Assembly: GCF_013410105.1 (NCBI RefSeq)
Contig: NZ_JACCCJ010000001.1
Location: 806,001 to 870,000 of the forward strand
Direction: 5' to 3'
DNA length: 64,000 nucleotides
Source: Sphingopyxis sp. JAI108
GTDB taxonomy: Bacteria > Pseudomonadota > Alphaproteobacteria > Sphingomonadales > Sphingomonadaceae
The notes beneath the pieces were generated by a model. The model was not told where the DNA came from, made no database searches, and worked only from the letters and a program-made list of their open reading frames with translations. The position numbers and the translations under genes are program-made. Below, piece by piece: positions 1 through 64,000 of the stretch (its first letter is position 1; each line of letters starts with the position of its first letter).

Positions 1-98
1 GGCTGATCTTCCTGCGCGGGCTGGTCGTACAGGGTGACGGCGACAGCCATATCGTGCTGAGCTTCGCTGGAACGATCCGCAAGGCGAACTCGAAGTGA
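1..98 (+). CDS. C-terminal end of an unidentified protein (partial)
   Basis: An open frame enters from the left edge and ends at a TGA at 96-98. Only about 31 residues are visible, ending in ...FAGTIRKANSK. The tail is too short to identify. The stop overlaps the GTG start of zapE (sequence GTGA), so the two genes are probably co-transcribed and translationally coupled. No function is proposed. Confidence 0.55.
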   Translation, partial: LIFLRGLVVQGDGDSHIVLSFAGTIRKANSK

Positions 99-1234
99 CC
101 ACCGTCCTTGCGGCCTATGACGCGCTCGTCGCGGCGGGCGAGCTTCGTCCCGATCCCGAGCAACGTGCCGCCGCCGAGCGGCTGAACCGGCTGCAGGCCG
201 AACTCGAGGCCGCGCCGCGCCGCGGCAGCCTGCTGTGGCGGCTTGCAGGGCGCAAGCCAGAGGCGCTGACCGGCGTCTATCTGTGGGGCGCGGTCGGGCG
301 CGGCAAGTCGATGCTGATGGACCTGTTCTACGACCAGCTCGCCATCCAGCGGAAGCGACGCGTCCATTTCCACGCCTTCATGCTCGACGTCCATGCGCGG
401 ATGCGCGAGGTCAGAAAGAGCGAGAGCGGCGACCCGATCCCGCTCGTTGCCGAGGCGCTCGCCGAAAATACGCGCTGCCTCGCCTTCGACGAGATGGTCG
501 TGAACAACAGCGCGGACGCGATGATCCTTTCGCGCCTGTTCACCGCGTTGATCGAACATGGCGTGACCATGGTGGCGACGTCGAACCGTCCGCCCCAGGA
601 TCTTTACAAGGACGGGCTCAACCGCGAGCATTTCCTGCCCTTCATCGCGCTCGTCGAGGAGCGGCTCGACGTGATGGGGCTGAACGGGCCGACCGATTAC
701 CGCCGCGACCGGCTGGGCGACGGCGCGCGCTGGTTCGTTCCCGCCGATGAAGCCGCGAGTGCCGCGCTGTCGGCCGCCTTCTTCCGCCTCACCGACTATC
801 CGCCCGAGGACCGGGCGCATGTTCCGAGCCTCGATCTTGACGTCGGCGGCGGGCGGATATTGCATGTGCCCAAGGCGCTGAAAGGCGTCGCGGTCTCTTC
901 GTTCAAGCGATTGTGCGGCGAGGCGCGGGGCGCCGCCGACTATCTCGCCGTGGCGCGGCATTTCCACGCCGTGATCATCGTGGGGATCCCGCGCATGGGG
1001 CCGGAAAACCGCAACGAGGCGGCGCGTTTTGTGACGCTGATTGATGCGCTTTACGAATATAAGGTGAAACTGCTCGCCAGCGCCGCGGCGATGCCCGACC
1101 AGCTCTATGTCGCGGGCGACGGGGCGTTCGAATTCGAGCGAACCGCGAGCCGCCTCGCCGAAATGCAGTCGGACGCCTATCTCGCCCTAGGCCATGGCCA
1201 ACAGGATGCCGCCGGCGATCTTCCCCCAGCGTGA
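95..1234 (+). CDS. zapE: ZapE/AFG1-family P-loop ATPase
   Basis: 379-residue AFG1-like ATPase. The Walker A motif GAVGRGKS lies at residues 65-72 and a Walker B-like LAFDE at 129-133, followed by the family-typical ADAMILSRLF stretch. In Escherichia coli the homologue ZapE binds FtsZ and acts in division under stress; the mitochondrial AFG1 proteins act in protein quality control. It starts at GTG, overlapping the stop of the preceding gene. Its 3' end overlaps the convergent deacetylase-like gene by 48 bp. The family call is firm; the cellular role is inferred from homologues. Confidence 0.9.
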   Translation: MTTVLAAYDALVAAGELRPDPEQRAAAERLNRLQAELEAAPRRGSLLWRLAGRKPEALTGVYLWGAVGRGKSMLMDLFYDQLAIQRKRRVHFHAFMLDVHARMREVRKSESGDPIPLVAEALAENTRCLAFDEMVVNNSADAMILSRLFTALIEHGVTMVATSNRPPQDLYKDGLNREHFLPFIALVEERLDVMGLNGPTDYRRDRLGDGARWFVPADEAASAALSAAFFRLTDYPPEDRAHVPSLDLDVGGGRILHVPKALKGVAVSSFKRLCGEARGAADYLAVARHFHAVIIVGIPRMGPENRNEAARFVTLIDALYEYKVKLLASAAAMPDQLYVAGDGAFEFERTASRLAEMQSDAYLALGHGQQDAAGDLPPA

Positions 1235-2230
1235 CGTGTTGGCGGCGACATAGGCGAGGCTGCGGACATAGCGCATTTCGTGCGCGAAATGCCCCGCCGC
1301 CTGCTCGGCGGTGCGGCGGAGCGTCCGGAACGGTCGCGGTTCGGGCACCCTGATCGGCCCCGGCCGCGCCGGCGGCTGGGGCAGGTTGGCGAAGCCGCCG
1401 TTGGTCACACGGCGGTCGGCGGCGACCGCCCGGCACAGCGCCTCCATGCGCGTGATCGCCAGCCGGTTGGGGACCGCGCGATCGCGGCTGAGCAACTCGA
1501 AGCTGTGGCTGAAGGCCGAGAACTGGATCGCGCCGCTCGTGGCCGCATGATCGAGCGCGTCGCGCATTTCTTCTTCGGACATCGCGCACAGCTGCGCCGG
1601 GCGAAAACTGTCGATGCCATCCATCAGGCCGCTGACCGGCACCTCGCAGACACCGTGATGCAGGCGCATCCCGATGTTGTGGCGGTCGAGCGCGATATCA
1701 CAGCCCTGGCCGACATGGGCCCCGTTGAAGCTGCTGTCGAAAAGGAAGCCGAGCGCGTCCAGCGCGCGCAGCGTATCGTCGTTGGCGCCGAAATTGCCGG
1801 CGCGAAAAGCGACCGGGTCGGGCGCGCCGGCGCGCACCAGCATGTCGGCCGCCAGCCCGATCAGCTTTTTCTGCGCCGCGAACGGGAAGTCGCCGATGTT
1901 TCGCCCCGTCAGCCGCCCGACCGGGCTGAATCGCGCGAAGGCGAGCCATTCGGTGTGGAGGTGCAATTGCACTTCGTGACCGCGCGCGACGATCGGGGCG
2001 ACGATGTCGCGGACGATCGACGGGCCGTGGACGAGCGCGGGCATCGGATCGACGAAGAACACGCCCTTGAGCCCATATCCTTCCAGCATGTCCATCTGGA
2101 AATGGATGCCGAAATCGCCGTCGCGGCAGCGGCCGAGGATCGAGCTTTCGAAATTGGCGCGCGCGTCACGACCCCGTTGATAGAGGCCGGCCGACAATTC
2201 GGTGTCGAAGCTGATGATCGCGCGTGTCAC
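1187..2230 (-). CDS. Polysaccharide deacetylase (NodB/WalW-like) family protein
   Basis: 347 residues starting at GTG. The N-terminus MTRAIISFDTE carries the early Asp of the NodB fold. The stretch GHEVQLHLHTEW near residue 85-96 supplies the His-x-His metal-binding motif, and FRAGNFGAN near 140 looks like the catalytic-Arg region. No signal peptide is evident, so it may be cytoplasmic. Such genes in sphingomonads are often labelled WalW-like; the substrate is unknown. It converges on and overlaps zapE, and diverges from the mdh operon. An envelope or exopolysaccharide role is only an inference. Confidence 0.7.
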   Translation of the reverse strand: MTRAIISFDTELSAGLYQRGRDARANFESSILGRCRDGDFGIHFQMDMLEGYGLKGVFFVDPMPALVHGPSIVRDIVAPIVARGHEVQLHLHTEWLAFARFSPVGRLTGRNIGDFPFAAQKKLIGLAADMLVRAGAPDPVAFRAGNFGANDDTLRALDALGFLFDSSFNGAHVGQGCDIALDRHNIGMRLHHGVCEVPVSGLMDGIDSFRPAQLCAMSEEEMRDALDHAATSGAIQFSAFSHSFELLSRDRAVPNRLAITRMEALCRAVAADRRVTNGGFANLPQPPARPGPIRVPEPRPFRTLRRTAEQAAGHFAHEMRYVRSLAYVAANTSRWGKIAGGILLAMA

Positions 2231-3530
<1,300 letters not shown>

Positions 3531-3535
3531 TATCC

Positions 3536-3635
3536 GTGCCCCTGCGAACGCAGGGGCCCATCACCTGCGCCCCAAAAGATCGGGCGGCGGGTGGCCGAGA
3601 GATTTGGAGATGGGCCCCTGCGTTCGCAGGGGCAC
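3536..3635. repeat. Perfect 27-bp inverted repeat between mdh and sucD
   Basis: The arms at 3536-3562 and 3609-3635 are exact reverse complements separated by 46 bp. Each arm is itself nearly palindromic (CCCCTGCGAACGCAGGGG core). In RNA it would form a very stable stem-loop inside the operon, perhaps affecting mRNA processing or differential expression. It resembles dispersed palindromic repeats of sphingomonads. It occupies the position where many relatives carry sucC. Confidence 0.85.
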
Positions 3636-3654
3636 GAGAAACGGAACGAAATTT

Positions 3655-4545
3655 ATGAGCATTCTCATCGACAAGAATACCAAGGTCATCACGCAAGGGA
3701 TGACGGGTGCCACCGGCACTTTCCACACCGAACAGGCGCTAGCCTATGGCACGCAGATGGTCGGCGGCGTGACGCCGGGCAAGGGCGGCACGACGCACAT
3801 CGGCCTGCCGATGTTCAACACCGTCGACGAAGCGAAGCATGCGACCGGCGCGACCGCGTCGGTCATCTATGTGCCGCCGCCGTTTGCCGCCGACTCGATC
3901 CTCGAGGCGATCGACGCCGAGATCGAGCTGATCGTCTGCATCACCGAGGGCATTCCGGTGCTCGACATGGTCAAGGTGAAGCGCGCGCTGTCGGGTTCGA
4001 AGTCGCGCCTGATCGGCCCGAACTGCCCCGGCGTGCTGACCCCCGAAGAATGCAAGATCGGCATCATGCCCGGCAACATCTTCAAAAAGGGCAGCGTCGG
4101 CGTCGTCTCGCGCTCGGGCACGCTCACCTATGAAGCGGTGTTCCAGACCACGAACGTCGGCCTTGGCCAGACCACCGCGGTCGGCATCGGCGGCGACCCC
4201 GTCAACGGCACCAACTTCATCGACGTGCTCGAACTCTTCCTTGCCGACGAGGCGACCAAATCGATCATCATGATCGGCGAAATCGGCGGCGACGCCGAGG
4301 AGCAGGCGGCGCAGTTCCTGATCGACGAAGCGAAGCGCGGCCGCAAAAAGCCGATGGCTGGCTTCATCGCGGGCCGAACGGCGCCTCCGGGGCGCCGCAT
4401 GGGCCACGCCGGGGCGATCGTGTCGGGCGGCAAGGGCGACGCCGAAAGCAAGATCGCGGCCATGGAAGCCGCAGGCATCAAGGTGTCGGCGAGCCCGTCT
4501 GAACTCGGCACGACGCTCGCCGAAGTGCTCAAGGAATGCGTCTGA
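3655..4545 (+). CDS. sucD: Succinyl-CoA ligase, alpha subunit
   Basis: 296 residues, the usual family length. With SucC it converts succinyl-CoA to succinate with nucleoside triphosphate formation. The N-terminal CoA-binding Rossmann region contains [13 protein letters not shown] (15-27), and the phosphorylated His is His251 in [12 protein letters not shown]. The start at ATG 3655 gives the family N-terminus [10 protein letters not shown]; its Shine-Dalgarno is weak. The beta subunit gene is not next to it, so SucC must be encoded elsewhere. Confidence 0.96.
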
Positions 4546-4551
4546 GCAGGC

Positions 4552-4580
4552 GGCCCGCCGGCGCCCTTTGCCGGCGGGCC
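4552..4580. repeat. GC-rich hairpin between sucD and sucA
   Basis: GGCCCGCCGGC at 4552-4562 pairs perfectly with GCCGGCGGGCC at 4570-4580 across a 7-nt loop. No T-run follows, so it is not a canonical intrinsic terminator. It may act as an RNA-stabilising or attenuating structure within the operon. Confidence 0.6.
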
Positions 4581-4630
4581 TCCGCTCCCCATATGAAAAT
4601 ACCTACCCCTTCCTCCCCGTGGAAAAGCAG

Positions 4631-7453
4631 ATGAACCTCGAACGACAAAGCTTCGATATCGACGAGCCGCAGGCCGGCCCGAGCTGGGCGCCCAAGAACT
4701 GGCCCGTCATCGACAGCGACGACCTGACCGCCGCGCTCGACCCGCAGCAGATGCAGGTCGCGGTGAAGGCTGCGGCTACGAAGGGGGGCGCCGCGCTGTC
4801 GAGCGCCGAGGTCGAGCGCGCCGCCGATGATTCGATCCGCGCGATGATGCTGATCCGCACCTATCGCGTGCGCGGTCACCTTGCCGCCAACCTCGACCCG
4901 CTCGGCCTGATCCAGCGCGAGCTGCCTGCCGACCTGACGCCCGAATATCACGGCTTCGTCGGCGCCGATCTCGACCGCCCGGTCTGGCTGGGTGGCACGC
5001 TGGGCCTCGAACGCGCGACGGTGCGCGAGATTGTCAGCATACTTCAGGCCAATTATTGCGGCCATGTCGGCCTTGAATATATGCACATTTCCGACGTCGA
5101 GGAGCGGCGTTTCCTGCAGGACCGGATGGAGGGCGCCGACAAGAGCGTCGAATTCACCAAGGAAGGCAAGCAGGCGATCCTGAAAAAGGTGATCGAGGCC
5201 GAGGAGTGGGAGAAATTCCTCGCGCGTAAATATGTCGGCACCAAACGCTTCGGGCTGGACGGCGGCGAGGCGATGATTCCCGCGATGGAATCGATCATCA
5301 AATATGGCGGCCAATATGGCGTGAAGGAAATCGTTTACGGGATGGCGCATCGCGGGCGGCTCAACATGCTCGCGAACGTCATGGCGAAGCCCTATCAGGT
5401 GATTTTCCACGAATTCGCCGGCGGCAGCGCGAACCCCGACGACATCGGCGGTTCGGGCGACGTCAAATATCACCTCGGCACCTCGACCGACCGCGAATTC
5501 GACGGGATTTCGGTGCATATGTCGCTGGTTCCCAACCCCTCGCACCTCGAAGCGGTCGACCCGGTCGTGCTCGGAAAGGTTCGCGCGCAGCAGGTCGTTC
5601 GCGACGACCTGCAAAAGCATGAACAGGTACTGCCGGTGCTGATCCACGGCGACGCGGCCTTTGCTGGGCAGGGGATCGTCTGGGAATGCCTCGGCTTCTC
5701 GGGCATCCGCGGTTACAATACCGGCGGCTGCATCCACTTCATCGTGAACAACCAGATCGGCTTCACGACCAGCCCGCAGTTCGCACGCTCGTCGCCGTAT
5801 CCATCGGACGTCGCCAAGGGCGTCCAGGCGCCGATCCTGCATGTCAACGGCGACGATCCCGAGGCCGTGACCTTTGCGTGCAAGATCGCGATCGATTTCC
5901 GCCAGCAGTTCAAGCGCGACGTCGTGATCGACATGTGGTGCTATCGCCGCTTCGGCCACAATGAAGGTGACGAGCCCTCGTTCACCCAGCCGCTGATGTA
6001 CGAACGCATCCGCAAGCATCCGCCGGTGTCGCAGCTTTGCGCGGCGATGCTGCAGGACGAGGGCGTGATCGAAGCGGGCTGGGCCGACGCGCATCGCGCC
6101 GAATTCACCGCGCGGCTGGAAGGCGATTTCGAAGCGGCGAAGACTTACAAGCCGAACAAGGCCGACTGGTTCGCGGGCCGCTGGTCGGGGCTTTATGCAC
6201 CGACCGATCCCGAAAATGCGCGCCGCAACATCGCGACGGGCGTTTCGGAAAAGCTGTTCGATTCGATCGGCCGCACGCTGACGACGATTCCCGCCGACGT
6301 CGAGGCCCACAAGACGCTCCGCCGCGTGATCGACGCGCGCGGCGCGATGTTCGCCGACAAAAAGGACGGCGAAATGTTCGACTGGGCGACCGCAGAAAGT
6401 CTCGCCTTCGGCACCTTGCTGAGCGAAGGCTATCAGGTGCGCCTGTCGGGCCAGGATTCGGGCCGCGGTACCTTCAGCCAGCGCCACGCGGTCTGGGTCG
6501 ATCAGAAAACCGAGGCGAAATATATCCCGCTGACGACAGTGCCACATGGCCGGTTCGAGGTGCTCGACAGCCCGCTCTCCGAATATGGCGTGCTCGGCTT
6601 CGAATATGGCTATGCGATGGCCGATCCGAAGAGCCTGGTGCTCTGGGAAGCGCAGTTCGGCGATTTCGCCAACGGCGCGCAGATCATGATCGACCAGTTC
6701 ATCGCCGCGGGCGAGGCCAAGTGGTTGCGCGCCAACGGCCTCGTGATGTTGTTGCCGCACGGCTATGAAGGACAGGGTCCGGAGCATAGCTCGGCGCGCC
6801 TCGAACGCTTCCTGCAACTGTGCGCCGGCGACAATATCCAGGTGTGCAATATTTCGACTCCGTCGAACTATTTCCACGTCCTGCGCCGCCAGATGCTTCG
6901 CTCGTTCCGCAAGCCGCTCATCATCATGACGCCCAAGTCGCTGCTCCGCCACAAATTGGCGGTCTCGCAACGCAGCGACTTCATCGGCGACGCGCATTTC
7001 CGTCGCATCATGTCGGATCGCGCGCCACCCGCCGACCAGGACATCAAGCGCGTCGTCCTCTGTTCGGGCAAGGTCGGTTACGACCTGATGGAGGCGCGCG
7101 ACGCCGCTGGGCTCACCGATACGACGGTGATCCGCATCGAACAGCTCTATCCCTTCCCGGGGGAGGCGCTCGCGATTCGACTGAAGCGGATGCCGAAGCT
7201 CGAGGATGTCGTCTGGGCGCAGGAGGAGCCGCGCAACAACGGCGCCTGGTTCTTCGTCAACGAGTTGATCGAGGAATCGCTGATCGAAGCAGGCAAGAAG
7301 GGCATGCGTCCGCGCTACGCCGGTCGTGCCGCGGCAGCTTCACCCGCCACCGGCCTGATGAGCCGCCACCAGACCGAACAGTCGGCGCTCGTCGCCGACG
7401 CGCTGGGTCTGTCGGTCCGTGCCGAAATCCGCCGTACCAAGAAAAAAGCCTGA
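4631..7453 (+). CDS. sucA: 2-oxoglutarate dehydrogenase E1 component
   Basis: 940 residues. This thiamine-diphosphate enzyme decarboxylates 2-oxoglutarate and transfers the succinyl group to the SucB lipoyl domain. Family landmarks are MAHRGRLNMLANV, GDAAFAGQGIVWE, the ThDP/Mg region GDDPEAV, CYRRFGHNEGDEPSFTQP, and the C-terminal pyrimidine-domain stretches GRGTFSQRHAVW and HGYEGQGPEHSS. The ATG at 4631 gives MNLERQSFDIDE..., consistent with relatives; the open frame upstream reads through non-family sequence. It lies 20 bp before sucB. Confidence 0.96.
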   Translation: MNLERQSFDIDEPQAGPSWAPKNWPVIDSDDLTAALDPQQMQVAVKAAATKGGAALSSAEVERAADDSIRAMMLIRTYRVRGHLAANLDPLGLIQRELPADLTPEYHGFVGADLDRPVWLGGTLGLERATVREIVSILQANYCGHVGLEYMHISDVEERRFLQDRMEGADKSVEFTKEGKQAILKKVIEAEEWEKFLARKYVGTKRFGLDGGEAMIPAMESIIKYGGQYGVKEIVYGMAHRGRLNMLANVMAKPYQVIFHEFAGGSANPDDIGGSGDVKYHLGTSTDREFDGISVHMSLVPNPSHLEAVDPVVLGKVRAQQVVRDDLQKHEQVLPVLIHGDAAFAGQGIVWECLGFSGIRGYNTGGCIHFIVNNQIGFTTSPQFARSSPYPSDVAKGVQAPILHVNGDDPEAVTFACKIAIDFRQQFKRDVVIDMWCYRRFGHNEGDEPSFTQPLMYERIRKHPPVSQLCAAMLQDEGVIEAGWADAHRAEFTARLEGDFEAAKTYKPNKADWFAGRWSGLYAPTDPENARRNIATGVSEKLFDSIGRTLTTIPADVEAHKTLRRVIDARGAMFADKKDGEMFDWATAESLAFGTLLSEGYQVRLSGQDSGRGTFSQRHAVWVDQKTEAKYIPLTTVPHGRFEVLDSPLSEYGVLGFEYGYAMADPKSLVLWEAQFGDFANGAQIMIDQFIAAGEAKWLRANGLVMLLPHGYEGQGPEHSSARLERFLQLCAGDNIQVCNISTPSNYFHVLRRQMLRSFRKPLIIMTPKSLLRHKLAVSQRSDFIGDAHFRRIMSDRAPPADQDIKRVVLCSGKVGYDLMEARDAAGLTDTTVIRIEQLYPFPGEALAIRLKRMPKLEDVVWAQEEPRNNGAWFFVNELIEESLIEAGKKGMRPRYAGRAAAASPATGLMSRHQTEQSALVADALGLSVRAEIRRTKKKA

Positions 7454-7473
7454 TCCCCTAAGGAACTGCACCT

Positions 7474-8715
7474 ATGAGCACCGAAGTCAAAGTCCCCACG
7501 CTGGGCGAAAGCGTTACCGAAGCGACGATCGGCGAATGGCTGAAGAAGCCCGGCGAAGCGGTTGCGCTCGACGAACCCATCGCGAGCCTCGAGACCGACA
7601 AGGTCGCGGTCGAAGTGCCGTCGCCGGTCGCCGGCGTGATGGGCCAGCAACTCGCCGCTGTGGGCGACACGGTCAATGTCGGCGCGACGATCGCGACGGT
7701 CGAGGCGGGCGGTGCGGCCGCCGCGCCGGCGCCTGCCGCTGCTGCTCCCGCGCCGGCTGCGAAAGCCGAAGCCGCGGCGCCGGCACCTGCCGCGACCGCT
7801 GCCCCGGCCAGCGACGGCGTCGATACCGTGACGACCATGTCACCCGCGGTGCGTCGCCTCGTGCTCGAACATGGCGTTGACCCGACCAAGATCCAGGGCA
7901 CCGGCAAGGATGGCCGCCTGACCAAGGAAGATGTGCTGGCCGCCGCCAGCGCGGCGCCCGCCGCCGCTCCGGCGCCCGCCGCCGCGCCCGCACCGGCAGC
8001 CAGCGGCGCGCCGGGCCGTCAGGAAGAGCGCGTCAAGATGACGCGCCTGCGCCAGACGATCGCCAAGCGGCTCAAGTCGGCGCAGGACACGGCGGCTATG
8101 CTGACGACCTTCAACGACGTCGATATGTCGGCGGTGATCGAGGCGCGGGGCCGATACAAGGACCTGTTCGAAAAGAAGCATGGCGTGCGCCTCGGCTTCA
8201 TGGGCTTCTTCACCAAGGCGGCGTGCCTTGCCCTGAAGGACATTCCGGCGGTCAACGGCCGGATCGAGGGCGAGGAGATCGTCTATAATAATTACATGGA
8301 CATCTCGGTCGCGGTTAGCGGCCCGAGCGGCCTCGTCGTCCCCGTCATCCGCAATGCCGAGACGCTGTCGTTCGCCGATATCGAAAAGACGATCGGCGAT
8401 TTCGGCAAGCGGGCGAAGGAAGGCACGCTGACGATGGACGACATGACCGGCGGTACCTTCACCATCTCGAACGGTGGGGTCTTCGGCTCGCTGATGTCGA
8501 CCCCGATCATCAACCCGCCCCAGTCGGCGGTGCTCGGGCTCCACCGCATCGAGGATCGTGCCGTGGTCGTGAACGGCGAAGTCGTCGTCCGCCCGATGAT
8601 GTATCTCGCGCTCAGCTATGATCACCGCCTGATCGACGGCCGTGAAGCGGTGACCTTCCTCAAGACGATCAAGGAAGCGATCGAGGATCCGACCCGCCTC
8701 CTGATCGATCTCTAA
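7474..8715 (+). CDS. sucB: Dihydrolipoyl succinyltransferase, E2 of 2-oxoglutarate dehydrogenase
   Basis: 413 residues. The N-terminal lipoyl domain carries the lipoylated Lys43 in ETDKVAVEV. An Ala/Pro-rich linker follows (about 75-110), then an E3/E1-binding domain starting [16 protein letters not shown] second Ala/Pro linker leads to the catalytic domain with His384 and Asp388 in [10 protein letters not shown] single lipoyl domain is typical of succinyl rather than acetyl transferases. AAGGA precedes the start. It sits between sucA and lpdA, so it forms the core of the complex they encode. Confidence 0.96.
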
Positions 8716-8754
8716 AGATTTCTCCCCGTCCCCCGAGGGGTAAAGGAACGACAA

Positions 8755-10152
8755 ATGGCTGATTATGACTACGACGTCCTTGTTATCGGTGCTGGCCCCG
8801 GCGGCTATGTCGCGGCGATCCGCGCAGCGCAGCTGGGCCTGAAGACCGCGTGCGCCGAAGGGCGCGAGACGCTTGGCGGCACCTGTCTCAACGTCGGCTG
8901 TATCCCGTCGAAGGCGATGCTGCATGCGTCCGAATATTTCGAAGCGGCGGCGGGCGGCTCGATGGCGAAGATGGGTATCAAGGTGAAGCCCGAACTCGAC
9001 CTGCCGACGATGCACGGCCAGCGTATCGATGCCGTGAAGGGCCTGACCGGCGGCATCGAATTCCTGTTCAAGAAGAACAAGGTCGACTGGCTGAAGGGCT
9101 ATGCCCAGTTCACGTCGAAAGACAGTGTCGAAGTCGCGGGCAAGGCCTATCGCGCCAAGAATATCATCATCGCGACCGGATCGTCGGTGACCCCGCTGCC
9201 CGGCGTTGCGGTCGATAATGACAAGCAGATCATCGTCGATTCGACCGGCGCGCTCGAACTCGCGAAGGTTCCGGGCCACATGGTCGTCATCGGCGGCGGC
9301 GTGATCGGGCTCGAACTCGGCAGCGTGTGGCGCCGCCTCGGTGCGAAAGTGACCTGCGTCGAGTTCCTCGACCAGATCCTGCCCGGCATGGACGGCGACG
9401 TCCGCAAGGAAGCGAACAAGATCTTCAAGAAGCAGGGTATCGAGTTCAAACTCAAGACCAAGGTGACGAAGGCTGAAGTGAAAGGCAAGAAGGCGGTCCT
9501 GACGCTCGAACCCGCAGCCGGCGGCGGTGCCGAAACGCTCGAAGCCGATGTCGTGCTGGTGTCGATCGGCCGCCGTCCGAACACCGACGGCCTTGGCCTC
9601 GACAAGGCGGGCCTTGCGGTCAACCAGCGTGGCCAGATCGAAACCGACCATGATTTTGCGACGCAGGTTCCGGGCATCTGGGCGATCGGCGACGTCATCC
9701 CCGGCCCGATGCTCGCGCACAAGGCCGAGGATGAAGGCATCGCCTGCGCCGAGAATATCGCGGGGCTGACCGGCATCGTGAACCACGACGTCATCCCGTC
9801 GGTCGTCTACACCTGGCCCGAGATCGCCGGCGTCGGTCTGACCGAAGAACAGGCGAAGGAAAAGGGCGAGGTCAAGGTTGGCAAATTCCCGATGCTCGCC
9901 AACAGCCGCGCCAAGACCAATCATGAGCCCGACGGTTTCGTGAAGGTCATCGCCGATGCCAAGACCGATCGCGTGCTCGGCGTGTGGTGCATCGCGAGCG
10001 TTGCCGGCACGATGATCGCGCAGGCGGCGCAGGCGATGGAATTCGGCGCGACGTCGGAAGACATCGCCTATACCTGCCACGCGCATCCGACGCACAGTGA
10101 AGCGATCAAGGAAGCCGCGATGGCCGTGACGGGCAAGCCGATCCACGTCTGA
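8755..10152 (+). CDS. lpdA: Dihydrolipoyl dehydrogenase (E3)
   Basis: 465 residues. It reoxidises the lipoyl groups of SucB with FAD and NAD. The FAD motif GAGPGG is at 12-17 and the redox disulfide Cys44-Cys49 lies in GGTCLNVGCIP. The NAD-binding GGGVIGLELG lies mid-protein. The C-terminal catalytic base is His444 with Glu449 in HAHPTHSE. AAAGGA lies upstream of the ATG. It closes the 2-oxoglutarate dehydrogenase operon and may also serve other lipoyl complexes. Confidence 0.97.
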   Translation: MADYDYDVLVIGAGPGGYVAAIRAAQLGLKTACAEGRETLGGTCLNVGCIPSKAMLHASEYFEAAAGGSMAKMGIKVKPELDLPTMHGQRIDAVKGLTGGIEFLFKKNKVDWLKGYAQFTSKDSVEVAGKAYRAKNIIIATGSSVTPLPGVAVDNDKQIIVDSTGALELAKVPGHMVVIGGGVIGLELGSVWRRLGAKVTCVEFLDQILPGMDGDVRKEANKIFKKQGIEFKLKTKVTKAEVKGKKAVLTLEPAAGGGAETLEADVVLVSIGRRPNTDGLGLDKAGLAVNQRGQIETDHDFATQVPGIWAIGDVIPGPMLAHKAEDEGIACAENIAGLTGIVNHDVIPSVVYTWPEIAGVGLTEEQAKEKGEVKVGKFPMLANSRAKTNHEPDGFVKVIADAKTDRVLGVWCIASVAGTMIAQAAQAMEFGATSEDIAYTCHAHPTHSEAIKEAAMAVTGKPIHV

Positions 10153-10176
10153 CGAAGCCAAATGCGGGAGAGTATC

Positions 10177-11514
10177 ATGGCGACGCACGGGCTCTGGGCA
10201 GCGGCTTCGCTGGCACTCTCCCTCGCGGCAACCGGCGCGCAGGCCACACCCGACCTGAACGCGGCCCAAGCTCAGCTAGCGGCGCTGCTCGACAAGAACT
10301 ACCCGACGCTCGAGGCGATCTACAAGGATCTGCACCAGCACCCCGAGCTCGGGATGCAGGAGGTTCGCACTGCGGGCATCCTCGCGCAGCATCTGCGCAA
10401 GGCTGGCTTCACCGTGACCGAGAAGGTCGGCGGGACTGGAGTCGTCGGCGTGCTCAGGAATGGCGAGGGGCCGACGATCCTCGTGCGCGCCGACATGGAC
10501 GCGCTGCCGATGGAGGAAAAGACCGGGCTCGCCTGGGCGAGCAAGGCGCGCGCGACCTATGAAGGCAAGGATGTGCCGGTAATGCACGCGTGCGGCCACG
10601 ACACACATGTCGCCTATCTGGTCGGTGTCGCACGGGCGCTCAGCGCGATGCGCGACAGCTGGTCGGGTACCGTGGTTCTCATCGGCCAGCCCGCCGAAGA
10701 ACCGCTCATCGGCGCGCGGGCGATGCTCGACGACGGCCTCTTCGAGCGATTTCCAAAACCCGATTTCGGTTTCGCGGCGCATGTTACCAACCTTCCGGCG
10801 GGCGTCGTCGCGATCAAGGCGGGAGCCTCCTCGTCGGCATCGGACAGCTATTCGATCACTTTTCACGGGCGCGGCGGACACGGATCGATGCCCGCTGCAA
10901 CGATCGACCCAATCCCTATCGCGGCGCGCTTCGTCACCGATACGCAGGTGGTGATCAGCCGCGAGAAGGATCCGGCCGCCTTCGGCGTTCTGACCATCGG
11001 GGCGATCAACGCCGGCAGCGCACCGAACATCATCCCCGACAGCGCCGAGGTGAAGGTCAATCTGCGCTCGCAATCGCCCGAAGTGCGCAAGCTGCTGCGC
11101 GACGGGGCCGCGCGCGTCGCGAAATCCGCAGCCGCGATGGGCGGCGCGCCCGAGCCGACGATCCGCTATCTAAGCGGAACCGGCGTGATGACGAACGACG
11201 AGGCGATGGCCAATGCGGCGGTAACCGTCCTGACGCCGGTTTTCGGCAAGGGCCTGGCTTTCGCGCCGGCAAGTGCGACGCCGATGTCGGGAAGCGAGGA
11301 TTTTTCGGAGTTCGTGGACGCGGGTGTCCCGTCGCTTTTCTTCGGAATAGGGGGTTATGACCCCGCCATGCTCGCCGAGCTCAAGGCAAAGGGCGAACCC
11401 GCACCGACCAATCATTCGCCGTTCTTCGCGCCGAAGGCCGAACCGGCGATCCGCAACGCCGTGACCGCGATCGTCCTTTCGATCGTTGGTGGCGTACGGC
11501 CAGCCGCGAAATAG
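10177..11514 (+). CDS. Secreted M20-family amidohydrolase
   Basis: 445 residues with a signal peptide (cleavage likely after SLAATGAQA). M20/amidohydrolase landmarks are HQHPELGMQE, RADMDALPMEE, the metal-binding HACGHDTH and GQPAEEPLIGAR. Relatives hydrolyse N-acyl amino acids or carboxypeptidase substrates; the substrate here is unknown. The start at ATG 10177 was preferred because GGGAGAG lies five bases before it. An in-frame ATG at 10162 would add five residues. It follows lpdA by 24 bp and could be read through from the operon. Confidence 0.88.
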   Translation: MATHGLWAAASLALSLAATGAQATPDLNAAQAQLAALLDKNYPTLEAIYKDLHQHPELGMQEVRTAGILAQHLRKAGFTVTEKVGGTGVVGVLRNGEGPTILVRADMDALPMEEKTGLAWASKARATYEGKDVPVMHACGHDTHVAYLVGVARALSAMRDSWSGTVVLIGQPAEEPLIGARAMLDDGLFERFPKPDFGFAAHVTNLPAGVVAIKAGASSSASDSYSITFHGRGGHGSMPAATIDPIPIAARFVTDTQVVISREKDPAAFGVLTIGAINAGSAPNIIPDSAEVKVNLRSQSPEVRKLLRDGAARVAKSAAAMGGAPEPTIRYLSGTGVMTNDEAMANAAVTVLTPVFGKGLAFAPASATPMSGSEDFSEFVDAGVPSLFFGIGGYDPAMLAELKAKGEPAPTNHSPFFAPKAEPAIRNAVTAIVLSIVGGVRPAAK

Positions 11515-11523
11515 GCTCGCGTC

Positions 11524-12144
11524 TTGTTCGAGTTCGACAACGCGCTGATCGTCCGCCTGCTCGACCTGATCGGGATCGGCGTTTTCGCGCTGTCGGGCGC
11601 GCTGATGGCGGTGCGCTTGCGCCAGACCCTCGTGACCGCCGCCTTCTTTGCGCTCGTCACGGGCGTTGGTGGCGGCAGTGTGCGCGACCTGTTGATCGGC
11701 GCGCCGGTCTTCTGGGTGCAGGACGGCGCGATTGCGGCGGTGTGTATTGCGATCGCACTGATCGTCTGGCTTACCCCCGAACGTTGGTGGCAGGGGCAAT
11801 TGCTCGAATGGGCCGATGCGGTCGGACTTGCTGCCTATGCCGTGTTCGGCACGGCGAAGGCGCTGGCGTGGGGCGTGCCCCCGGTCCCGGCACTGATGAT
11901 GGGGGTCATTACCGGCTGCGTTGGGGGCACGATCCGCGATATCCTTGCCGGCGTGCCATCGATCATCATGCGCCCGGAGGTCTATGTGACCGCGGCCGCG
12001 CTCGCTTCGGGACTGTTTCTGCTGCTGCAATCGCTGGGTACGGGAACGCCGGTCGCGGCCGTTGCGGGCGCGGTCGCAGGCTTCATCCTGCGCGGTGCGG
12101 CGATCCACTGGTCACTCGCGCTACCGACCTATCGCGGGCAATAG
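11524..12144 (+). CDS. Trimeric intracellular cation channel (TRIC/UPF0126) family protein
   Basis: 206 residues, almost all hydrophobic, with about seven predicted membrane helices. The duplicated glycine-rich motifs VTGVGGGSVRDLL and VITGCVGGTIRDIL mark the two repeats of the TRIC/UPF0126 family, small cation-channel proteins of the inner membrane. It begins with TTG just after the amidohydrolase, without a clear Shine-Dalgarno, so the start is uncertain. The physiological ion is not deducible. Confidence 0.85.
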   Translation: MFEFDNALIVRLLDLIGIGVFALSGALMAVRLRQTLVTAAFFALVTGVGGGSVRDLLIGAPVFWVQDGAIAAVCIAIALIVWLTPERWWQGQLLEWADAVGLAAYAVFGTAKALAWGVPPVPALMMGVITGCVGGTIRDILAGVPSIIMRPEVYVTAAALASGLFLLLQSLGTGTPVAAVAGAVAGFILRGAAIHWSLALPTYRGQ

Positions 12145-12156
12145 GCTTGCCAAATC

Positions 12157-12177
12157 GCGAAACTGTGGCAGTTTCGC
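12157..12177. promoter_or_regulatory. Perfect inverted repeat directly before the oxygenase start codon
   Basis: GCGAAACTG (12157-12165) and CAGTTTCGC (12169-12177) are perfect nine-base arms around TGG. The repeat ends three bases before the ATG at 12181, where a Shine-Dalgarno should be. It could be an operator of TetR-like geometry or an RNA hairpin occluding ribosome binding. It is not followed by a T-run. Confidence 0.5.
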
Positions 12178-12180
12178 CTT

Positions 12181-13509
12181 ATGAACAGTGATGTCAGCAC
12201 CATCGCCCGCCGGGTGAGGGGCCAGGCGGACGCCCTGCCCGAGCTGTTCGGTCGCTTCGATTTTGACAAGGCGCCCGAACGCTGGGCGCCCGAGGCCGAT
12301 GCAGTCAGCGAGCTGAGCCGCGTCCGCAGCATCGACCGTGCGTCCTATCTGGAGGATCCCGACCTGCTAGGGCGCATCCGCGAATATACGATGCTCGGCG
12401 ACCGGACGGGCGACGCCTATGCGGCGCTGATGCCGCGTTACGGCTTCCAGCGCACCGTCGCGATGCTCGTCGATGCGTGTGACAAGGGCATCGATGCGGT
12501 CGAAGACGCACCGCCCGAACTCGCCGCGCTGATCCACGAGATGGAGCAGAAGCCCGAGTGGCTCGACATGCAGTTGGTCGAGGAAGGAGCCGCCTATGAA
12601 CGCAACGCCACCGCGCACCTGTCACCCTTCCTGATCCGCGGCGCCTTCATCGCGACCTTCCTCAACAAATATTCGGCGCTGCCGATGGCGCTGACCGGCA
12701 CGCTCGGCCAGGCGACTGCGGCACGGCGGGTCAAGGAAACCGCGACTTTCTTCGCCACGACGGCTCTGCCCGGCGCGCTCGATCGCTTTGGACCGGGGTT
12801 CAAGGCTGCGGCGATGGTGCGGCTGATGCACTCGATGGTGCGCGTCAACGTGCTGTCGCGCCCCGGCATGTGGGACGCCGAAACCTATGGCATGCCGATC
12901 CCGCAGCTCGATCAGATGCCGGCGGGGCTGATCCCCGTCTATTTCCTGTCGCAGGAGGTGCTGGCGAAGGGGCGCACCAGCTTCACGCGGCTCGAACGGG
13001 CGCGCGTCGAGCTGGCGCGCTATCGCTGCTACCTGCTGGGGCTGCCCGAGGATCTGCTTGCAGACACGCCGCAGGAAATCGTCCGCATCTGGCGCACGCG
13101 CAGCGCGACGCTCCGCTACGAATATGACGACGTGGTCTGCGGGGGCTTGCTCCGCGCGACGATGGACGCCGAACTGTCGAAGGACATGTCGCCGAAGGGG
13201 CAGGTCAAACGCCGCCTCGAATATTCGGTCAGCCGCGTCTTCTTCGTGAAGGCGTTCCTCGCCGGGGACGAGGGCCGTGCGGCAAGCGTCGGGGTGCCGG
13301 TGCGGCGCCGCGATCATCTCATCTATGGCGCGACGATGCTCGGCATCGCGGGGCGCATGGCGGCGTACCGTGTCGCCTCACGCATGCCGTTCATCCGCCA
13401 CCTCGCCGATCGCCGCCTCGTGCATCGGATCGAGCGCCAGCTGGCCGAATATGGTCGCGCCGAATTCACATCCGACGCCGCGCATTACAAGCCTGCGACG
13501 GCGAGCTAA
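12181..13509 (+). CDS. MpaB/latex-clearing-protein-like oxygenase (DUF2236)
   Basis: 442 residues of the DUF2236 family, which includes fungal MpaB and the haem-dependent rubber oxygenases (Lcp). The stretch VRLMHSMVRVNVL near residue 218-230 matches the conserved Arg/His haem-pocket segment. Substrate is unknown; relatives cleave C=C bonds in isoprenoids or are uncharacterised. No signal peptide is seen. The gene lacks a normal Shine-Dalgarno and begins directly after a perfect hairpin. The alpha/beta hydrolase follows by 21 bp and is probably co-transcribed. Confidence 0.8.
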   Translation: MNSDVSTIARRVRGQADALPELFGRFDFDKAPERWAPEADAVSELSRVRSIDRASYLEDPDLLGRIREYTMLGDRTGDAYAALMPRYGFQRTVAMLVDACDKGIDAVEDAPPELAALIHEMEQKPEWLDMQLVEEGAAYERNATAHLSPFLIRGAFIATFLNKYSALPMALTGTLGQATAARRVKETATFFATTALPGALDRFGPGFKAAAMVRLMHSMVRVNVLSRPGMWDAETYGMPIPQLDQMPAGLIPVYFLSQEVLAKGRTSFTRLERARVELARYRCYLLGLPEDLLADTPQEIVRIWRTRSATLRYEYDDVVCGGLLRATMDAELSKDMSPKGQVKRRLEYSVSRVFFVKAFLAGDEGRAASVGVPVRRRDHLIYGATMLGIAGRMAAYRVASRMPFIRHLADRRLVHRIERQLAEYGRAEFTSDAAHYKPATAS

Positions 13510-13530
13510 CTTTCGAACCAAAGGATTTTC

Positions 13531-14433
13531 ATGCAGACAGAGCAGGCGGCCGTTAACGGCATCAGCATCACTTATGAGGACAAGGGCCCGAAGGGCGCGC
13601 CGGTCATCCTGCTGGTCATGGGGCTCGGCGGCCAATTGACGCTCTGGCCCGACGAATTCGTCGATGCGCTGAACGAACGCGGTTTCCGCACCATCCGCTA
13701 TGACAATCGCGACGTCGGTCTGTCGACGCGGTTCGAGGCGGCGGGCATTCCCAATGTGAAGTGGATGATCGTCAAATCGGTGATCGGGCTGCCGGTGCGC
13801 CCTGCCTATACGCTTGCCGACATGGCCGCCGACGGCGTCGGCCTGCTCGACCACCTTGGCATCGACCGTGCGCATGTCGTGGGCGTGTCGATGGGCGGGA
13901 TGATCTCGCAGCATATCGCCGCGCGCTATCCGGAGCGCGTGTTGTCGCTGACTTCGGTGATGTCGACGACGGGCAACCGCCGCCTGCCGCGCGCGCAGAA
14001 GGAAGCGATGCAGGTGCTCGCCAACCGTCCGATGAATGGCGACAAGGAGGCGCTGATCGCATACTCGGTCAATGCCGCGCGCGTGATCGGCAGCCCCGGC
14101 TATCCGTCGGCGGAAGACCGGCTGCAGCGCCGCGTGCGGGCCGATTTCGAACGTGGCTGGTATCCGCCGGGCGTCGCGCGGCAAATGGCGGCGATCGTCG
14201 CCGATGGCGACCGGCGTGCGATGCTGAAGGATATCAAGGCGCCGACACTGGTGATCCATGGCGAGGACGATCCGCTGGTGCCGCTGCCTGGCGGGCGCGA
14301 CACGGCGGAGAATATCAAGGGCGCGCGGCTGCTGACGATCCCCGGTATGGGGCACGACCTGCCGCTCGCGCTGGTCGATACGCTGGCCGATGCGATTGCC
14401 GAGCACGTCAAGGCGGTCGCGGAGGCGGCCTGA
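13531..14433 (+). CDS. Alpha/beta-fold hydrolase
   Basis: 300 residues. The nucleophile elbow is GVSMGGM (Ser in G-x-S-x-G), the likely acid lies in HGEDDPLVP, and the likely His in GMGHDLP, completing a Ser-Asp-His triad. The oxyanion-region motif is VMGLGGQ. It resembles the haloperoxidase/esterase branch with no membrane anchor. The close spacing to the MpaB-like oxygenase suggests the two act in one pathway, but no substrate can be assigned. Confidence 0.88.
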   Translation: MQTEQAAVNGISITYEDKGPKGAPVILLVMGLGGQLTLWPDEFVDALNERGFRTIRYDNRDVGLSTRFEAAGIPNVKWMIVKSVIGLPVRPAYTLADMAADGVGLLDHLGIDRAHVVGVSMGGMISQHIAARYPERVLSLTSVMSTTGNRRLPRAQKEAMQVLANRPMNGDKEALIAYSVNAARVIGSPGYPSAEDRLQRRVRADFERGWYPPGVARQMAAIVADGDRRAMLKDIKAPTLVIHGEDDPLVPLPGGRDTAENIKGARLLTIPGMGHDLPLALVDTLADAIAEHVKAVAEAA

Positions 14434-14438
14434 TCGCT

Positions 14439-14539
14439 CCCCTCCCATTTATGGGAGGGGTCGGGGGAGGGTATGTCGATCACGCGCGGGTCGGGTTCGA
14501 AACAGGCCCTCCCCTGACCCCTCCCGCAAGCGGGAGGGG
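14439..14539. repeat. Composite palindromic repeat between convergent genes
   Basis: Two perfect 22-bp hairpins, at 14439-14460 and 14518-14539, share the CCCCTCCC/GGGAGGGG stem but differ in the centre. They are joined by further imperfectly complementary sequence (TCGGGGGAGGG and CCCTCCCCTGA), so the whole block can fold into a cruciform. It lies between the convergent hydrolase and sppA genes and may terminate both. A related palindrome occurs at 28220-28237. Confidence 0.75.
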
Positions 14540-14546
14540 AATATCC

Positions 14547-16529
14547 TTATTTCAGCAGCAGCGCCAGCGCCCCGAAGAAGCCCTTCGCCTCCGCCTTGCC
14601 CGGCCGCGGAACGGCGGGCAGATATGCCCGGCAATCGAGGCACGAGGCCTGTACCGACCCCGCCTGCGTCAGCATCGTGAGGTCCTGCACCAGCCGCCGT
14701 TCGGTGAGCTGGCGGTTCATCGCGGCGATGCCGAACCAGCCGCGCGGAAGCGCCGCAGTTTCTTCCTCGGCGCCCGACCAACTCGCGAGCATCTTCGAAA
14801 ATTCGCTCGGCTCGTCCTCGAAATATTTGGCATGAAAATCGCCGTCGACCTTGGCGAGCTTCGCCGCAGCGGCCAGCGCATCGGGCAGGCCGCCGAACTG
14901 GTCGACAAGGCCGATCTGGCGCGCGGTGCCGCCCGCCCAGACGCGCCCTTCGGCGATGGGCAGGATTTTCTCGAGCGGCTGCTTGCGGCTCTTCGCGACA
15001 AGGCCGGTGAAGCGGGCATAAATGTCTTCGACGCTCGCCTGCGCGAGTGCGTTGAACTCGTCGTTCACGCCGCCGAAGACGTCGGGCTGGCCCGACAGCG
15101 GCGTCGTTGCGATCCCGTCGGCATTGACCCCGATCTTCGCGAGCGCCTGGTCGAAGCTGGGCAAGATGCCGAACACGCCGATCGATCCGGTGATCGTCTC
15201 GGGCTCGGCAAAGATGCGGTCGGCGGGGGTCGAAACCCAATAGCCGCCCGACGCCGCGACATTCGCCATCGAGACGACGATCGGCAGCTTCTTGGCCTTC
15301 GCGGCGAGCAGCGCCTGGCGGATTTCTTCGGATGCGAGAACCGACCCGCCGGGTGAATCGACGCGCAGGACAATCGCCTTGATGCTGCTGTCGGCGGCGG
15401 CATCGAGAATGTGCTGCGCGACGGTTTCGCCGCCGGCGACGCCGCTCGGCGCTTCGCCATCGACAATCTCGCCAACGACGGGGACGACCGCGATCGCGCT
15501 GCCCTTCTGCTCGGGCGGGTTGGCGGCGACCCAGTTTTCGAGCGGGATCGCATTATATTCCCACGGCTTGCTGTCGTCGGCAACGCCGCTGATCTCGGCG
15601 ACGCGGCGGTCGAACGCCATGCGGCTGCCGAGCTTGTCGATGAGGCCGGCATCGAACGAGGCTTTCGACAAGTCGTTGCCCGCGGCCTTCACCGCGCCGG
15701 CGGTGTCGGCGATATAGGCGTCGATCTTCGCCGCCGGGCGCGCCTTTTTGACGTCGCTCAGCCAGTTTTCCCAGAGCACCCCGGCATAGGCAAGGTCTGC
15801 TTCCTTGGCTTCGGGCGACTGGTCGGTGCGGAGGAAAGGCTCGACCGCGCTCTTGAAGGTTCCGACGCGGTAGATATGCGCGGTGACGCCGAGCCGGTCC
15901 ATCAACCCCTTGTAATAGAGGCGCGATCCGCCCGGTCCGGCGATCGCGACGCCGCCGATGCTGTCGGCCCAGATTTCGCTCGCGTGCGACGCAATCTGGT
16001 AGCTGTCGGTGGTGTAGGCGGTGGCAAAGGCGAGCACGGGCTTTTTCTTCGCGCGCACCTTGTCGACCGCGGCGCCGATTTCGGCGAGCGACACCTGACC
16101 GCCGCCGAGGAAACGGTCGAGGTCGAGCACGACCGAGGTCACGCGCTTGTCATCGGCGGCGACCTCCAACGCATGGACGACGTCGCGGACGCGGATTTCC
16201 TTGAGCCCCGCGCCGCCCGACAGCGCGGAAAGCGGGTCGACTTCCGACGGTTGTTCGCTGACGATGCCGTCGAGTTCGACCAGCAATGCGCCTTCGCTGA
16301 CCGGCAGGCCGGCGTTCGGGCGTCCGGCGAGCAGGCCGAACAAGGCGACGAAGAAGAGCAGCAGGAAGATCAGCGCAAGCGCATCCTTGATCCCGACGAG
16401 CAGGTTCCAGACCTTGCGTGGGAAGCTGGTCGTCGACTTGGGCTTGTCCTCGCCCGGAAGCGGGCGGCGGACGGGGATGGCCCAGGGGCCGGCGGGATCG
16501 TTGGGAGCGCTCGTGGTGCTGTCGGTCAT
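14547..16529 (-). CDS. sppA: Signal peptide peptidase SppA (67K type)
   Basis: 660 residues. One N-terminal membrane segment (about residues 45-70, rich in L/F) anchors it to the inner membrane with the two protease domains outside. The catalytic Lys is likely in YYKGLMDRLG in the first half. The Ser is in AASGGYWVS in the second half, giving the Ser-Lys dyad of bacterial SppA. It degrades cleaved signal peptides. The start at 16529 (MTDSTTSAPN) was preferred; an in-frame codon 36 bp upstream exists. Confidence 0.93.
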   Translation of the reverse strand: MTDSTTSAPNDPAGPWAIPVRRPLPGEDKPKSTTSFPRKVWNLLVGIKDALALIFLLLFFVALFGLLAGRPNAGLPVSEGALLVELDGIVSEQPSEVDPLSALSGGAGLKEIRVRDVVHALEVAADDKRVTSVVLDLDRFLGGGQVSLAEIGAAVDKVRAKKKPVLAFATAYTTDSYQIASHASEIWADSIGGVAIAGPGGSRLYYKGLMDRLGVTAHIYRVGTFKSAVEPFLRTDQSPEAKEADLAYAGVLWENWLSDVKKARPAAKIDAYIADTAGAVKAAGNDLSKASFDAGLIDKLGSRMAFDRRVAEISGVADDSKPWEYNAIPLENWVAANPPEQKGSAIAVVPVVGEIVDGEAPSGVAGGETVAQHILDAAADSSIKAIVLRVDSPGGSVLASEEIRQALLAAKAKKLPIVVSMANVAASGGYWVSTPADRIFAEPETITGSIGVFGILPSFDQALAKIGVNADGIATTPLSGQPDVFGGVNDEFNALAQASVEDIYARFTGLVAKSRKQPLEKILPIAEGRVWAGGTARQIGLVDQFGGLPDALAAAAKLAKVDGDFHAKYFEDEPSEFSKMLASWSGAEEETAALPRGWFGIAAMNRQLTERRLVQDLTMLTQAGSVQASCLDCRAYLPAVPRPGKAEAKGFFGALALLLK

Positions 16530-16607
16530 GCCCGCAAACCTAGGGATGCGCCTCGCCCTTGGCAATGCACGCTTCGACGGGCGAACGGCGCAGCCATACC
16601 GGCGACA

Positions 16608-17522
16608 TCAGAGCCAGCCTTCGCGGCGGTACCAGCGCACCGTTTCGGCAAGCGCGTCGTCGGTGCCCAGCTGGGGCCGCCAGAGGTCGGCGGGCGGGCA
16701 CGCGCCCTCGGTCGCGACCCAGTCGGGATGCGCGATATAGCGCGCGCGGTCAGGGGTCAGCTTGGCGCGGCTGCGACGCACCAGCGTGTCGAGCCGGCCG
16801 CCGGCCTTGAGCAGCAAGGCCGGGGTCGCGAGCGTCGAGAGGCGCTGGCGTCCGACGGCGCGCGCGACGGCGCGGGCGAAGCCGCGGTGCGACCAGCCGG
16901 TCGGTTTGCCGTCGTCGGGCTCGTAAATCTGACCGATGCTCGCGCCGCGATCGGCGGCGAGCGTCACGAGCAGCCGCGCGAGTTCGTCGACATAGATCGC
17001 CGACATGCGCCCGCTGGGCACCAGCGCGATGCCGCGCCGCGCCATGCGGAACAGGTCGAGCATCTCGGTATCGCCGGGCCCGAAGACCGCGGGCGGGCGC
17101 ACGATCGTCCAGTCGAGCCCGCTATCCTTCACGGCAGCCTCGGCGCGCTCCTTCGACCAGCCGTAGTTGGAGAGGCCGGGTTCGCGCGCCGCAAGCGAGG
17201 AGACATGGACGAAGCGCGTTACCCCGGCACCGCGGGCGGCATCGACGACATTGGCGGTGGCGGTCGCATTGCCCGCCTCGAAGGCGGCGCGGGTGGGTAC
17301 GTTGACCACGCCAGCGATGTGCATGACGGCATCGGCGCCCGCCGCCATTTCGGCGAGGCTGTCGGACTGGTCGAGCGCACCCTCGATCCACGTCACGCCG
17401 CCCTGTTCGGGCTGCGGCCGGCGGGTGAGGGCGCGGACATGCCAACCCGCCGCGACGGCGTCGCGCATCGTCGCCCCGCCGACGAAGCCGGTCGCGCCGG
17501 TCATCGCGAGGACGGGTTTCAC
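16608..17522 (-). CDS. NAD-dependent epimerase/dehydratase (extended SDR)
   Basis: 304 residues. The N-terminal TGATGFVGG is the nucleotide-binding glycine motif of extended short-chain dehydrogenases. YGWSKERAE contains the YxxxK active-site pair, and HVSSLAARE precedes it. It starts at GTG 17522, whose GTGA overlaps the proB stop, indicating translational coupling. The open frame upstream overlaps proB out of frame and is not part of the protein. It may act on a nucleotide sugar or quinone-related substrate; none is identifiable. Confidence 0.88.
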   Translation of the reverse strand: MKPVLAMTGATGFVGGATMRDAVAAGWHVRALTRRPQPEQGGVTWIEGALDQSDSLAEMAAGADAVMHIAGVVNVPTRAAFEAGNATATANVVDAARGAGVTRFVHVSSLAAREPGLSNYGWSKERAEAAVKDSGLDWTIVRPPAVFGPGDTEMLDLFRMARRGIALVPSGRMSAIYVDELARLLVTLAADRGASIGQIYEPDDGKPTGWSHRGFARAVARAVGRQRLSTLATPALLLKAGGRLDTLVRRSRAKLTPDRARYIAHPDWVATEGACPPADLWRPQLGTDDALAETVRWYRREGWL

Positions 17523-18625
17523 AGCAAGACCATATGGTCGCGGTGGACCATCGCACTGCGCGGCGCATAGCCGAGCGCCGCCTCTTGCGCATCGCGGCCG
17601 AGGCCGGCGATGTTGGCGGCGTCGGCGCCCGGATATTCGGAGAGGCCGCGCGCGATGACGCGTCCGTCGGGACCGGCGATGTCGAGGATGTCGCCGCGCG
17701 CGAAGCTGCCGCTGACCGCGGTCACACCCGCGGCGAGCAGGCTCGCGCCGCCTTGCAGCGCCTTGGCGGCGCCCGCGTCGATCTCGATCCGGCCCTTCGC
17801 GGTCAAGCCGCCCGCGAGCCACGCCTTGCGCGCGCTCGCGCCTTTTTCGGCGGCGAACAATGTGTGCCGCGCTTCGGTCGACAGCGGCCGGTCGATCCGG
17901 CCCGATGCGATCGCGAGATGCGCGCCCGCGGCGTTGGCGATGCGCGCCGCCGCGATTTTCGACACCATCCCGCCCGATCCCATGCCCGAGGCGGAGCCGG
18001 TATCGGCCATCGCCTCGATGGCCGAGTCGATGCGTTCGATGCGCGCAATATGGACCGCGCCGTCCTGCGCCGGATTGCGGTCATAGAGGCCGTCGATATC
18101 GGAGAGCAGGATCACCCCGCCCGCCGCCGCCGCCTGCGCGACGCGCGCGGCGAGGCGGTCGTTGTCGCCGAAGCGGATTTCCTCGGTCGCGACGCTGTCA
18201 TTCTCGTTGATGATCGGGACGACGCCGAGGCTGAGCAGCCGGTCGAGCGTCGCGGCGGCGTTGAGATAGCGGCGGCGATGCTCGAGGTCGTCCAGCGTCA
18301 CGAGCATCTGCGCCGCGGTCAGCCCTTCGGCGCCGAGCACTTCGGCCCAGACCTGGCTCAGCGCGATCTGCCCGGTCGCGGCGGCCGCCTGTGCATCCTC
18401 CAGCGTTCCGCGCCCGCCCTTGGCGAGCCCCAGCCGCCGCGCGCCGAGGGCGATCGCGCCCGACGATACCACGGCGATTTGCTGGCCCGCGCGCGTCCGC
18501 TCGCCGATGTCGGCGGCGATCCCGGCAAGCCAGTCGCGCCGCACCGCGCCCGCCGGATCGACGAGCAGCGCCGATCCGATCTTGACGATCAGCCGGGGGC
18601 AGGCGGCGGGCGGAAACAGGCTCAT
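17519..18625 (-). CDS. proB: Glutamate 5-kinase
   Basis: 368 residues. It catalyses the first step of proline synthesis. The amino-acid-kinase domain shows VKIGSALL near the N-terminus, VSSGAIALG, INENDSVA and the nucleotide-binding LLSDIDGLY. It is followed by GMGSGGMVSKI and a C-terminal PUA domain (about residue 275 onward). The start at ATG 18625 (MSLFPPAACPRLIVKIG) was preferred over one 36 bp upstream. It is coupled to the downstream epimerase. The other proline genes are not in the window. Confidence 0.95.
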   Translation of the reverse strand: MSLFPPAACPRLIVKIGSALLVDPAGAVRRDWLAGIAADIGERTRAGQQIAVVSSGAIALGARRLGLAKGGRGTLEDAQAAAATGQIALSQVWAEVLGAEGLTAAQMLVTLDDLEHRRRYLNAAATLDRLLSLGVVPIINENDSVATEEIRFGDNDRLAARVAQAAAAGGVILLSDIDGLYDRNPAQDGAVHIARIERIDSAIEAMADTGSASGMGSGGMVSKIAAARIANAAGAHLAIASGRIDRPLSTEARHTLFAAEKGASARKAWLAGGLTAKGRIEIDAGAAKALQGGASLLAAGVTAVSGSFARGDILDIAGPDGRVIARGLSEYPGADAANIAGLGRDAQEAALGYAPRSAMVHRDHMVLL

Positions 18626-18879
18626 GGCGCCGCCGATAGCGCGATGCGTGTGCGCCGCCAATGCGAATGTCCCCGGGGGCGGCTTTCGCGCAATTTTATT
18701 CCGAAGTTGTCAATGTTCACGTTCCCCTTCGGTATAATGATACCCGTCGGAAACCGGGCGAGGGGGCGGAGGTGGGGTGCTGCTGAGCGTAGAGCGTGCA
18801 TGGCGGGGCGGAGGTTATGCGCCCGCGATAATGTAGGACAGCGATTTTTCTGATGGCGTTTTTGGGGTGGAAAGCCGAC

Positions 18880-19497
18880 CTACTCGGAGGGAGCTTCGTT
18901 CCCGATAAAACCTATATCAAAGCCTCCGACCGAAGCCGAAGCCATCAAGCATGCTATCGCCTCGTCGTCCTCGGCTCTTGGTGGCAGAGGAATTTTCCGG
19001 AGCCATTCGGGACTGATAGTGCGCGGGCCGTATTCTGATTTCAGAGCTCCCTTGGCAGCGGGGCCACAAATCGCCTCTAGCTCTTTGGAAAATGCCGCAT
19101 CATCCGTTTCGGCGGCTCGAAGCTTTGATACCTTGTCAAGAAGCCCTCGCTTAGACAGCCAAGCAGTGGCCTCCTCTCGATAAGCTGCTGAATATTTGGC
19201 CGCTCTTATCTCATCAAATCCCTTCTGAAGTTCAGGCGGCAGCTCGACATCGTGGTAACCGGCGGCCCTTTCGATACATTGGAGTTCCGCCTCTGATGCG
19301 TCGCGAACGGTTAGGACATAGGACTGCAAAAGATCTTCATAACGGATGTCGACCCCTCCTGCGCCACATCCCTTGATTTGCTGGGCTGCGGTCTCGGGGC
19401 TGACCAATTCCGGGCGTTCCGGTGTGTCGGAAGCCGACGACAAACCCAGAATGATGATCGGAAGTATTGTTACGAAGAAGCTCATAACTGGGAACAT
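18880..19497 (-). CDS. Hypothetical exported protein in a lower-GC patch
   Basis: About 205 residues with an N-terminal hydrophobic segment (MFPVMSFFVTILPIIILG) that looks like a signal peptide or anchor. The remainder is soluble, helical and rich in Glu/Lys/Ala, with three cysteines after the signal. I do not recognise a family. Base composition is visibly lower in GC and codon use differs from neighbours, suggesting recent acquisition. Start is uncertain: TTG 19521, ATG 19497 and ATG 19485 are in frame. It stands alone on the minus strand. Confidence 0.6.
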   Translation of the reverse strand: MFPVMSFFVTILPIIILGLSSASDTPERPELVSPETAAQQIKGCGAGGVDIRYEDLLQSYVLTVRDASEAELQCIERAAGYHDVELPPELQKGFDEIRAAKYSAAYREEATAWLSKRGLLDKVSKLRAAETDDAAFSKELEAICGPAAKGALKSEYGPRTISPEWLRKIPLPPRAEDDEAIACLMASASVGGFDIGFIGNEAPSE

Positions 19498-19560
19498 CGC
19501 ATGGACGATTGATGTCCGCAATCGGTCGGATAGCTGCCAATCCAGCCGCGCCCCAAAAAA

Positions 19561-19590
19561 TGAAGTCCGCCGGCAAGCCGGCGGACTTCA
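19561..19590 (-). terminator. Strong intrinsic terminator with no obvious gene before it
   Basis: TGAAGTCCGCCGGC and GCCGGCGGACTTCA (14-bp perfect arms, AA between) form a hairpin. On the minus strand it is followed at once by six T residues (complement of 19555-19560). No minus-strand gene lies directly upstream, so it may end an unannotated small transcript from the 19600-19770 interval or insulate the hypothetical gene. Confidence 0.7.
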
Positions 19591-19664
19591 AGAGAGCAAG
19601 ATGGCCTTGGTTCCACCTTCCTCGGGTCGCAGGCCATTCATGACCGATTCGCACGCTTGTTTCG

Positions 19665-19680
19665 CTACCCACCTGGGTAG
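19665..19680. promoter_or_regulatory. Perfect 16-bp palindrome upstream of the LuxR-type gene
   Basis: CTACCCACCTGGGTAG has seven-base arms and lies about 97 bp before the regulator start. Symmetric sites of this size are typical operators of dimeric HTH regulators, so autoregulation by the neighbouring LuxR-type protein is plausible. There is no direct evidence of binding. Confidence 0.45.
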
Positions 19681-19776
19681 GGAGCGGATTTTTTTCATTT
19701 TGTCGCATTGCGCTTGCCATTGCGGTTCGGCTCCCGTCAAATGCCGGGGCTGCGTATCTTCTGTGGGGAGAAGTGC

Positions 19777-20940
19777 ATGCAGGGCGAACAGCGACCGGCC
19801 TTTCCGACCGACCATAATGCGCCGGCCGAATGGGAGGTGCTCAACGCGCTGATCGGCGAAATCTATGATTCCGTCCTTCATCCCGAAAGCTGGAACGAAA
19901 CCCTCGCCCGCATCACCGGCACGCTCTGTCCGTTGAGTTGGGAGGCGGCGTTCATCCTCTGGGAAAGCAGCAATCCGCCGAGCGCGCGCTTTGTCGCGGC
20001 GAGCGGCCTCGCCGCCGGGGTGCAGGAAATCTATTCGGCGGTTTACGCCGGCAATCATCCCTGGTCGCGCAAGCTGATGCGCTATGGCAATGGCAGCGTT
20101 GTCGACAGTTTCGATATCATGACGCGCGCGGAGTTCGCCGAAACCGAATTCTTCCGCAATTTCCTGCAACCATGGGGCATCGACCGGCTGGTCGCGGTGC
20201 TGCTCGACCGGCGCGGGGGCGAGCGGCTCGGGCTGATGCTCCCGGGCCCGGGCGACCGCGACGTCGAACGGTTGAAACGCGGCCTGCGCGTGCTGGCGCC
20301 GCATATGCAGCGCGCGATGCGGATCAGCGACCGGATCGCGACGCTCGACCTTGCCGCGGGCGCCGCGCGGGCGGCGGCCGACGCTGCGCCCTTCGCGATC
20401 TTCAGCCTCGACGACCAGCTCAACGTCCTTGCCGCCAACGCCCCCGCCGCGCGCTACGAACGCGCGGGCTTCATCCGGACCGCGCAGGATCGCTTCGCCT
20501 TCACCCATCCGCCCGGCCAGAAGCGGCTGCTCGACCTCGTCAAAAGCCCCGATCCCGCCGGCCTTGCCTTCCAGACCGTCGCGCCATCGGGCAAGGAATG
20601 CCCCGTACTCGTCGCGCGCGTCACGCGGCAATCGGCGCAGCAGCTTGGCGGCGTCCGCCTTGGCGCCTCGTTGATCGTCACGCTCGGCAGTTCGCCGGGT
20701 GAAACCCCGGTGGTCGAGATCGACCGCGTTGCGCAATGGTTCGGCCTGACCCCGGCCGAAGCGCGCCTCGCCGTCGCGCTGGCCGCGGGCGACACGCTGC
20801 AGGACTATGCCGCGCTGCGGGCCGTCAGCCTCAACGCGGTGCGTTTCCTTTTGAAGGGGATTTTCCGCAAGACCGGCGCGAACAGCCAGGCGCAACTCGT
20901 GGCGCTGCTCGCAAGGCTGCCGGCGCCGGGCGAAGCATGA
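19777..20940 (+). CDS. LuxR-type HTH transcriptional regulator
   Basis: 387 residues. The C-terminal 60 residues (LTPAEARLAVALAAG ... NAVRFLLKGIFRKTGANSQAQLV) fit a LuxR-type helix-turn-helix. The usual T/S-x-x-E start is LTPAEA, and the tail matches K-x-G-x-x-x-R-x-Q-L-V. The N-terminal part has PAS-like character but no recognisable autoinducer-binding motif. ATG 19777 was chosen because GGGGAGAAG lies just upstream. It is divergent from the exported hypothetical gene and convergent with the MipA gene. The signal and targets are unknown. Confidence 0.8.
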   Translation: MQGEQRPAFPTDHNAPAEWEVLNALIGEIYDSVLHPESWNETLARITGTLCPLSWEAAFILWESSNPPSARFVAASGLAAGVQEIYSAVYAGNHPWSRKLMRYGNGSVVDSFDIMTRAEFAETEFFRNFLQPWGIDRLVAVLLDRRGGERLGLMLPGPGDRDVERLKRGLRVLAPHMQRAMRISDRIATLDLAAGAARAAADAAPFAIFSLDDQLNVLAANAPAARYERAGFIRTAQDRFAFTHPPGQKRLLDLVKSPDPAGLAFQTVAPSGKECPVLVARVTRQSAQQLGGVRLGASLIVTLGSSPGETPVVEIDRVAQWFGLTPAEARLAVALAAGDTLQDYAALRAVSLNAVRFLLKGIFRKTGANSQAQLVALLARLPAPGEA

Positions 20941-20959
20941 TTTCCTCCGGCGCGGGGGC

Positions 20960-21751
20960 TCAGCGGCCGCCGCCGAAAGTATAGCTGAGCGCGACTCCCG
21001 CCGACGGCTGGCCGCGCGATCCGAGTTCGCGCGTCACCGGCGAGTCGGCGGCATCGCCTACGAGCCGGTCGTAACGGCCGTACACCGCGAAGCCCCAATT
21101 GCGGCCGAGCATGCGGTGATAGCCGGCGGTGACGCCGACCGACTGGAGCCCGCCGTCCGGGTCATAGGCGGGAAGCCCGGAGGCGACCGCTGCCTCGGGA
21201 GTCACGCCGAAATAGGCGCGGGTGTATCTGGAGTCGCCGAAGGTGACGCGCGGGCCGATCGAAAAGAGCCAGTCATCGCCTTCGCGCGCGATATAATCGG
21301 CGCTGACTTCGCCGACCCAGCCCTTGTGACCGCTCAACCCCTTGCGCCCTTCGGCGCGAATGCGGAGCGACGGCGTGAGCGCGACCTGCGCGAAGCCCCC
21401 GGCCTCGATCGAGAAACCGACCTTGGGCAGGTCGGCGCCGATGTCGGACGCCTTGCGCTTGCCGATGAAGCCCAGGGCGGGGCCGAAAGCGAAATTGCCC
21501 GTATGGACGAGCGGCTGGCCGAAGCTTTCGTCGGGCGCTTCGAACTCGAATTCGCTGTCGCGCGTGCGCGAGACGTCGATATAGGGGCCGACGCTGAACT
21601 TGTCCGCGCCCGGCCACGACGGCGAGAGCTGGGGGCCGAGGATGATGCGCGTACGCTTTTCGCTGCCTTCGTCCTCCTGCGCCTGCGCCGGAATGGTGGC
21701 GAGCGGAGCGGCGAAGACGGCCAGGAGAAGCAGGTTGCGGCGAAACGGCAT
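20960..21751 (-). CDS. MipA/OmpV-family outer membrane protein
   Basis: 263 residues with a signal peptide (cleavage near ATIPAQA). The mature part has alternating aromatic/glycine beta-strand signature (GPYIDVSRTRD, GFIGKRKASD) and ends in YTFGGGR. MipA/OmpV proteins are outer-membrane barrels, in E. coli scaffolding murein synthesis enzymes. The start at 21751 has AAGGAG five bases upstream; an in-frame ATG at 21775 lacks this. It lies 50 bp downstream of obgE on the same strand. Confidence 0.85.
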   Translation of the reverse strand: MPFRRNLLLLAVFAAPLATIPAQAQEDEGSEKRTRIILGPQLSPSWPGADKFSVGPYIDVSRTRDSEFEFEAPDESFGQPLVHTGNFAFGPALGFIGKRKASDIGADLPKVGFSIEAGGFAQVALTPSLRIRAEGRKGLSGHKGWVGEVSADYIAREGDDWLFSIGPRVTFGDSRYTRAYFGVTPEAAVASGLPAYDPDGGLQSVGVTAGYHRMLGRNWGFAVYGRYDRLVGDAADSPVTRELGSRGQPSAGVALSYTFGGGR

Positions 21752-21801
21752 ACGGAACTCCTTGTTGTTCCGCATGAAATCCCCCGCGGCGGGCTTGGTT
21801 C

Positions 21802-22872
<1,071 letters not shown>

Positions 22873-22895
22873 CTAAACCTCTAAACCCGCTCGTG

Positions 22896-22959
22896 TCGAG
22901 CGAAGTCGAGACACCCCGCAGCACGGCGTCAAGCCGAGAGGCATCTCGACTTCGCTCGA
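22896..22959. repeat. 16-bp inverted repeat upstream of obgE
   Basis: TCGAGCGAAGTCGAGA at 22896-22911 and its exact complement at 22944-22959 flank a 32-bp spacer. The sequence type (TCGAGCGAAGTCGAG) is a common dispersed palindrome in sphingomonad genomes. It lies between the TetR gene end and the obgE start. Confidence 0.75.
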
Positions 22960-23017
22960 TGCGAACGGAGACAGGGGATGCGCGCCCTTAGCGCCAGCGT
23001 AACAAAATTACCAGCCT

Positions 23018-23626
23018 TTAGGCTTGCGGCTTGCCGCCATGTTCGGCCCAGAATTTGGCGATGCGGCCGTTGATCAGTTCGGTCGCGAGCACGCGCGAGG
23101 TGTCGCGCGGCAGGCCCAGCGCCTCGGCCATCGGGCCGCCGAGCTGCGCGTCGCCCAATGCCATCAGGACCAGCGCGAGCGTGTCTTCGTGCATCAGGCG
23201 CTTTTCGTCGGCATCGGGCGCCATGCCGTCGATCAGGCGGTGGATGGCTTCGACGATCGGGTCGAGCGCGTCGTCATTGCCGGTTGCCGCCATCCAGGTC
23301 GCGAGCGCGCCCGCGCCGCCGCTGTTGAAGGCGTCGAAGGCGAGGTCGACGATCTCGCGCACATTCCGTTCGCCGGGTGGCGATTCGGCCATTTTCCTGC
23401 CGATCGTCGCGCAGACGGTTTCGGCCTGATAGGCGGCGAGCGCCTTTTGCAGCCCCGCGGCGCTCCCGAAATGGTGGAGCAAATTGGCGTGGGTGCGGTC
23501 GATCCGCGCCGCGACGGCCTTCAGCGTCACCGCCGCCGGCCCCATTTCGATCAATATATGGCGTGCAGCCTCGAGCGCCGCCGAACGGCTTTCCTCGGGA
23601 CTCAAGCGCTTCTTCACTATTGACAT
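23018..23626 (-). CDS. TetR-family transcriptional regulator
   Basis: 202 residues. The N-terminal DNA-binding domain reads ILIEMGPAAVTLKAVAARIDRTHANLLHHFGS (in pieces: AVTLKAVAARI then THANLLHHFGS), the standard TetR HTH. The C-terminal ligand domain is divergent. Its start codon overlaps a palindromic operator-like element, so autorepression is likely. The divergent neighbour is the PF10118 hydrolase gene. A near-identical element precedes the COQ4 gene, so this protein may control a small regulon. The ligand is unknown. Confidence 0.9.
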   Translation of the reverse strand: MSIVKKRLSPEESRSAALEAARHILIEMGPAAVTLKAVAARIDRTHANLLHHFGSAAGLQKALAAYQAETVCATIGRKMAESPPGERNVREIVDLAFDAFNSGGAGALATWMAATGNDDALDPIVEAIHRLIDGMAPDADEKRLMHEDTLALVLMALGDAQLGGPMAEALGLPRDTSRVLATELINGRIAKFWAEHGGKPQA

Positions 23627-23649
23627 ATATGTAAGTAAACCCTATTTCC
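23615..23649. promoter_or_regulatory. Promoter and TetR-type operator between the TetR and PF10118 genes
   Basis: TTGACA (23620-23625) and TATTTC (23643-23648) are 17 bp apart, giving a rightward sigma-70-like promoter. Overlapping the -35 is TGACA-TATA-TGTAA, an imperfect inverted repeat followed by GTAA, with a ten-base palindrome ACATATATGT at 23623-23632 that includes the TetR start codon. The element starting CACTATTGACAT recurs at 42150. Confidence 0.6.
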
Positions 23650-23675
23650 TGGCCCCGACAACCCTTTTCGACGGT

Positions 23676-24575
23676 ATGAGCCATATGTCCAGCCTTTCCC
23701 AGTCGCCGACCCCCGCCGATCTGTCGATCACGCCGCGCGACATGCGCTTTGGCCGCGACAATGCGCAGGGCCGCTGGTGGCTGAACGGCGACCCGATCGC
23801 CTCGGCGTTTCACACGGCGCTGTCGGTGACCTTCCCGCGCGGCGAGGCGATGTTCATCGAGGCGGTGAAGGCGCACCGCGACGGCGTGCCCGACAGACTG
23901 GCGCGCGAAATCCGCGCCTTTACCCAGCAGGAAGTGATCCACAGCCGCGAGCATGTCGTATTCAACAAGAAGGCGGCGGAGGCGGGCTACGACCTCTCCG
24001 AACTGGAAGCCGACGTCAACCAGGTGCTCGACCTGATCAAGACGCGGCCGCAGATCGTCAACCTGATGGCGACGATCGCGCTCGAACATTATACCGCGAT
24101 GATGGCGGCGGTAATGCTGAAGGACGCAAAGATGTACGAGGGGGCCGAGCCCGAATGGGCGGCCTTGTGGAAATGGCACGCTATCGAGGAAATCGAGCAT
24201 AAGGGCGTGGCTTACGACACCTGGCTCCACGCGACGAAGGACTGGAGCCGCTTCAAGCGCTGGCGCGCCAAGTCGCTGATGATGCTGCTCGTCACCACAC
24301 GCTTCTGGCCCAAGCGCGTGAAGGGGATGAAGGCGCTGCTCAAACAGGACGGCCTTACCGGCTGGCGCGTCACGGCGCGCATCTGGTGGTATCTGCTCGG
24401 CACGCCGGGCGTGCTGCGCAAGAGCTTCTTCCCCTGGCTTTCCTATTTCATGCCGGGCTTCCACCCCTGGAACCATGACGACCGCGCGCTGATCCGGAAA
24501 TATGAAAGCGACTATGCCGACGCGATCATGCCGGCGCATTCGTCGAAACCCGAATTGGCTGCGGCGGCAGCCTGA
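23676..24575 (+). CDS. PF10118-family metal-dependent hydrolase-like protein
   Basis: 299 residues counted from ATG 23676; ATG 23685 is also possible. It is rich in helices with conserved metal-type Glu/His motifs (REIRAFTQQEVIHSREH, ALEHYTA, WHAIEEIEHK), matching the diiron-like PF10118 family annotated as predicted metal-dependent hydrolases. The arrangement of E...ExxH...E...ExxH resembles ferritin-like oxidases, so an oxygen-dependent reaction on a hydrophobic substrate is plausible. It is divergent from, and probably repressed by, the TetR gene. Confidence 0.8.
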   Translation: MSHMSSLSQSPTPADLSITPRDMRFGRDNAQGRWWLNGDPIASAFHTALSVTFPRGEAMFIEAVKAHRDGVPDRLAREIRAFTQQEVIHSREHVVFNKKAAEAGYDLSELEADVNQVLDLIKTRPQIVNLMATIALEHYTAMMAAVMLKDAKMYEGAEPEWAALWKWHAIEEIEHKGVAYDTWLHATKDWSRFKRWRAKSLMMLLVTTRFWPKRVKGMKALLKQDGLTGWRVTARIWWYLLGTPGVLRKSFFPWLSYFMPGFHPWNHDDRALIRKYESDYADAIMPAHSSKPELAAAAA

Positions 24576-24576
24576 C

Positions 24577-24636
24577 CCGCGAAGGCGGGCACCCGGAGCG
24601 GTTTCTCTCTCCCCCTCCGCAGGCCCGCCTTCGCGG
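24577..24636. repeat. Inverted repeat after the PF10118 gene
   Basis: CCGCGAAGGCGGGC (24577-24590) is exactly complementary to GCCCGCCTTCGCGG (24623-24636), with 32 bp between. It begins directly at the stop codon of the upstream gene and may serve as a transcription or mRNA end structure. It is of the dispersed palindromic type. Confidence 0.7.
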
Positions 24637-24706
24637 CGACAATCGCCGATCGCGGCTGGACGCGGCGATGCTCCTCCCATATCGCTCAGGGCGTGGGGAG
24701 GGGACC

Positions 24707-25267
24707 ATGCGACCACATTTGACCGCCGCCGAAGTCACGCAGATCGAACTGCAGCTTGCCGGACTTTCTTCGCTGCTCGAATTCGGCTGCGGCGAAAGCA
24801 CGCTGGTGGCGGCGCGGCAGGTGCGGCGGATCGTCAGCGTCGACAGCGATGCCGCGCGACTTCGCAAGGTCCAGGGCGAGGTCGCGCGCGAGGCGGTCGA
24901 GTTCACCCCCGCCCATATCGACATCGGGCCGGTGGGCGAGGGCGGCTATCCCGCCGACGAAAGCCGGCTGCGCGACTGGCCGCGCTATCACACGCATATC
25001 TGGCGCGGCATGGGCGGCAGCCCCGATGCGGTGACGGTCGCGGGGCGTTTCCGTGTCGCGTGCCTGTTGCAGGCGATCATCCATTGCAAACCCGACTGCG
25101 TCTTCCTGTTCCACGACTTCAACGAGAAGCCGCATTATCATGCGGTGCTGCGCCATGTGGACGTGCTGGCTCGCGTCGGCAGGCTGGGCGTCCTGCGCAC
25201 CAAGCGGCAGGTCGACGGCACGGCGGTTCTGCACGACCTGTTCGACCATTTTCTGAACCCCGATTGA
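24707..25267 (+). CDS. Methyltransferase-like protein (class I SAM fold)
   Basis: 186 residues. LLEFGCGESTLVAARQ near the N-terminus resembles motif I of class I SAM-dependent methyltransferases, followed by VSVDSDAARL (acidic end of beta-2). FLFHDFNEKPHYH lies later, at the place of motif post-II. The N-terminus is short for the fold. ATG 24707 was chosen because GGGGAGG precedes it; an upstream in-frame ATG at 24668 lies in non-coding-like sequence. The substrate is unknown and enzymatic activity is not certain. Confidence 0.65.
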   Translation: MRPHLTAAEVTQIELQLAGLSSLLEFGCGESTLVAARQVRRIVSVDSDAARLRKVQGEVAREAVEFTPAHIDIGPVGEGGYPADESRLRDWPRYHTHIWRGMGGSPDAVTVAGRFRVACLLQAIIHCKPDCVFLFHDFNEKPHYHAVLRHVDVLARVGRLGVLRTKRQVDGTAVLHDLFDHFLNPD

Positions 25268-25298
25268 CCGCTCCGCCGCGCTTCGGCACATCGGGGCG

Positions 25299-25829
25299 AT
25301 GTTCACAGCACCCCCCGTCATCGAAACCGACCGCCTGCGCCTGCGTTCCGGGCGCCTTGCCGACAAGGACGTCCATATCGCGATGTGGGCCGACGAGCGC
25401 GTCACGCGCTTCATCGGCGGCGAACCGCGCAGCGCAGACGTCAGCTGGGGCAAGTTCCTGAGTTCGGCGGGGCTGTGGCCGGTGATGGGTTTCGGTTACT
25501 GGGTGTTCGCCGACCGGGCGAGCGACGCGCTGATCGGCATGGGAGGGCTCAGCTATTTCTGCCGCGGGATTCCCGAGCTCGAAGGGCGGCCGGAGGCGGG
25601 CTGGGCGTTTGACGCCGACCATTGGGGCGCGGGCTATGCGACCGAGGCGATGACTGCGGCGCTCGGCTGGGCCGACGCGAATCTCGATGCCAAGGACGTG
25701 CGCTGTATCATCGACCCCGGCAACGAGGCATCGGAACGCGTGGCGGGGAAACTCGGCTTCCGGCGCATCGGGGAAAGCGACGCGCTGGGGCATGTCGTGG
25801 CGATTTATTCGCGGCCGAGGGGTGGCTGA
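25299..25829 (+). CDS. GNAT-family N-acetyltransferase (RimJ/RimL-like)
   Basis: 176 residues. IETDRLRLRSGRLADKD is the typical start of the Acetyltransf_3 branch. The acetyl-CoA loop region is HWGAGYATEAMTAAL, and NEASERVAGKLGFRRIGE is the conserved C-terminal segment. Relatives acetylate ribosomal protein N-termini or small amines; the substrate here cannot be read. It follows the methyltransferase-like gene by 31 bp. Confidence 0.9.
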   Translation: MFTAPPVIETDRLRLRSGRLADKDVHIAMWADERVTRFIGGEPRSADVSWGKFLSSAGLWPVMGFGYWVFADRASDALIGMGGLSYFCRGIPELEGRPEAGWAFDADHWGAGYATEAMTAALGWADANLDAKDVRCIIDPGNEASERVAGKLGFRRIGESDALGHVVAIYSRPRGG

Positions 25830-25831
25830 TC

Positions 25832-25929
25832 CGTCATTGCGAGGAGCCGAAGGCGACGCGGCAATCTCCCGCTATAGATCTTGCGCAAGGTCGATAGCTG
25901 GAGATTGCTTCGCTCCGCCCGCAATGACG
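25832..25929. repeat. CATTGCGAG-type dispersed inverted repeat (copy 1)
   Basis: CGTCATTGCGAG... at the left end and ...CGCAATGACG at the right end are complementary, with a second complementary pair (GGCAATCTC and GAGATTGC) inside. It belongs to the same family as the elements at 29820 and 44247. It lies between the convergent GNAT and NfeD genes. Confidence 0.8.
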
Positions 25930-25944
25930 AGGACCGAAGTGCGG

Positions 25945-26391
25945 TTAGGCCACCTCGACCACCAGCACTCCGCCGTCGGCGCTGACGACACGGACCTTCG
26001 TGCCTTCGGCGGCGTCGGGGCCGCGCACCGGCCATTCGCCGTCGCCGACCCTCGCGCGGCCGCGGCCATCCTCGATCGCCATGGTCAAGGTCAGCACCTC
26101 GCCGACCAGCCGGCCGCCGCGCTGGTTGAGATGCGGGTCGGTCGTGGTGATCGGATTGGCTTTCAGCCAGCGGCGCCCGCCATAGAGCGCGACGAAGGCC
26201 AGGATGGCGAAGATGCCGAGCTGGAAGGGAACGCTGAGCGGCACGATCCACGCGATGACGCCGGTAACGATCGCGGCGGCGCCGATCCAGATGAGGAAAA
26301 AGCCCGGCGCGACGATCTCGGCCGCCGCGAGCAGCACGCCGAGCGACAGCCACGCCCAATGCGGTTCCATGTTGGTGAGCCAATCGGGCAT
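25945..26391 (-). CDS. NfeD-family membrane protein
   Basis: 148 residues. There are three to four membrane helices in the first 85 residues (WLSLGVLLAAAEIVAPGFFLI, then VPFQLGIFAILAFVALYGG). A soluble OB-fold NfeD domain follows with LVGEVLTLTMAIEDGRGRARVGDGEWPV in two pieces, ending VVEVA. NfeD proteins pair with SPFH/stomatin proteins in membrane quality control. The ATG at 26391 starts one base after the stop of the SPFH gene, so the pair forms one operon. Confidence 0.88.
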   Translation of the reverse strand: MPDWLTNMEPHWAWLSLGVLLAAAEIVAPGFFLIWIGAAAIVTGVIAWIVPLSVPFQLGIFAILAFVALYGGRRWLKANPITTTDPHLNQRGGRLVGEVLTLTMAIEDGRGRARVGDGEWPVRGPDAAEGTKVRVVSADGGVLVVEVA

Positions 26392-26392
26392 G

Positions 26393-27307
26393 TCAGGCGC
26401 CCGCCTTGCGCTCGAACGCATCCTTGGCGAGTTCGCCGATGCCGCCCAAGGTTCCGATCAGCTGCGTTGCTTCGACCGGGAAGAGGATCGTCTTGCTGTT
26501 CGGGCTGGTCGCGAACTGGCCGACCGCCTCGACATATTTCTGCGCGATGAAATAATTGATCGCCTGCGCATTGCCGCCGGCGATCGCGTCGGACACCATC
26601 TGCGTCGCCTTGGCTTCGGCCTCGGCCTCGCGCTCGCGCGCCTCGGCGTCGCGGAAGGCGGCTTCGCGGCGGCCCTCGGCCTGCAGGATCTGGCCCTGCT
26701 TCTCGCCCTCGGCGCGCAGGATTTCCGAGGCCCGCATGCCTTCGGCCTCAAGGATGTTGGCGCGCTTTTCGCGCTCGGCCTTCATCTGCCGCGCCATCGC
26801 GTTCGAAATGTCGGCGGGGGGGCGGATGTCCTTGATCTCGACGCGCGTGATCTTGACCCCCCACGGCGTCGTCGCATCGTCGACGACATGAAGCAGGCGC
26901 GTATTGATCTCGTCGCGCTTCGACAGCGTTTCGTCGAGATCCATCGAGCCCATCACGGTCCTGAGGTTCGTCGTCGTCAGGTTCATGATGGAAAGATAGA
27001 GGTCGCTGACCTCATAGGCCGCCTTGGCGGCGTCGAGCACCTGGAAGAAGACGACGCCGTCGACCGCGACCATCGCATTGTCCTTGGTGATGATCTCCTG
27101 CCCCGGAATGTCGAGCACCTGTTCCATCACATTCACCTTGCGCCCGACGCGGTCGAAGATCGGCATGATGAAGTTGAGGCCCGGCTGCGCGGTATGCGTG
27201 TAGCGGCCGAAACGTTCGATCGTATAGGCATATCCCTGCCGCACCGGCGTCAGCGCCCAGATCAGGAACACCAGCGCCAGAACCACGAGTGCGAGCGCGA
27301 ATTCCAT
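26393..27307 (-). CDS. SPFH/stomatin-family membrane protein (QmcA-like)
   Basis: 304 residues. One N-terminal membrane segment ([19 protein letters not shown]) is followed by the SPFH domain ([21 protein letters not shown] onward). A long charged Ala/Glu-rich coiled coil comes next (about 165-235, [20 protein letters not shown]). The length and arrangement match QmcA/HflK-like scaffolds that form oligomeric cages around membrane proteases. It is immediately upstream of its expected partner NfeD. Confidence 0.92.
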
Positions 27308-27391
27308 CGATCATCCCCTTCCCACATATTGCATCGCTGCAAGCCCGCTTCCTTATTGCGGGAATGGCCGGGTTGCGCCACAGAAAAGCGC

Positions 27392-28213
27392 ATGACCTCA
27401 AGTGACTGTTCGGCCGGCTATCCGCCCCGCTCCCTGCTCTATGTTCCGGGATCGAACGCGCGTGCGCTCGAAAAGGCGGGCGGGCTTGCCGCCGACATGC
27501 TGATCATCGACCTGGAGGACGCGGTGCCCGAGGGGCGCAAGGCGGAGGCGCGCGCGGCGATGCGCGCGGCGGTGACGACGGGCTTTCCGGGCAAGCGCGT
27601 CGCAGTGCGGATCAACGGCACGGGCAGCGAGCATCAGGCGGCGGACATCGTTGCGGTCGCAACGCTGCCGATCGATGCCGTCGTGCTGCCCAAGGTCGAT
27701 TCCATCGCCGACCTCGAACCCGCGCGCGGGCTGGCGCTGCCGCTTTTTGCGATGATCGAGACGCCGGTCGCCGTCTATGCCGCGCGCGATATCGCCGCCG
27801 ATCCGGCGGTGTCGGGATTGATCGCGGGACTCAACGACCTCGCCCACGAGCTCAAACTTCCCGACGGCATGGACCGCGGCGCGATGAGCCATGCGATCCA
27901 GGCGATCGTGCTCGCGGCGCGGGCGGGCGGGGTCTGGGCCTTCGACGGCGTTTATAACGCGATCGACGATGGCGCGGGTTTCGCAGCCGAGGCGGCCGAG
28001 GGGCGACGGCTGGGCTTCGACGGCAAAACGCTGATCCACCCGTCGCAGGTCGAGCCGTGCAATGCCGCCTTCGCGCCGTCGGAGCGCGAGATCGCGGCGG
28101 CCGAGGCGCTCGTCGCGGCGGCGACCGGCGGCGCGCAGCGGCACGAGGGGCGGATGATCGAGGACATGCACGTCGCGGCGGCGCGCGCGTTGCTGGCGCG
28201 GGCGGGGCGGTGA
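27392..28213 (+). CDS. HpcH/HpaI (CitE-like) CoA-ester lyase
   Basis: 273 residues. SLLYVPGSNARALEKA is the family N-terminus. DLEDAVPEGRKAEAR holds the metal-site acidic residues, RINGTGS and VVLPKVDS follow, and FAMIETPVAV supplies the catalytic/metal Glu. GKTLIHPSQVEPCN is the conserved C-terminal motif. Such proteins are citryl-, malyl- or methylmalyl-CoA lyases or thioesterases. No citrate lyase alpha/gamma genes are present, so a classical citrate lyase is unlikely. It diverges from the SPFH gene. Confidence 0.87.
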   Translation: MTSSDCSAGYPPRSLLYVPGSNARALEKAGGLAADMLIIDLEDAVPEGRKAEARAAMRAAVTTGFPGKRVAVRINGTGSEHQAADIVAVATLPIDAVVLPKVDSIADLEPARGLALPLFAMIETPVAVYAARDIAADPAVSGLIAGLNDLAHELKLPDGMDRGAMSHAIQAIVLAARAGGVWAFDGVYNAIDDGAGFAAEAAEGRRLGFDGKTLIHPSQVEPCNAAFAPSEREIAAAEALVAAATGGAQRHEGRMIEDMHVAAARALLARAGR

Positions 28214-28219
28214 CTCTTT

Positions 28220-28265
28220 CCTCCCGCTTGCGGGAGGGGAGCCTGCCGTTCGTCGTTCGACGAAC
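28220..28265. repeat. Two adjacent palindromes after the CitE-like gene
   Basis: CCTCCCGC-TT-GCGGGAGG at 28220-28237 shares its stem with the block at 14518-14539. GTTCGTCG-TT-CGACGAAC at 28248-28265 is a second perfect hairpin. They start seven bases after the stop codon of the upstream gene and could end its mRNA, though no T-run follows. Confidence 0.7.
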
Positions 28266-28306
28266 CGCCTTGCCTGCTTGCGGCGGAAATGTCATGCCGC
28301 GCGCCC

Positions 28307-29809
28307 ATGAAAGCTGCTCCTTTCCGCGCCGCCATTGCGGCCGTCGCCCTTCTTTCCTTCACGCCGAGCGTTTCGGCGGCGCCCGCGAAGGCCGATGCCC
28401 CGGTCACCGAGGCCGAGCTTGCCGCGCACATCAAGGTGCTGGCGGACGACGCGTTCGAGGGCCGCGCGCCGGGTAGCGAGGGTGAGGATCGCACAATCGC
28501 CTATGTCGTCGGCGAATGGGCGAAGGCCGGGCTCGAAGCCGTTCCGGGCAGCGCGACGCCGTGGCTCCAGCCGGTGCCCTTCCTCGAGACGCAGGCGCTT
28601 GGCGGATCGGCGAAGTTCAAGGTAAGCGGCCGCGATTTCGCGCTGGGCGACGACGGGATCGTCCTGAACGGCCGCGATGCGTCGGTCGCGCTCGCGGGCG
28701 TACCTGCGCTCTTCGTCGGTTATGGCATCGACGGCGCCGGCAAGGTCAATGCCGACGTCAAGGGCAAGCTCGCGATCATGTTGTTCGACAACGCGCCCTT
28801 TGGCGACGACCTGCCGCGCTATCGCGAGCGGCGGCAGATGCTTGCCGACGCGGGCGCGAGCGCGGTGCTCGTGATTTCGACGGGTGCGGTGCCGTGGCCG
28901 GCGCTGCGCGAAAGTCTCGGCAGCAAATATGTGCGCCTCGCGAGCGCGAAGGCGGGCGCGCCGGTCAGCGGTTTCCTGTCGCCCGAAGCCGGCGATGCGC
29001 TGCTCAAGGCGGCGGGGCAGGATGGCGCGGCGCTGCGCGAGGCCGCCAAGTCGCCCGATTACAAGGGCGCCGCGCTGCCGGTGACGGCGGACTTTACCAC
29101 GCAATCGGCGGTCCGCCCCTTTGCCAGTCACAATATCATCGCCAAGCTGCCCGGCGCGAAGCCCGACGGCAAGGCGGTGCTGTTCCTCGGCCATTGGGAC
29201 CATCTCGGCATCTGCGCGCCCGAGGGCGAGGCCGACCGCATCTGCAACGGCGCGGTCGACAATGCGAGCGGGATCGCGGTGCTGATCGAGATCGCGAAGC
29301 GGCTCGGCAAGGGCGCGCGCCCCGACCGCGACATTTATTTCATGGCGACGACCGCGGAGGAAAAGGGCCTGCTCGGCGCGCATTATTTCGCCGACCATCC
29401 GGTGGTGCCGCTGTCCGACATCACCGTCGCGCTCAACGTCGATACGATCGCGATTTCGCCGCGCGGCACGCCCGTCGCGACGATCGGGCGCGGCAAGCCC
29501 GCTTATGACGCGGTGGTGCGGGAGGCGGCGACGAAGCTCGGCCGCACGCTCGACGAGGATGGCGAGGCCGATGCCTTCATCCAGCGGCAGGACGGGTGGG
29601 CGCTGGGTGCCAAGGGCGTGACATCGTTGATGGTCGGCGGCAGCTTTTCGGACATGAAGCTGCTCGAAGCCTTTCTGAGCAGCGATTATCACGGTCCGGC
29701 GGACAATTTCTCGGACAAGATCCCGCTCGGCGGCGCGGCGGAGGATGCGGATTTGCACGTCGCGCTGGGGCGGGCGTTTGCCGATACCAAGCGGTGGCCG
29801 GGTAGGTAA
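28307..29809 (+). CDS. Secreted M28-family metallopeptidase with PA domain
   Basis: 500 residues with a signal peptide (cleavage near SFTPSVSA). A PA-type insertion occupies about residues 90-230. The M28 zinc site is seen in LGHWDHLG, NGAVDNASG (bridging Asp), TAEEKGLLGAHY (catalytic Glu and ligand), LNVDTI, and a late DYHGPADNFSDK His. These are aminopeptidases acting in the periplasm or outside. ATG 28307 was chosen to give a compact signal peptide; ATG 28289 is also in frame. The gene appears monocistronic. Confidence 0.9.
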   Translation: MKAAPFRAAIAAVALLSFTPSVSAAPAKADAPVTEAELAAHIKVLADDAFEGRAPGSEGEDRTIAYVVGEWAKAGLEAVPGSATPWLQPVPFLETQALGGSAKFKVSGRDFALGDDGIVLNGRDASVALAGVPALFVGYGIDGAGKVNADVKGKLAIMLFDNAPFGDDLPRYRERRQMLADAGASAVLVISTGAVPWPALRESLGSKYVRLASAKAGAPVSGFLSPEAGDALLKAAGQDGAALREAAKSPDYKGAALPVTADFTTQSAVRPFASHNIIAKLPGAKPDGKAVLFLGHWDHLGICAPEGEADRICNGAVDNASGIAVLIEIAKRLGKGARPDRDIYFMATTAEEKGLLGAHYFADHPVVPLSDITVALNVDTIAISPRGTPVATIGRGKPAYDAVVREAATKLGRTLDEDGEADAFIQRQDGWALGAKGVTSLMVGGSFSDMKLLEAFLSSDYHGPADNFSDKIPLGGAAEDADLHVALGRAFADTKRWPGR

Positions 29810-29819
29810 TTCTCTAGAT

Positions 29820-29895
29820 CGTCATTGCGAGCGAAGCGAAGCAATCTAGGGCCGTTTACGCCACTCTGGATTGCTTCGCTTCGCTCGCAATGACG
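29820..29895. repeat. CATTGCGAG-type dispersed inverted repeat (copy 2)
   Basis: Thirty-base arms at 29820-29849 and 29866-29895 are complementary with one mismatch, around a 16-bp spacer. The arms read CGTCATTGCGAGCGAAGCG onward. It lies between the convergent M28 and DAHP synthase genes and is near-identical in the arm to copies at 25832 and 44247. Confidence 0.88.
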
Positions 29896-29904
29896 AGAAT
29901 GGCG

Positions 29905-31278
29905 TTACGCCGCCTGCTTCGCCCGGTCCGCCATTTCCTGATTGAGCATCTCGGCGAGCAGGAAGGCCAGCTCGAGGCTCTGCCCAGCATTCAGGCGCGG
30001 GTCGCAGTGTGTGTGATAGCGATCGGCAAGGTCCATCTGCGTCACGTCCATCGCGCCGCCGGTGCATTCGGTGACATTCTGGCCGGTCATCTCGATATGG
30101 ATGCCGCCGCCATGCGTGCCCTCGGCGCGGTGGACGGCGAAGAAGCCGCGCACTTCGGCGAGGATGCGCTCGAACGGGCGCGTTTTATAGCCGTTGGGCG
30201 TCTTGATGACATTACCGTGCATCGGGTCGCACGACCAGACGACGGGGTGGCCAGATTCCTTCACCGCGCGCACCAGCCCCGGCAGCTGCGCCTCGATCTT
30301 GTCATGGCCGTAGCGCGTGATCAGCGTCATGCGGCCCGCGACATGGTTCGGATTGAGCGTGTCGAGCAGGCGCAGCAGCACGTCGGGCTCGAGGCTGGGG
30401 CCGCATTTCATGCCGACCGGATTGCCGATCCCGCGGAGATATTCGATATGCGCCGAGCCTTCGAAGCGGGTGCGGTCGCCGACCCACAAGAAATGGCCCG
30501 AGGTGTCGTACCAGCCGCCGGTCAGGCTGTCCTGCCGGGTCAGCGCCTGCTCATAAGGAAGCAGCAGCGCCTCGTGGCTGGTGTAGAAGCTGGTGCCCTT
30601 GATCTGCGGGACTGTTTCGGGGGTCACCCCGCACGCTTCCATGAAGGCGAGCGCTTCGGAAATGCGGCCTGCGGTTTCCTGATATTTCTTCGCCCACGGG
30701 CTGCGGTCCATGAAGTCGTGCGTCCAGGCATTGACCTGCTGCAGGTTCGCATAGCCGCCGTTCGCGAAGGCGCGGAGCAGGTTGAGCGTCGCCGCCGACT
30801 GGTTGTATGCCTTGACCATGCGCTGCGGGTCGGGCTCGCGGCCCGCGGGGTCGAAGGCGATGTCGTTGATGTTGTCGCCGCGATAGCTGGGCAGCGACAC
30901 GCCATCGATCTCTTCCATGTCGGCCGAGCGCGGCTTGGCGAACTGGCCCGCCATGCGGCCGAGCTTCACCACGGGCATCTTCGACGCGAAGGTCAGCACG
31001 ACCGCCATCTGGAGAAGGACGCGGAAGGTGTCGCGGATATTGTTCGGATGGAATTCGGCAAAGCTTTCGGCGCAGTCGCCGCCCTGGAGCAGGAAGGCCT
31101 TGCCCTCCGCGACGCGGCCGAGTTCGCTCGTCAGCTCGCGCGCCTCGCCCGCGAAGACCAGCGGGGGATAATTGCTGAGTTCGCGTTCGGCCGCCGCGAG
31201 CGCATCGGCGTCGCGGTAGGTGGGCAGCTGGCGGGCCTCGTGCGAACGCCAGCTATGCGGTTGCCAATTTTTCGTCAT
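29905..31278 (-). CDS. aroG: 3-deoxy-7-phosphoheptulonate synthase, class II
   Basis: 457 residues of the plant/actinobacterial class II type. It condenses PEP and erythrose 4-phosphate in the first shikimate step. Landmarks are [12 protein letters not shown] at the N-terminus, [11 protein letters not shown] with the metal Cys, [25 protein letters not shown], and the C-terminal [23 protein letters not shown] and [11 protein letters not shown]. The start [10 protein letters not shown] at 31278 is family-like; a 60-bp upstream extension is not. No other shikimate genes are adjacent. Confidence 0.95.
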
Positions 31279-31528
31279 CTGCCTGTCTTCTCGCGTTCGA
31301 ATCGAGCGCCACATGGCGCTTATGCCGCGCGGAAGCAATGTTTCCCGCGCGAGCGAAGCGGAAAATTAGCATTATCGTGACATTTGCGCACCTATGCTTT
31401 TCTTCAGGGCCAGGAACTGATAGTTTATTGCGAAGCTTGGTGTGGGGATGGGCGCGCGCGGCCAAGGTTGTTAGCTATCGGTTACGTTAAACACCCAGTG
31501 ACCCGGCTGCGGGTCGGGATGCGAGCGA

Positions 31529-32200
31529 TTGGCTGTGGCGAATTTCGATTCCGCGTGGTTCCTTTACGGGGCGCTGCTGCTCCTTTTGGCGACGAGCTTT
31601 GTCGTGCGCATCGACTATGCGCGCATCGGCCTCGCCGCCGCGGCGCTTGTCGCGCTGCCGCTGACCCTCTTTCGCGGGTCGGACCTCGGTTACAGCCTGC
31701 TCGTGCTTGCGATACTGGTGGTCAATATCGGCATATTGACGCGCCTCTGGCTGCGCGGGACGAAAGTCAGCTTTTCGGCCGAGGAAGAGGCGCTGCGCCG
31801 CGAGCATTTTGCGGGGCTGAGCGCGGCGGCGGCGCGCGACCTGATCGACGAGGGTCACTGGATTTCGGCGAAACGCGGCGAAGTGCTGATCCGCGAAAAC
31901 CAGGCGGCGCCGAGCCTCTTCTACCTCGCCGAGGGGCAGGCGGCGATCCTGCGCGACGGGGTCGAGATCGGGAAATTGTCCGACGGCGCGCTGATCGGCG
32001 AAGCGACGGTGCTCGACGGCGCCCAGGCGACGGGAACGGTGCTTCTCGGCAGCAACGCCCGCCTCTGGTTCGTTCCCGCCGCCGCGCTGCGCGCCTATCT
32101 CGCCGCCAATCCGGGCATCGCGGGCGCGCTCCATGAGGGCTTTGCGCGCGCGCTTCGTGGCAAGCTCGCCAGCGCGAACACGCGCATCGCCGAGCGGTGA
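31529..32200 (+). CDS. Membrane-anchored cyclic-nucleotide-binding-domain protein (Popeye-like)
   Basis: 223 residues. Three hydrophobic helices occupy about residues 8-78 (FLYGALLLLLATSFVV, then IGLAAAALVALPLTLF, then LVLAILVVNIGILTRL). A cytoplasmic cNMP-binding fold follows (AKRGEVLIRENQAAPSLFYLAEGQAAI, then LIGEATVLDG). The phosphate-cassette-like element is LIGEATVLDGAQATGT rather than GELAL-x-x-x-x-R, so ligand binding is uncertain. The architecture parallels Popeye-domain proteins. The start may be TTG 31529 or GTG 31535. Confidence 0.75.
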   Translation: MAVANFDSAWFLYGALLLLLATSFVVRIDYARIGLAAAALVALPLTLFRGSDLGYSLLVLAILVVNIGILTRLWLRGTKVSFSAEEEALRREHFAGLSAAAARDLIDEGHWISAKRGEVLIRENQAAPSLFYLAEGQAAILRDGVEIGKLSDGALIGEATVLDGAQATGTVLLGSNARLWFVPAAALRAYLAANPGIAGALHEGFARALRGKLASANTRIAER

Positions 32201-32266
32201 GCAATTTTCCCGGCGCGCACGCGTGCAGCCTCGAATCTGCAACCGCTGCCTGCTAACCCTCGGGAC

Positions 32267-32617
32267 ATGACGATGATTCTCTATGGCATTTCGAATTGCG
32301 ACACGGTGAAGAAGGCGCGGCGCTGGCTCGACGAGCAGGGCGTCGCCTATCGCTTCCACGACGTCCGCAAGGACGGGCTCGACGCGGTGCGACTGCAGGG
32401 CTGGATCGACGCGCTTGGCTGGGAAAAGCTGCTCAACAAGGCAGGGACGACCTTTCGCAAGCTGCCCGAGGCGCAGAAGGAGGGGCTCGATGCCGCATCG
32501 GCGAAGGCGCTAATGCTCGATCAGCCCGCCATGATCCGGCGCCCGGTCGTCGAAGCCGGCGGCGATGTGAGCGTGGGCTTTTCGGCCGCAGACTGGCAGG
32601 CGCGGTTTGCGGCATGA
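32267..32617 (+). CDS. ArsC/Spx-family (YffB-like) thioredoxin-fold protein
   Basis: 116 residues. YGISNCDTVKKARRWLDEQG is the family start with a single Cys (no CxxC), as in YffB. IRRPVVE supplies the conserved cis-Pro/Arg motif. YffB-type proteins are glutathione-linked with unclear substrates, and classic arsenate reduction is not implied. The TGA overlaps the next gene's ATG (ATGA), so it is coupled to the GDPD gene. Confidence 0.88.
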   Translation: MTMILYGISNCDTVKKARRWLDEQGVAYRFHDVRKDGLDAVRLQGWIDALGWEKLLNKAGTTFRKLPEAQKEGLDAASAKALMLDQPAMIRRPVVEAGGDVSVGFSAADWQARFAA

Positions 32618-33690
32618 TCCGGCCGGTCATCGCCGCGGCGGCGCTGATGCTGTCCGCAGGCTGCACGGCTGACGACGTGATCGCGCAGCCCACCCTCGAC
32701 GGACAGCCGCCGATCGTCATCGCGCATCGCGGCGCGTCGGGCGAGCGGCCCGAACACACGCTGGCGGGTTATCGGCTCGCGATCGAACAGGGTGCCGATT
32801 TCATCGAGCCCGACCTGGTGCTGACCAGGGACGGCGTCCTCGTCGCGCGGCACGAGAATGAGATTTCGGAAACCACCGACGTCGCCGACCATCCCGAGTT
32901 CGCGAACCGCAAAGCGGAGAAGACGATCGACGGGCAGACGGTCGAGGGCTGGTTCACCGAGGATTTCACGCTGGCCGAGTTGAAGACGCTTCGCGCGCGC
33001 GAGCGGCTGCCGCGGCTCCGCAGCACCGATTATGACGGTCGGTTCGAAATTCCGACCTTCGAGGAAATCCTGACCTTGCTCGCCGAGATGAACAGCGAGC
33101 GGGACAAGCCCGTGGGCGTCTATCCCGAGACCAAGCACCCGAGCTATTTCGTCTCGATCGGCCTGCCGCACGAGGCGCCGCTGCTCGCGATGCTGGACCG
33201 CTTCGGCTATCGCGGCCGCACCGCGCCGGTGTTCATACAGAGCTTCGAAGTCGGCAACCTGATGGACCTGCGCGCGAAGAGTGACCTGCCGCTGATCCAG
33301 TTGATGGACGCCGGGGGCGGGCCCGCCGACCGGCCCGGCACCAGCTATGCCGCGATGGCGTCGCCTTCGGGGCTGAAGATGATCGCCGGATATGCCAACG
33401 GCATCGGCCCGAACAAGGCGATGGTGATCCCGCGCGGAACGCTCGGCCGGCTCGGCAAGCCGACCGCGCTGGTGCGCGACGCGCACGCCGCGGGGCTGAA
33501 GGTGCATCCCTGGACGTTTCGGCGCGAAAACTACTTCCTCCCGCTCGGCGACAAGGCCAGTATCAACCCTGCGGGTCATGGCGACCTGGCGGACGAGATC
33601 GACGCCTATCTTGCCGCCGGGATCGACGGCCTGTTCAGCGACAACCCGCGCGAGGCGGTGCCCGCGGTTGCAAAAGGAGTTTCGCGATGA
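32614..33690 (+). CDS. Glycerophosphodiester phosphodiesterase lipoprotein
   Basis: 358 residues. The signal peptide ends in a lipobox (LSAG-Cys17), so a periplasm-facing lipoprotein is expected. The GDPD core shows VIAHRGASGERPEHT (catalytic His and Arg), FIEPDLVLTRDG with the metal Glu/Asp, and VARHENEI. It hydrolyses glycerophosphodiesters from lipid turnover to glycerol 3-phosphate and alcohol, like GlpQ. It overlaps both neighbours by four bases (ATGA), a tightly coupled run. Confidence 0.92.
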   Translation: MIRPVIAAAALMLSAGCTADDVIAQPTLDGQPPIVIAHRGASGERPEHTLAGYRLAIEQGADFIEPDLVLTRDGVLVARHENEISETTDVADHPEFANRKAEKTIDGQTVEGWFTEDFTLAELKTLRARERLPRLRSTDYDGRFEIPTFEEILTLLAEMNSERDKPVGVYPETKHPSYFVSIGLPHEAPLLAMLDRFGYRGRTAPVFIQSFEVGNLMDLRAKSDLPLIQLMDAGGGPADRPGTSYAAMASPSGLKMIAGYANGIGPNKAMVIPRGTLGRLGKPTALVRDAHAAGLKVHPWTFRRENYFLPLGDKASINPAGHGDLADEIDAYLAAGIDGLFSDNPREAVPAVAKGVSR

Positions 33691-34616
33691 CCGAACGCGC
33701 GCTGGGCCAGAGCGGCCTGTCGATCCGCCCCTTCGTGCTCGGCGGCAATGTCTTTGGCATGACGGCGGACAAGGCCGCCAGCTTCGCCGTTCTCGACCGC
33801 TTCGTCGAACATGGCGGCGGAATGATCGACACCGCCGACGTCTATTCGGCGTGGGTACCGGGGCACAAGGGTGGCGAGTCCGAAACCATGATGGGTGCGT
33901 GGCTCAGGGAAAGCGGAGCGCGCGACAAGGTCCTGATCGCCACCAAAGTCGGCATGATGCCCGGCGGCCTCGAGCCCGATCGCATCCGCGACGCGGTGCA
34001 GGGGTCGCTCGACCGGCTCGGCACCGATGTCATCGACCTCTATTTCGCGCATAAGGACGATCCCGACCTGCCGCTCGATGAAGTGCTCGGCGCCTTTGCC
34101 GAGCTGGTCGACGCGGGGATCGTGCGCGCGATCGGCGCGTCCAACTATTCCGCCGAGCGGCTGGCCGAGGCGCTGCGCGTCGCGGACGAAAAGGGCCTGC
34201 CGCGCTTCACCGCGATGCAGCCCGAACTCAACCTGCTCGACCGGGCCCAATATGAAGGCCCGTTGCAGCAGCTCTGCATCGATGAAGGGCTGGGCGTCGT
34301 CACCTATTTCAGCCTCGCCTCGGGCTATCTGTCGGGGAAGTATCGCAGTGCCGCCGACCTTGGCAAAAGCCCGCGCGGTGCGCGGGTCAAACCCTATCTG
34401 GAAGGAAAGGGCCCCGCGGTGCTCGCGGCGATGGAGCGGATCGCGGCCGAAACCGGCGCGACGCTGTCGCAGATCGCGCTCGCCTGGGTCGCGGCGCAGC
34501 CCGGCATCACCGCGCCGATCGCGAGCGCGACGACGGTCGGGCAGCTCGACGAGCTGATGGGCAGCCTCGATCTCGATCTGAGCGACGCGCAGCTCGCGGC
34601 GTTGAGCGAAGCCTGA
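33687..34616 (+). CDS. Aldo/keto reductase
   Basis: 309 residues. The catalytic tetrad is visible: Asp and Tyr in DTADVYSAW, Lys in IATKVGM, and His in LYFAHKDDP. The C-terminal NADPH motif region is IASATTVGQLDEL. It resembles the YajO/Tas-like open-chain aldo/keto reductases. It is coupled by ATGA to the GDPD gene. The carbonyl substrate is not identifiable. Confidence 0.93.
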   Translation: MTERALGQSGLSIRPFVLGGNVFGMTADKAASFAVLDRFVEHGGGMIDTADVYSAWVPGHKGGESETMMGAWLRESGARDKVLIATKVGMMPGGLEPDRIRDAVQGSLDRLGTDVIDLYFAHKDDPDLPLDEVLGAFAELVDAGIVRAIGASNYSAERLAEALRVADEKGLPRFTAMQPELNLLDRAQYEGPLQQLCIDEGLGVVTYFSLASGYLSGKYRSAADLGKSPRGARVKPYLEGKGPAVLAAMERIAAETGATLSQIALAWVAAQPGITAPIASATTVGQLDELMGSLDLDLSDAQLAALSEA

Positions 34617-34675
34617 AGCCCGGACCGGCGCCACCGGGGGGAGGCGCCGGACCGGGCCCGCGCGGCCGCGCTGTC

Positions 34676-34894
34676 TCAATCCCCGTCGTCAATCCACTGA
34701 AAGACCGTGTCGAGCGGCTTGCCGAAGACGTGGGCGATACGGAAGGCCACCTCGAGCGACGGCGAATATTTGCCCTGCTCGATCGCCGCGATCGTCTGAC
34801 GCGTCACCCCGACCCGCTCGCCCAGATCGCCCTGTGTCATCTCGTCGGCCAGGAAGCGCAGCGTGCGGATATCGTTGGTGAAGGGAAGCGCCAC
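34676..34894 (-). CDS. Short XRE-family HTH regulator
   Basis: 72 residues, essentially one HTH_3 domain: MTQGDLGERVGVTRQTIAAIEQGKYSPS then AFRIAHVFGKPLDTVF. It starts at GTG three bases after the membrane protein gene ends, so the two form one unit. Such XRE plus small membrane protein pairs often autoregulate. An inverted repeat before the membrane gene is the obvious candidate site. Confidence 0.9.
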   Translation of the reverse strand: MALPFTNDIRTLRFLADEMTQGDLGERVGVTRQTIAAIEQGKYSPSLEVAFRIAHVFGKPLDTVFQWIDDGD

Positions 34895-34897
34895 CGG

Positions 34898-35320
34898 TCA
34901 GTGCCCCCGGCGATAATAATAGAGCTGCGCGCCAACGCGGACCAGTTCGGCCAGCACGACGGTCGCGATCAACATGTTGAGATAGACGCCCGGCGTGAAG
35001 CGATAGAATATCGCGATCATATTCGCCCAGCAGCCGAGCACCAGCGGATAATAAGCGAGATGGGTGCCGAGGAGGTGGATGCCGCGTTCGCGCTCGTCTT
35101 CCTTGACGTACGCCTCGTTGGGCGCGCGGATGGCAAAGAAGGCGGCCGTTGCCGCCATCACGGCGATGATGATGACCGTCACCGGCACCAGCATCCCCGC
35201 CACCGCGCCGACGCCCGCCGGGGTGTCGATCTTGTGCCAGGGATAGGCGACGAAATACCAGCCAAAGGCGACGAAGATGCCGATGAAGGCCGCCCAGTGG
35301 GTTTTTTCGCGAAAGGACAT
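34898..35320 (-). CDS. Four-helix integral membrane protein of unknown function
   Basis: 140 residues with four hydrophobic segments: AAFIGIFVAFGWYFVAY, VGAVAGMLVPVTVIIIAVMA, HLAYYPLVLGCWANMIAIFY and LNMLIATVVLAELVRVGAQLY. A charged loop EDERERGIHLLG between helices two and three resembles DUF2178-type proteins. No function is assignable. It is co-transcribed with the XRE regulator. Confidence 0.8.
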   Translation of the reverse strand: MSFREKTHWAAFIGIFVAFGWYFVAYPWHKIDTPAGVGAVAGMLVPVTVIIIAVMAATAAFFAIRAPNEAYVKEDERERGIHLLGTHLAYYPLVLGCWANMIAIFYRFTPGVYLNMLIATVVLAELVRVGAQLYYYRRGH

Positions 35321-35355
35321 GTCCGACGTCTCCGATGTTCGTTCAATTAGACGAG

Positions 35356-35375
35356 ATGTTAATTAAAACTAACAT
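35356..35375. promoter_or_regulatory. Operator-like inverted repeat before the membrane-XRE pair
   Basis: ATGTTAAT (35356-35363) and ACTAACAT (35368-35375) are complementary at seven of eight positions around TAAA. It lies in an A/T-rich patch between the membrane gene and panB, 36 bp upstream of the membrane gene start. Size and symmetry suit an XRE dimer. Confidence 0.5.
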
Positions 35376-35448
35376 TGAGTCAAGGATAATTTACATCGCC
35401 TGCCTTCGCGCTTTCGCCGCCGCGGATTAGCCGCTAAACCGCCGCGCC

Positions 35449-36312
35449 ATGTCCACGCTCCCTAAAACGCTCACCTTCGACACATCGACCAGCCGCGCCA
35501 ATCCGACGCCGCAACCGATGAAGCGCCTCACGGTGCCGCGCATCCGCCAGCGCAAGGGCGGCGAGCCGCTGGTCATGCTGACCGCCTACACCGTCCGCAT
35601 GGCGCAGCTGCTCGACCCGCATTGCGACATGTTGCTCGTCGGCGATTCGCTCGCGCAGGTAATTTACGGTCTGCCGCACACCGTCGGGGTGACGATGGAG
35701 ATGATGGCGCTGCACGGCGCGGCGGTGGTTCGCGGCAGCTATCATGCCGCAGTGATCGTCGACATGCCGTTCGGCAGCTATGAGGGCAGCCCGCAGCAGG
35801 CGTTCGACAATGCCGCGCGCCTGCTCAAGGAAACCGGCGCGGCGGCGGTGAAGGTCGAGGGCGGCAAGGTGCTCGCCCCGACGATCGAATTCCTGACCCA
35901 GCGCGGCATTCCGGTGATGGGTCATGTCGGGCTGACGCCGCAGGCGGTCAACATCCTCGGCGGCTATGGCGTGCGCGGCAAGAGCGAGGAAGAGGCGCGC
36001 TCGATCGTCGAGGATGCGGTCGCGGTCGCGCAGGCCGGCGCCTTTTCGATCGTCATCGAAGGCGTGCTCGAATCGATCGCGATCGAGATCACGAACAAGG
36101 TCGATTGCCCGACGATCGGCATCGGCGCATCGGCGCAGTGCGACGGCCAGGTCCTCGTCACCGACGACATGCTCGGCATGTTCGACCGCGTGCCCAAGTT
36201 CGTGAAGCGCTATCAGGACATGGCCGGCGTCGTCAGCGGCGCGGTCAAGGACTATGCCGACGAAGTCAGGTCCCGTTCATTCCCGACCGAGGATCAGATC
36301 TACGCAGGTTGA
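35449..36312 (+). CDS. panB: 3-methyl-2-oxobutanoate hydroxymethyltransferase
   Basis: 287 residues. It transfers a hydroxymethyl group from methylene-tetrahydrofolate to ketoisovalerate in pantothenate synthesis. Motifs are [25 protein letters not shown] (metal Asp), [16 protein letters not shown] (Lys) and IVIEGV (catalytic Glu). The N-terminal extension ending [13 protein letters not shown] is typical of sphingomonads, supporting ATG 35449. panC and panE are not adjacent. Confidence 0.96.
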
Positions 36313-36413
36313 TGGCGCGGCGGCGACCCAAAGTGAAACGCTTGGCCTTTCCCTGTGCCGTCGCTAAGGAAGCGGGCCGGCCCAGCGCCGCTATTGAGTT
36401 TATGGAGGTTTGA

Positions 36414-37187
36414 TTGGCCCTGAGCCCGACGAATGACGCCGCGCTGTTGCAGGAAGTCGACGAAGCCGTCCGCAAGGACCGGCTCGACACGATCATGCAG
36501 CGTTACGGCCGGTGGATCATCGGCGGCGTCCTTGCCGCGCTGCTGGCATTCGGCGGCTATCTCTTCTGGAGCCACCGGCAGGATGCCGCGCGCGGCGAAC
36601 AGGCCGAGGAACTGATCGCGGCATTCGAAAAGCTTGGCACCAACCAGCCGCGCGCCGCGACCGCCGAACTGCAGAAGATCGCGGCGGAAGGCGACCCAGC
36701 CTATCGCGCGGTCGCGCAGATGCAGGAAGCGAATATCAAGGCGCAGGCCGGCGACCTGAAGGCCGCCGCCGCCTTGATGGCAAAGGTCGCCGCGGACACC
36801 AAGCTCGACCAGGCGCTGCGCGACCTTGCGCTGATCCGCCAGACGGCGTTCGAATATGACACGCTGAAGCCCGAGACGGTGATCGCGCGGATGAAGCCGA
36901 TGATCGATGCCAAGGATCCGGCGTCGAGCTGGTTCGCGAGCGCCGCCGAACTGTCGGCCACGGCGCATTATCAGCTGGGCCAGTTCGACCAGGCCGGCGC
37001 GCTTTATGGCCGCATCGCCAAATTGCCCGACGTGACGCGGTCGCTGCAATCGCGTTCGGTGCAGATGGCGGGCATGCTCGGCGTCGACGCGGTTACGGAC
37101 AGGGCGGCGGAAAGTGCCGCCGCCGAAAAGAAAGGCGATGCTGCGCCGAAGGCAGCGGCAGCCGCGAAGACTGAGGAAGCCAATTAA
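36414..37187 (+). CDS. YfgM-like tetratricopeptide membrane protein
   Basis: 257 residues. A short cytoplasmic N-terminus (EVDEAVRKDRLDTIMQRYGRW) precedes one membrane helix (IIGGVLAALLAFGGYLFW). TPR-like helices and an Ala/Lys-rich tail follow. This matches YfgM/TPR_21 proteins, which work beside SecYEG and periplasmic chaperones. It begins at TTG 36414 with GGAGG upstream. The order yfgM-bamB-der is the same as in E. coli, supporting the call. Confidence 0.88.
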   Translation: MALSPTNDAALLQEVDEAVRKDRLDTIMQRYGRWIIGGVLAALLAFGGYLFWSHRQDAARGEQAEELIAAFEKLGTNQPRAATAELQKIAAEGDPAYRAVAQMQEANIKAQAGDLKAAAALMAKVAADTKLDQALRDLALIRQTAFEYDTLKPETVIARMKPMIDAKDPASSWFASAAELSATAHYQLGQFDQAGALYGRIAKLPDVTRSLQSRSVQMAGMLGVDAVTDRAAESAAAEKKGDAAPKAAAAAKTEEAN

Positions 37188-37188
37188 T

Positions 37189-38523
37189 ATGCGGAACACG
37201 CGTTACGGATTCTATGCGGCGCTGCTGGCGCTGCCGCTTGCTGCATGCGGGGTGTTCAAGGGCGACGGCGGGCCGAAGACGCCGACGATCGGCGATCGCG
37301 TGTCGATCCTGTCGAACGACAGCAGCATCAAGGTCGATCCCGCGACCGCCGCAATCGCGGTCGTCCTGCCCGAACCGGCGGTCAATGCGGCCTGGGCCCA
37401 GTCGGGCGGCAACGCGTCGAAATCGATGGGCCATCCGGCGCTCGGTGCGACGCGCGCGAAGCTGTGGGAAGCGAGCATCGCCGGCAGCACCAAGAAGCAG
37501 CGCCTCGCCTCGTCGCCGGTGATCGCCGACAACCGGCTGTTCACGGTCGATACCGATGCGGTCGTCTCGGCCTTTGCCGCCGACACCGGTGCGAAGCTGT
37601 GGAGCGCGGCGATCGGCAGCACCGGCAAGGATTTCAGGGATTCGCTGTTCGGCGGCGGCGCCGCGGTCGATGGCAATGTGGTCTATGCGACGAGCGGCGT
37701 CGGCGACGTCGCCGCGCTGAACGCTGCCGACGGCTCGGTGATCTGGAAGGTGAAGCCCGCCGGCCCGCTGCGCGGCGCGCCGACGGTCGCGTTCGGCGGC
37801 GTCTATGTGATCAGCCAGGATAACCAGATTTACGCGCTCAATGCCGCCAATGGCGCGGTGCAATGGCAGGCAACGGCATCGACCGAGGCCGGCAGCGTGT
37901 TCGGCGCGGCATCGCCGGCCGCCGGACAGGGCACGATCGTTGCCGGCTTCTCGTCGGGCGAGGTGCAGGCCTATCGCTACGAGAATGGCCGCGACCTGTG
38001 GGAAGACGCGCTCGCGCGCACGTCGATGGCGCTGTCGGTTTCGACGCTCACCGATGTCGACGCCGACCCGGTGGTCGACCGCGGCCATGTCTTCGCGCTC
38101 GGCCAGGGCGGCCGCATGGCAAGCTATGAACTCGTCACCGGCCAGCGCAGCTGGGAAATCTCGATCGCGGGCATTTCGACGCCCTATGTGGTCGGCGAAT
38201 GGGTCTATGCGATGACCGACGACGGCAAGCTGCTGTGCGTCGCGCGCGCGAACGGCAAGGTGCGCTGGCTCCAGCAGCTGGCGCGGTTCCGCGTCGAAAC
38301 CGAAAAGAAGAAGAAGGACCCGATCCGCTGGACGGGGCCGATCCTGGCCGGCGGCCGGCTGATCGCGGTCAACAGCGAGGGGACGCTGGCGGAATTTTCG
38401 CCGACCGACGGGTCGCTGCTGGCATCGACCGAATTCAAGTCGCCGCTGTCGCAGTCGCCGGTGGTCGCGAACAATATCTTGTACGTGCTCGCGGACGACG
38501 GGACGATCACGGCCTGGCGCTGA
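37189..38523 (+). CDS. bamB: Outer membrane assembly lipoprotein BamB
   Basis: 444 residues. The signal peptide ends in the lipobox LPLAAC. The rest is an eight-bladed PQQ-like beta propeller, visible as repeats such as ALNAADGSVIWK, ALNAANGAVQW and SYELVTGQRSWE. BamB assists BamA in inserting barrels into the outer membrane. The start at ATG 37189 lies one base after the yfgM-like stop; an upstream in-frame extension overlaps that gene and is rejected. Confidence 0.94.
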   Translation: MRNTRYGFYAALLALPLAACGVFKGDGGPKTPTIGDRVSILSNDSSIKVDPATAAIAVVLPEPAVNAAWAQSGGNASKSMGHPALGATRAKLWEASIAGSTKKQRLASSPVIADNRLFTVDTDAVVSAFAADTGAKLWSAAIGSTGKDFRDSLFGGGAAVDGNVVYATSGVGDVAALNAADGSVIWKVKPAGPLRGAPTVAFGGVYVISQDNQIYALNAANGAVQWQATASTEAGSVFGAASPAAGQGTIVAGFSSGEVQAYRYENGRDLWEDALARTSMALSVSTLTDVDADPVVDRGHVFALGQGGRMASYELVTGQRSWEISIAGISTPYVVGEWVYAMTDDGKLLCVARANGKVRWLQQLARFRVETEKKKKDPIRWTGPILAGGRLIAVNSEGTLAEFSPTDGSLLASTEFKSPLSQSPVVANNILYVLADDGTITAWR

Positions 38524-38549
38524 CGGAAACATCGCGCGGTCATTTGTCC

Positions 38550-38626
38550 CGTGTCCCCGAGCGAAGACGAGGCAGCGACCGTTCTCGCTCCGCTCGAACG
38601 AGCCCTCGCCTTCGCTCGGGAACACG
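38550..38626. repeat. Imperfect 23-bp inverted repeat between bamB and der
   Basis: Arms at 38550-38572 (CGTGTCCCCGAGCGAAG...) and 38604-38626 pair with two mismatches. It may terminate or attenuate transcription from bamB into der. It is related in style to the CGAGCGAAG dispersed repeats near obgE. Confidence 0.7.
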
Positions 38627-38667
38627 GCCGTATTTATCGCTTTATGCTTTGAAATGAGGACTCTGTA

Positions 38668-40071
38668 ATGTCGCGACACGCGACGATCGCCATTGTCGGT
38701 CGACCCAATGTGGGCAAATCGACGCTGTTCAACCGGCTGGTCGGCAAGCGCCTTGCGCTCGTTGACGACCAGCCGGGCGTGACGCGCGACCGCCGCGAAG
38801 GCGACGGCGAACTGCTCGGCCTGAAATTCACGATCGTCGATACCGCGGGTTTCGAGGATTATGACGCGGCGACCTTGCCCGGCCGGATGCGCGTCCAGAC
38901 CGAAAAGGCGGTGCGCGAGGCCGACGCCGCGCTGTTCATGATCGACGGCCGCGCCGGGGTAACCCCGCTCGACCAGGAAATCGCGCGCTGGCTGCGCAGC
39001 GAGGACACGCCGATCATCCTCCTCGTCAACAAGGCCGAAGGGAAACAGGGCGAAAACGGCCTGATGGAGAGCTATTCGCTCGGCTTCGACAATCCGGTGG
39101 CGCTCAGCGCCGAACATGGCGAAGGTGTCGTCGACCTGTTCGATGCGCTTCGCCCGATCGTCGAGGGTTTCGACGCCGCCGAGGCCGAAGCCCGGCTGCC
39201 TCCCGTCCTTCTTGGGGAAGATGGGGGCGAAGAGGATGAAGACGCGCCGCTCGGCCCGATGAAGCTCGCGATCGTCGGGCGCCCCAATGCGGGCAAGTCG
39301 ACGCTGATCAACCGCATGATCGGCGAAGACCGGCTGATCACGGGACCCGAAGCCGGGATCACGCGCGATTCGATCCGCGTCGACTGGCAATGGGAAAAGG
39401 ACGGCGAGGTCCACGAGATCCAGCTGTTCGACACCGCCGGCATGCGCAAGCGCGCCAAGGTGATCGACAAGCTGGAGAAATTGTCGGTTGCCGATGCGCT
39501 TCACGCGGTCGATTTCGCCGAGGTCGTCGTGCTGCTGCTCGATGCGACCAAGGGGCTGGAGGCGCAGGATCTGCGCATCGCCGACAGGGTGCTTCAGGAA
39601 GGACGCGCGCTGATCGTCGCGCTCAACAAATGGGACGTCGCCGAGGATCCGTCGGCGCTGTTCAACGGCGTGCGGGCGGCGCTCGACGACGGGCTGAGCC
39701 AGGTCAAGGGCGTGCCCGTGCTCAGCATTTCGGGCGCGACGGGCAAGGGTATCGACACGCTGGTCCGCGCCGCGTTCGAACAGCGCGAGATCTGGACCAA
39801 TCGCGTGTCGACCGCGCGGCTCAACCGCTGGTTCGAGGGTGCCGTCACGGCGAACCCGCCGCCGGCGCCCGGCGGCAAGCGCATCAAGCTGCGCTATATC
39901 ACGCAGGCGCGTACGCGGCCGCCGACCTTCGTCGTGTTCGGGTCGCGGACCGATGCGCTGCCGGGAAGCTATGAACGCTATCTGGTCAACGGGATGCGCA
40001 AGGAGCTGGGGTTCCAGGGCGTTCCGGTGCGGCTCAATTTCCGCAATTCGCGCAATCCGTATGACGAGTGA
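38668..40071 (+). CDS. der: Ribosome-associated GTPase Der (EngA)
   Basis: 467 residues with two tandem G domains. The first has GRPNVGKSTLFN near residue 10, DTAGFED and NKAEG. The second has GRPNAGKSTLIN near 209, DTAGMRKRAK and NKWD. A KH-like C-terminal domain follows. Der is needed for 50S assembly. An acidic linker (EDGGEEDEDAPLG) joins the domains. Start and length agree with the family. The stop overlaps the TusA-like gene by 11 bp. Confidence 0.97.
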   Translation: MSRHATIAIVGRPNVGKSTLFNRLVGKRLALVDDQPGVTRDRREGDGELLGLKFTIVDTAGFEDYDAATLPGRMRVQTEKAVREADAALFMIDGRAGVTPLDQEIARWLRSEDTPIILLVNKAEGKQGENGLMESYSLGFDNPVALSAEHGEGVVDLFDALRPIVEGFDAAEAEARLPPVLLGEDGGEEDEDAPLGPMKLAIVGRPNAGKSTLINRMIGEDRLITGPEAGITRDSIRVDWQWEKDGEVHEIQLFDTAGMRKRAKVIDKLEKLSVADALHAVDFAEVVVLLLDATKGLEAQDLRIADRVLQEGRALIVALNKWDVAEDPSALFNGVRAALDDGLSQVKGVPVLSISGATGKGIDTLVRAAFEQREIWTNRVSTARLNRWFEGAVTANPPPAPGGKRIKLRYITQARTRPPTFVVFGSRTDALPGSYERYLVNGMRKELGFQGVPVRLNFRNSRNPYDE

Positions 40072-40285
40072 CGGATCGGCGCTGGTCGTCGATGCGCGCG
40101 GGATGCGCTGTCCCTGGCCTGCGCTGCGCCTCGCCCGCGCGATGCGCGATGCGCGCGAAGTGCTGCTGATCGCCGACGATCCGCAGGCCGGCCGTGAGGT
40201 AGCGGCGCTTGCCGACGAACATGGCTGGCGGGTCGAGGATGCGACGCCGGCCACCGCGGGGCGCTGGCGCGTACGCCGCGACTGA
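40061..40285 (+). CDS. TusA-family sulfurtransferase-like protein
   Basis: 74 residues. VVDARGMRCPWPALRLARAM contains the C-P-x-P motif that starts helix 1 in TusA/SirA proteins, with Cys as the persulfide carrier. The length is standard. It starts inside the der 3' end (11-bp overlap), so translation is probably coupled. The recipient pathway (tRNA thiolation, molybdenum cofactor or other) is unknown. Confidence 0.88.
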   Translation: MTSDGSALVVDARGMRCPWPALRLARAMRDAREVLLIADDPQAGREVAALADEHGWRVEDATPATAGRWRVRRD

Positions 40286-40402
40286 CCCGAAACGGGGCGG
40301 CTTTGGCCGCACGCTAGCCGTCAGCGTAACGTCTTTTTTACCCAAGTTGGGCATGGAACGGCCGGGACCACGGCCGAATATGAACACCAAGGGACGAAAG
40401 CA

Positions 40403-40807
40403 TTGGACGAAATTCTGGTCGATTGGGATGAGTTTCGCGCGACGCGCACCGAATTGGGTGCCGCATTCGTACGGATTCTCGGCTATTTTCGCGAAGACGG
40501 GACCAAGTCGGTCGCCGCGATCGAAGAGGCGATGCGTGCGCGCGACGCGCGCGGTCTCGTGATGCCCGCCCACACGCTGAAGAGCGAAGCGCGCCAGTTC
40601 GGCGGAGAGAAACTCGGCGCGCTGGCCGAGGATATCGAGATGTTCGCGCGCCACTGCGTCGAAAGCCAGACCAGTCCCGAGGAGTATCTGCCGCGCGTGG
40701 TCACGCTGCGTCCGCTGTTCGAGGAAACGCTGGCCGCGCTCGAGCGCGAAGCCAATCCACTCGTCCAGCGCCGCCCTTCGGGTTTCGGTCGCGCGGCGAG
40801 TTACTGA
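40403..40807 (+). CDS. Stand-alone Hpt (histidine phosphotransfer) protein
   Basis: 134 residues. AHTLKSEARQFGGEKLG holds the phospho-accepting His57 in the H-x-L-K motif of Hpt domains, with a four-helix pattern around it. No kinase or receiver domain is attached, so it should relay phosphate between a hybrid kinase and a response regulator encoded elsewhere. It starts at TTG with AAGGGA upstream. The 3' end overlaps the convergent DUF418 gene by seven bases. Confidence 0.87.
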   Translation: MDEILVDWDEFRATRTELGAAFVRILGYFREDGTKSVAAIEEAMRARDARGLVMPAHTLKSEARQFGGEKLGALAEDIEMFARHCVESQTSPEEYLPRVVTLRPLFEETLAALEREANPLVQRRPSGFGRAASY

Positions 40808-42057
40808 GCGGCTGCGGCCTTCTTCATCGGCTGAACCCGCCAGCGCGACAGGCTGCGCCACAGCCATTCGAGCGGCCCATAATGATAGCGTTCGAGCCAG
40901 GGTTTCGACCATAGCAACATCGCGGCCCACATGCCGAAGCAGAAAAGGTAGAGCGGCAGGCGGCCGACGCTGCCAAACAGGCCGAGCCCATAGCCATAGA
41001 AAATCGTCGTCATCACGATCGAGGTCGCGAGATAGTTGGTGAAGGCCATGCGCCCCGCCGCGGCGAGGCGCGAGCGCACGGCGTCGCTCGCCCTGGTCTT
41101 GATGAGCAGCATGATCAGCGCCGCCCAACCGACGGTCATCAGCGTATCGAACGGGATCGACAGCACGATCGTCGAGCCGAAGATCGCCACGGCGTCATAG
41201 CCCGCCTCCATCTGATAGACGGCAAGCCCCGCCAGCGGCGGCGCCGCGACCAGAAAACAGATGATGGCCCATTTGCGATAGCGCGCGGCGTCCCATTCGC
41301 CGGTCAGCATGCGCGATTTGAACAGCGCCATGCCGACCAGCATCAGCCCCATTGTTTCCCACAGGAACAGGCTGAGGAAAAAGAGCGGGTCGCCGGCCAT
41401 GTCTCCGGTCCGATGCGCGACGATGCCGGAATAGCTGCCGAGGTACAGCGCCATTTCCTTTGCATAGGCCGGCGTCGAGGGGCCCATGTCGGCGTTCATC
41501 TGGGCCAGCGCCTCCTTCATGCTTGCCGCGACCTCGGGCGGCAGCGTGCCGGCCTGTGCCATCGCGAGCGACGTCCACAGGCTGCCGGGCAGACCGATGC
41601 CGATCAGGAAGAAGGGGATCGACCAGAGCAGGAGCGCCTTGACCGACAGGTTGCGGAACAGGAAGAGCAGCAGCCCGCACATCGCATAAAGGAAGAGGAT
41701 GTCGCCGAACCAGATCAGGTAGAAATGGACGAGGCCGAAGATCGCGAGCCAGAACATACGCGAATAATGCGCGCCCGCGGCGCTGCGCCCCGCCGCAGCG
41801 GCGCTGTCGATGACGAGCAACGTGCTCGCCCCGAACAGCATCGAAAACATGCCGCGCATCTTGGAATCGACAAATATGAAGTTGAAGAACCAGGTCGCGA
41901 TGTCGGCGGCGCCCGGCGGCCCGCCCGCAGCGGGATTCGCATAAGCGGGGAAGGGCAGGGCGAAGGCAACGATGTTCATCGCCAATATGCCCATCACCGC
42001 GACGCCGCGAATGGCATCGAGGCTTTCATAACGCGTCGCCGTCGCCGGACTGTCCAT
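40801..42057 (-). CDS. DUF418-family integral membrane protein
   Basis: 418 residues with about ten membrane helices. ESLDAIRGVAVMGILAMNIVAF is the typical DUF418 N-terminus (N-terminal acyltransferase-3-like R-G-x-A motif). The C-terminal GPLEWLWRSLSRWRVQP is the highly conserved DUF418 end. A transport or acyl-transfer role has been proposed for relatives but is not established. It diverges from the COQ4 gene. Confidence 0.9.
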   Translation of the reverse strand: MDSPATATRYESLDAIRGVAVMGILAMNIVAFALPFPAYANPAAGGPPGAADIATWFFNFIFVDSKMRGMFSMLFGASTLLVIDSAAAAGRSAAGAHYSRMFWLAIFGLVHFYLIWFGDILFLYAMCGLLLFLFRNLSVKALLLWSIPFFLIGIGLPGSLWTSLAMAQAGTLPPEVAASMKEALAQMNADMGPSTPAYAKEMALYLGSYSGIVAHRTGDMAGDPLFFLSLFLWETMGLMLVGMALFKSRMLTGEWDAARYRKWAIICFLVAAPPLAGLAVYQMEAGYDAVAIFGSTIVLSIPFDTLMTVGWAALIMLLIKTRASDAVRSRLAAAGRMAFTNYLATSIVMTTIFYGYGLGLFGSVGRLPLYLFCFGMWAAMLLWSKPWLERYHYGPLEWLWRSLSRWRVQPMKKAAAAQ

Positions 42058-42149
42058 GCCGCATTCCCCTTCGGCCGAGCGCGCAGGGGTATCGTGCGCG
42101 GCGAGGAGCGTCGAGCGGATTCTTGCGCGCGTCGGGAGCGGTGTTAACG

Positions 42150-42182
42150 CACTATTGACATCTGTGTCAGTAATGTTATTTC
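42150..42182. promoter_or_regulatory. Promoter and TetR-type operator before the COQ4 gene
   Basis: TTGACA (42155-42160) and TATTTC (42177-42182) are 16 bp apart. Overlapping the -35 is a perfect inverted repeat TGACA-TCTG-TGTCA (42156-42169) followed by GTAA. The first 12 bases, CACTATTGACAT, and the AGTAA and TATTTC segments are identical to the element at 23615 beside the TetR gene. Confidence 0.6.
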
Positions 42183-42214
42183 GACAGCATTATCTGATTC
42201 GAGCGAGAGCCGCC

Positions 42215-42994
42215 ATGATCCCCACCATCTTCTCCCACCCCGACCGCCAGCCGCAGAAGTTCCGCCCCTTCAAGGCGCTTCAGCACTTCCGCAAGCTGAT
42301 CGCGGACAAGGAGGATACCGAGCAGGTGTTCCACATCTTCGAGAATCTGCCGCGCAAAGGCTTCATGGCCGACGCCCGCGCCTTCGTCGAAAGCGAAAAG
42401 GGCCGGCGGCTGATGGCGAGCGAGCCCTATCTGCCCGACCTGCTCGACGATCATGCGTGGATCGACCAGCTGCCCGAAGGCAGCGTCGGCCACGCCTATG
42501 TCACCTTCATGCGCCGCGAAGGCCTGTCGGCGGCGGGCCTCGTCGCCGAAGCCGACAAGATGGGCCGCCCCAAGTTCGACGACCAGGTGCAATGGTATTC
42601 GAACCGCCTGCGCGACACGCACGACCTGTTCCACATCCTGACCGGCTATGGCCGCGACGCGCTGGGCGAACAGTGCGTGCTCGGCTTTACCTATGGCCAG
42701 ACGGGCAATTACGGCAATTTCTTCATCGCCTATGCCGGCGGTTATGAAGTGAAGCGCGGCGTGAAGGCCGACGCCCCGGTGTTCGGCGCGATCCGTCAGG
42801 GCCAGCGTAACGGCAAGGCGGCCAAGGCGATCATCGAGCAGGATATCCGCGCGCTGCTCGCCGAACCGCTCGAAGCCGCGCGTGCGCGGCTGGGGATCGG
42901 CAAGCCGACGCTCTATGAAGAAGCGCACCGCGCGTATCGGAGCCGCGGGATCGATCCGTATAACTTCCTCGCGGCAAAGGCCGCGATGGCGTGA
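42215..42994 (+). CDS. COQ4-family protein
   Basis: 259 residues. The family motif HDxxH-x11-E is intact: DTHDLFHILTGYGRD followed by ALGE. COQ4 supports ubiquinone synthesis and has been linked to C1 modification of the quinone ring; bacterial homologues may do likewise or act on related lipids. ATG 42215 (MIPTIFSHPDRQPQKF) places the start downstream of the predicted promoter; the open frame further upstream crosses that promoter and is rejected. It is alone, followed by the repeat-flanked DUF559 gene. Confidence 0.9.
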   Translation: MIPTIFSHPDRQPQKFRPFKALQHFRKLIADKEDTEQVFHIFENLPRKGFMADARAFVESEKGRRLMASEPYLPDLLDDHAWIDQLPEGSVGHAYVTFMRREGLSAAGLVAEADKMGRPKFDDQVQWYSNRLRDTHDLFHILTGYGRDALGEQCVLGFTYGQTGNYGNFFIAYAGGYEVKRGVKADAPVFGAIRQGQRNGKAAKAIIEQDIRALLAEPLEAARARLGIGKPTLYEEAHRAYRSRGIDPYNFLAAKAAMA

Positions 42995-42997
42995 TCC

Positions 42998-43058
42998 AGA
43001 TCCTCCCCATCGCGAAGCGTTGGGGAGGGGGACCGCCGCGAAGCGGTGGTGGAGGGGT
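42998..43058. repeat. Left inverted repeat of the DUF559 cassette
   Basis: A 61-bp element beginning AGATCCTCCCCATCGCGAAG and ending GGTGGTGGAGGGGT. It is complementary over almost its whole length to 43416-43478, apart from a short variable internal hairpin. It begins three bases after the COQ4 stop and ends two bases before the DUF559 stop. Confidence 0.9.
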
Positions 43059-43059
43059 T

Positions 43060-43410
43060 CTAGCTCTCGGTACAGAGCCTGACGATGCTGTCTGCGACAG
43101 CGGCTGGGTCGGCGAGTACGTCCTTCGCGGCGATCCGAAGCACCCGTATTCCTTGCGATTCGAGCCACTGATATCTCGCCTCATCGCGTTCCGCTCTGTC
43201 CCCCATATCATGGGCGAGGCCATCGATCTCGATCGCCAGCTTCAATTCGAACACATAGAAATCGAGCACATATCGGCCGATCGGATGCTGGCGCCGGAAT
43301 TTGACATAGCCCGGCTGTTTTCTCAGGATTTGCCACAACAGCACTTCGGGTAGCGACATCTTGCGGCGGAGCCGTCGGGCATTTTTATAGGCGTTGTTGC
43401 TTGGCGGCAC
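43060..43410 (-). CDS. DUF559 endonuclease-like protein
   Basis: 116 residues of the DUF559 family, which has a PD-(D/E)xK/Vsr-like nuclease fold. LRRKMSLPEVLLWQILR is the usual start; FRRQHPIGRYVLDFYVFELKLAIEIDG (in two pieces, the Asp and the E-x-D-G of the core) and LESQGIRVLRI follow. The GTG at 43410 is six bases downstream of GGAGGGG, which is the end of the flanking repeat; GTG codons at 43425 and 43428 are alternatives. It sits exactly between the two inverted repeats. Function is unknown; mobility or repair links are inferences. Confidence 0.88.
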   Translation of the reverse strand: MPPSNNAYKNARRLRRKMSLPEVLLWQILRKQPGYVKFRRQHPIGRYVLDFYVFELKLAIEIDGLAHDMGDRAERDEARYQWLESQGIRVLRIAAKDVLADPAAVADSIVRLCTES

Positions 43411-43415
43411 GCTTG

Positions 43416-43478
43416 ACCCCTCCACCACGCCCTTCGGGCGCGGTCCCCCTCCCCATCGCTTCGCGAAGGGGAGGATCT
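43416..43478. repeat. Right inverted repeat of the DUF559 cassette
   Basis: A 63-bp element, the reverse complement of the left copy with two point differences and a different internal hairpin (GCCCGAAGGGCG against CGCGAAGCGG). On the minus strand its end GGTGGAGGGG supplies a Shine-Dalgarno for the DUF559 gene. Its other end overlaps the stop codon of the DUF72 gene. Confidence 0.9.
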
Positions 43479-44214
43479 ATCTTAGCTTCGCAATCAGCGC
43501 CTGTGCCGCTGCGGGGTTGCGGACTTTCGCGCCGGATATGAAGAAGATATAGACGTCGCGATCGCCCTCTGCCCAGTCCTTGGCGCGCTTGGCCCAAGCG
43601 TCGAGCGCCTTTGCGTCATATCCCGTTGCGATGTCTTCCTGGCTGCGCTGCAATCGCGCATAGGTGAAGTCGGCGGTCTGTTCGTCGATGCACGGAAATT
43701 CGTCGCTGTCGGCGAAGACGACCGCCATGTTGCGCTCGCGCAGCATGTCGATGAACGCCGGGTCGCGGAAGCTTTCGTGCCGTACCTCGATCGCATGGCG
43801 CAACGGCAGGCCGTCCTGCGCATCGGGCAGCAGGTCGAGGAAGCCTGCGAAATCGTCAGGCACGAATTTCTTCGTAGCCATGAACTGCCAGTGGATCGGT
43901 CCGAGCCGGTCGCCGAGCCGCGTGATGCCCTGCGTCAGGAATTTCTCGATCGATGCCGCGCCTTCGGCCAGCACCTTGCGGTTCGTCGTGAAGCGTGACG
44001 CCTTGACGCTGAACTGGAAGCCGTCCGGAACCGACGCGGCCCAATTGGCGAAGGTTTCGGGCTTCTGGCTGCCATAATAGGTGCCGTTGATCTCGATCCC
44101 GCTCAGATACTGGCCGGCATATTCGAGCTCGCGCTTTTGCGCGAGGCCAGCGGGGTAGAAGGGGCCGCGCCACGGTTCGTAGGTCCAGCCGCCGACTCCG
44201 ACATAGATGCTCAT
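43477..44214 (-). CDS. DUF72-family (YecE-like) protein
   Basis: 245 residues, TIM-barrel type. MSIYVGVGGWTYEPWRGPFYP is the family N-terminus. EINGTYYGSQKPETFANWA and HAIEVRHESFRDP are the conserved barrel motifs, and YIFFISGAKVRNPAAA ends it. Function of DUF72 is not established. The ATG at 44214 has a strong GGAGGTG upstream. The reading frame continues further upstream only because it translates a dispersed repeat. Confidence 0.92.
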   Translation of the reverse strand: MSIYVGVGGWTYEPWRGPFYPAGLAQKRELEYAGQYLSGIEINGTYYGSQKPETFANWAASVPDGFQFSVKASRFTTNRKVLAEGAASIEKFLTQGITRLGDRLGPIHWQFMATKKFVPDDFAGFLDLLPDAQDGLPLRHAIEVRHESFRDPAFIDMLRERNMAVVFADSDEFPCIDEQTADFTYARLQRSQEDIATGYDAKALDAWAKRAKDWAEGDRDVYIFFISGAKVRNPAAAQALIAKLR

Positions 44215-44246
44215 ATGCGCGTCACCTCCGTGCCAAAACACTTCGC

Positions 44247-44316
44247 CATTGCGAGCGTAGCGAAGCAATCCAGGGCGTGACAAGCCGCTCTGGATTGCTT
44301 CGCTACGCTCGCAATG
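44247..44316. repeat. CATTGCGAG-type dispersed inverted repeat (copy 3)
   Basis: Perfect 27-bp arms at 44247-44273 and 44290-44316 with a 16-bp spacer, the same spacer length as copy 2. It lies between purL (downstream end at 44325) and the DUF72 start. This copy has GCGTAGCG in place of GCGAAGCG in both arms, a compensated change that argues for selection on pairing. Confidence 0.9.
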
Positions 44317-44324
44317 ACGGATGG

Positions 44325-46580
44325 TTAGGCAAGCGCCGCGTCGGCGCCCATCAGGTTCGGGAAGAAGCCCTCATGCGCCTCGCGAAGTTCCGCCAGCGTC
44401 ACCTGATGGTCGCTGCCCTCGAGTTCGAAGACGATGCGGTCCTTGATCGTGCGGCCCACCGGATCGACCGGCACGTCGGCGCGGCCCGCGGCGTCGAGGA
44501 AGTCGGCGAGGCAGGTGTCGCAGACGGTGACGAGATAGAGGCCCTGATCTTCGCCGAAGAAGCTCTCGGCAATACCGAACGGCTGTTCTTCGCTGACGAG
44601 CACGCCGATGTTCGACTTCAATGCCATTTCGGCGAGCGTCACCGCCATGCCGCCGTCGGACACATCGTGGCAGGCGGTGATCCAGCCGGCGTTGATCGCG
44701 CCGCGGATGAAGTCGCCGGTGCGCTTTTCGCAGCGGAGGTTCACTTCGGGGGGCGGGCCTTCCTCGCGTCCGTGGATTTCGCGCAGCCACACCGACTGGC
44801 CCAAATGCCCGGCGCGTTCGCCGACCGCGAGCACGATGTCGCCGGTGCGCTTGAAGCCGATGCCGACCGCCTTGTTCAGGTCCTCGATCACGCCGACGCC
44901 GCCGATGGCGGGAGTCGGCAGGATTGCGCTGCCGCCGCCGGTCGCCTTGCTCTCGTTATAGAGGCTGACGTTGCCCGAGACGATCGGATAGTCGAGCGCG
45001 ATACACGCCTGCGCCATGCCGTCGAGACAGCCGGTGATCTGCCCCATGATCTCCGGGCGCTGCGGGTTGGCGAAATTGAGGCAGTTGGTGATCGCGAGCG
45101 GCGTCGCGCCGACCGCGCTGATGTTGCGCCAGGTTTCGGCGACCGCCTGCTTGCCGCCCTCGACAGGGTCGGCGTAGCAATAGCGCGGGGTGCAGTCGGT
45201 CGACATCGCGAGCGCGCGGTTGGTGCCGTGGATGCGGACGAGCGCGGCGTCGCCGCCGGTCTGCACCGTGTCGGCGCCGACCTGGCTGTCATATTGTTCC
45301 CAGATCCAGCGGCGCGATGCGATGTCGGGGGTGCCCATCAGCGTCTTGAGGTCGGCGGCGACGTCGGTCGTTTCGGGGACGTTGGCCAGCGGCGCCTGCT
45401 TCGGGGTCGCGACGTGCGGGCGGTCATAAAGCGGCGCGTCGTCGGCGAGCGGGGCGAGCGGGATGTCGCAGACGATCTCGCCATGATGCTCCAGCACCAT
45501 GCGGCCGGTGTCGGTGACGGTGCCGATGACCGCAAAGTCGAGTTCCCATTTGTGGAAGATCGCGGCGGCGAAATCCTCGCGGCCGGGCTTCAGCACCATC
45601 AGCATGCGTTCCTGCGATTCGGACAGCATCATTTCATAGGCGGTCATGCCGGTTTCGCGCTGCGGCACATCGTCCATCTTGAGGTGGAGCCCGACGCCGC
45701 CCTTCGACGCCATTTCGACCGACGAGGAAGTGAGGCCCGCGGCACCCATATCCTGAATCGCGACGATCGCGTCCGACGCCATCAGTTCGAGGCACGCCTC
45801 GATCAGCAATTTTTCGGTGAAGGGGTCGCCGACCTGCACCGTCGGGCGCTTTTCCTCGGCATCCTCGCCGAAGTCCGCGCTCGCCATCGTCGCGCCATGG
45901 ATGCCGTCGCGGCCGGTTTTCGAGCCGACATAGACGATCGGATTGCCGACGCCCGATGCGGCCGAATAGAAGATCTTGTCCTGTTCGGCGACGCCGACGG
46001 TCATCGCGTTGACGAGGATGTTGCCGTCATAGGCCTTGTGGAAATTGACCTCGCCGCCGACCGTGGGGACGCCGACGCAATTGCCATAGCCGCCGATGCC
46101 GTGGACGACGCCCGAGATGAGGTGCTTCATCTTCGGATGGTCGGGGCGGCCGAAGCGCAGCGCGTTGAGGTTCGCCACCGGGCGCGCACCCATGGTGAAG
46201 ACGTCGCGCAGGATGCCGCCGACGCCGGTCGCCGCGCCCTGATAGGGTTCGATGTACGACGGGTGGTTGTGGCTCTCCATCTTGAAGATCGCGGCGAGTT
46301 TCTTGCCCCCTTCGCCTTCGCCGATGTCGATCACGCCGGCGTTCTCGCCGGGGCCGCAGATCACCCAAGGCGCCTCGGTCGGCAGTTTCTTGAGGTGGAG
46401 GCGCGAGCTTTTATAGCTGCAATGCTCGGACCACATGACTGAGAAGATGCCGAGTTCGACAAGGTTCGGTTCGCGCCCGAGCGCGTGCAGGACGTGCTCA
46501 TATTCTTCCGGAGACAGGCCGTGTTCGGCGACGATCTCGGGGGTGATGACGGAGGCGGGCGCGGTTGCGGTCTGAGTCAT
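44325..46580 (-). CDS. purL: Phosphoribosylformylglycinamidine synthase subunit PurL
   Basis: 751 residues, the small multi-subunit form that needs PurQ and PurS. It makes FGAM in purine synthesis. The active-site region [14 protein letters not shown] lies near residue 45-58. [22 protein letters not shown] and [20 protein letters not shown] mark the ATP-binding halves, and [16 protein letters not shown] lies near the C-terminus. purQ and purS are not next to it. Confidence 0.97.
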
Positions 46581-46613
46581 GGCGCGCCTTTAGCCGTGCG
46601 CGCGTAAAACGAA

Positions 46614-46647
46614 CAGACCCCATGATGCGAAAACATCATGGGGTCTG
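46614..46647 (-). terminator. Intrinsic terminator upstream of purL
   Basis: Perfect 14-bp stem (CAGACCCCATGATG and complement) around a six-base loop. On the minus strand it is followed by TTCGTTTT. It lies just after the small exported protein gene and isolates it from purL. Confidence 0.85.
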
Positions 46648-46663
46648 CGGTCGGAGCTGGATT

Positions 46664-46960
46664 TTAGCGCGAGGCGAGGGTGGTCGGCTCGACATTGAGC
46701 GGTTCGACGTCGCGGAGCGTGAAGCTGACCTGCTGCGAGCCGACGGTGCCGCGGACGCGGTGGCTGCCGACGCGGAGCGTGAACGGCTTGCCGGTGCGTT
46801 CCTCGACGCCGTTGATCACGCGGGTGTCGCCCACCTTGGTGACGGTATAGCTGTAGGTCGAGCCTTCATGTTCGAAACGCTTGACCGGTTCGTCCTTGGC
46901 GAGCGCGGCGGTCGGCGCCAGCGCGAGCAAGCCAAGGGCAGGGAGAATATAGTTTTTCAT
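46664..46960 (-). CDS. Small exported protein of unknown function
   Basis: 98 residues with a clear signal peptide (MKNYILPALGLLALAPTAALA). The mature part (about 77 residues) is beta-rich: FEHEGSTYSYTVTK, DTRVINGVEERTGKPFTLRV and HRVRGTVGSQQVSFTLRD. No cysteine is present. I do not recognise the family; similar small periplasmic proteins are common in sphingomonads. It has its own terminator. Confidence 0.75.
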   Translation of the reverse strand: MKNYILPALGLLALAPTAALAKDEPVKRFEHEGSTYSYTVTKVGDTRVINGVEERTGKPFTLRVGSHRVRGTVGSQQVSFTLRDVEPLNVEPTTLASR

Positions 46961-47090
46961 GGTGCAAGTCCTTGTCGGTTGAACAAAACTTGCCTTCGAG
47001 CCCCTCTCTTCTTGTGCGGTGCAACATGGCTGGCGACGCGCGCGCCAGCAATTGCAAAAAACCGAAGCGTGATTGCGCGAAGCGAACGGG

Positions 47091-47507
47091 TCAGCCGCCG
47101 CGCGGCATCCAGGCGAGCACAATCCGCGCCGCCGCGCCTGCTGCAAAGCCCGTGGCGAGCGTGCCCCAGGCGATGTCGAGCAAGGTGACCTTGATCGACC
47201 AGATCTTCATCGTCGCATGATTGGTGAGGTCATAGGTCATATAGCAAAAGAAGCCGAACAGGGCGCCCCAAAGCGCCGCGACCTGCCACTTGCCCGCCGT
47301 GAGCGCGGGCGCCACCGCGAATATCTGGATGCCGAGAATATAGAGGGCGTAGAAGATGAGCGCGGGGGCCGGGCGCCATCCGTCCATCAACAGCGCGCCG
47401 ATTTCCGGGCGGTAGATTTTCACGACCATCATCCGGAGCCAGAACGCATCGAGGATGCCGAAAATGATCGCGGTGGCGGCGTAGCTTGCGGCGAATTGCA
47501 GCGTCAT
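47091..47507 (-). CDS. DUF2177-family membrane protein
   Basis: 138 residues with four membrane helices. YAATAIIFGILDAFWLRMM, IGALLMDGWRPAPALIFYAL and GFFCYMTYDLTNHATMKIW are the DUF2177 signatures. It is a predicted inner-membrane protein with no proven function. Its ATG overlaps the stop of the upstream membrane gene (ATGA), so the two are coupled. Confidence 0.9.
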   Translation of the reverse strand: MTLQFAASYAATAIIFGILDAFWLRMMVVKIYRPEIGALLMDGWRPAPALIFYALYILGIQIFAVAPALTAGKWQVAALWGALFGFFCYMTYDLTNHATMKIWSIKVTLLDIAWGTLATGFAAGAAARIVLAWMPRGG

Positions 47508-48169
47508 GGCATTGCTCCGGCTATTCGAGGACGCCTGTTCGCGCCCGCCCATGCCGCGGTTCCCGCGAGCAGCGCATAGGCGAAAAGCATCGTTGCGGGG
47601 ACCGCGAGCGAATAGGCGGGCTCTTTCGGGCCGAACCAGTCGATCGCCTGTACGAGGACGAGCAGCCCGGCGAGGAGCCAGAGCCGGCGGTTGCCGCCCG
47701 GCGCCTCGGTAAGGCGGGCATAATAGAGGAGGGCGCCGCCGATCAGCAGCCCTTCCAGCGGCATCGCGATCATCGGGTGATTCCAGAGGCCGAACCCCAG
47801 CTTCGGCGGCGTACCATAGAGCGTCAGGTCGGGAATATGGACGGGAAGGTCGATGAACCAGTGCGAGACCACGACAAGCGCGGCGCCGATCGCCGCCGCT
47901 TTGCGTTTCGTTGCCAACCAGACGATGACGCCGAACAGTATCGCCCAGACCAGCGTGCCGAGCAGGCTGTGCGTATAGGGCATATGATGAAGGTCCATCG
48001 GGTTCATCGCGGTGATGCCGGGGACGATGCGCATCGCCTCGATCCCCGGGACGAGCAGCACGGCGAAGCCGATGTCGACGAGCTGGGCGGCGACGAACAG
48101 CGTCCCGAGCCCCGCCGCCTTGGGGCGGGCCGCGACGACCAGCGCCGGGGCGAAATGGCCGATGAACAT
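47504..48169 (-). CDS. Polytopic membrane protein, YdjM/metal-dependent-hydrolase-like
   Basis: 221 residues with about seven hydrophobic helices. HFAPALV at the N-terminus, THSLLGTLVWAILFGV and VVSHWFIDLPVH place His and Asp residues as in LexA-binding inner-membrane hydrolase-like proteins (YdjM/YbcI group). Enzyme activity is speculative. It is coupled to the DUF2177 gene and divergent from xseB. Confidence 0.65.
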   Translation of the reverse strand: MFIGHFAPALVVAARPKAAGLGTLFVAAQLVDIGFAVLLVPGIEAMRIVPGITAMNPMDLHHMPYTHSLLGTLVWAILFGVIVWLATKRKAAAIGAALVVVSHWFIDLPVHIPDLTLYGTPPKLGFGLWNHPMIAMPLEGLLIGGALLYYARLTEAPGGNRRLWLLAGLLVLVQAIDWFGPKEPAYSLAVPATMLFAYALLAGTAAWAGANRRPRIAGAMP

Positions 48170-48242
48170 GGCGCGACGCTATAGGGCAAAAACACCACGT
48201 CAAGCTTGACCACGAGGGGGCGAAGGGGCCAAAGCAGGGCGC

Positions 48243-48506
48243 ATGACGGATACCCCCGAACCCGCTGCCGCTCCCGACATCGCCTCGCTGTCGTTCGAAG
48301 CCGCGATGGGCGAGCTTGAAACGATCGTGCGGCGGCTCGAAAGCGGCGACGTCAGCCTCGAGGAATCGGTGATGCTTTACGAGCGCGGCCATGCGCTACG
48401 CGGCCATTGCGAAGCGCGGCTCGCCGCGGCGCAGGCGCGGATCGAACAGGTCAGCCTGGGCGCAGACGGTCGTCCCGCGGGAACCACTCCCTTCGGCGAA
48501 GGCTGA
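48243..48506 (+). CDS. xseB: Exodeoxyribonuclease VII small subunit
   Basis: 87 residues. [27 protein letters not shown] (in pieces: [16 protein letters not shown] and SGDVSLEES) is the XseB core, followed by [19 protein letters not shown]. With XseA it degrades single-stranded DNA. xseA is not adjacent. It lies six bases before ispA, the order found in many proteobacteria. Confidence 0.95.
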
Positions 48507-48512
48507 TCGGCG

Positions 48513-49433
48513 ATGGCGCTTGCCGACGACCAGCTTTCGCGGGAGACGCAATTGCTGCTTTCGACCCAGGCCGAGGTCGTGGCGGGGATCGACCGGCTGT
48601 TCGACCAGTTGCTGGCGGTGCCCGCCGATCCGCGCGGGCCCCTCTATGAAGCGATGCGCCACGCCGCGATCGCCGGCGGGAAACGGCTGCGTCCGATGCT
48701 CGTCCGTGCCGCGGGCGACCTGTTCCACGTCGATCGCGCGCTGACCCTGCGCGTCGGCGCGGCGGTCGAGGCGATGCACGTCTATTCGCTGATCCACGAC
48801 GATTTGCCGTGCATGGACGATGACGATATGCGCCGCGGCAAGCCGACGGTGCACAAGGCGTTCGACGAGGCGACCGCGGTGCTCGCGGGCGATTCGCTCC
48901 ATGCCCTCGCCTTCGAATGGCTGTGCGACCCGGCGACCAGCGCCGACCCCTTCGTGCGCGGCGAGCTGTGCTGCGAACTTGCGCGCGCCGCGGGGCCGGC
49001 GGGCATGGCGGGCGGGCAGATGATGGATCTCGCCGCCGAAACATCGGATTTCGACCTGCCGACGGTGACCCGGCTCCAGCAACTCAAGACCGGCGCGCTG
49101 ATCGCCTTTTCGGTCGAGGCGGGTGCGATACTGGCGCGCATCCCGCCCGAGGGGCGGCGCCCCTTGCGCGGCTATGCGCGCGACATCGGGCTGGCCTTCC
49201 AGATCGCCGACGACATCATGGATGTCGAAGGCGACGAGGCGCTGGCGGGCAAGGCACTGCACAAGGACGCCGCCGCGGGCAAGGCGACGTTCGTGACGCT
49301 GATGGGGCTGGAGCGCGCGCGCGAACAGGCGACGCTGCTCGTCGAACAAGGGATCCAGCATCTTGCCGGCTTTGGCGAAGAGGCGGCGCTTTTGCGCGCG
49401 ATCGCGCGCTATGTCGTGGAAAGGGACCGTTGA
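48513..49433 (+). CDS. ispA: Farnesyl diphosphate synthase (polyprenyl synthetase)
   Basis: 306 residues. It condenses IPP with DMAPP and GPP. The first Asp-rich motif DDLPCMDDDD begins at residue 96 and the second is DDIMD in FQIADDIMDVEGDEA. GGKRLRPML near 55-63 binds IPP diphosphate. The insertion of two residues in the first motif is typical of bacterial FPP synthases. dxs, often next, is absent here. Its stop overlaps the coaD start (TGATG). Confidence 0.95.
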   Translation: MALADDQLSRETQLLLSTQAEVVAGIDRLFDQLLAVPADPRGPLYEAMRHAAIAGGKRLRPMLVRAAGDLFHVDRALTLRVGAAVEAMHVYSLIHDDLPCMDDDDMRRGKPTVHKAFDEATAVLAGDSLHALAFEWLCDPATSADPFVRGELCCELARAAGPAGMAGGQMMDLAAETSDFDLPTVTRLQQLKTGALIAFSVEAGAILARIPPEGRRPLRGYARDIGLAFQIADDIMDVEGDEALAGKALHKDAAAGKATFVTLMGLERAREQATLLVEQGIQHLAGFGEEAALLRAIARYVVERDR

Positions 49434-49939
49434 TGCGGGTGGGGGTTTATCCGGGCACGTTCGATCCGATCACGCTCGGCCATATGGACATCATCCGTCG
49501 CGGCGCGAAGCTGGTCGACCGGCTGGTCATCGGGGTGACGACGAACATCACCAAATCGCCGATGTTCGACGACGACGAACGGATCGCGATGGTGAAGGCC
49601 GAAGTCGCGTCGATCGAGGGCGATATCCGCGTCGTCGGGTTCAACTCGCTGTTGATGGACTTTGCGGAGCGCGAGGGCGCGACCGTCATCGTTCGCGGGC
49701 TGCGCGCGGTCGCCGACTTCGAATATGAATATCAGATGGCGGGGATGAACCAGCAATTGAACGACCGCATCGAGACGGTGTTCCTGATGGCCGACGTCGG
49801 GTTGCAGCCGATCGCGTCGCGGCTGGTCAAGGAAATCGCGATCTTTGGCGGCGACATCCGGAAATTCGTGACGCCCGCGGTGCGCGAGGCGGTGGTCGGC
49901 CGCATCGCCGAGCGGGGGCTGCTTCAGGGCGAGCGTTGA
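49433..49939 (+). CDS. coaD: Phosphopantetheine adenylyltransferase
   Basis: 168 residues. It transfers AMP to 4'-phosphopantetheine in coenzyme A synthesis. GTFDPITLGH holds the T-x-G-H nucleotidyltransferase motif (His17), and the second signature region is SRLVKEIAIFGGD. The start overlaps the ispA stop. The tail GRIAERGLLQGER is slightly long but normal. Confidence 0.96.
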   Translation: MRVGVYPGTFDPITLGHMDIIRRGAKLVDRLVIGVTTNITKSPMFDDDERIAMVKAEVASIEGDIRVVGFNSLLMDFAEREGATVIVRGLRAVADFEYEYQMAGMNQQLNDRIETVFLMADVGLQPIASRLVKEIAIFGGDIRKFVTPAVREAVVGRIAERGLLQGER

Positions 49940-50026
49940 CACCGATCATTGAGCGTTCAGCTTTTTCCCGCTAGGGCGCGCCAGTCGGGGCGCAAATCCT
50001 GTTTAGTTATCAGAGGCCGATCCAGC

Positions 50027-50827
50027 ATGAAATCTTCCTTCCGCCCCTTGGTTTTGACGGCGATGGCGTTCGGTCTCGCGACGGTCGCCGTCGCGCAGGA
50101 GGTGCCGTCCGCACCCTCGCCGAACCCCGAAAGCAGCCAGCCGGTGCCGCCGGCGGACACGCCGGCACCGGTGGAAACGCCCGCTCCAGCGGCGGAGGCG
50201 ACCGACGCGACGCCCGCGGCAGAGACGCCCGCGGTGCCGGCGATGCCGGCCGACCAATATATGGGCGTCCCCGAATATATGCTCAACCTTGACCTCTCGA
50301 CAGGCGGGCGGGTGGTGATCCAGCTCTATCCCAATGTCGCGCCGAACCATGTCGAGCGCGTCAAGCAACTGGCGCGCGCGGGATTTTACGACGGGATCAA
50401 GTTCCATCGCGTCATCGACGGCTTCATGGCGCAGACGGGCGATCCGACCGCGACGGGGCAGGGCGGGTCGCAGCTTCCCGACCTCAAGGCCGAATTCAAC
50501 CCCACCCCGCACCTGCGCGGCACCCTGTCGATGGCGCGCGCGCAGAGCGAGGACAGCGCGAACAGCCAGTTCTTCATCATGCTCCAGCCGCGCTTCTCGC
50601 TCGACCGACGCTACACCGCCTTCGGCCGCGTCGTGTCGGGGATGCAATATATCGACGCGATCCATAAGGGCGAGCCGCCCGAAGTGATGTCGCGCATGGT
50701 CCAGGTGTCGGTCGCCGCCGACAACAAGCCGGTGCCGCCGGCATCGATGTTGACCGAGACCGTGCCCGCGCCGGCCGTGGTGCCCACCGTAACGGCCGAC
50801 GAGCTCAACGCGCCCATCGCGCAATAA
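50027..50827 (+). CDS. Exported cyclophilin-type peptidyl-prolyl isomerase
   Basis: 266 residues. The signal peptide ends near ATVAVAQ. A long Pro/Ala/Glu linker (about 25-72) precedes the cyclophilin domain (FHRVIDGFMAQTGDPTATG, then QFFIMLQPRFSLD and YTAFGRVVSGM). A short Pro-rich tail follows. It should catalyse proline isomerisation in the periplasm. ATG 50027 gives a normal signal peptide; the frame upstream does not. Confidence 0.93.
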   Translation: MKSSFRPLVLTAMAFGLATVAVAQEVPSAPSPNPESSQPVPPADTPAPVETPAPAAEATDATPAAETPAVPAMPADQYMGVPEYMLNLDLSTGGRVVIQLYPNVAPNHVERVKQLARAGFYDGIKFHRVIDGFMAQTGDPTATGQGGSQLPDLKAEFNPTPHLRGTLSMARAQSEDSANSQFFIMLQPRFSLDRRYTAFGRVVSGMQYIDAIHKGEPPEVMSRMVQVSVAADNKPVPPASMLTETVPAPAVVPTVTADELNAPIAQ

Positions 50828-50851
50828 TCGCGGGAAGGCGCGCGAACCCTC

Positions 50852-51913
50852 ATGCGCGTCGACGCCTTCGATTTCGATCTTCCCAATGAACGCATCGCGC
50901 TGCGTCCCGCGCGGCCGCGCGACGCGGCGCGGATGCTGGTGGTCGAGGGTGGCGAGATGGCCGATGCCGGCGTCGCCGACCTGCCCCAATGGCTTCGCCC
51001 TGGCGATTGCCTCGTCTTCAACGATACGCGCGTCATCCCGGCGCAGCTCGAGGGACGCCGAGGCGTTCGACGTGATGGCGCGCAGAGCGCGCCGGGGGCA
51101 AAAATCGGCGCCACGCTCCACAAGCGTATCGACCTCCGCCGCTGGCAGGCGTTCGTGCGCAACGGCAAGCGGCTGCGCGTCGGCGAGACGGTCGATTTCG
51201 GCGCAGGCGTCGAGGCGGTCGCCGAGGAGCGGCTGGCCGACGGCAGTTTCATTCTCGCCTTCGCCGGCGACGAGCCCGTCGAACTGCTGCTCGAACGCGC
51301 GGGCACGATGCCGCTGCCCCCCTATATCGCGGGCAAGCGCGCGACCGATGCCGATGACCGCAGCGACTATCAGACGATGTTCGCGCGCGAGGACGGCGCG
51401 GTCGCGGCGCCGACCGCGGCGCTGCACTTTACGCCCGCGCTGCTGGATGCGCTGACGGCGGCGGGAGTCGCGACCGAGACGCTGACGCTCCACGTCGGCG
51501 CGGGCACCTTCCTGCCGGTGAAGGCCGACGACACCAAAGACCATGTCATGCACGCCGAATGGGGACGGATCGAACCCGACACGGCCGCGCGGCTCAACGC
51601 CGTGCGCGCGGCTGGCGGCCGGGTGATCGCGGTCGGGACAACGAGCCTGCGCCTGCTCGAAAGCGCGGCGAACGACGACGGCACGATCGCGCCTTTCGCG
51701 GGCGATACCGCCATCTTCATCACGCCGGGTTATCGCTTCAAGGCGATCGACGGCCTGATGACCAACTTCCACCTGCCGCGATCGACCTTGTTCATGCTGG
51801 TCAGCGCGCTGATGGGATTGGAGACGATGCAGGCGGCCTATGCCCACGCGATCAAAGGCGGCTATCGCTTCTACAGCTATGGCGATGCGAGCCTGTTGCT
51901 ACCGGGCCCATAG
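50852..51913 (+). CDS. queA: tRNA preQ1(34) ribosyltransferase-isomerase QueA
   Basis: 353 residues. It uses SAM to make epoxyqueuosine on tRNA. Landmarks are [19 protein letters not shown] at the N-terminus, [28 protein letters not shown], and the C-terminal [19 protein letters not shown]. Its pathway partner tgt lies 10.4 kb away, on the far side of the fibre and c-di-GMP genes. Confidence 0.96.
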
Positions 51914-52649
51914 ACGGCCTCCATCCCTTTTCGCTGTCGCAAGTCGGCAGCTTGCGCTGCGCCGAGGCATGTTTGCGGGTTGCCGGCGGCCATCGCGACC
52001 AAATGATAAGTTAATTGCATAGTTCAACGCCGCGATGGCGAAAATTCCCTCCTGATCGCGCTCCTCGGCAATCGGCGCGGTCCTGCGTGCGATGTGTGGG
52101 AGCGAGTCGGACCGCGAATGGCGCGCACCGCTCATCCGGGCGCGCCCGCTTTCAATAAACATATGTTATAAAATATGTTTTTTCTCGACGCCGTGCGTGC
52201 TCAGGAGGGCCAATAACTGGCTTTCCGACTGTTCGATTTCGATACAGTTCGGTCAAAAGCGCGGTTCCGCGAGATCGAGGGGTGGTGGCGCGGCGTTCGT
52301 CTCCCGCGAGGCGACCTGGAGATGCCCCGGTGAAACCGTAGGGCACTAAGCTTTTATAATCGCGCTATTTTGCCCGATATTCTCACCGCTTCCGCTAAGA
52401 ATATAAACTTTAAACTTGTTTCATACGGTCGAGGTTCGGGCTGGCTGTTCCGGAAATCCGGAGCATCTTTAATGTTTTAACCAATCATAAACGGTTGCGC
52501 TGCCGCGCAGCTAGTTTAATTAGTTGTTAACCGCAGGGGACGAGTCGCAGGCTGAAGAGCCTTCTCGGCGGTTGGGGGAGCGAGCAGGGCGCCGTCGCCG
52601 GCGCCTTTCGCTTCTGATGACATGACCAGTCTGAATGAGGGGAATTACC
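51914..52649 (+). other. Long non-coding leader before the fibre operon
   Basis: This 736-bp stretch has no supportable gene. It is much richer in A/T than the rest of the window, especially 52140-52200 and 52350-52530. It contains the terminator-like hairpin at 52157-52183 and a perfect GGCGCCG/CGGCGCC hairpin at 52588-52605 followed by TTT, 45 bp before the first pilin start. GAGGGGAA (52636-52643) is the Shine-Dalgarno. The composition suggests complex promoter control or acquired DNA. Confidence 0.6.
52157..52183 (+). terminator. A/T-rich intrinsic terminator-like hairpin
   Basis: AAACATAT and ATATGTTT (perfect eight-base arms, eight-base loop) are followed by TTT, giving six consecutive T residues in all. 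It lies about 240 bp after queA and could end the queA transcript. The stem is weak in G/C, so termination strength is uncertain. Confidence 0.45.
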
Positions 52650-53201
52650 ATGAAGAAGCTTTTTGCCGTGGCCGCACTGTCGGCCATGCTTTCGACGCCT
52701 GCTTTCGCTGCGGACTCGGATTCGGAATCGTTCGACATCAATGCGAATGTTGCTGAAACCTGCACGATGGAAGGCATCAGCGATATCGAACTCGGTACGC
52801 TGTCGATCAACACCAACGCCGGCAGCAATGCGCTGTTCCTGAATGGCGCGTCGGCCGACAACGCCGGCGAATTCTGGCTGAGCTGCAACGAAAGCAACCG
52901 CATGTCGATCGTTCCGACGCTCGGCAAGCTGAAGAACCAGACCCGTACCCTGCAGCCGGGCGATGACGCCGGCTTCAAGGACACGATCAACTATTCGGTC
53001 GCTGCCCTGAACTATCGCAACGGCTTCCTGCAGCCGTCGTTCAACAGCATCCTCGGCCCGCTGCTCCAGAACCAGAGCCGCGGCGCGATCCATCGCAAGA
53101 TCGACATGGGTGCTGCGGTGACGTTCCTCGGCAACCTCGATGCCCGTCCGCTGGCCGGCACCTACAAGGACACCGTGACGGTTACCGTCACGACGATCTG
53201 A
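52650..53201 (+). CDS. SCPU-like fimbrial major subunit 1
   Basis: 183 residues with a signal peptide (cleavage near STPAFA). The mature protein is beta-rich with Cys38 in AETCTMEG and a second Cys in FWLSCNESNR, the likely disulfide of spore-coat-U-like (SCPU) and chaperone-usher subunits. The C-terminus PLAGTYKDTVTVTVTTI is the donor/terminal strand typical of SCPU proteins. It is a tandem paralogue of the next gene. The ATG at 52650 has AGGGGAA upstream. A role as fibre subunit is inferred from the chaperone and usher that follow. Confidence 0.85.
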   Translation: MKKLFAVAALSAMLSTPAFAADSDSESFDINANVAETCTMEGISDIELGTLSINTNAGSNALFLNGASADNAGEFWLSCNESNRMSIVPTLGKLKNQTRTLQPGDDAGFKDTINYSVAALNYRNGFLQPSFNSILGPLLQNQSRGAIHRKIDMGAAVTFLGNLDARPLAGTYKDTVTVTVTTI

Positions 53202-53210
53202 TCCTGATCG

Positions 53211-53244
53211 CAGGGGAAGGGCTCCGCCCTTCCCCTGTTTCTTT
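53211..53244 (+). terminator. Intrinsic terminator between the two pilin genes
   Basis: CAGGGGAAGGGC and GCCCTTCCCCTG form a perfect 12-bp stem with a three-base loop, followed by TTTCTTT. It begins nine bases after the first pilin stop. It may be a partial terminator that keeps the first subunit in excess. Confidence 0.85.
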
Positions 53245-53288
53245 GCGGATCGCGATGTTCGGGATCCGACCGCCTGGAGAATTACCCC

Positions 53289-53840
53289 ATGAACAAGCTT
53301 CTGATCGCTTCGCTCGGCGCCATGCTCGTCGCGACGCCCGCTTTCGCTGCCGATTCGGACAGCGAATCGTTCGACATCAACGGCAACGTCGCCGAAACCT
53401 GCACGATGGAAGGAATCAGCGACATCGACCTCGGTACGCTGTCGATCGACACGACCGCAGGCTCGGGCGCGCTGCTCATCAATGACACGTCGGCCGACGA
53501 AACCAGCCCGTTCTGGGTCAGCTGCAACGAGAGCAACCGCATGCTGATCGACGCCGACCTCGGCGTGCTGAAGAACCAGACGCGCACCGTGCAGGCGGGC
53601 GACGATGCCGGCTTCAAGGACACGATCAACTATTCGGTCCGTGCGCTGAACTATTTTAACGGCGGCGCTGGCCCGGAGCATAATTCGGCCAACGGTTCGA
53701 CCGGCCAAAACACGATCCGCGGCGCGATCCATCGCCAGGTCGAACTGCGCGCGCGCGTTCGTGCCAACGAAAACACCGATGCCCGTCCGCTGGCGGGCGA
53801 ATATCAGGACACCGTCACGGTCACCGTGACGACGATCTGA
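53289..53840 (+). CDS. SCPU-like fimbrial subunit 2
   Basis: 183 residues with a signal peptide (near ATPAFA). It shares long blocks with subunit 1: DSDSESFDIN, NVAETCTMEGISDI, SCNESNRM, LKNQTRT and GDDAGFKDTINYSV. It differs mainly in the 125-150 region. It ends GEYQDTVTVTVTTI. The pair arose by tandem duplication. It lies 87 bp after subunit 1, across a terminator. Confidence 0.85.
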   Translation: MNKLLIASLGAMLVATPAFAADSDSESFDINGNVAETCTMEGISDIDLGTLSIDTTAGSGALLINDTSADETSPFWVSCNESNRMLIDADLGVLKNQTRTVQAGDDAGFKDTINYSVRALNYFNGGAGPEHNSANGSTGQNTIRGAIHRQVELRARVRANENTDARPLAGEYQDTVTVTVTTI

Positions 53841-53863
53841 CGGGATTCGTTAAGCAGATGCGG

Positions 53864-53888
53864 AAGGGGGAGCTTAAGGCTCCCCCTT
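53864..53888 (+). terminator. Attenuator-like hairpin after the second pilin
   Basis: AAGGGGGAGC and GCTCCCCCTT are perfect ten-base arms with the five-base loop TTAAG. Only TC follows, so termination is likely partial. It may lower chaperone and usher expression relative to the pilins. Confidence 0.65.
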
Positions 53889-53935
53889 TCAGTCTGTAGC
53901 GATTGTTTCTGCAAGCGACCCGGGGGGGATTGGCC

Positions 53936-54730
53936 TTGTTCCGCAAATCTTTGATGCTGGCGCTCGCCGCCGCAACCTTGGCCGTGAGCGTCAGCCCCGC
54001 CGAGGCCGCCCGGGTGACGCCGATGACGGTCGAAATGACCCCGGCGGGTCGCGGTTCGACCGCGCGCATCGAGGTCACGAACTCCGAAGACCGCACGCTG
54101 CCGGTCGAGCTGCGGATGTTCCGCGGCGACGTGAACGAGGCGGGCGAATTGACGCTCACCCCGGCCGACGAGAAATTCGTCGTCTTTCCGCCGCAGGTTG
54201 TGATCGGGCCGAACGCGCAGCAGGTTTTCCGTATCCAGTATCTGCCGAGCGAACCACTCGCCAAATCCGAAATCTATTATGCCGCGGTCAGCCAGATCCC
54301 GGTCGAACTCGATTCGACGGTTTCGCGGATCCAGGTCGTGATGCGCTTCAACGTGCTCGTCAACGTCGTGCCCGAAGGCACCAAGCCCGAGCCCGTCGTC
54401 ACCTCGGCCAAGGCGCTCGTCCGCGAAACGGTGGTCCCGCCCGACGAGCGGCTGCCGGTCGAGGAACAGAAGCCGAAGACCGTCACCGAACGCGGGATCG
54501 AGGTGCGCATCGAAAATCGCGGCACGCGTTACTTCGCAGCCGGGCGCACCGGGTGGACGATCAACGCGACGCGCGAGGACGGCACGCCCTTTTCCGAATC
54601 GCGCACGCCGAGCCGGATGAGCGATGCGGTCGGCTTTGGCCTGGTGCCGCCCGGTGGGGCGCGCATCTTCTTCGTTCCGGTCGACGAACCGCTGCGCGAG
54701 GAGGGCGTCAGCGTCACGCTCGAGGACTAG
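53936..54730 (+). CDS. Periplasmic fimbrial chaperone (PapD-like)
   Basis: 264 residues from the TTG at 53936, with a signal peptide (cleavage near SVSPAEA). The first Ig-like domain has VTPMTVEMTPAGRGSTARIEVTNS and the family signature FVVFPPQVVIGPNAQQVFRIQY in two parts (Pro-rich loop then G1 strand). The second domain is shorter and longer-tailed than in PapD. It should hold subunits by donor-strand complementation. Other TTG codons at 53930 and 53903 are in frame; GGGGGGG precedes both nearer ones. Confidence 0.85.
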   Translation: MFRKSLMLALAAATLAVSVSPAEAARVTPMTVEMTPAGRGSTARIEVTNSEDRTLPVELRMFRGDVNEAGELTLTPADEKFVVFPPQVVIGPNAQQVFRIQYLPSEPLAKSEIYYAAVSQIPVELDSTVSRIQVVMRFNVLVNVVPEGTKPEPVVTSAKALVRETVVPPDERLPVEEQKPKTVTERGIEVRIENRGTRYFAAGRTGWTINATREDGTPFSESRTPSRMSDAVGFGLVPPGGARIFFVPVDEPLREEGVSVTLED

Positions 54731-54767
54731 TCGGGGGCGACGCGGGGCAGGTTCAGGGGGGCTTCAA

Positions 54768-57221
54768 TTGATACGCTATTGTTCACGCATCACATTGGCG
54801 TTGGTGGCGCTTCAGTCGCCCTATGCCTATGCTGCGATGCAGGATCAGGGGCCGCCTCCGCCTCCCGCAGCCGCGGCGCAGCGCTGGACGCAGCTGCAGC
54901 TGCCGCTCGTTCGCAACGGGCAGCTGAGCGGCGATATCTTCGCCGAAGTGACCTCCGACGGCCGGATACGCTTCGAGCGCGCGTCGCTGCTCGAACGACT
55001 CGCGCCTTATCTCACGCCCTCCGGAGCCGAAACGCTGAGCGCATCGTTCACCGGATCGGCCTTTCTGACCCCCGAAGAGCTGGAAGCCGCGGGGATCATC
55101 CTCCGATATAACCCGTCGCTGCTCGAAGTCGCGGTCGAACGGATCGACGCCAATCTCGCTGCGGTGCAGACGCTGGGCCCGGTGATTACCGAGAGCCGTG
55201 TGCCGGTGACGCAGCAGCCCGAGGATTTCAGCGCCTATCTGAACGTCGTCGGCGATTTTCGCCTCGAAGATTTCGAGACGTTCGAGGATCCGGGCGTCCT
55301 GGTATTCGGCGCCGCGCGCTTCAAGGGCGTCGTGGTCGAATTCGACGGCGGATATGACAAGGCGATCACGGGCGGGCAGGGCGGTTTCTATCGCCGCTCG
55401 GCGCGCGCGGTCTATGACGAGATCGACAAGCTGCGCCGCTGGAGCGCGGGCGACCTGCAATTGTCGGGTATTCCCGTGATGTCGGGCGCGCTGCTCGGCG
55501 GCGTCGCCGTCGAAAAGGGCCGGCGGGTGTTTTCGGGCATCGGTCCCGTCGCGCAATTGGGCAGCCAGCAGATATTGCTCGATCGCGACGCGACGGTCGA
55601 AGTGATCATCGACGGCCAGCAGGTCCAGACCTTGCAACTGGCGGCGGGCCCCTATGACCTGTCGCAACTGACCTCCCAATATGGCGGCCGCAACGCGCAG
55701 TTGTTCGTCACCGATGTGACTGGCCGGCGGCAGCTCGCCTCGTTCGATCCCTTTTTCGATCCGGTCGACCTGGGATCGGGCGAAGAGGAATATAGCGCGG
55801 GCATCGGCTTTGTCGCGAAGGCGTTCGAAGCCTCACCCAAATATGGCGGTTTGCCAGCCTTTTCGGGCTATTATCGCCGCGGCATGAGCAACCGCCTGTT
55901 GCTCGGCGGCGCGCTGCAATTGTCGGAGGACATCCAGGTCGCGGGTGCCGAAGTCGTCGTGTCACCGCGGAATATTCCGGGCCGCATCGAATTTTCCGGT
56001 GCCATCAGCACGGGCGATGATTTCGGCTATTCGCTGCGCGGCGCGTACAGCCTTCAGGTCGGCAGGGGGACGCAGGGGCGGCAATTGTCGGTCAGCGCCG
56101 ATTATCGCAGCGACCGCTTTCAGACTCTGACCGACGCGATCGCCGGCGACCGGTTCGAAACGCTGAACGTGACCGCAAATTATTCACAAAGCCTCAGCGA
56201 ACGGACCACGCTGGTCACGGGTGCGAACTGGTTTCACCGGCCGGGGTTCAACAGCACCCATAGCGTCTATGCCGACGTCATCCATCGCACGCAAAGGTTC
56301 CGCATCACGGCGGGCGTCGAATATGGCAAGGGGCTGAACGAGAACCGCTTCGGCGTCCGGCTGGGCATCACGGTGCCGCTGGGCGGCCGCACGCGCGCCG
56401 AGGCCAATTACAACAGCCGCCGCGAAACCGCGCGCGCCTTTGTGACGCGCAGCTATGAGGATCGGGTCGGATCCTTCGGTTACGACCTCGGCGTCCGCCG
56501 GTCGCGGAACGACGCCTCGATCGATGCGATCGCCAATTATGTCGGCAATCGTTTCTATGCGCGCGGCTCGGTGACGACGGGTGGTTCCGGCTTTGGCGAC
56601 ATCGACGAGCGCCAGCAGGCGCGCCTCCAGCTCGGCTCGTCGATCGCCATCGCCGGCGGCGACGTGGCGATCGGGCGCCCGATCAACGACAGTTTCGTTA
56701 TCGCCAAACCGCACGAAACCGCGGAACCGGGCCAGGTCGTGCTCGGCCGGTCGATCCAGGACAAGCGGTTCGACGCGCTCAGCGGAACGCTCGGCCCCGC
56801 GCTGGGTTCGCGCCTGCAATCCTATACGAGGCAGAATGTGACCTATGATCTGATCAACGGCCCTGCCGGCTACGACATCGGCAGCGGTATCGACACCGTC
56901 GAGCCCCCGTATCGCAGCGGCTATAATATCACCGTGGGCAGCGACGCCAATGTGACCGCCTATGGCGTGCTCAGCATCGACGGGACGCCGGCGTCGCTGG
57001 TCGCGGGGTCGATTTCGTCGACCGACGATGAGGATTTTGCGAGCCAGCCTTTCTTTACCAATTCGGTGGGCCGATTTGCTATCATGGGCTTGCGGCCGGG
57101 CAAGACCTATCAGGTGCGGTTGACCGAGCCCGCGGGCAGCTATGTGATCGAGGTACCAGCCGACTCGCAGCCGCTGTACCAGCTTGGCGACATCGCGATC
57201 ACGTCGGCGGCGGCGAAATGA
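54768..57221 (+). CDS. Fimbrial outer membrane usher
   Basis: 817 residues. A signal peptide (LALVALQSPYAYA) precedes an N-terminal domain and a Pro-rich segment. The plug region GPYDLSQLTSQYGGRNAQ resembles usher sequences, and a large beta barrel follows with many aromatic strands (YSLRGAYSLQVG, FRITAGVEYGKG). The C-terminal carboxypeptidase-like domain ends RFAIMGLRPGKTYQVRL. It is shorter and divergent from E. coli ushers, as in SCPU-type systems. The TTG at 54768 has AGGGGGG upstream. It overlaps the next gene by four bases. Confidence 0.87.
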   Translation: MIRYCSRITLALVALQSPYAYAAMQDQGPPPPPAAAAQRWTQLQLPLVRNGQLSGDIFAEVTSDGRIRFERASLLERLAPYLTPSGAETLSASFTGSAFLTPEELEAAGIILRYNPSLLEVAVERIDANLAAVQTLGPVITESRVPVTQQPEDFSAYLNVVGDFRLEDFETFEDPGVLVFGAARFKGVVVEFDGGYDKAITGGQGGFYRRSARAVYDEIDKLRRWSAGDLQLSGIPVMSGALLGGVAVEKGRRVFSGIGPVAQLGSQQILLDRDATVEVIIDGQQVQTLQLAAGPYDLSQLTSQYGGRNAQLFVTDVTGRRQLASFDPFFDPVDLGSGEEEYSAGIGFVAKAFEASPKYGGLPAFSGYYRRGMSNRLLLGGALQLSEDIQVAGAEVVVSPRNIPGRIEFSGAISTGDDFGYSLRGAYSLQVGRGTQGRQLSVSADYRSDRFQTLTDAIAGDRFETLNVTANYSQSLSERTTLVTGANWFHRPGFNSTHSVYADVIHRTQRFRITAGVEYGKGLNENRFGVRLGITVPLGGRTRAEANYNSRRETARAFVTRSYEDRVGSFGYDLGVRRSRNDASIDAIANYVGNRFYARGSVTTGGSGFGDIDERQQARLQLGSSIAIAGGDVAIGRPINDSFVIAKPHETAEPGQVVLGRSIQDKRFDALSGTLGPALGSRLQSYTRQNVTYDLINGPAGYDIGSGIDTVEPPYRSGYNITVGSDANVTAYGVLSIDGTPASLVAGSISSTDDEDFASQPFFTNSVGRFAIMGLRPGKTYQVRLTEPAGSYVIEVPADSQPLYQLGDIAITSAAAK

Positions 57222-58120
57222 CAGGAGTGGGATGGATGCGCGCATATATGGGAACGCCGGTCGCGCTGGCGCTGGCGAGTTTTGCCACCGCCGCGCACGC
57301 GGAGTGCGTGCCGAGCTTCGTCGCGGGTGGCAATTCGGTGGCGCTCACGCCCGCGGGCAGCTTCGAGGATGGCCAGTTGAACGAGCGCTTCCTCGTCCGA
57401 TTGCGCAACGACGGCGACACGATATGCGAGCTGCGGCTTGCAGTGGGCCGCGATATCGCCGCGTCGGATCCGAGTTTCCCGAAGTTCGAACTGTTCGGGC
57501 CGAATGGCGCCGTCGCGATCGGCGATGCGGACGGGGCACGATCGAGCGCCCGGTCGGCGGTCGACATCGTCATCCCGACGGGGGGTGAGACGTCGATCCC
57601 TTATGATGTTCGCATGAAGCTGGGCTGGGGCTTTGAATCGGGAAGCTATGGCCAAGCGCTCGAATTCTTCCTGCTTCCGCGAAGCGGGCAGGCCGAGCTC
57701 GGCGTCCAGCGTACCCAGCTCAGCCTCAACATCCCGGCGGTGGCGCGTATCCGTTTCGCCGGCGCGGGCAACGCGCGCGGATCGGCGAGCGTCGAGATGG
57801 GGACCTTGTCGCCGAACGCGCCGTCGACGTCGCCGCCCTTTGCCATCCGCGTGCTCAGCACCGCTGGATATCAGATGGATCTACAGTCGGAGAATCTGGG
57901 CGCGCTGCGCCGGATCGACGGGCCCGAGGTCATTCCTTATCGCATGACGGTGTCGGGGCGCGCGATGAATCTGCGGAGCGGCGGCGATCGCATCCAGGTG
58001 GCGCGTCACACCGGCTCGACGGGCAATGTCCATCCGGTCTCGGTCGTCGTCGACCCGGATCCGACATTCCATGCGGGCAATTATCGCGACCGGATCACAG
58101 TCACCGTCACGCCGATGTAA
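57218..58120 (+). CDS. SCPU-domain protein, probable fibre tip subunit
   Basis: 300 residues. The signal peptide ends near ATAAHA. Two beta-rich halves are visible: the first (about 25-160) is without family signature, and the second ends HAGNYRDRITVTVTPM, like the SCPU C-terminus of the pilins. A two-domain subunit with only one polymerisation domain suits a tip adhesin. The ATG at 57218 overlaps the usher stop (ATGA), indicating coupling. ATG 57236 is an alternative start. Ligand unknown. Confidence 0.75.
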   Translation: MTGVGWMRAYMGTPVALALASFATAAHAECVPSFVAGGNSVALTPAGSFEDGQLNERFLVRLRNDGDTICELRLAVGRDIAASDPSFPKFELFGPNGAVAIGDADGARSSARSAVDIVIPTGGETSIPYDVRMKLGWGFESGSYGQALEFFLLPRSGQAELGVQRTQLSLNIPAVARIRFAGAGNARGSASVEMGTLSPNAPSTSPPFAIRVLSTAGYQMDLQSENLGALRRIDGPEVIPYRMTVSGRAMNLRSGGDRIQVARHTGSTGNVHPVSVVVDPDPTFHAGNYRDRITVTVTPM

Positions 58121-58125
58121 GGGTT

Positions 58126-58139
58126 GCCGCCGCGGCGGC
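58126..58139. terminator. Palindrome between convergent subunit genes
   Basis: GCCGCCGCGGCGGC is a perfect 14-bp palindrome centred in the 22-bp gap between the tip subunit gene and the oppositely oriented pilin-like gene. A bidirectional terminator role is plausible but no T-run is present. Confidence 0.35.
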
Positions 58140-58142
58140 GCG

Positions 58143-58562
58143 TCAGATCGTGGTGATCGTCAGGTTGATCGCCAGCGGCGTCGAAAGGCCGCTATACTGG
58201 ACGCTGATCGGCCGCAGACCATATTTGGCGCCGGTGCGGTTGGCGACCTGGCTCCAGCCATCCTCGCGAAGATAGGTCAATTCGCCGGCATAGTTGAACG
58301 CGACCGCCTCATTCTGTTCGAGCGGGCGGTGCGACGCGACGACCTGAAAGCCCTCCTGCGTGTTGCAGCTTTCGAAGACCGTGCCGCTGGCGAAGCCGTT
58401 GCCCTGCGACGTCAGCACCGTCGAGGCGTTGATCTCGCAATATTCGGGAACGGTGACGCGCACGTCGAACGACGCCTTGCCCGCTTCGGCGGCCATGGCG
58501 CCGCTGCTGGTGAAGGCGACCGAAACACATGCGATCGCGCTGTAAAGCCGAACCTTCTTCAT
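58143..58562 (-). CDS. SCPU-like pilin on the opposite strand
   Basis: 139 residues with a signal peptide (near SSGAMA). The mature part starts ASFDVRVTVPEYCEINAS, with a second Cys in FESCNTQEGF, and ends LAINLTITTI. This is the same two-Cys, beta-rich plan and tail as the fibre subunits, but shorter and clearly divergent. It has its own promoter region and converges on the operon. It may be a minor, alternative or phase-specific subunit. Confidence 0.75.
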   Translation of the reverse strand: MKKVRLYSAIACVSVAFTSSGAMAAEAGKASFDVRVTVPEYCEINASTVLTSQGNGFASGTVFESCNTQEGFQVVASHRPLEQNEAVAFNYAGELTYLREDGWSQVANRTGAKYGLRPISVQYSGLSTPLAINLTITTI

Positions 58563-58665
58563 CGTCTTTCACCCTCTTCTGCTGAGAGTGCCCTACGCGA
58601 TGCGAGTTAAGGAATGTTTGATGGCTTGCCGGAAAATGGCTTCAATTTCCGCCAGTTTTTTCGCT

Positions 58666-59325
58666 CTAGATCTCGATGGTGAACCTGATCTTGTCGGGAT
58701 CGACGCCCGCCGCCTTGGCGATTTGCGCCTTGGCCTTGGCGACCAGCTCGTTCAGATTTTCTGCCTCGTCGAACCCTAGAAGTTCGGAAATTTCGACCCC
58801 GAGCGCCTCCGACAGGGCCTCGATCCGGCCGGCCTTGGGGCGCGCCTTGTCGAGCTCCCACGCCGAGATCGACGGTTCGCTGACTCCCAGCCGGACCGCG
58901 AGCTGTCCCTGGGTCAATTCCTTCGCCGTGCGCAGCCGTTGCAGGCGGACGCCGAAGCTTTCCGTGGTGGCGGCGGGCAGGTCTTCAGGGGGATGGGCAT
59001 CCGGCCCCACCACGCTCCGCAGCTGCGCGGCGCTGAGCGTCGCGGACGAGATCGGCATTTCGAACTGGCACCCGGCAAGGCGGCCGCTCGTCCAGATGAC
59101 CTTGGTCGCCGTCTTGCCGCTGTGCGGCAGGTTGACCTCGATCACCTCGCCGATTTCCAGCGCCGCGGCGCTTTCGACAAGCATGCCGGTCGCCGAAATA
59201 TTGTGGACCAGCGCCTCGATCTCGGCGCCCGTCGCCTTCGATCCGTGCAGCGGCAGCCGCAGCTGCCGCCGCGACGCGCGGCCCTTGCCCGCCGTTCGCG
59301 GAACTTCGTTCAGATATACAGTCAT
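58666..59325 (-). CDS. PilZ-XRE fusion regulator
   Basis: 219 residues. An N-terminal PilZ domain (about 15-105) keeps both c-di-GMP motifs: R16xxxR20 in RASRR and N42xSxxG47 in HNISATGM. A C-terminal HTH_3 domain (about 124-184) reads LRTAKELTQGQLAVRLGVSE then PSISAWELDKARP. A further helical tail (LNELVAKAKAQIAKAAGVDPD) may dimerise. It is therefore a candidate c-di-GMP-responsive DNA-binding protein. The start is uncertain among ATG 59355, 59343, 59331 and 59325. It diverges from the GGDEF-EAL gene. Confidence 0.85.
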   Translation of the reverse strand: MTVYLNEVPRTAGKGRASRRQLRLPLHGSKATGAEIEALVHNISATGMLVESAAALEIGEVIEVNLPHSGKTATKVIWTSGRLAGCQFEMPISSATLSAAQLRSVVGPDAHPPEDLPAATTESFGVRLQRLRTAKELTQGQLAVRLGVSEPSISAWELDKARPKAGRIEALSEALGVEISELLGFDEAENLNELVAKAKAQIAKAAGVDPDKIRFTIEI

Positions 59326-59550
59326 TGCCATGCGCGCACCCATCGCGAGGCCCATATTAACATTTGGCTTCTTGGGAAGGTTAATGAGGCAGGATGAGTG
59401 AAAGTCACGAGGGTGGCGATGCGCCCGCGCGGAGTGATCCCGCTCCCGATGTTTCGTATTGGAGCAAGTCCTTGGATATTTACACTATCGCAATCTGTTG
59501 CCGCGCATAGCGGCCGGACAAGTGGCGGGATCAGATAAAGAGTTTGTTGG

Positions 59551-61740
59551 ATGGATGTGCCATCGCGGATGGAATCCGGCGACCGGGGACAGGAAGATAT
59601 CGACGAAGCCCATCGCGGCTTTTTCGGGATGCTCGGCTCCCGCATCGGCAAACAGCGCGGCGATGCCGCGGCGAACCTGCACACCCATGACGCGCTGCTG
59701 CTGCTCCGGAACTACGAGGAAAGCGGTCAGGGTTGGTTCTGGTCGACCGACGCGAAGGGACGCCTGACCTATATTACCGATTCGGTGGCGCGGTTGATGG
59801 GCCGGACGACCGGCGAACTGCTCGGCACCGCCTTCACCGAGCTGTTCCTGCCCGTCGACAGCCAGGGCGAGCGTCAGCGCACCTTGCCCTTCCTGCTGAC
59901 CAAGCAGTCGAAATTTCACGAGCTGCCGCTGCGCAGCGCGTTCGAGGGTGACGACCGCTGGTGGGCGATTTCAGGTCGGCCGCAGTTCGACGGTTCGGGC
60001 AAATTCACCGGTTACCGGGGGAATGGCACCGATATCACCGAGCAACGCCGCTCGGCCGAGGACGCGTCGCGGCTGGCGCTCTATGATTCGCTCACCGGGC
60101 TCGCCAACCGCTTCAACATTTCGAAAAAGCTCGACGCGACGCTCGCCGCGTTCGCGCAGCAGCAACGCTCGTGCGCGATCATGCTGCTCGACCTCGACCG
60201 GTTCAAGCAGGTCAACGACACGCTCGGCCATCCGGCGGGCGATGCCTTGCTGAAACAGGTTGCCGAACGGCTGCTCAAGATCGTCGGCGACCGCGAAATG
60301 GTCAGCCGCCTCGGCGGCGACGAATTTCAGATCATCCTGCCCGATATCGAGGATCGCGGCAAATTGGGCGACATGGCGACCGACATTATCGCCAGCCTGT
60401 CGCAGCCCTATTCGGTCGAGGGCAGCCGCTGCATCATCGGGGCGTCGGTCGGCGTCGCCATCGCCCCCTTCGACGGCGAGAGCAGCGACGACCTTGTCCG
60501 CAACGCCGATCTGGCGCTCTATGCGGCAAAGGGCAACGGTCGCGGCCGCTTCAGCTTTTATTCGAGCGATTTGCACCAGGCGGCCGAACACCGCCGGATG
60601 CTTGAAGAGGATCTGCGCGACGCGTTGTCGCGCGGTGAAATCACGCTTTGCTATCAACCGGTCGTCAATTCCAAATCGAACATGGTGACGGGCGTGGAGG
60701 CGCTGATCCGCTGGACCCACCGCGAGCGCGGTGTGATTTCGCCGGCAGTGTTCATCCCGATCGCCGAAGAAGCCAATCTGATCTGGAAGCTCGGCCAATG
60801 GGTGCTTCGCAAGGCGTGCGAGGACGCCGCGGGCTGGCCGGGCGACATGCGTGTCGCGGTCAACGTCTCGCCGATCCAGTTCGCCAACCCTGACCTGCCG
60901 AAGGTCGTCGCGCAGGCGCTCGACGTGACGGGCCTCGCCCCCGACCGGCTGGAACTGGAAATCACCGAAAGCGTGTTCCTGGGCGACACGGCCGAAACGA
61001 ACCAGATGTTCAAGGCGCTGAAGGACCTCGGGGTTCGCCTGGCGCTCGACGATTTCGGCACCGGCTATTCGTCGCTCGGCTATCTGCAATCGGCGCCGTT
61101 CGACAAGATCAAGATCGACCAGAGCTTCGTTCGCGACGCGACGATACCGGGGTCGCGCAACGCCGCGATCATCGCCGCGATCGTCGCGCTCGCCGAGGCG
61201 CTGGAGATGGAAACGACCGCCGAGGGCATCGAATCGCTCGACCAGCTCGAGCTGATCCGCAAGCTCAACGTCAGCCACGTCCAGGGCTATATCTACAGCA
61301 AGCCGGTGCCGCAGGCCGACCTGATCGAACATGCCGAGAGGGGATCGTGGACGATCAAGCCCACGGGGCCGGCGCGCCAGCGCAACGACCGTTTTTCGAT
61401 GTTCCGCAAGGTCGGCGCGATCCACGACAATCATCGCTATAACGTCGTCATCCGCAACCTGTCGACGACGGGCGCCTTTATCGAGGGGATCCTGGACGTG
61501 CCCGTGGGCACGCGCTTCGTGATCGATTTCGGGGAAGGGCAGCTCGTCACCGCGACGGTCCGCCGCTCGGCGAAGCACCAGCAGGGCGTCGAATTCGAAC
61601 AGACGATGGTCAGCGACGGCAATGGCGGGCTGTGCACGCGCCACCGCGTCTCCCCCTATCTGATCGCGGCGGCGGCGCAGCAGACGAGCGCGCTCGCGCT
61701 GCCGACCTTCACGACGACGAACGACTGGAAAGAGGCGTGA
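59551..61740 (+). CDS. PAS-GGDEF-EAL-PilZ c-di-GMP turnover protein
   Basis: 729 residues. A PAS domain (about 55-165) ends GNGTDITEQRR. The GGDEF site GGDEF is intact at 255-259, with no RxxD inhibitory site before it. The EAL motif is at 383-385 with NVSPIQF, EITESVF, LDDFGTGYSSLGYL (Asp500/501) and AEGIES, so phosphodiesterase activity is expected. A C-terminal PilZ-like region (about 610-700) has NLSTTG but a degenerate Arg motif. No membrane segment is seen, so it is cytoplasmic. Net activity cannot be predicted. Confidence 0.92.
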   Translation: MDVPSRMESGDRGQEDIDEAHRGFFGMLGSRIGKQRGDAAANLHTHDALLLLRNYEESGQGWFWSTDAKGRLTYITDSVARLMGRTTGELLGTAFTELFLPVDSQGERQRTLPFLLTKQSKFHELPLRSAFEGDDRWWAISGRPQFDGSGKFTGYRGNGTDITEQRRSAEDASRLALYDSLTGLANRFNISKKLDATLAAFAQQQRSCAIMLLDLDRFKQVNDTLGHPAGDALLKQVAERLLKIVGDREMVSRLGGDEFQIILPDIEDRGKLGDMATDIIASLSQPYSVEGSRCIIGASVGVAIAPFDGESSDDLVRNADLALYAAKGNGRGRFSFYSSDLHQAAEHRRMLEEDLRDALSRGEITLCYQPVVNSKSNMVTGVEALIRWTHRERGVISPAVFIPIAEEANLIWKLGQWVLRKACEDAAGWPGDMRVAVNVSPIQFANPDLPKVVAQALDVTGLAPDRLELEITESVFLGDTAETNQMFKALKDLGVRLALDDFGTGYSSLGYLQSAPFDKIKIDQSFVRDATIPGSRNAAIIAAIVALAEALEMETTAEGIESLDQLELIRKLNVSHVQGYIYSKPVPQADLIEHAERGSWTIKPTGPARQRNDRFSMFRKVGAIHDNHRYNVVIRNLSTTGAFIEGILDVPVGTRFVIDFGEGQLVTATVRRSAKHQQGVEFEQTMVSDGNGGLCTRHRVSPYLIAAAAQQTSALALPTFTTTNDWKEA

Positions 61741-61744
61741 CGCC

Positions 61745-61769
61745 GGAACCCGCCTCGCGCTGACCCGTT
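61745..61769 (+). promoter_or_regulatory. EcfG-type general stress promoter of the hemerythrin gene
   Basis: GGAAC at 61745-61749 and CGTT at 61766-61769 are separated by 16 bp, matching the EcfG (sigma-EcfG) consensus of alphaproteobacteria exactly. The -10 end is 33 bp before the hemerythrin start, leaving a short leader. Confidence 0.75.
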
Positions 61770-61802
61770 CTGTCTCCGAACCGCCAACCGACGGAGACCG
61801 AC

Positions 61803-62291
61803 ATGACCGAAACCAAAATCTTCGCGCGCCTGAAGGCCGACCACGACCGCCACCGCGAGCTTCTCGACCGGATCGACGCGACGCACGGAGACAGCGACGA
61901 CCGCCGCACGCTGTTCGAAAGCTTTCGCGTCGAGGTGACCGCGCATGCGGCGTCCGAGGAAATGTCGCTCTATGCGACGATGCTCGCCGACCCCGACCTG
62001 CGCGATGAAGCGCAGCATAGCGTCGCCGAGCACAAGGAAATCGAGGATTTCCTGACCGAATTATACGAGATGGACTTTTCGTCGACCGGCTGGCTGACGC
62101 GCTTCCGCACGATGAAGGACCGCTATCTCCACCATATCGACGAGGAGGAGGAAGAGATGTTCCCCGCCGCCGAAAAGGAGCTTTCGGATGCGCGCAAGAA
62201 GGAACTGATCAAGATCTTCGAAAAGGAAAAGCCGAAGGAAAAGGCCAAGGCGGCCGAAGAAGAGCCGTCGAGCGAAGAGGCGCGCGACTAG
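61803..62291 (+). CDS. Hemerythrin HHE domain protein
   Basis: 162 residues. His14 and His17 (DHDRH), His in AHAASEEMS, His in AEHKEIEDF, and HHIDEEEEEMFP with further ligands give the diiron four-helix HHE pattern. The C-terminal 35 residues are a Lys/Glu-rich tail (EKEKPKEKAKAAEEE). Such proteins bind oxygen or nitric oxide or protect iron centres. The upstream EcfG promoter indicates general stress control. It does not contact the c-di-GMP gene operon directly. Confidence 0.9.
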   Translation: MTETKIFARLKADHDRHRELLDRIDATHGDSDDRRTLFESFRVEVTAHAASEEMSLYATMLADPDLRDEAQHSVAEHKEIEDFLTELYEMDFSSTGWLTRFRTMKDRYLHHIDEEEEEMFPAAEKELSDARKKELIKIFEKEKPKEKAKAAEEEPSSEEARD

Positions 62292-62337
62292 CCGCGGCGC
62301 TCGACTTTTGGCGCGGCGCTCGCCATAGGCGCGCGCC

Positions 62338-63462
62338 ATGACCGACAGATTCGCTTTCCGGGTCGCCGCGACCGATGGCGCCGCGCGCACCGGCGTCATC
62401 GCCATGCGGCGCGGCGAGATTCGCACGCCGGCCTTCATGCCCGTCGGCACCGCTGCGACGGTGAAGGCGATGCGCCCCGCAGAGGTTCGCGCGACCGGCG
62501 CCGACATCATCCTTGGCAACACCTATCACCTGATGCTGCGCCCCACCGCCGAACGCATGGCGCGGCTGGGCGGGCTTCACAAATTCATGGGCTGGGACCG
62601 GCCGATCCTGACCGACAGCGGCGGCTATCAGGTGATGAGCCTGTCCGCGCTGACCAAGCAGAGCGAGGAGGGGGTCGCATTCAAGAGCCACCTCGACGGC
62701 TCGCGCCACATGCTCACCCCCGAACGCTCGATGGAGATCCAGCGCCTGCTCGGCAGCGATATCGTGATGGCGTTCGACGAATGCCCTCCGAACGGCGTCG
62801 ATGCCAAGCGCGCCGAGGCGAGCATGGAACGCTCGATGCGCTGGGCCGCGCGCAGCCGCGCCGGCTTCGATGCGGGCGAGGAACATACGGCGCGCTCGGC
62901 CTTGTTCGGCATCCAGCAGGGGTCGCTCGACGAGAAATTGCGTGCGCGCTCGGCAGCGGCGCTGACCGATATCGGCTTCGACGGCTATGCGATCGGCGGG
63001 CTCGCGGTCGGCGAGGGGCAGGAGGCGATGTTCGGCGTGCTCGACTATGCGCCCGCGCAGCTTCCCGCCGATCGCCCCCGCTACCTGATGGGCGTGGGCA
63101 AGCCCGACGACCTGGTCGGCGCCGTCGCGCGCGGGGTCGATATGTTCGATTGCGTGTTGCCGACGCGATCGGGACGCAACGGGCAGGCGTTCACCTGGGA
63201 TGGCCCGATCAATATCCGCAATGCCAAATTCGCCGAGGATCAGGCGCCGCTCGATTCAGGCTGTGGGTGCCCCGTGTGCGCGACATGGTCGCGCGCCTAC
63301 CTGCATCACCTCGTCCGCTCGGGCGAGATGCTCGGCGCGATGCTGATGACGCAGCATAATCTGCATTTCTATCAGGATCTGATGCAGCGAATGCGCGACG
63401 CGATCGCCGCGGGCAGCTTCTCGTCGTTCCAGAGCGATTTCGACGCGCGCTATAAGCGCTGA
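62338..63462 (+). CDS. tgt: tRNA-guanine transglycosylase
   Basis: 374 residues. It exchanges guanine-34 for preQ1 in queuosine tRNAs. Asp93 in [12 protein letters not shown] is the general base region, VMAFDECPP and GLAVGEGQ mark the pocket, and the zinc site is [17 protein letters not shown] (Cys-x-Cys-x2-Cys...His). Its pathway partner queA is 10.4 kb upstream. The stop is one base from the convergent nepR stop. Confidence 0.97.
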
Positions 63463-63463
63463 C

Positions 63464-63634
63464 TCAGTCGAGTTTGCTCAGCAGGTCCAGCAAGGATTGG
63501 GGAATCGTCTCGTCCACCGTCGATTCATAGGCGCGGCGCAGGGCGCCGTTGACGTCCTGTCCCTTGGCCGGGGGTTTTTTATCCGCGTGCTTACCGGAGG
63601 CCTCGCTGCGTGGCGAACCGGCTTTAGACGACAT
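63464..63634 (-). CDS. nepR: Anti-sigma factor NepR
   Basis: 56 residues. The C-terminal half (QDVNGALRRAYESTVDETIP then QSLLDLLSKLD) matches the two-helix NepR core that binds the EcfG sigma factor and, on stress, PhyR. The N-terminal half is charged and probably disordered. It is read divergently from phyR with a 210-bp gap. Downstream it converges on tgt, so no ecfG gene follows it here. An EcfG-like promoter lies upstream. Confidence 0.88.
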   Translation of the reverse strand: MSSKAGSPRSEASGKHADKKPPAKGQDVNGALRRAYESTVDETIPQSLLDLLSKLD

Positions 63635-63718
63635 TATCGAGGCATCCGCTGAACATAGGGCCTTTTGCTAACCGCGCATACACCAAAGAGCAATGGCGCG
63701 TTTGTTCCTTCGCCATGA

Positions 63719-63743
63719 AACTATTTTAAGGCTAAATCGTTCC
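63719..63743 (-). promoter_or_regulatory. EcfG-like promoter of nepR
   Basis: On the minus strand GGAAC (63743-63739) is followed after 16 bp by AGTT (63722-63719), one base off the CGTT consensus. It is 85 bp from the nepR start, a position consistent with autoregulation of the stress system. Confidence 0.5.
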
Positions 63744-63844
63744 CAAAGGTTGAAATATATCGGATGGTGGCGGGGAGGCATGGGGGCTTGTCCCTTTTCC
63801 GGACGCGTCCACCCCGGTTTTTTAGGGCTATCAGGAGGTAAAAT

Positions 63845-64000
63845 ATGTCATTGGGTCAGTCGGTTGCGCCGCACCTTCCCTATCTGCGGCGTTATGGCCG
63901 GTCCGTTTCCGGAAGCCAGCAGAACGGCGATGCGCTGGTCGCCCGGCTGCTCGAAACGCTGGTGGCCGACCCCGGGGCGATCGATACCGGCGCCGACCTG
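63845..64000 (+). CDS. phyR: General stress response regulator PhyR, N-terminal part
   Basis: The first 52 residues are visible: MSLGQSVAPHLPYLRRYGRS then GSQQNGDALVARLLETLVAD. This is the sigma-like (pseudo-ECF) N-terminus of PhyR; the receiver domain lies beyond the right edge. Phosphorylated PhyR sequesters NepR and frees EcfG. The Shine-Dalgarno AGGAGGT (63833-63839) is strong and the start is secure. It is truncated only by the window end. Confidence 0.92.
   Translation, partial: MSLGQSVAPHLPYLRRYGRSVSGSQQNGDALVARLLETLVADPGAIDTGADL

Follow-up and report, generated by a model that had tools for sequence, protein, structure and literature searches.

Introduction

REPtrons and TIRtrons are names given to RAYT genes that lie between dispersed REPs and between inverted repeats of another kind, respectively (PMC3733652), and RAYTs are described as single-copy and seemingly incapable of moving themselves (PMC3116915). 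RAYT transposases are thought to spread REPINs, which provides a model for the spread of repeat dimers. CGTC-tagged REPs of alpha-proteobacteria are dispersed hairpin dimers said to be without a dedicated transposase (PMC3733652). DUF559 is a common bacterial domain listed in Pfam as being of unknown function. In PMC9403480, a DUF559 gene is counted among the EDxHD homing endonucleases, and the nearest report in the literature concerns Legionella, where segments containing DUF559 along with a transposase are reported as hotspots of recombination (PMC12308824). No description of repeats bracketing DUF559 genes was found in the open-licence literature, within the text available from it, and a prior description may exist elsewhere.

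The locus described here belongs to a 64-kb stretch of DNA from Sphingopyxis sp. JAI108 (the window, taken at its full length of 64,000 nucleotides). Like REPtrons with their RAYT-REPIN system and like TIRtrons, as portrayed in PMC3116915 and PMC3733652, the DUF559 unit consists of a single-copy nuclease gene within inverted hairpin-forming repeats; the likeness extends to the coexistence of several types in a genome, whose type-specific repeats are either dispersed as inverted gene-less dimers or confined to the gene. In contrast to the HUH tyrosine transposase of REPtrons, however, the enzyme of the DUF559 unit is predicted to be a nuclease of the EDxHD/Vsr fold, and its gene-less dimers of the window type are mostly heterodimers, whereas the gene-spaced pairs are homodimers. 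Catalytic-domain sequence and predicted fold resemble those of the EDxHD homing endonuclease I-Bth0305I (3r3p), and patchy presence, fixed sites and empty alleles are likewise known from EDxHD homing endonucleases. Unlike I-Bth0305I, the window DUF559 protein is free-standing, has a length of about 115 aa and, as modelled, is without an additional DNA-binding domain; no intron was seen at its gene, which is bracketed by inverted hairpin repeats. The mismatch-nicking endonuclease Vsr (1cw0, 1vsr) shares the modelled fold but is distant in sequence. CGTC-tagged REPs are, like the window type, dispersed alphaproteobacterial hairpin dimers, but sequence and tag differ; comparing the window arms by eye with the published description (PMC3733652), the CGTC tag beside a stem starting with AT pairs is absent. 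Finally, insertion sequences and MITEs also have a gene between terminal inverted repeats as well as gene-less relatives, whereas the DUF559 unit is without a known transposase, shows no clear target duplication at pdhC-lpd and occupies one site or few per clade.

Results

Anatomy of the Cassette

The DUF559 gene and its arms fill the space between a COQ4-family and a DUF72 gene, with the following features (window coordinates).

42215–42994, plus strand: COQ4-family gene, left neighbour (Pfam Coq4, 8.6e-14; match in 60 of 60 genus genomes)
42998–43058, plus strand: left arm of the element, inverted repeat with 43416–43478 (arm pattern 43022–43057)
43002–43028, plus strand: outer hairpin of the left arm, CCTCCCC..GGGGAGG (DNA fold)
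43032–43050, plus strand: inner hairpin of the left arm, letters variable and pairing kept (DNA fold, inner-sequence comparison)
43060–43410, minus strand: DUF559 nuclease gene, 116 aa from GTG 43410, open frame up to GTG 43428 (PF04480, 1.1e-28 for the longer frame; model fold)
43417–43423, minus strand: GGAGGGG, Shine-Dalgarno-like, in the right arm, 6 nt upstream of GTG 43410 (sequence)
43416–43478, minus strand: right arm of the element, inverted repeat (arm pattern 43417–43454)
43424–43444, no strand: inner hairpin of the right arm (DNA fold)
43448–43474, no strand: outer hairpin of the right arm (DNA fold)
43477–44214, minus strand: DUF72 gene, right neighbour, its stop codon overlapping the right arm (Pfam DUF72, 1.1e-62)

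By inverted-repeat search, the arms resolve into a block of 39 nt with 95% complementarity (42998–43036/43440–43478) and a block of 13 nt with 100% complementarity (43046–43058/43416–43428), which together with the variable hairpin between them amount to 61 nt (42998–43058) and 63 nt (43416–43478). The left arm begins 3 nt after the COQ4 stop codon (42992–42994), its last base (43058) preceding the start of the DUF559 stop codon (43060–43062) by two positions, and the right arm ends within the DUF72 stop codon (43477–43479). DNA energies predict two hairpins per arm, at z values of –4.30 and –4.67 and with none of 200 shuffles being equally stable. A sequence-only reading of the window had noted these near-complementary arms tightly enclosing the gene, GGAGGGG on the minus strand 6 nt before the likely GTG start, and inner hairpins differing in sequence yet remaining self-complementary, all of which holds. 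Correspondingly, an inner stem of at least 6 pairs is found in 50 of the 55 distinct inner sequences from fetched window-type arm copies, where three of the pairs are fixed by the search pattern and shuffled inner letters give a mean of 3.5 of 55. The further suggestion that the repeat supplies the ribosome binding site is plausible, with a Shine-Dalgarno-like motif in the left arm preceding an in-frame start in 65 of 133 genus cassettes. Intrinsic termination was dismissed as a role of the arms, since a terminator-like site is absent at those of the window.

Within the window, the arm pattern occurs at these two places only (0 expected), and a similar pattern is present in 8 copies in the 4.05-Mb genome (7 contigs). 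Besides DUF559, the Pfam matches of the protein comprise weaker ones to REase_MTES_1575 and DUF2726, Y1_Tnp, the domain of HUH/Y1 tyrosine transposases, being absent from them. Judged by Pfam, neither immediate neighbour is a cytosine methyltransferase, and Rfam returned no match at gathering score for 12 loci. The window also harbors another kind of hairpin dimer, inverted pairs of CGTCATTGCGAGCG-like sequence at 44244–44319 (between DUF72 and the next gene), at 29820–29895 and, found only when allowing 1–2 mismatches, at 25832–25929. In addition, hairpin copies of T2, the repeat type bracketing this genome's other DUF559 gene, are located at 14518–14539 and, with 2 mismatches, at 28218–28239.

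Bracketing of DUF559 Genes

Bracketing was scored by testing 250-nt flanks for an inverted match, a score of at least 16 counting as bracketed. From 60 Sphingopyxis genomes, 150 DUF559 places were listed, with weaker matches lying outside the list, and 148 had enough flank. Bracketing was established for 133 of these 148 genes, compared to 1 of 290 control windows displaced by 590 nt at the same loci, 0 of 30 Coq4 genes and 0 of 12 Y1_Tnp (RAYT-type) genes, the latter with a highest score of 10 and one of them with a short right flank. Chance is ruled out for the bracketing at the locus, and the association between DUF559 genes and repeats on which the sequence-only reading depended is clearly beyond chance in the genus, with controls near zero. 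Where that reading suggested looking for copies of this repeat beside other DUF559 genes, bracketing proved general, but there is no single common repeat, the arms being specific for each protein clade.

In other genera of the family, 25 of 28 genes are bracketed (top-scoring genes only). Outside the family, 68 loci were sampled (28 top-scoring ones and 40 hand-chosen for family spread), of which 39 are bracketed versus 2 of 136 shifted windows, splitting into 26 of 43 for the remaining families of the class and 13 of 25 for loci from different classes; arms of that kind are absent around 29 of the 68 genes. Two further collections contributed 8 loci, all bracketed, one being from the same genome as G049; they include an Erythrobacter MAG, three viral-collection contigs and two contigs from Chloroflexi bins, one of the latter (L418) being a partial gene match. 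Among 12 plasmid loci hand-picked from 37 matching records, 6 are bracketed, including the cyanobacterium Pseudanabaena with an unrelated repeat, and those without bracketing are from Photobacterium, E. coli KE47, Picosynechococcus, Sinorhizobium and Azospirillum (two). Three queries of the viral collection matched 0, 1 and 2 loci, 4 phage records had a weak match, and a database scan using a varied alignment gave no matches. In genomes drawn from the phylum, DUF559 is present in 116 of 299. The observation is hence real and far wider than one locus, nearly always made in the genus and often across the phylum. As to individual loci, the inverted repeat around the Pseudanabaena gene (L429) is long, contains CCCCCAATTCTGGGGG-like hairpins and differs from the proteobacterial arms, and in Sphingomonas parapaucimobilis (L424) a DUF559 cassette sits within the NAD(P) transhydrogenase operon, between two of its genes.

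Profile search with Pfam detects two DUF559 matches in the genome of strain JAI108. The second gene lies upstream of dnaG and has inverted arms of different sequence that are 97% complementary. The gene upstream of this cassette is taken for yqeY from the annotation at the same site of a Sphingomonas plasmid; NCBIfam showed no match for it. Back to back with the left arm of this second cassette is an extra solo arm (L001, 1376–1480), and back-to-back arms are also seen in L114, L123, L124 and L135, which according to their flanks share the site with L001.

Arm Sequences and Insertion Sites

Many arm sequences are found across DUF559 loci, and the protein clades follow them. For 208 bracketed loci, 20,320 pairs were left after removing those with similar flanking proteins, among which some orthologous sites may remain because flanks are short. 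The share of pairs with similar arms is 0.2% at a protein identity of 30–35%, 63% at 60–70% (92 pairs) and 75% at 70% or above (16 pairs), and a Mantel test of arm versus protein gives r = 0.29, with none of 500 permutations reaching as high a value. In line with this, relatives of the window protein at 54–58% identity from Novosphingobium, Sphingobium, Sphingomonas and Erythrobacter all possess window-type arms, in A or B form.

Seventeen clades were drawn on the tree, covering 135 of the 150 genus loci. Judged by flanking DNA, 14 of them keep to a single site, and the remaining 3 occupy two or three sites, from which it follows that cassettes rarely transpose, if ever, and have not been moving around within the genus. 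Similar flanking proteins are shared between the clades T1 and T3b (78 of 78 locus pairs), T2b and T2c (162 of 162), T3c and T3d (42 of 48) and T4b and T4e (12 of 28). In the listed loci, no genome has both members of the first three of these pairs, a pattern suggestive of two clades taking each other's place at a single site.

The COQ4-DUF72 gap was compared in 30 genomes. It holds the cassette in 7, a gene-less dimer in 10 and neither in 7, while the neighbours are changed in 6; fixation of the cassette at this locus, which would have spoken against the sequence-only reading, is thus not seen. The dimers have about 130 bp, consist of a related repeat and have matching outer ends. Some of the 7 gaps with neither hold another hairpin or gene; the hairpin replacing the cassette in some other species is taken for one of the CGTC-tagged REP kind. 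One of the 7 cassettes, that of G054, has an in-frame stop inside the domain. On the COQ4 tree, gap states require at least 12 changes in 30 taxa, compared to a mean of 16.7 for shuffled labels, only 0.2% of which gave as few, indicating that the gap state is partly inherited. In 8 genomes, divergence of the DUF559 gene at the gap amounts to 11% at first and second and 36% at third codon positions, which suggests that the protein is under constraint. At third positions, this divergence does not track that of COQ4 (rho 0.23, p 0.24). A clean empty site was also sought for L193, a DUF559 gene of another genome of the same species that is absent here, and given up because its left flank is without a match in this genome.

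T1 genes occur in 13 genomes, between pdhC (pyruvate dehydrogenase E2) and lpd (dihydrolipoyl dehydrogenase). The 31-nt T1 arm motif is present in exactly these 13 of the 60 genomes, with one forward and one reverse copy always flanking the T1 gene and no copies beyond these arms in the 60 genomes, hence no gene-less T1 dimers. All 26 arms have an identical motif, although differences among the 13 genes average 46% at third and 17% at first and second codon positions, which makes the arm the best-conserved component of the T1 unit. Of 30 pdhC-lpd gaps compared, 9 hold T1, 4 T3b and 1 a solo T1-like arm, 7 are clean empty alleles with stop and next start practically in contact, and 9 bear other small reading frames (L312, L313, L315, L316, L317, L319, L322, L325, and L329), as if the junction tolerated or attracted insertions. 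In L009, the T1 frame passes through both arms and overlaps the ends of the neighbour genes. By eye, no clear target-site duplication is visible at pdhC-lpd, the nearest approach being an imperfect resemblance over about ten bases.

The pdhC-lpd site is occupied in several genera. The 22 rows grouped for it form one side of a branch (support 76/90, not starred); they include L057 and L042, assigned to the site by flanks, L041, with an lpd-like start 0.7 kb downstream, and L063, whose site assignment is provisional. The different arms found there may accordingly stem from a single lineage whose arms changed jointly with the protein. Two separate invasions of pdhC-lpd were considered and dropped, as a single clade is rejected (p 0.0155) only when leaving out L057, L042, L041 and L063, and with these four rows one clade is not rejected for the T1 rows (p 0.175).

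Dispersed Repeats and Gene-Less Dimers

Repeats of the window type and of T2 are dispersed as inverted gene-less dimers, with up to 182 and 58 copies per genome, respectively, and A-arm copies ranging from 0 to 182. Window-type pairs facing inward at a distance of up to 60 nt comprise 33 A/B and 4 A/A, bearing in mind that most free-copy loci were fetched with the A pattern and short B/B dimers would escape. At the gene-bearing spacing of 300–500 nt, 17 A/A, 2 B/B and 1 A/B were counted; 14 further pairs show other arrangements. As short dimers are thus mostly A/B and gene-spaced pairs nearly all homodimers, the dimers are not simple cassette deletions. A guess would be that long perfect palindromes lack stability when only a short spacer separates their halves.

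Repeat copy number tracks DUF559 loosely. Based on the matches listed, the median of window-type copies is 26 in the 23 genomes with a same-type gene and 10 in the 37 without (p 0.002), G054 being counted among the latter despite having such a gene with an in-frame stop. Copy number correlates more strongly with the count of other-type DUF559 genes (rho 0.65) than with that of same-type ones (rho 0.36). G041, G044 and G046 (98, 78 and 71 copies) have no same-type gene among the matches listed, and of the COQ4-tree neighbours G033 and G017 the cassette bearer has the fewer copies (5 versus 17). The 8 genomes without a DUF559 match (G005, G007, G014, G023, G031, G032, G043, and G050) have 7, 1, 0, 1, 10, 1, 0 and 0 copies, respectively. 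An argument from copy numbers for dimer spread in trans was abandoned, the correlation being present but confounded. RAYT-type matches were obtained in 11 of the 60 genomes and none in this genome, in G011 with its 182 window-type copies, or in G041, G027, G028 and G046. With matches in so few genomes and 0 of 12 such genes bracketed, RAYT was discarded as mobiliser.

The Predicted Nuclease

A structure model calculated from 8 sequences (pLDDT 84, pTM 0.76) gives its best fold match with 3hrl (Z 13.2, rmsd 1.7 over 91), followed by I-Bth0305I (3r3p; Z 11.5, rmsd 2.6 over 93; profile E 1.1e-4) and Vsr (1cw0, Z 10.1, rmsd 2.2 over 99; 1vsr, Z 9.4), while the match to TnsA (Z 6.5) is too weak to weigh. 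By sequence and fold, the nearest named relative with known activity is the homing endonuclease I-Bth0305I. E22, Q41 and D76 are present in 179 of 179 alignment rows, which count the window and its own locus L002 separately, and D50, E61 and H67 in 178. E22, D50, H67 and D76 are read here as the EDxHD positions and presumed active site, so that DUF559 is predicted to carry an EDxHD/Vsr-type catalytic domain. A defence role was rejected, as PADLOC matches are weak, the best being 2e-4 to part of DpdF.

Discussion

Anatomy and its generality, co-divergence of arm and protein, a patchy distribution over fixed sites of which one has clean empty alleles, conservation of the presumed active-site residues and, in some types, gene-less dimers are all directly observed, and their best reading is a REPtron-like unit built on an EDxHD/Vsr-type nuclease. 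The locus probably exemplifies a small selfish unit of very wide distribution, a DUF559 nuclease gene within its own hairpin-forming arms. That the unit persists by homing is suggested by its fidelity to sites and by the closest characterised relative, and arm conservation together with arm-protein co-divergence points to the arm as the target of the nuclease. Both are combined here in one model, with the catalytic step being the conjectural part. Accordingly worded, the nuclease would recognise its own arm, probably as extruded cruciform or single strand, and would cut at or near it; repair of the cut would then copy the unit into an allele without it or maintain it where it is, and gene-less dimers of some families may have been spread by this activity as well. 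That the DUF559 nuclease acts on its own arms is considered more likely than not, whereas its additional role in spreading gene-less dimers is put forward with some hesitation. Equally tentative is the proposal of DUF559 as a second, HUH-independent class of palindrome-associated nucleases that recognise their own repeats, drive fixed-site persistence and generate REPIN-like dimers without RAYT.

A plain homing endonuclease gene, cutting the empty chromosomal site and spreading by break repair, with arms that are not the target but provide the ribosome binding site and shield neighbouring transcripts, would be in line with the relationship to I-Bth0305I, with patchy presence at fixed sites and clean empty alleles, with the three clade pairs that have common neighbours and never co-occur in one genome among the listed loci, and with pdhC-lpd being filled in several genera by 22 grouped rows on one side of a branch. 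Nevertheless, this explanation is unlikely, as it accounts neither for the arm being better conserved than the rest of the T1 unit, nor for arm sequence tracking protein identity at unrelated sites, nor for the dispersed gene-less dimers of window-type arms.

Somewhat less probable still are arms that function at the RNA level, as hairpins for insulation, attenuation or stability, around a housekeeping host nuclease, for example, in Vsr-like mismatch repair. Compensating changes do keep the hairpins paired, and in the 133 genus cassettes, besides the 65 Shine-Dalgarno-like motifs in left arms, 98 frames extend past the right arm. However, no terminator-like site exists at the window arms, the exact sequence beyond pairing is kept in one arm type (T1), the arms are symmetric at both ends, and patchy presence speaks against housekeeping. 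Passive hitchhiking, in which repeats spread by another enzyme caught DUF559 genes between two copies, fits the high dispersal of window-type and T2 repeats and their abundance in some genomes without a same-type gene among the matches listed, but is highly improbable given that two other gene families (Coq4 and Y1_Tnp) are unbracketed, that the T1 motif has no other copies to catch a gene between and that 49 of the 60 genomes lack RAYT-type genes.

Taken as a whole, the interpretation first drawn from the sequence is partly supported, and the REPtron-like unit with an EDxHD/Vsr-type nuclease is retained. With dozens of natural nuclease-arm pairs on record and empty alleles at one site, it can be tested directly. 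DUF559 genes and their repeats seem to constitute an overlooked kind of small selfish DNA element. If DUF559 is the core of a repeat-bracketed unit, such genes should not be read simply as belonging to repair or defence, the family would gain a role, and abundant hairpin repeats would gain a likely source.
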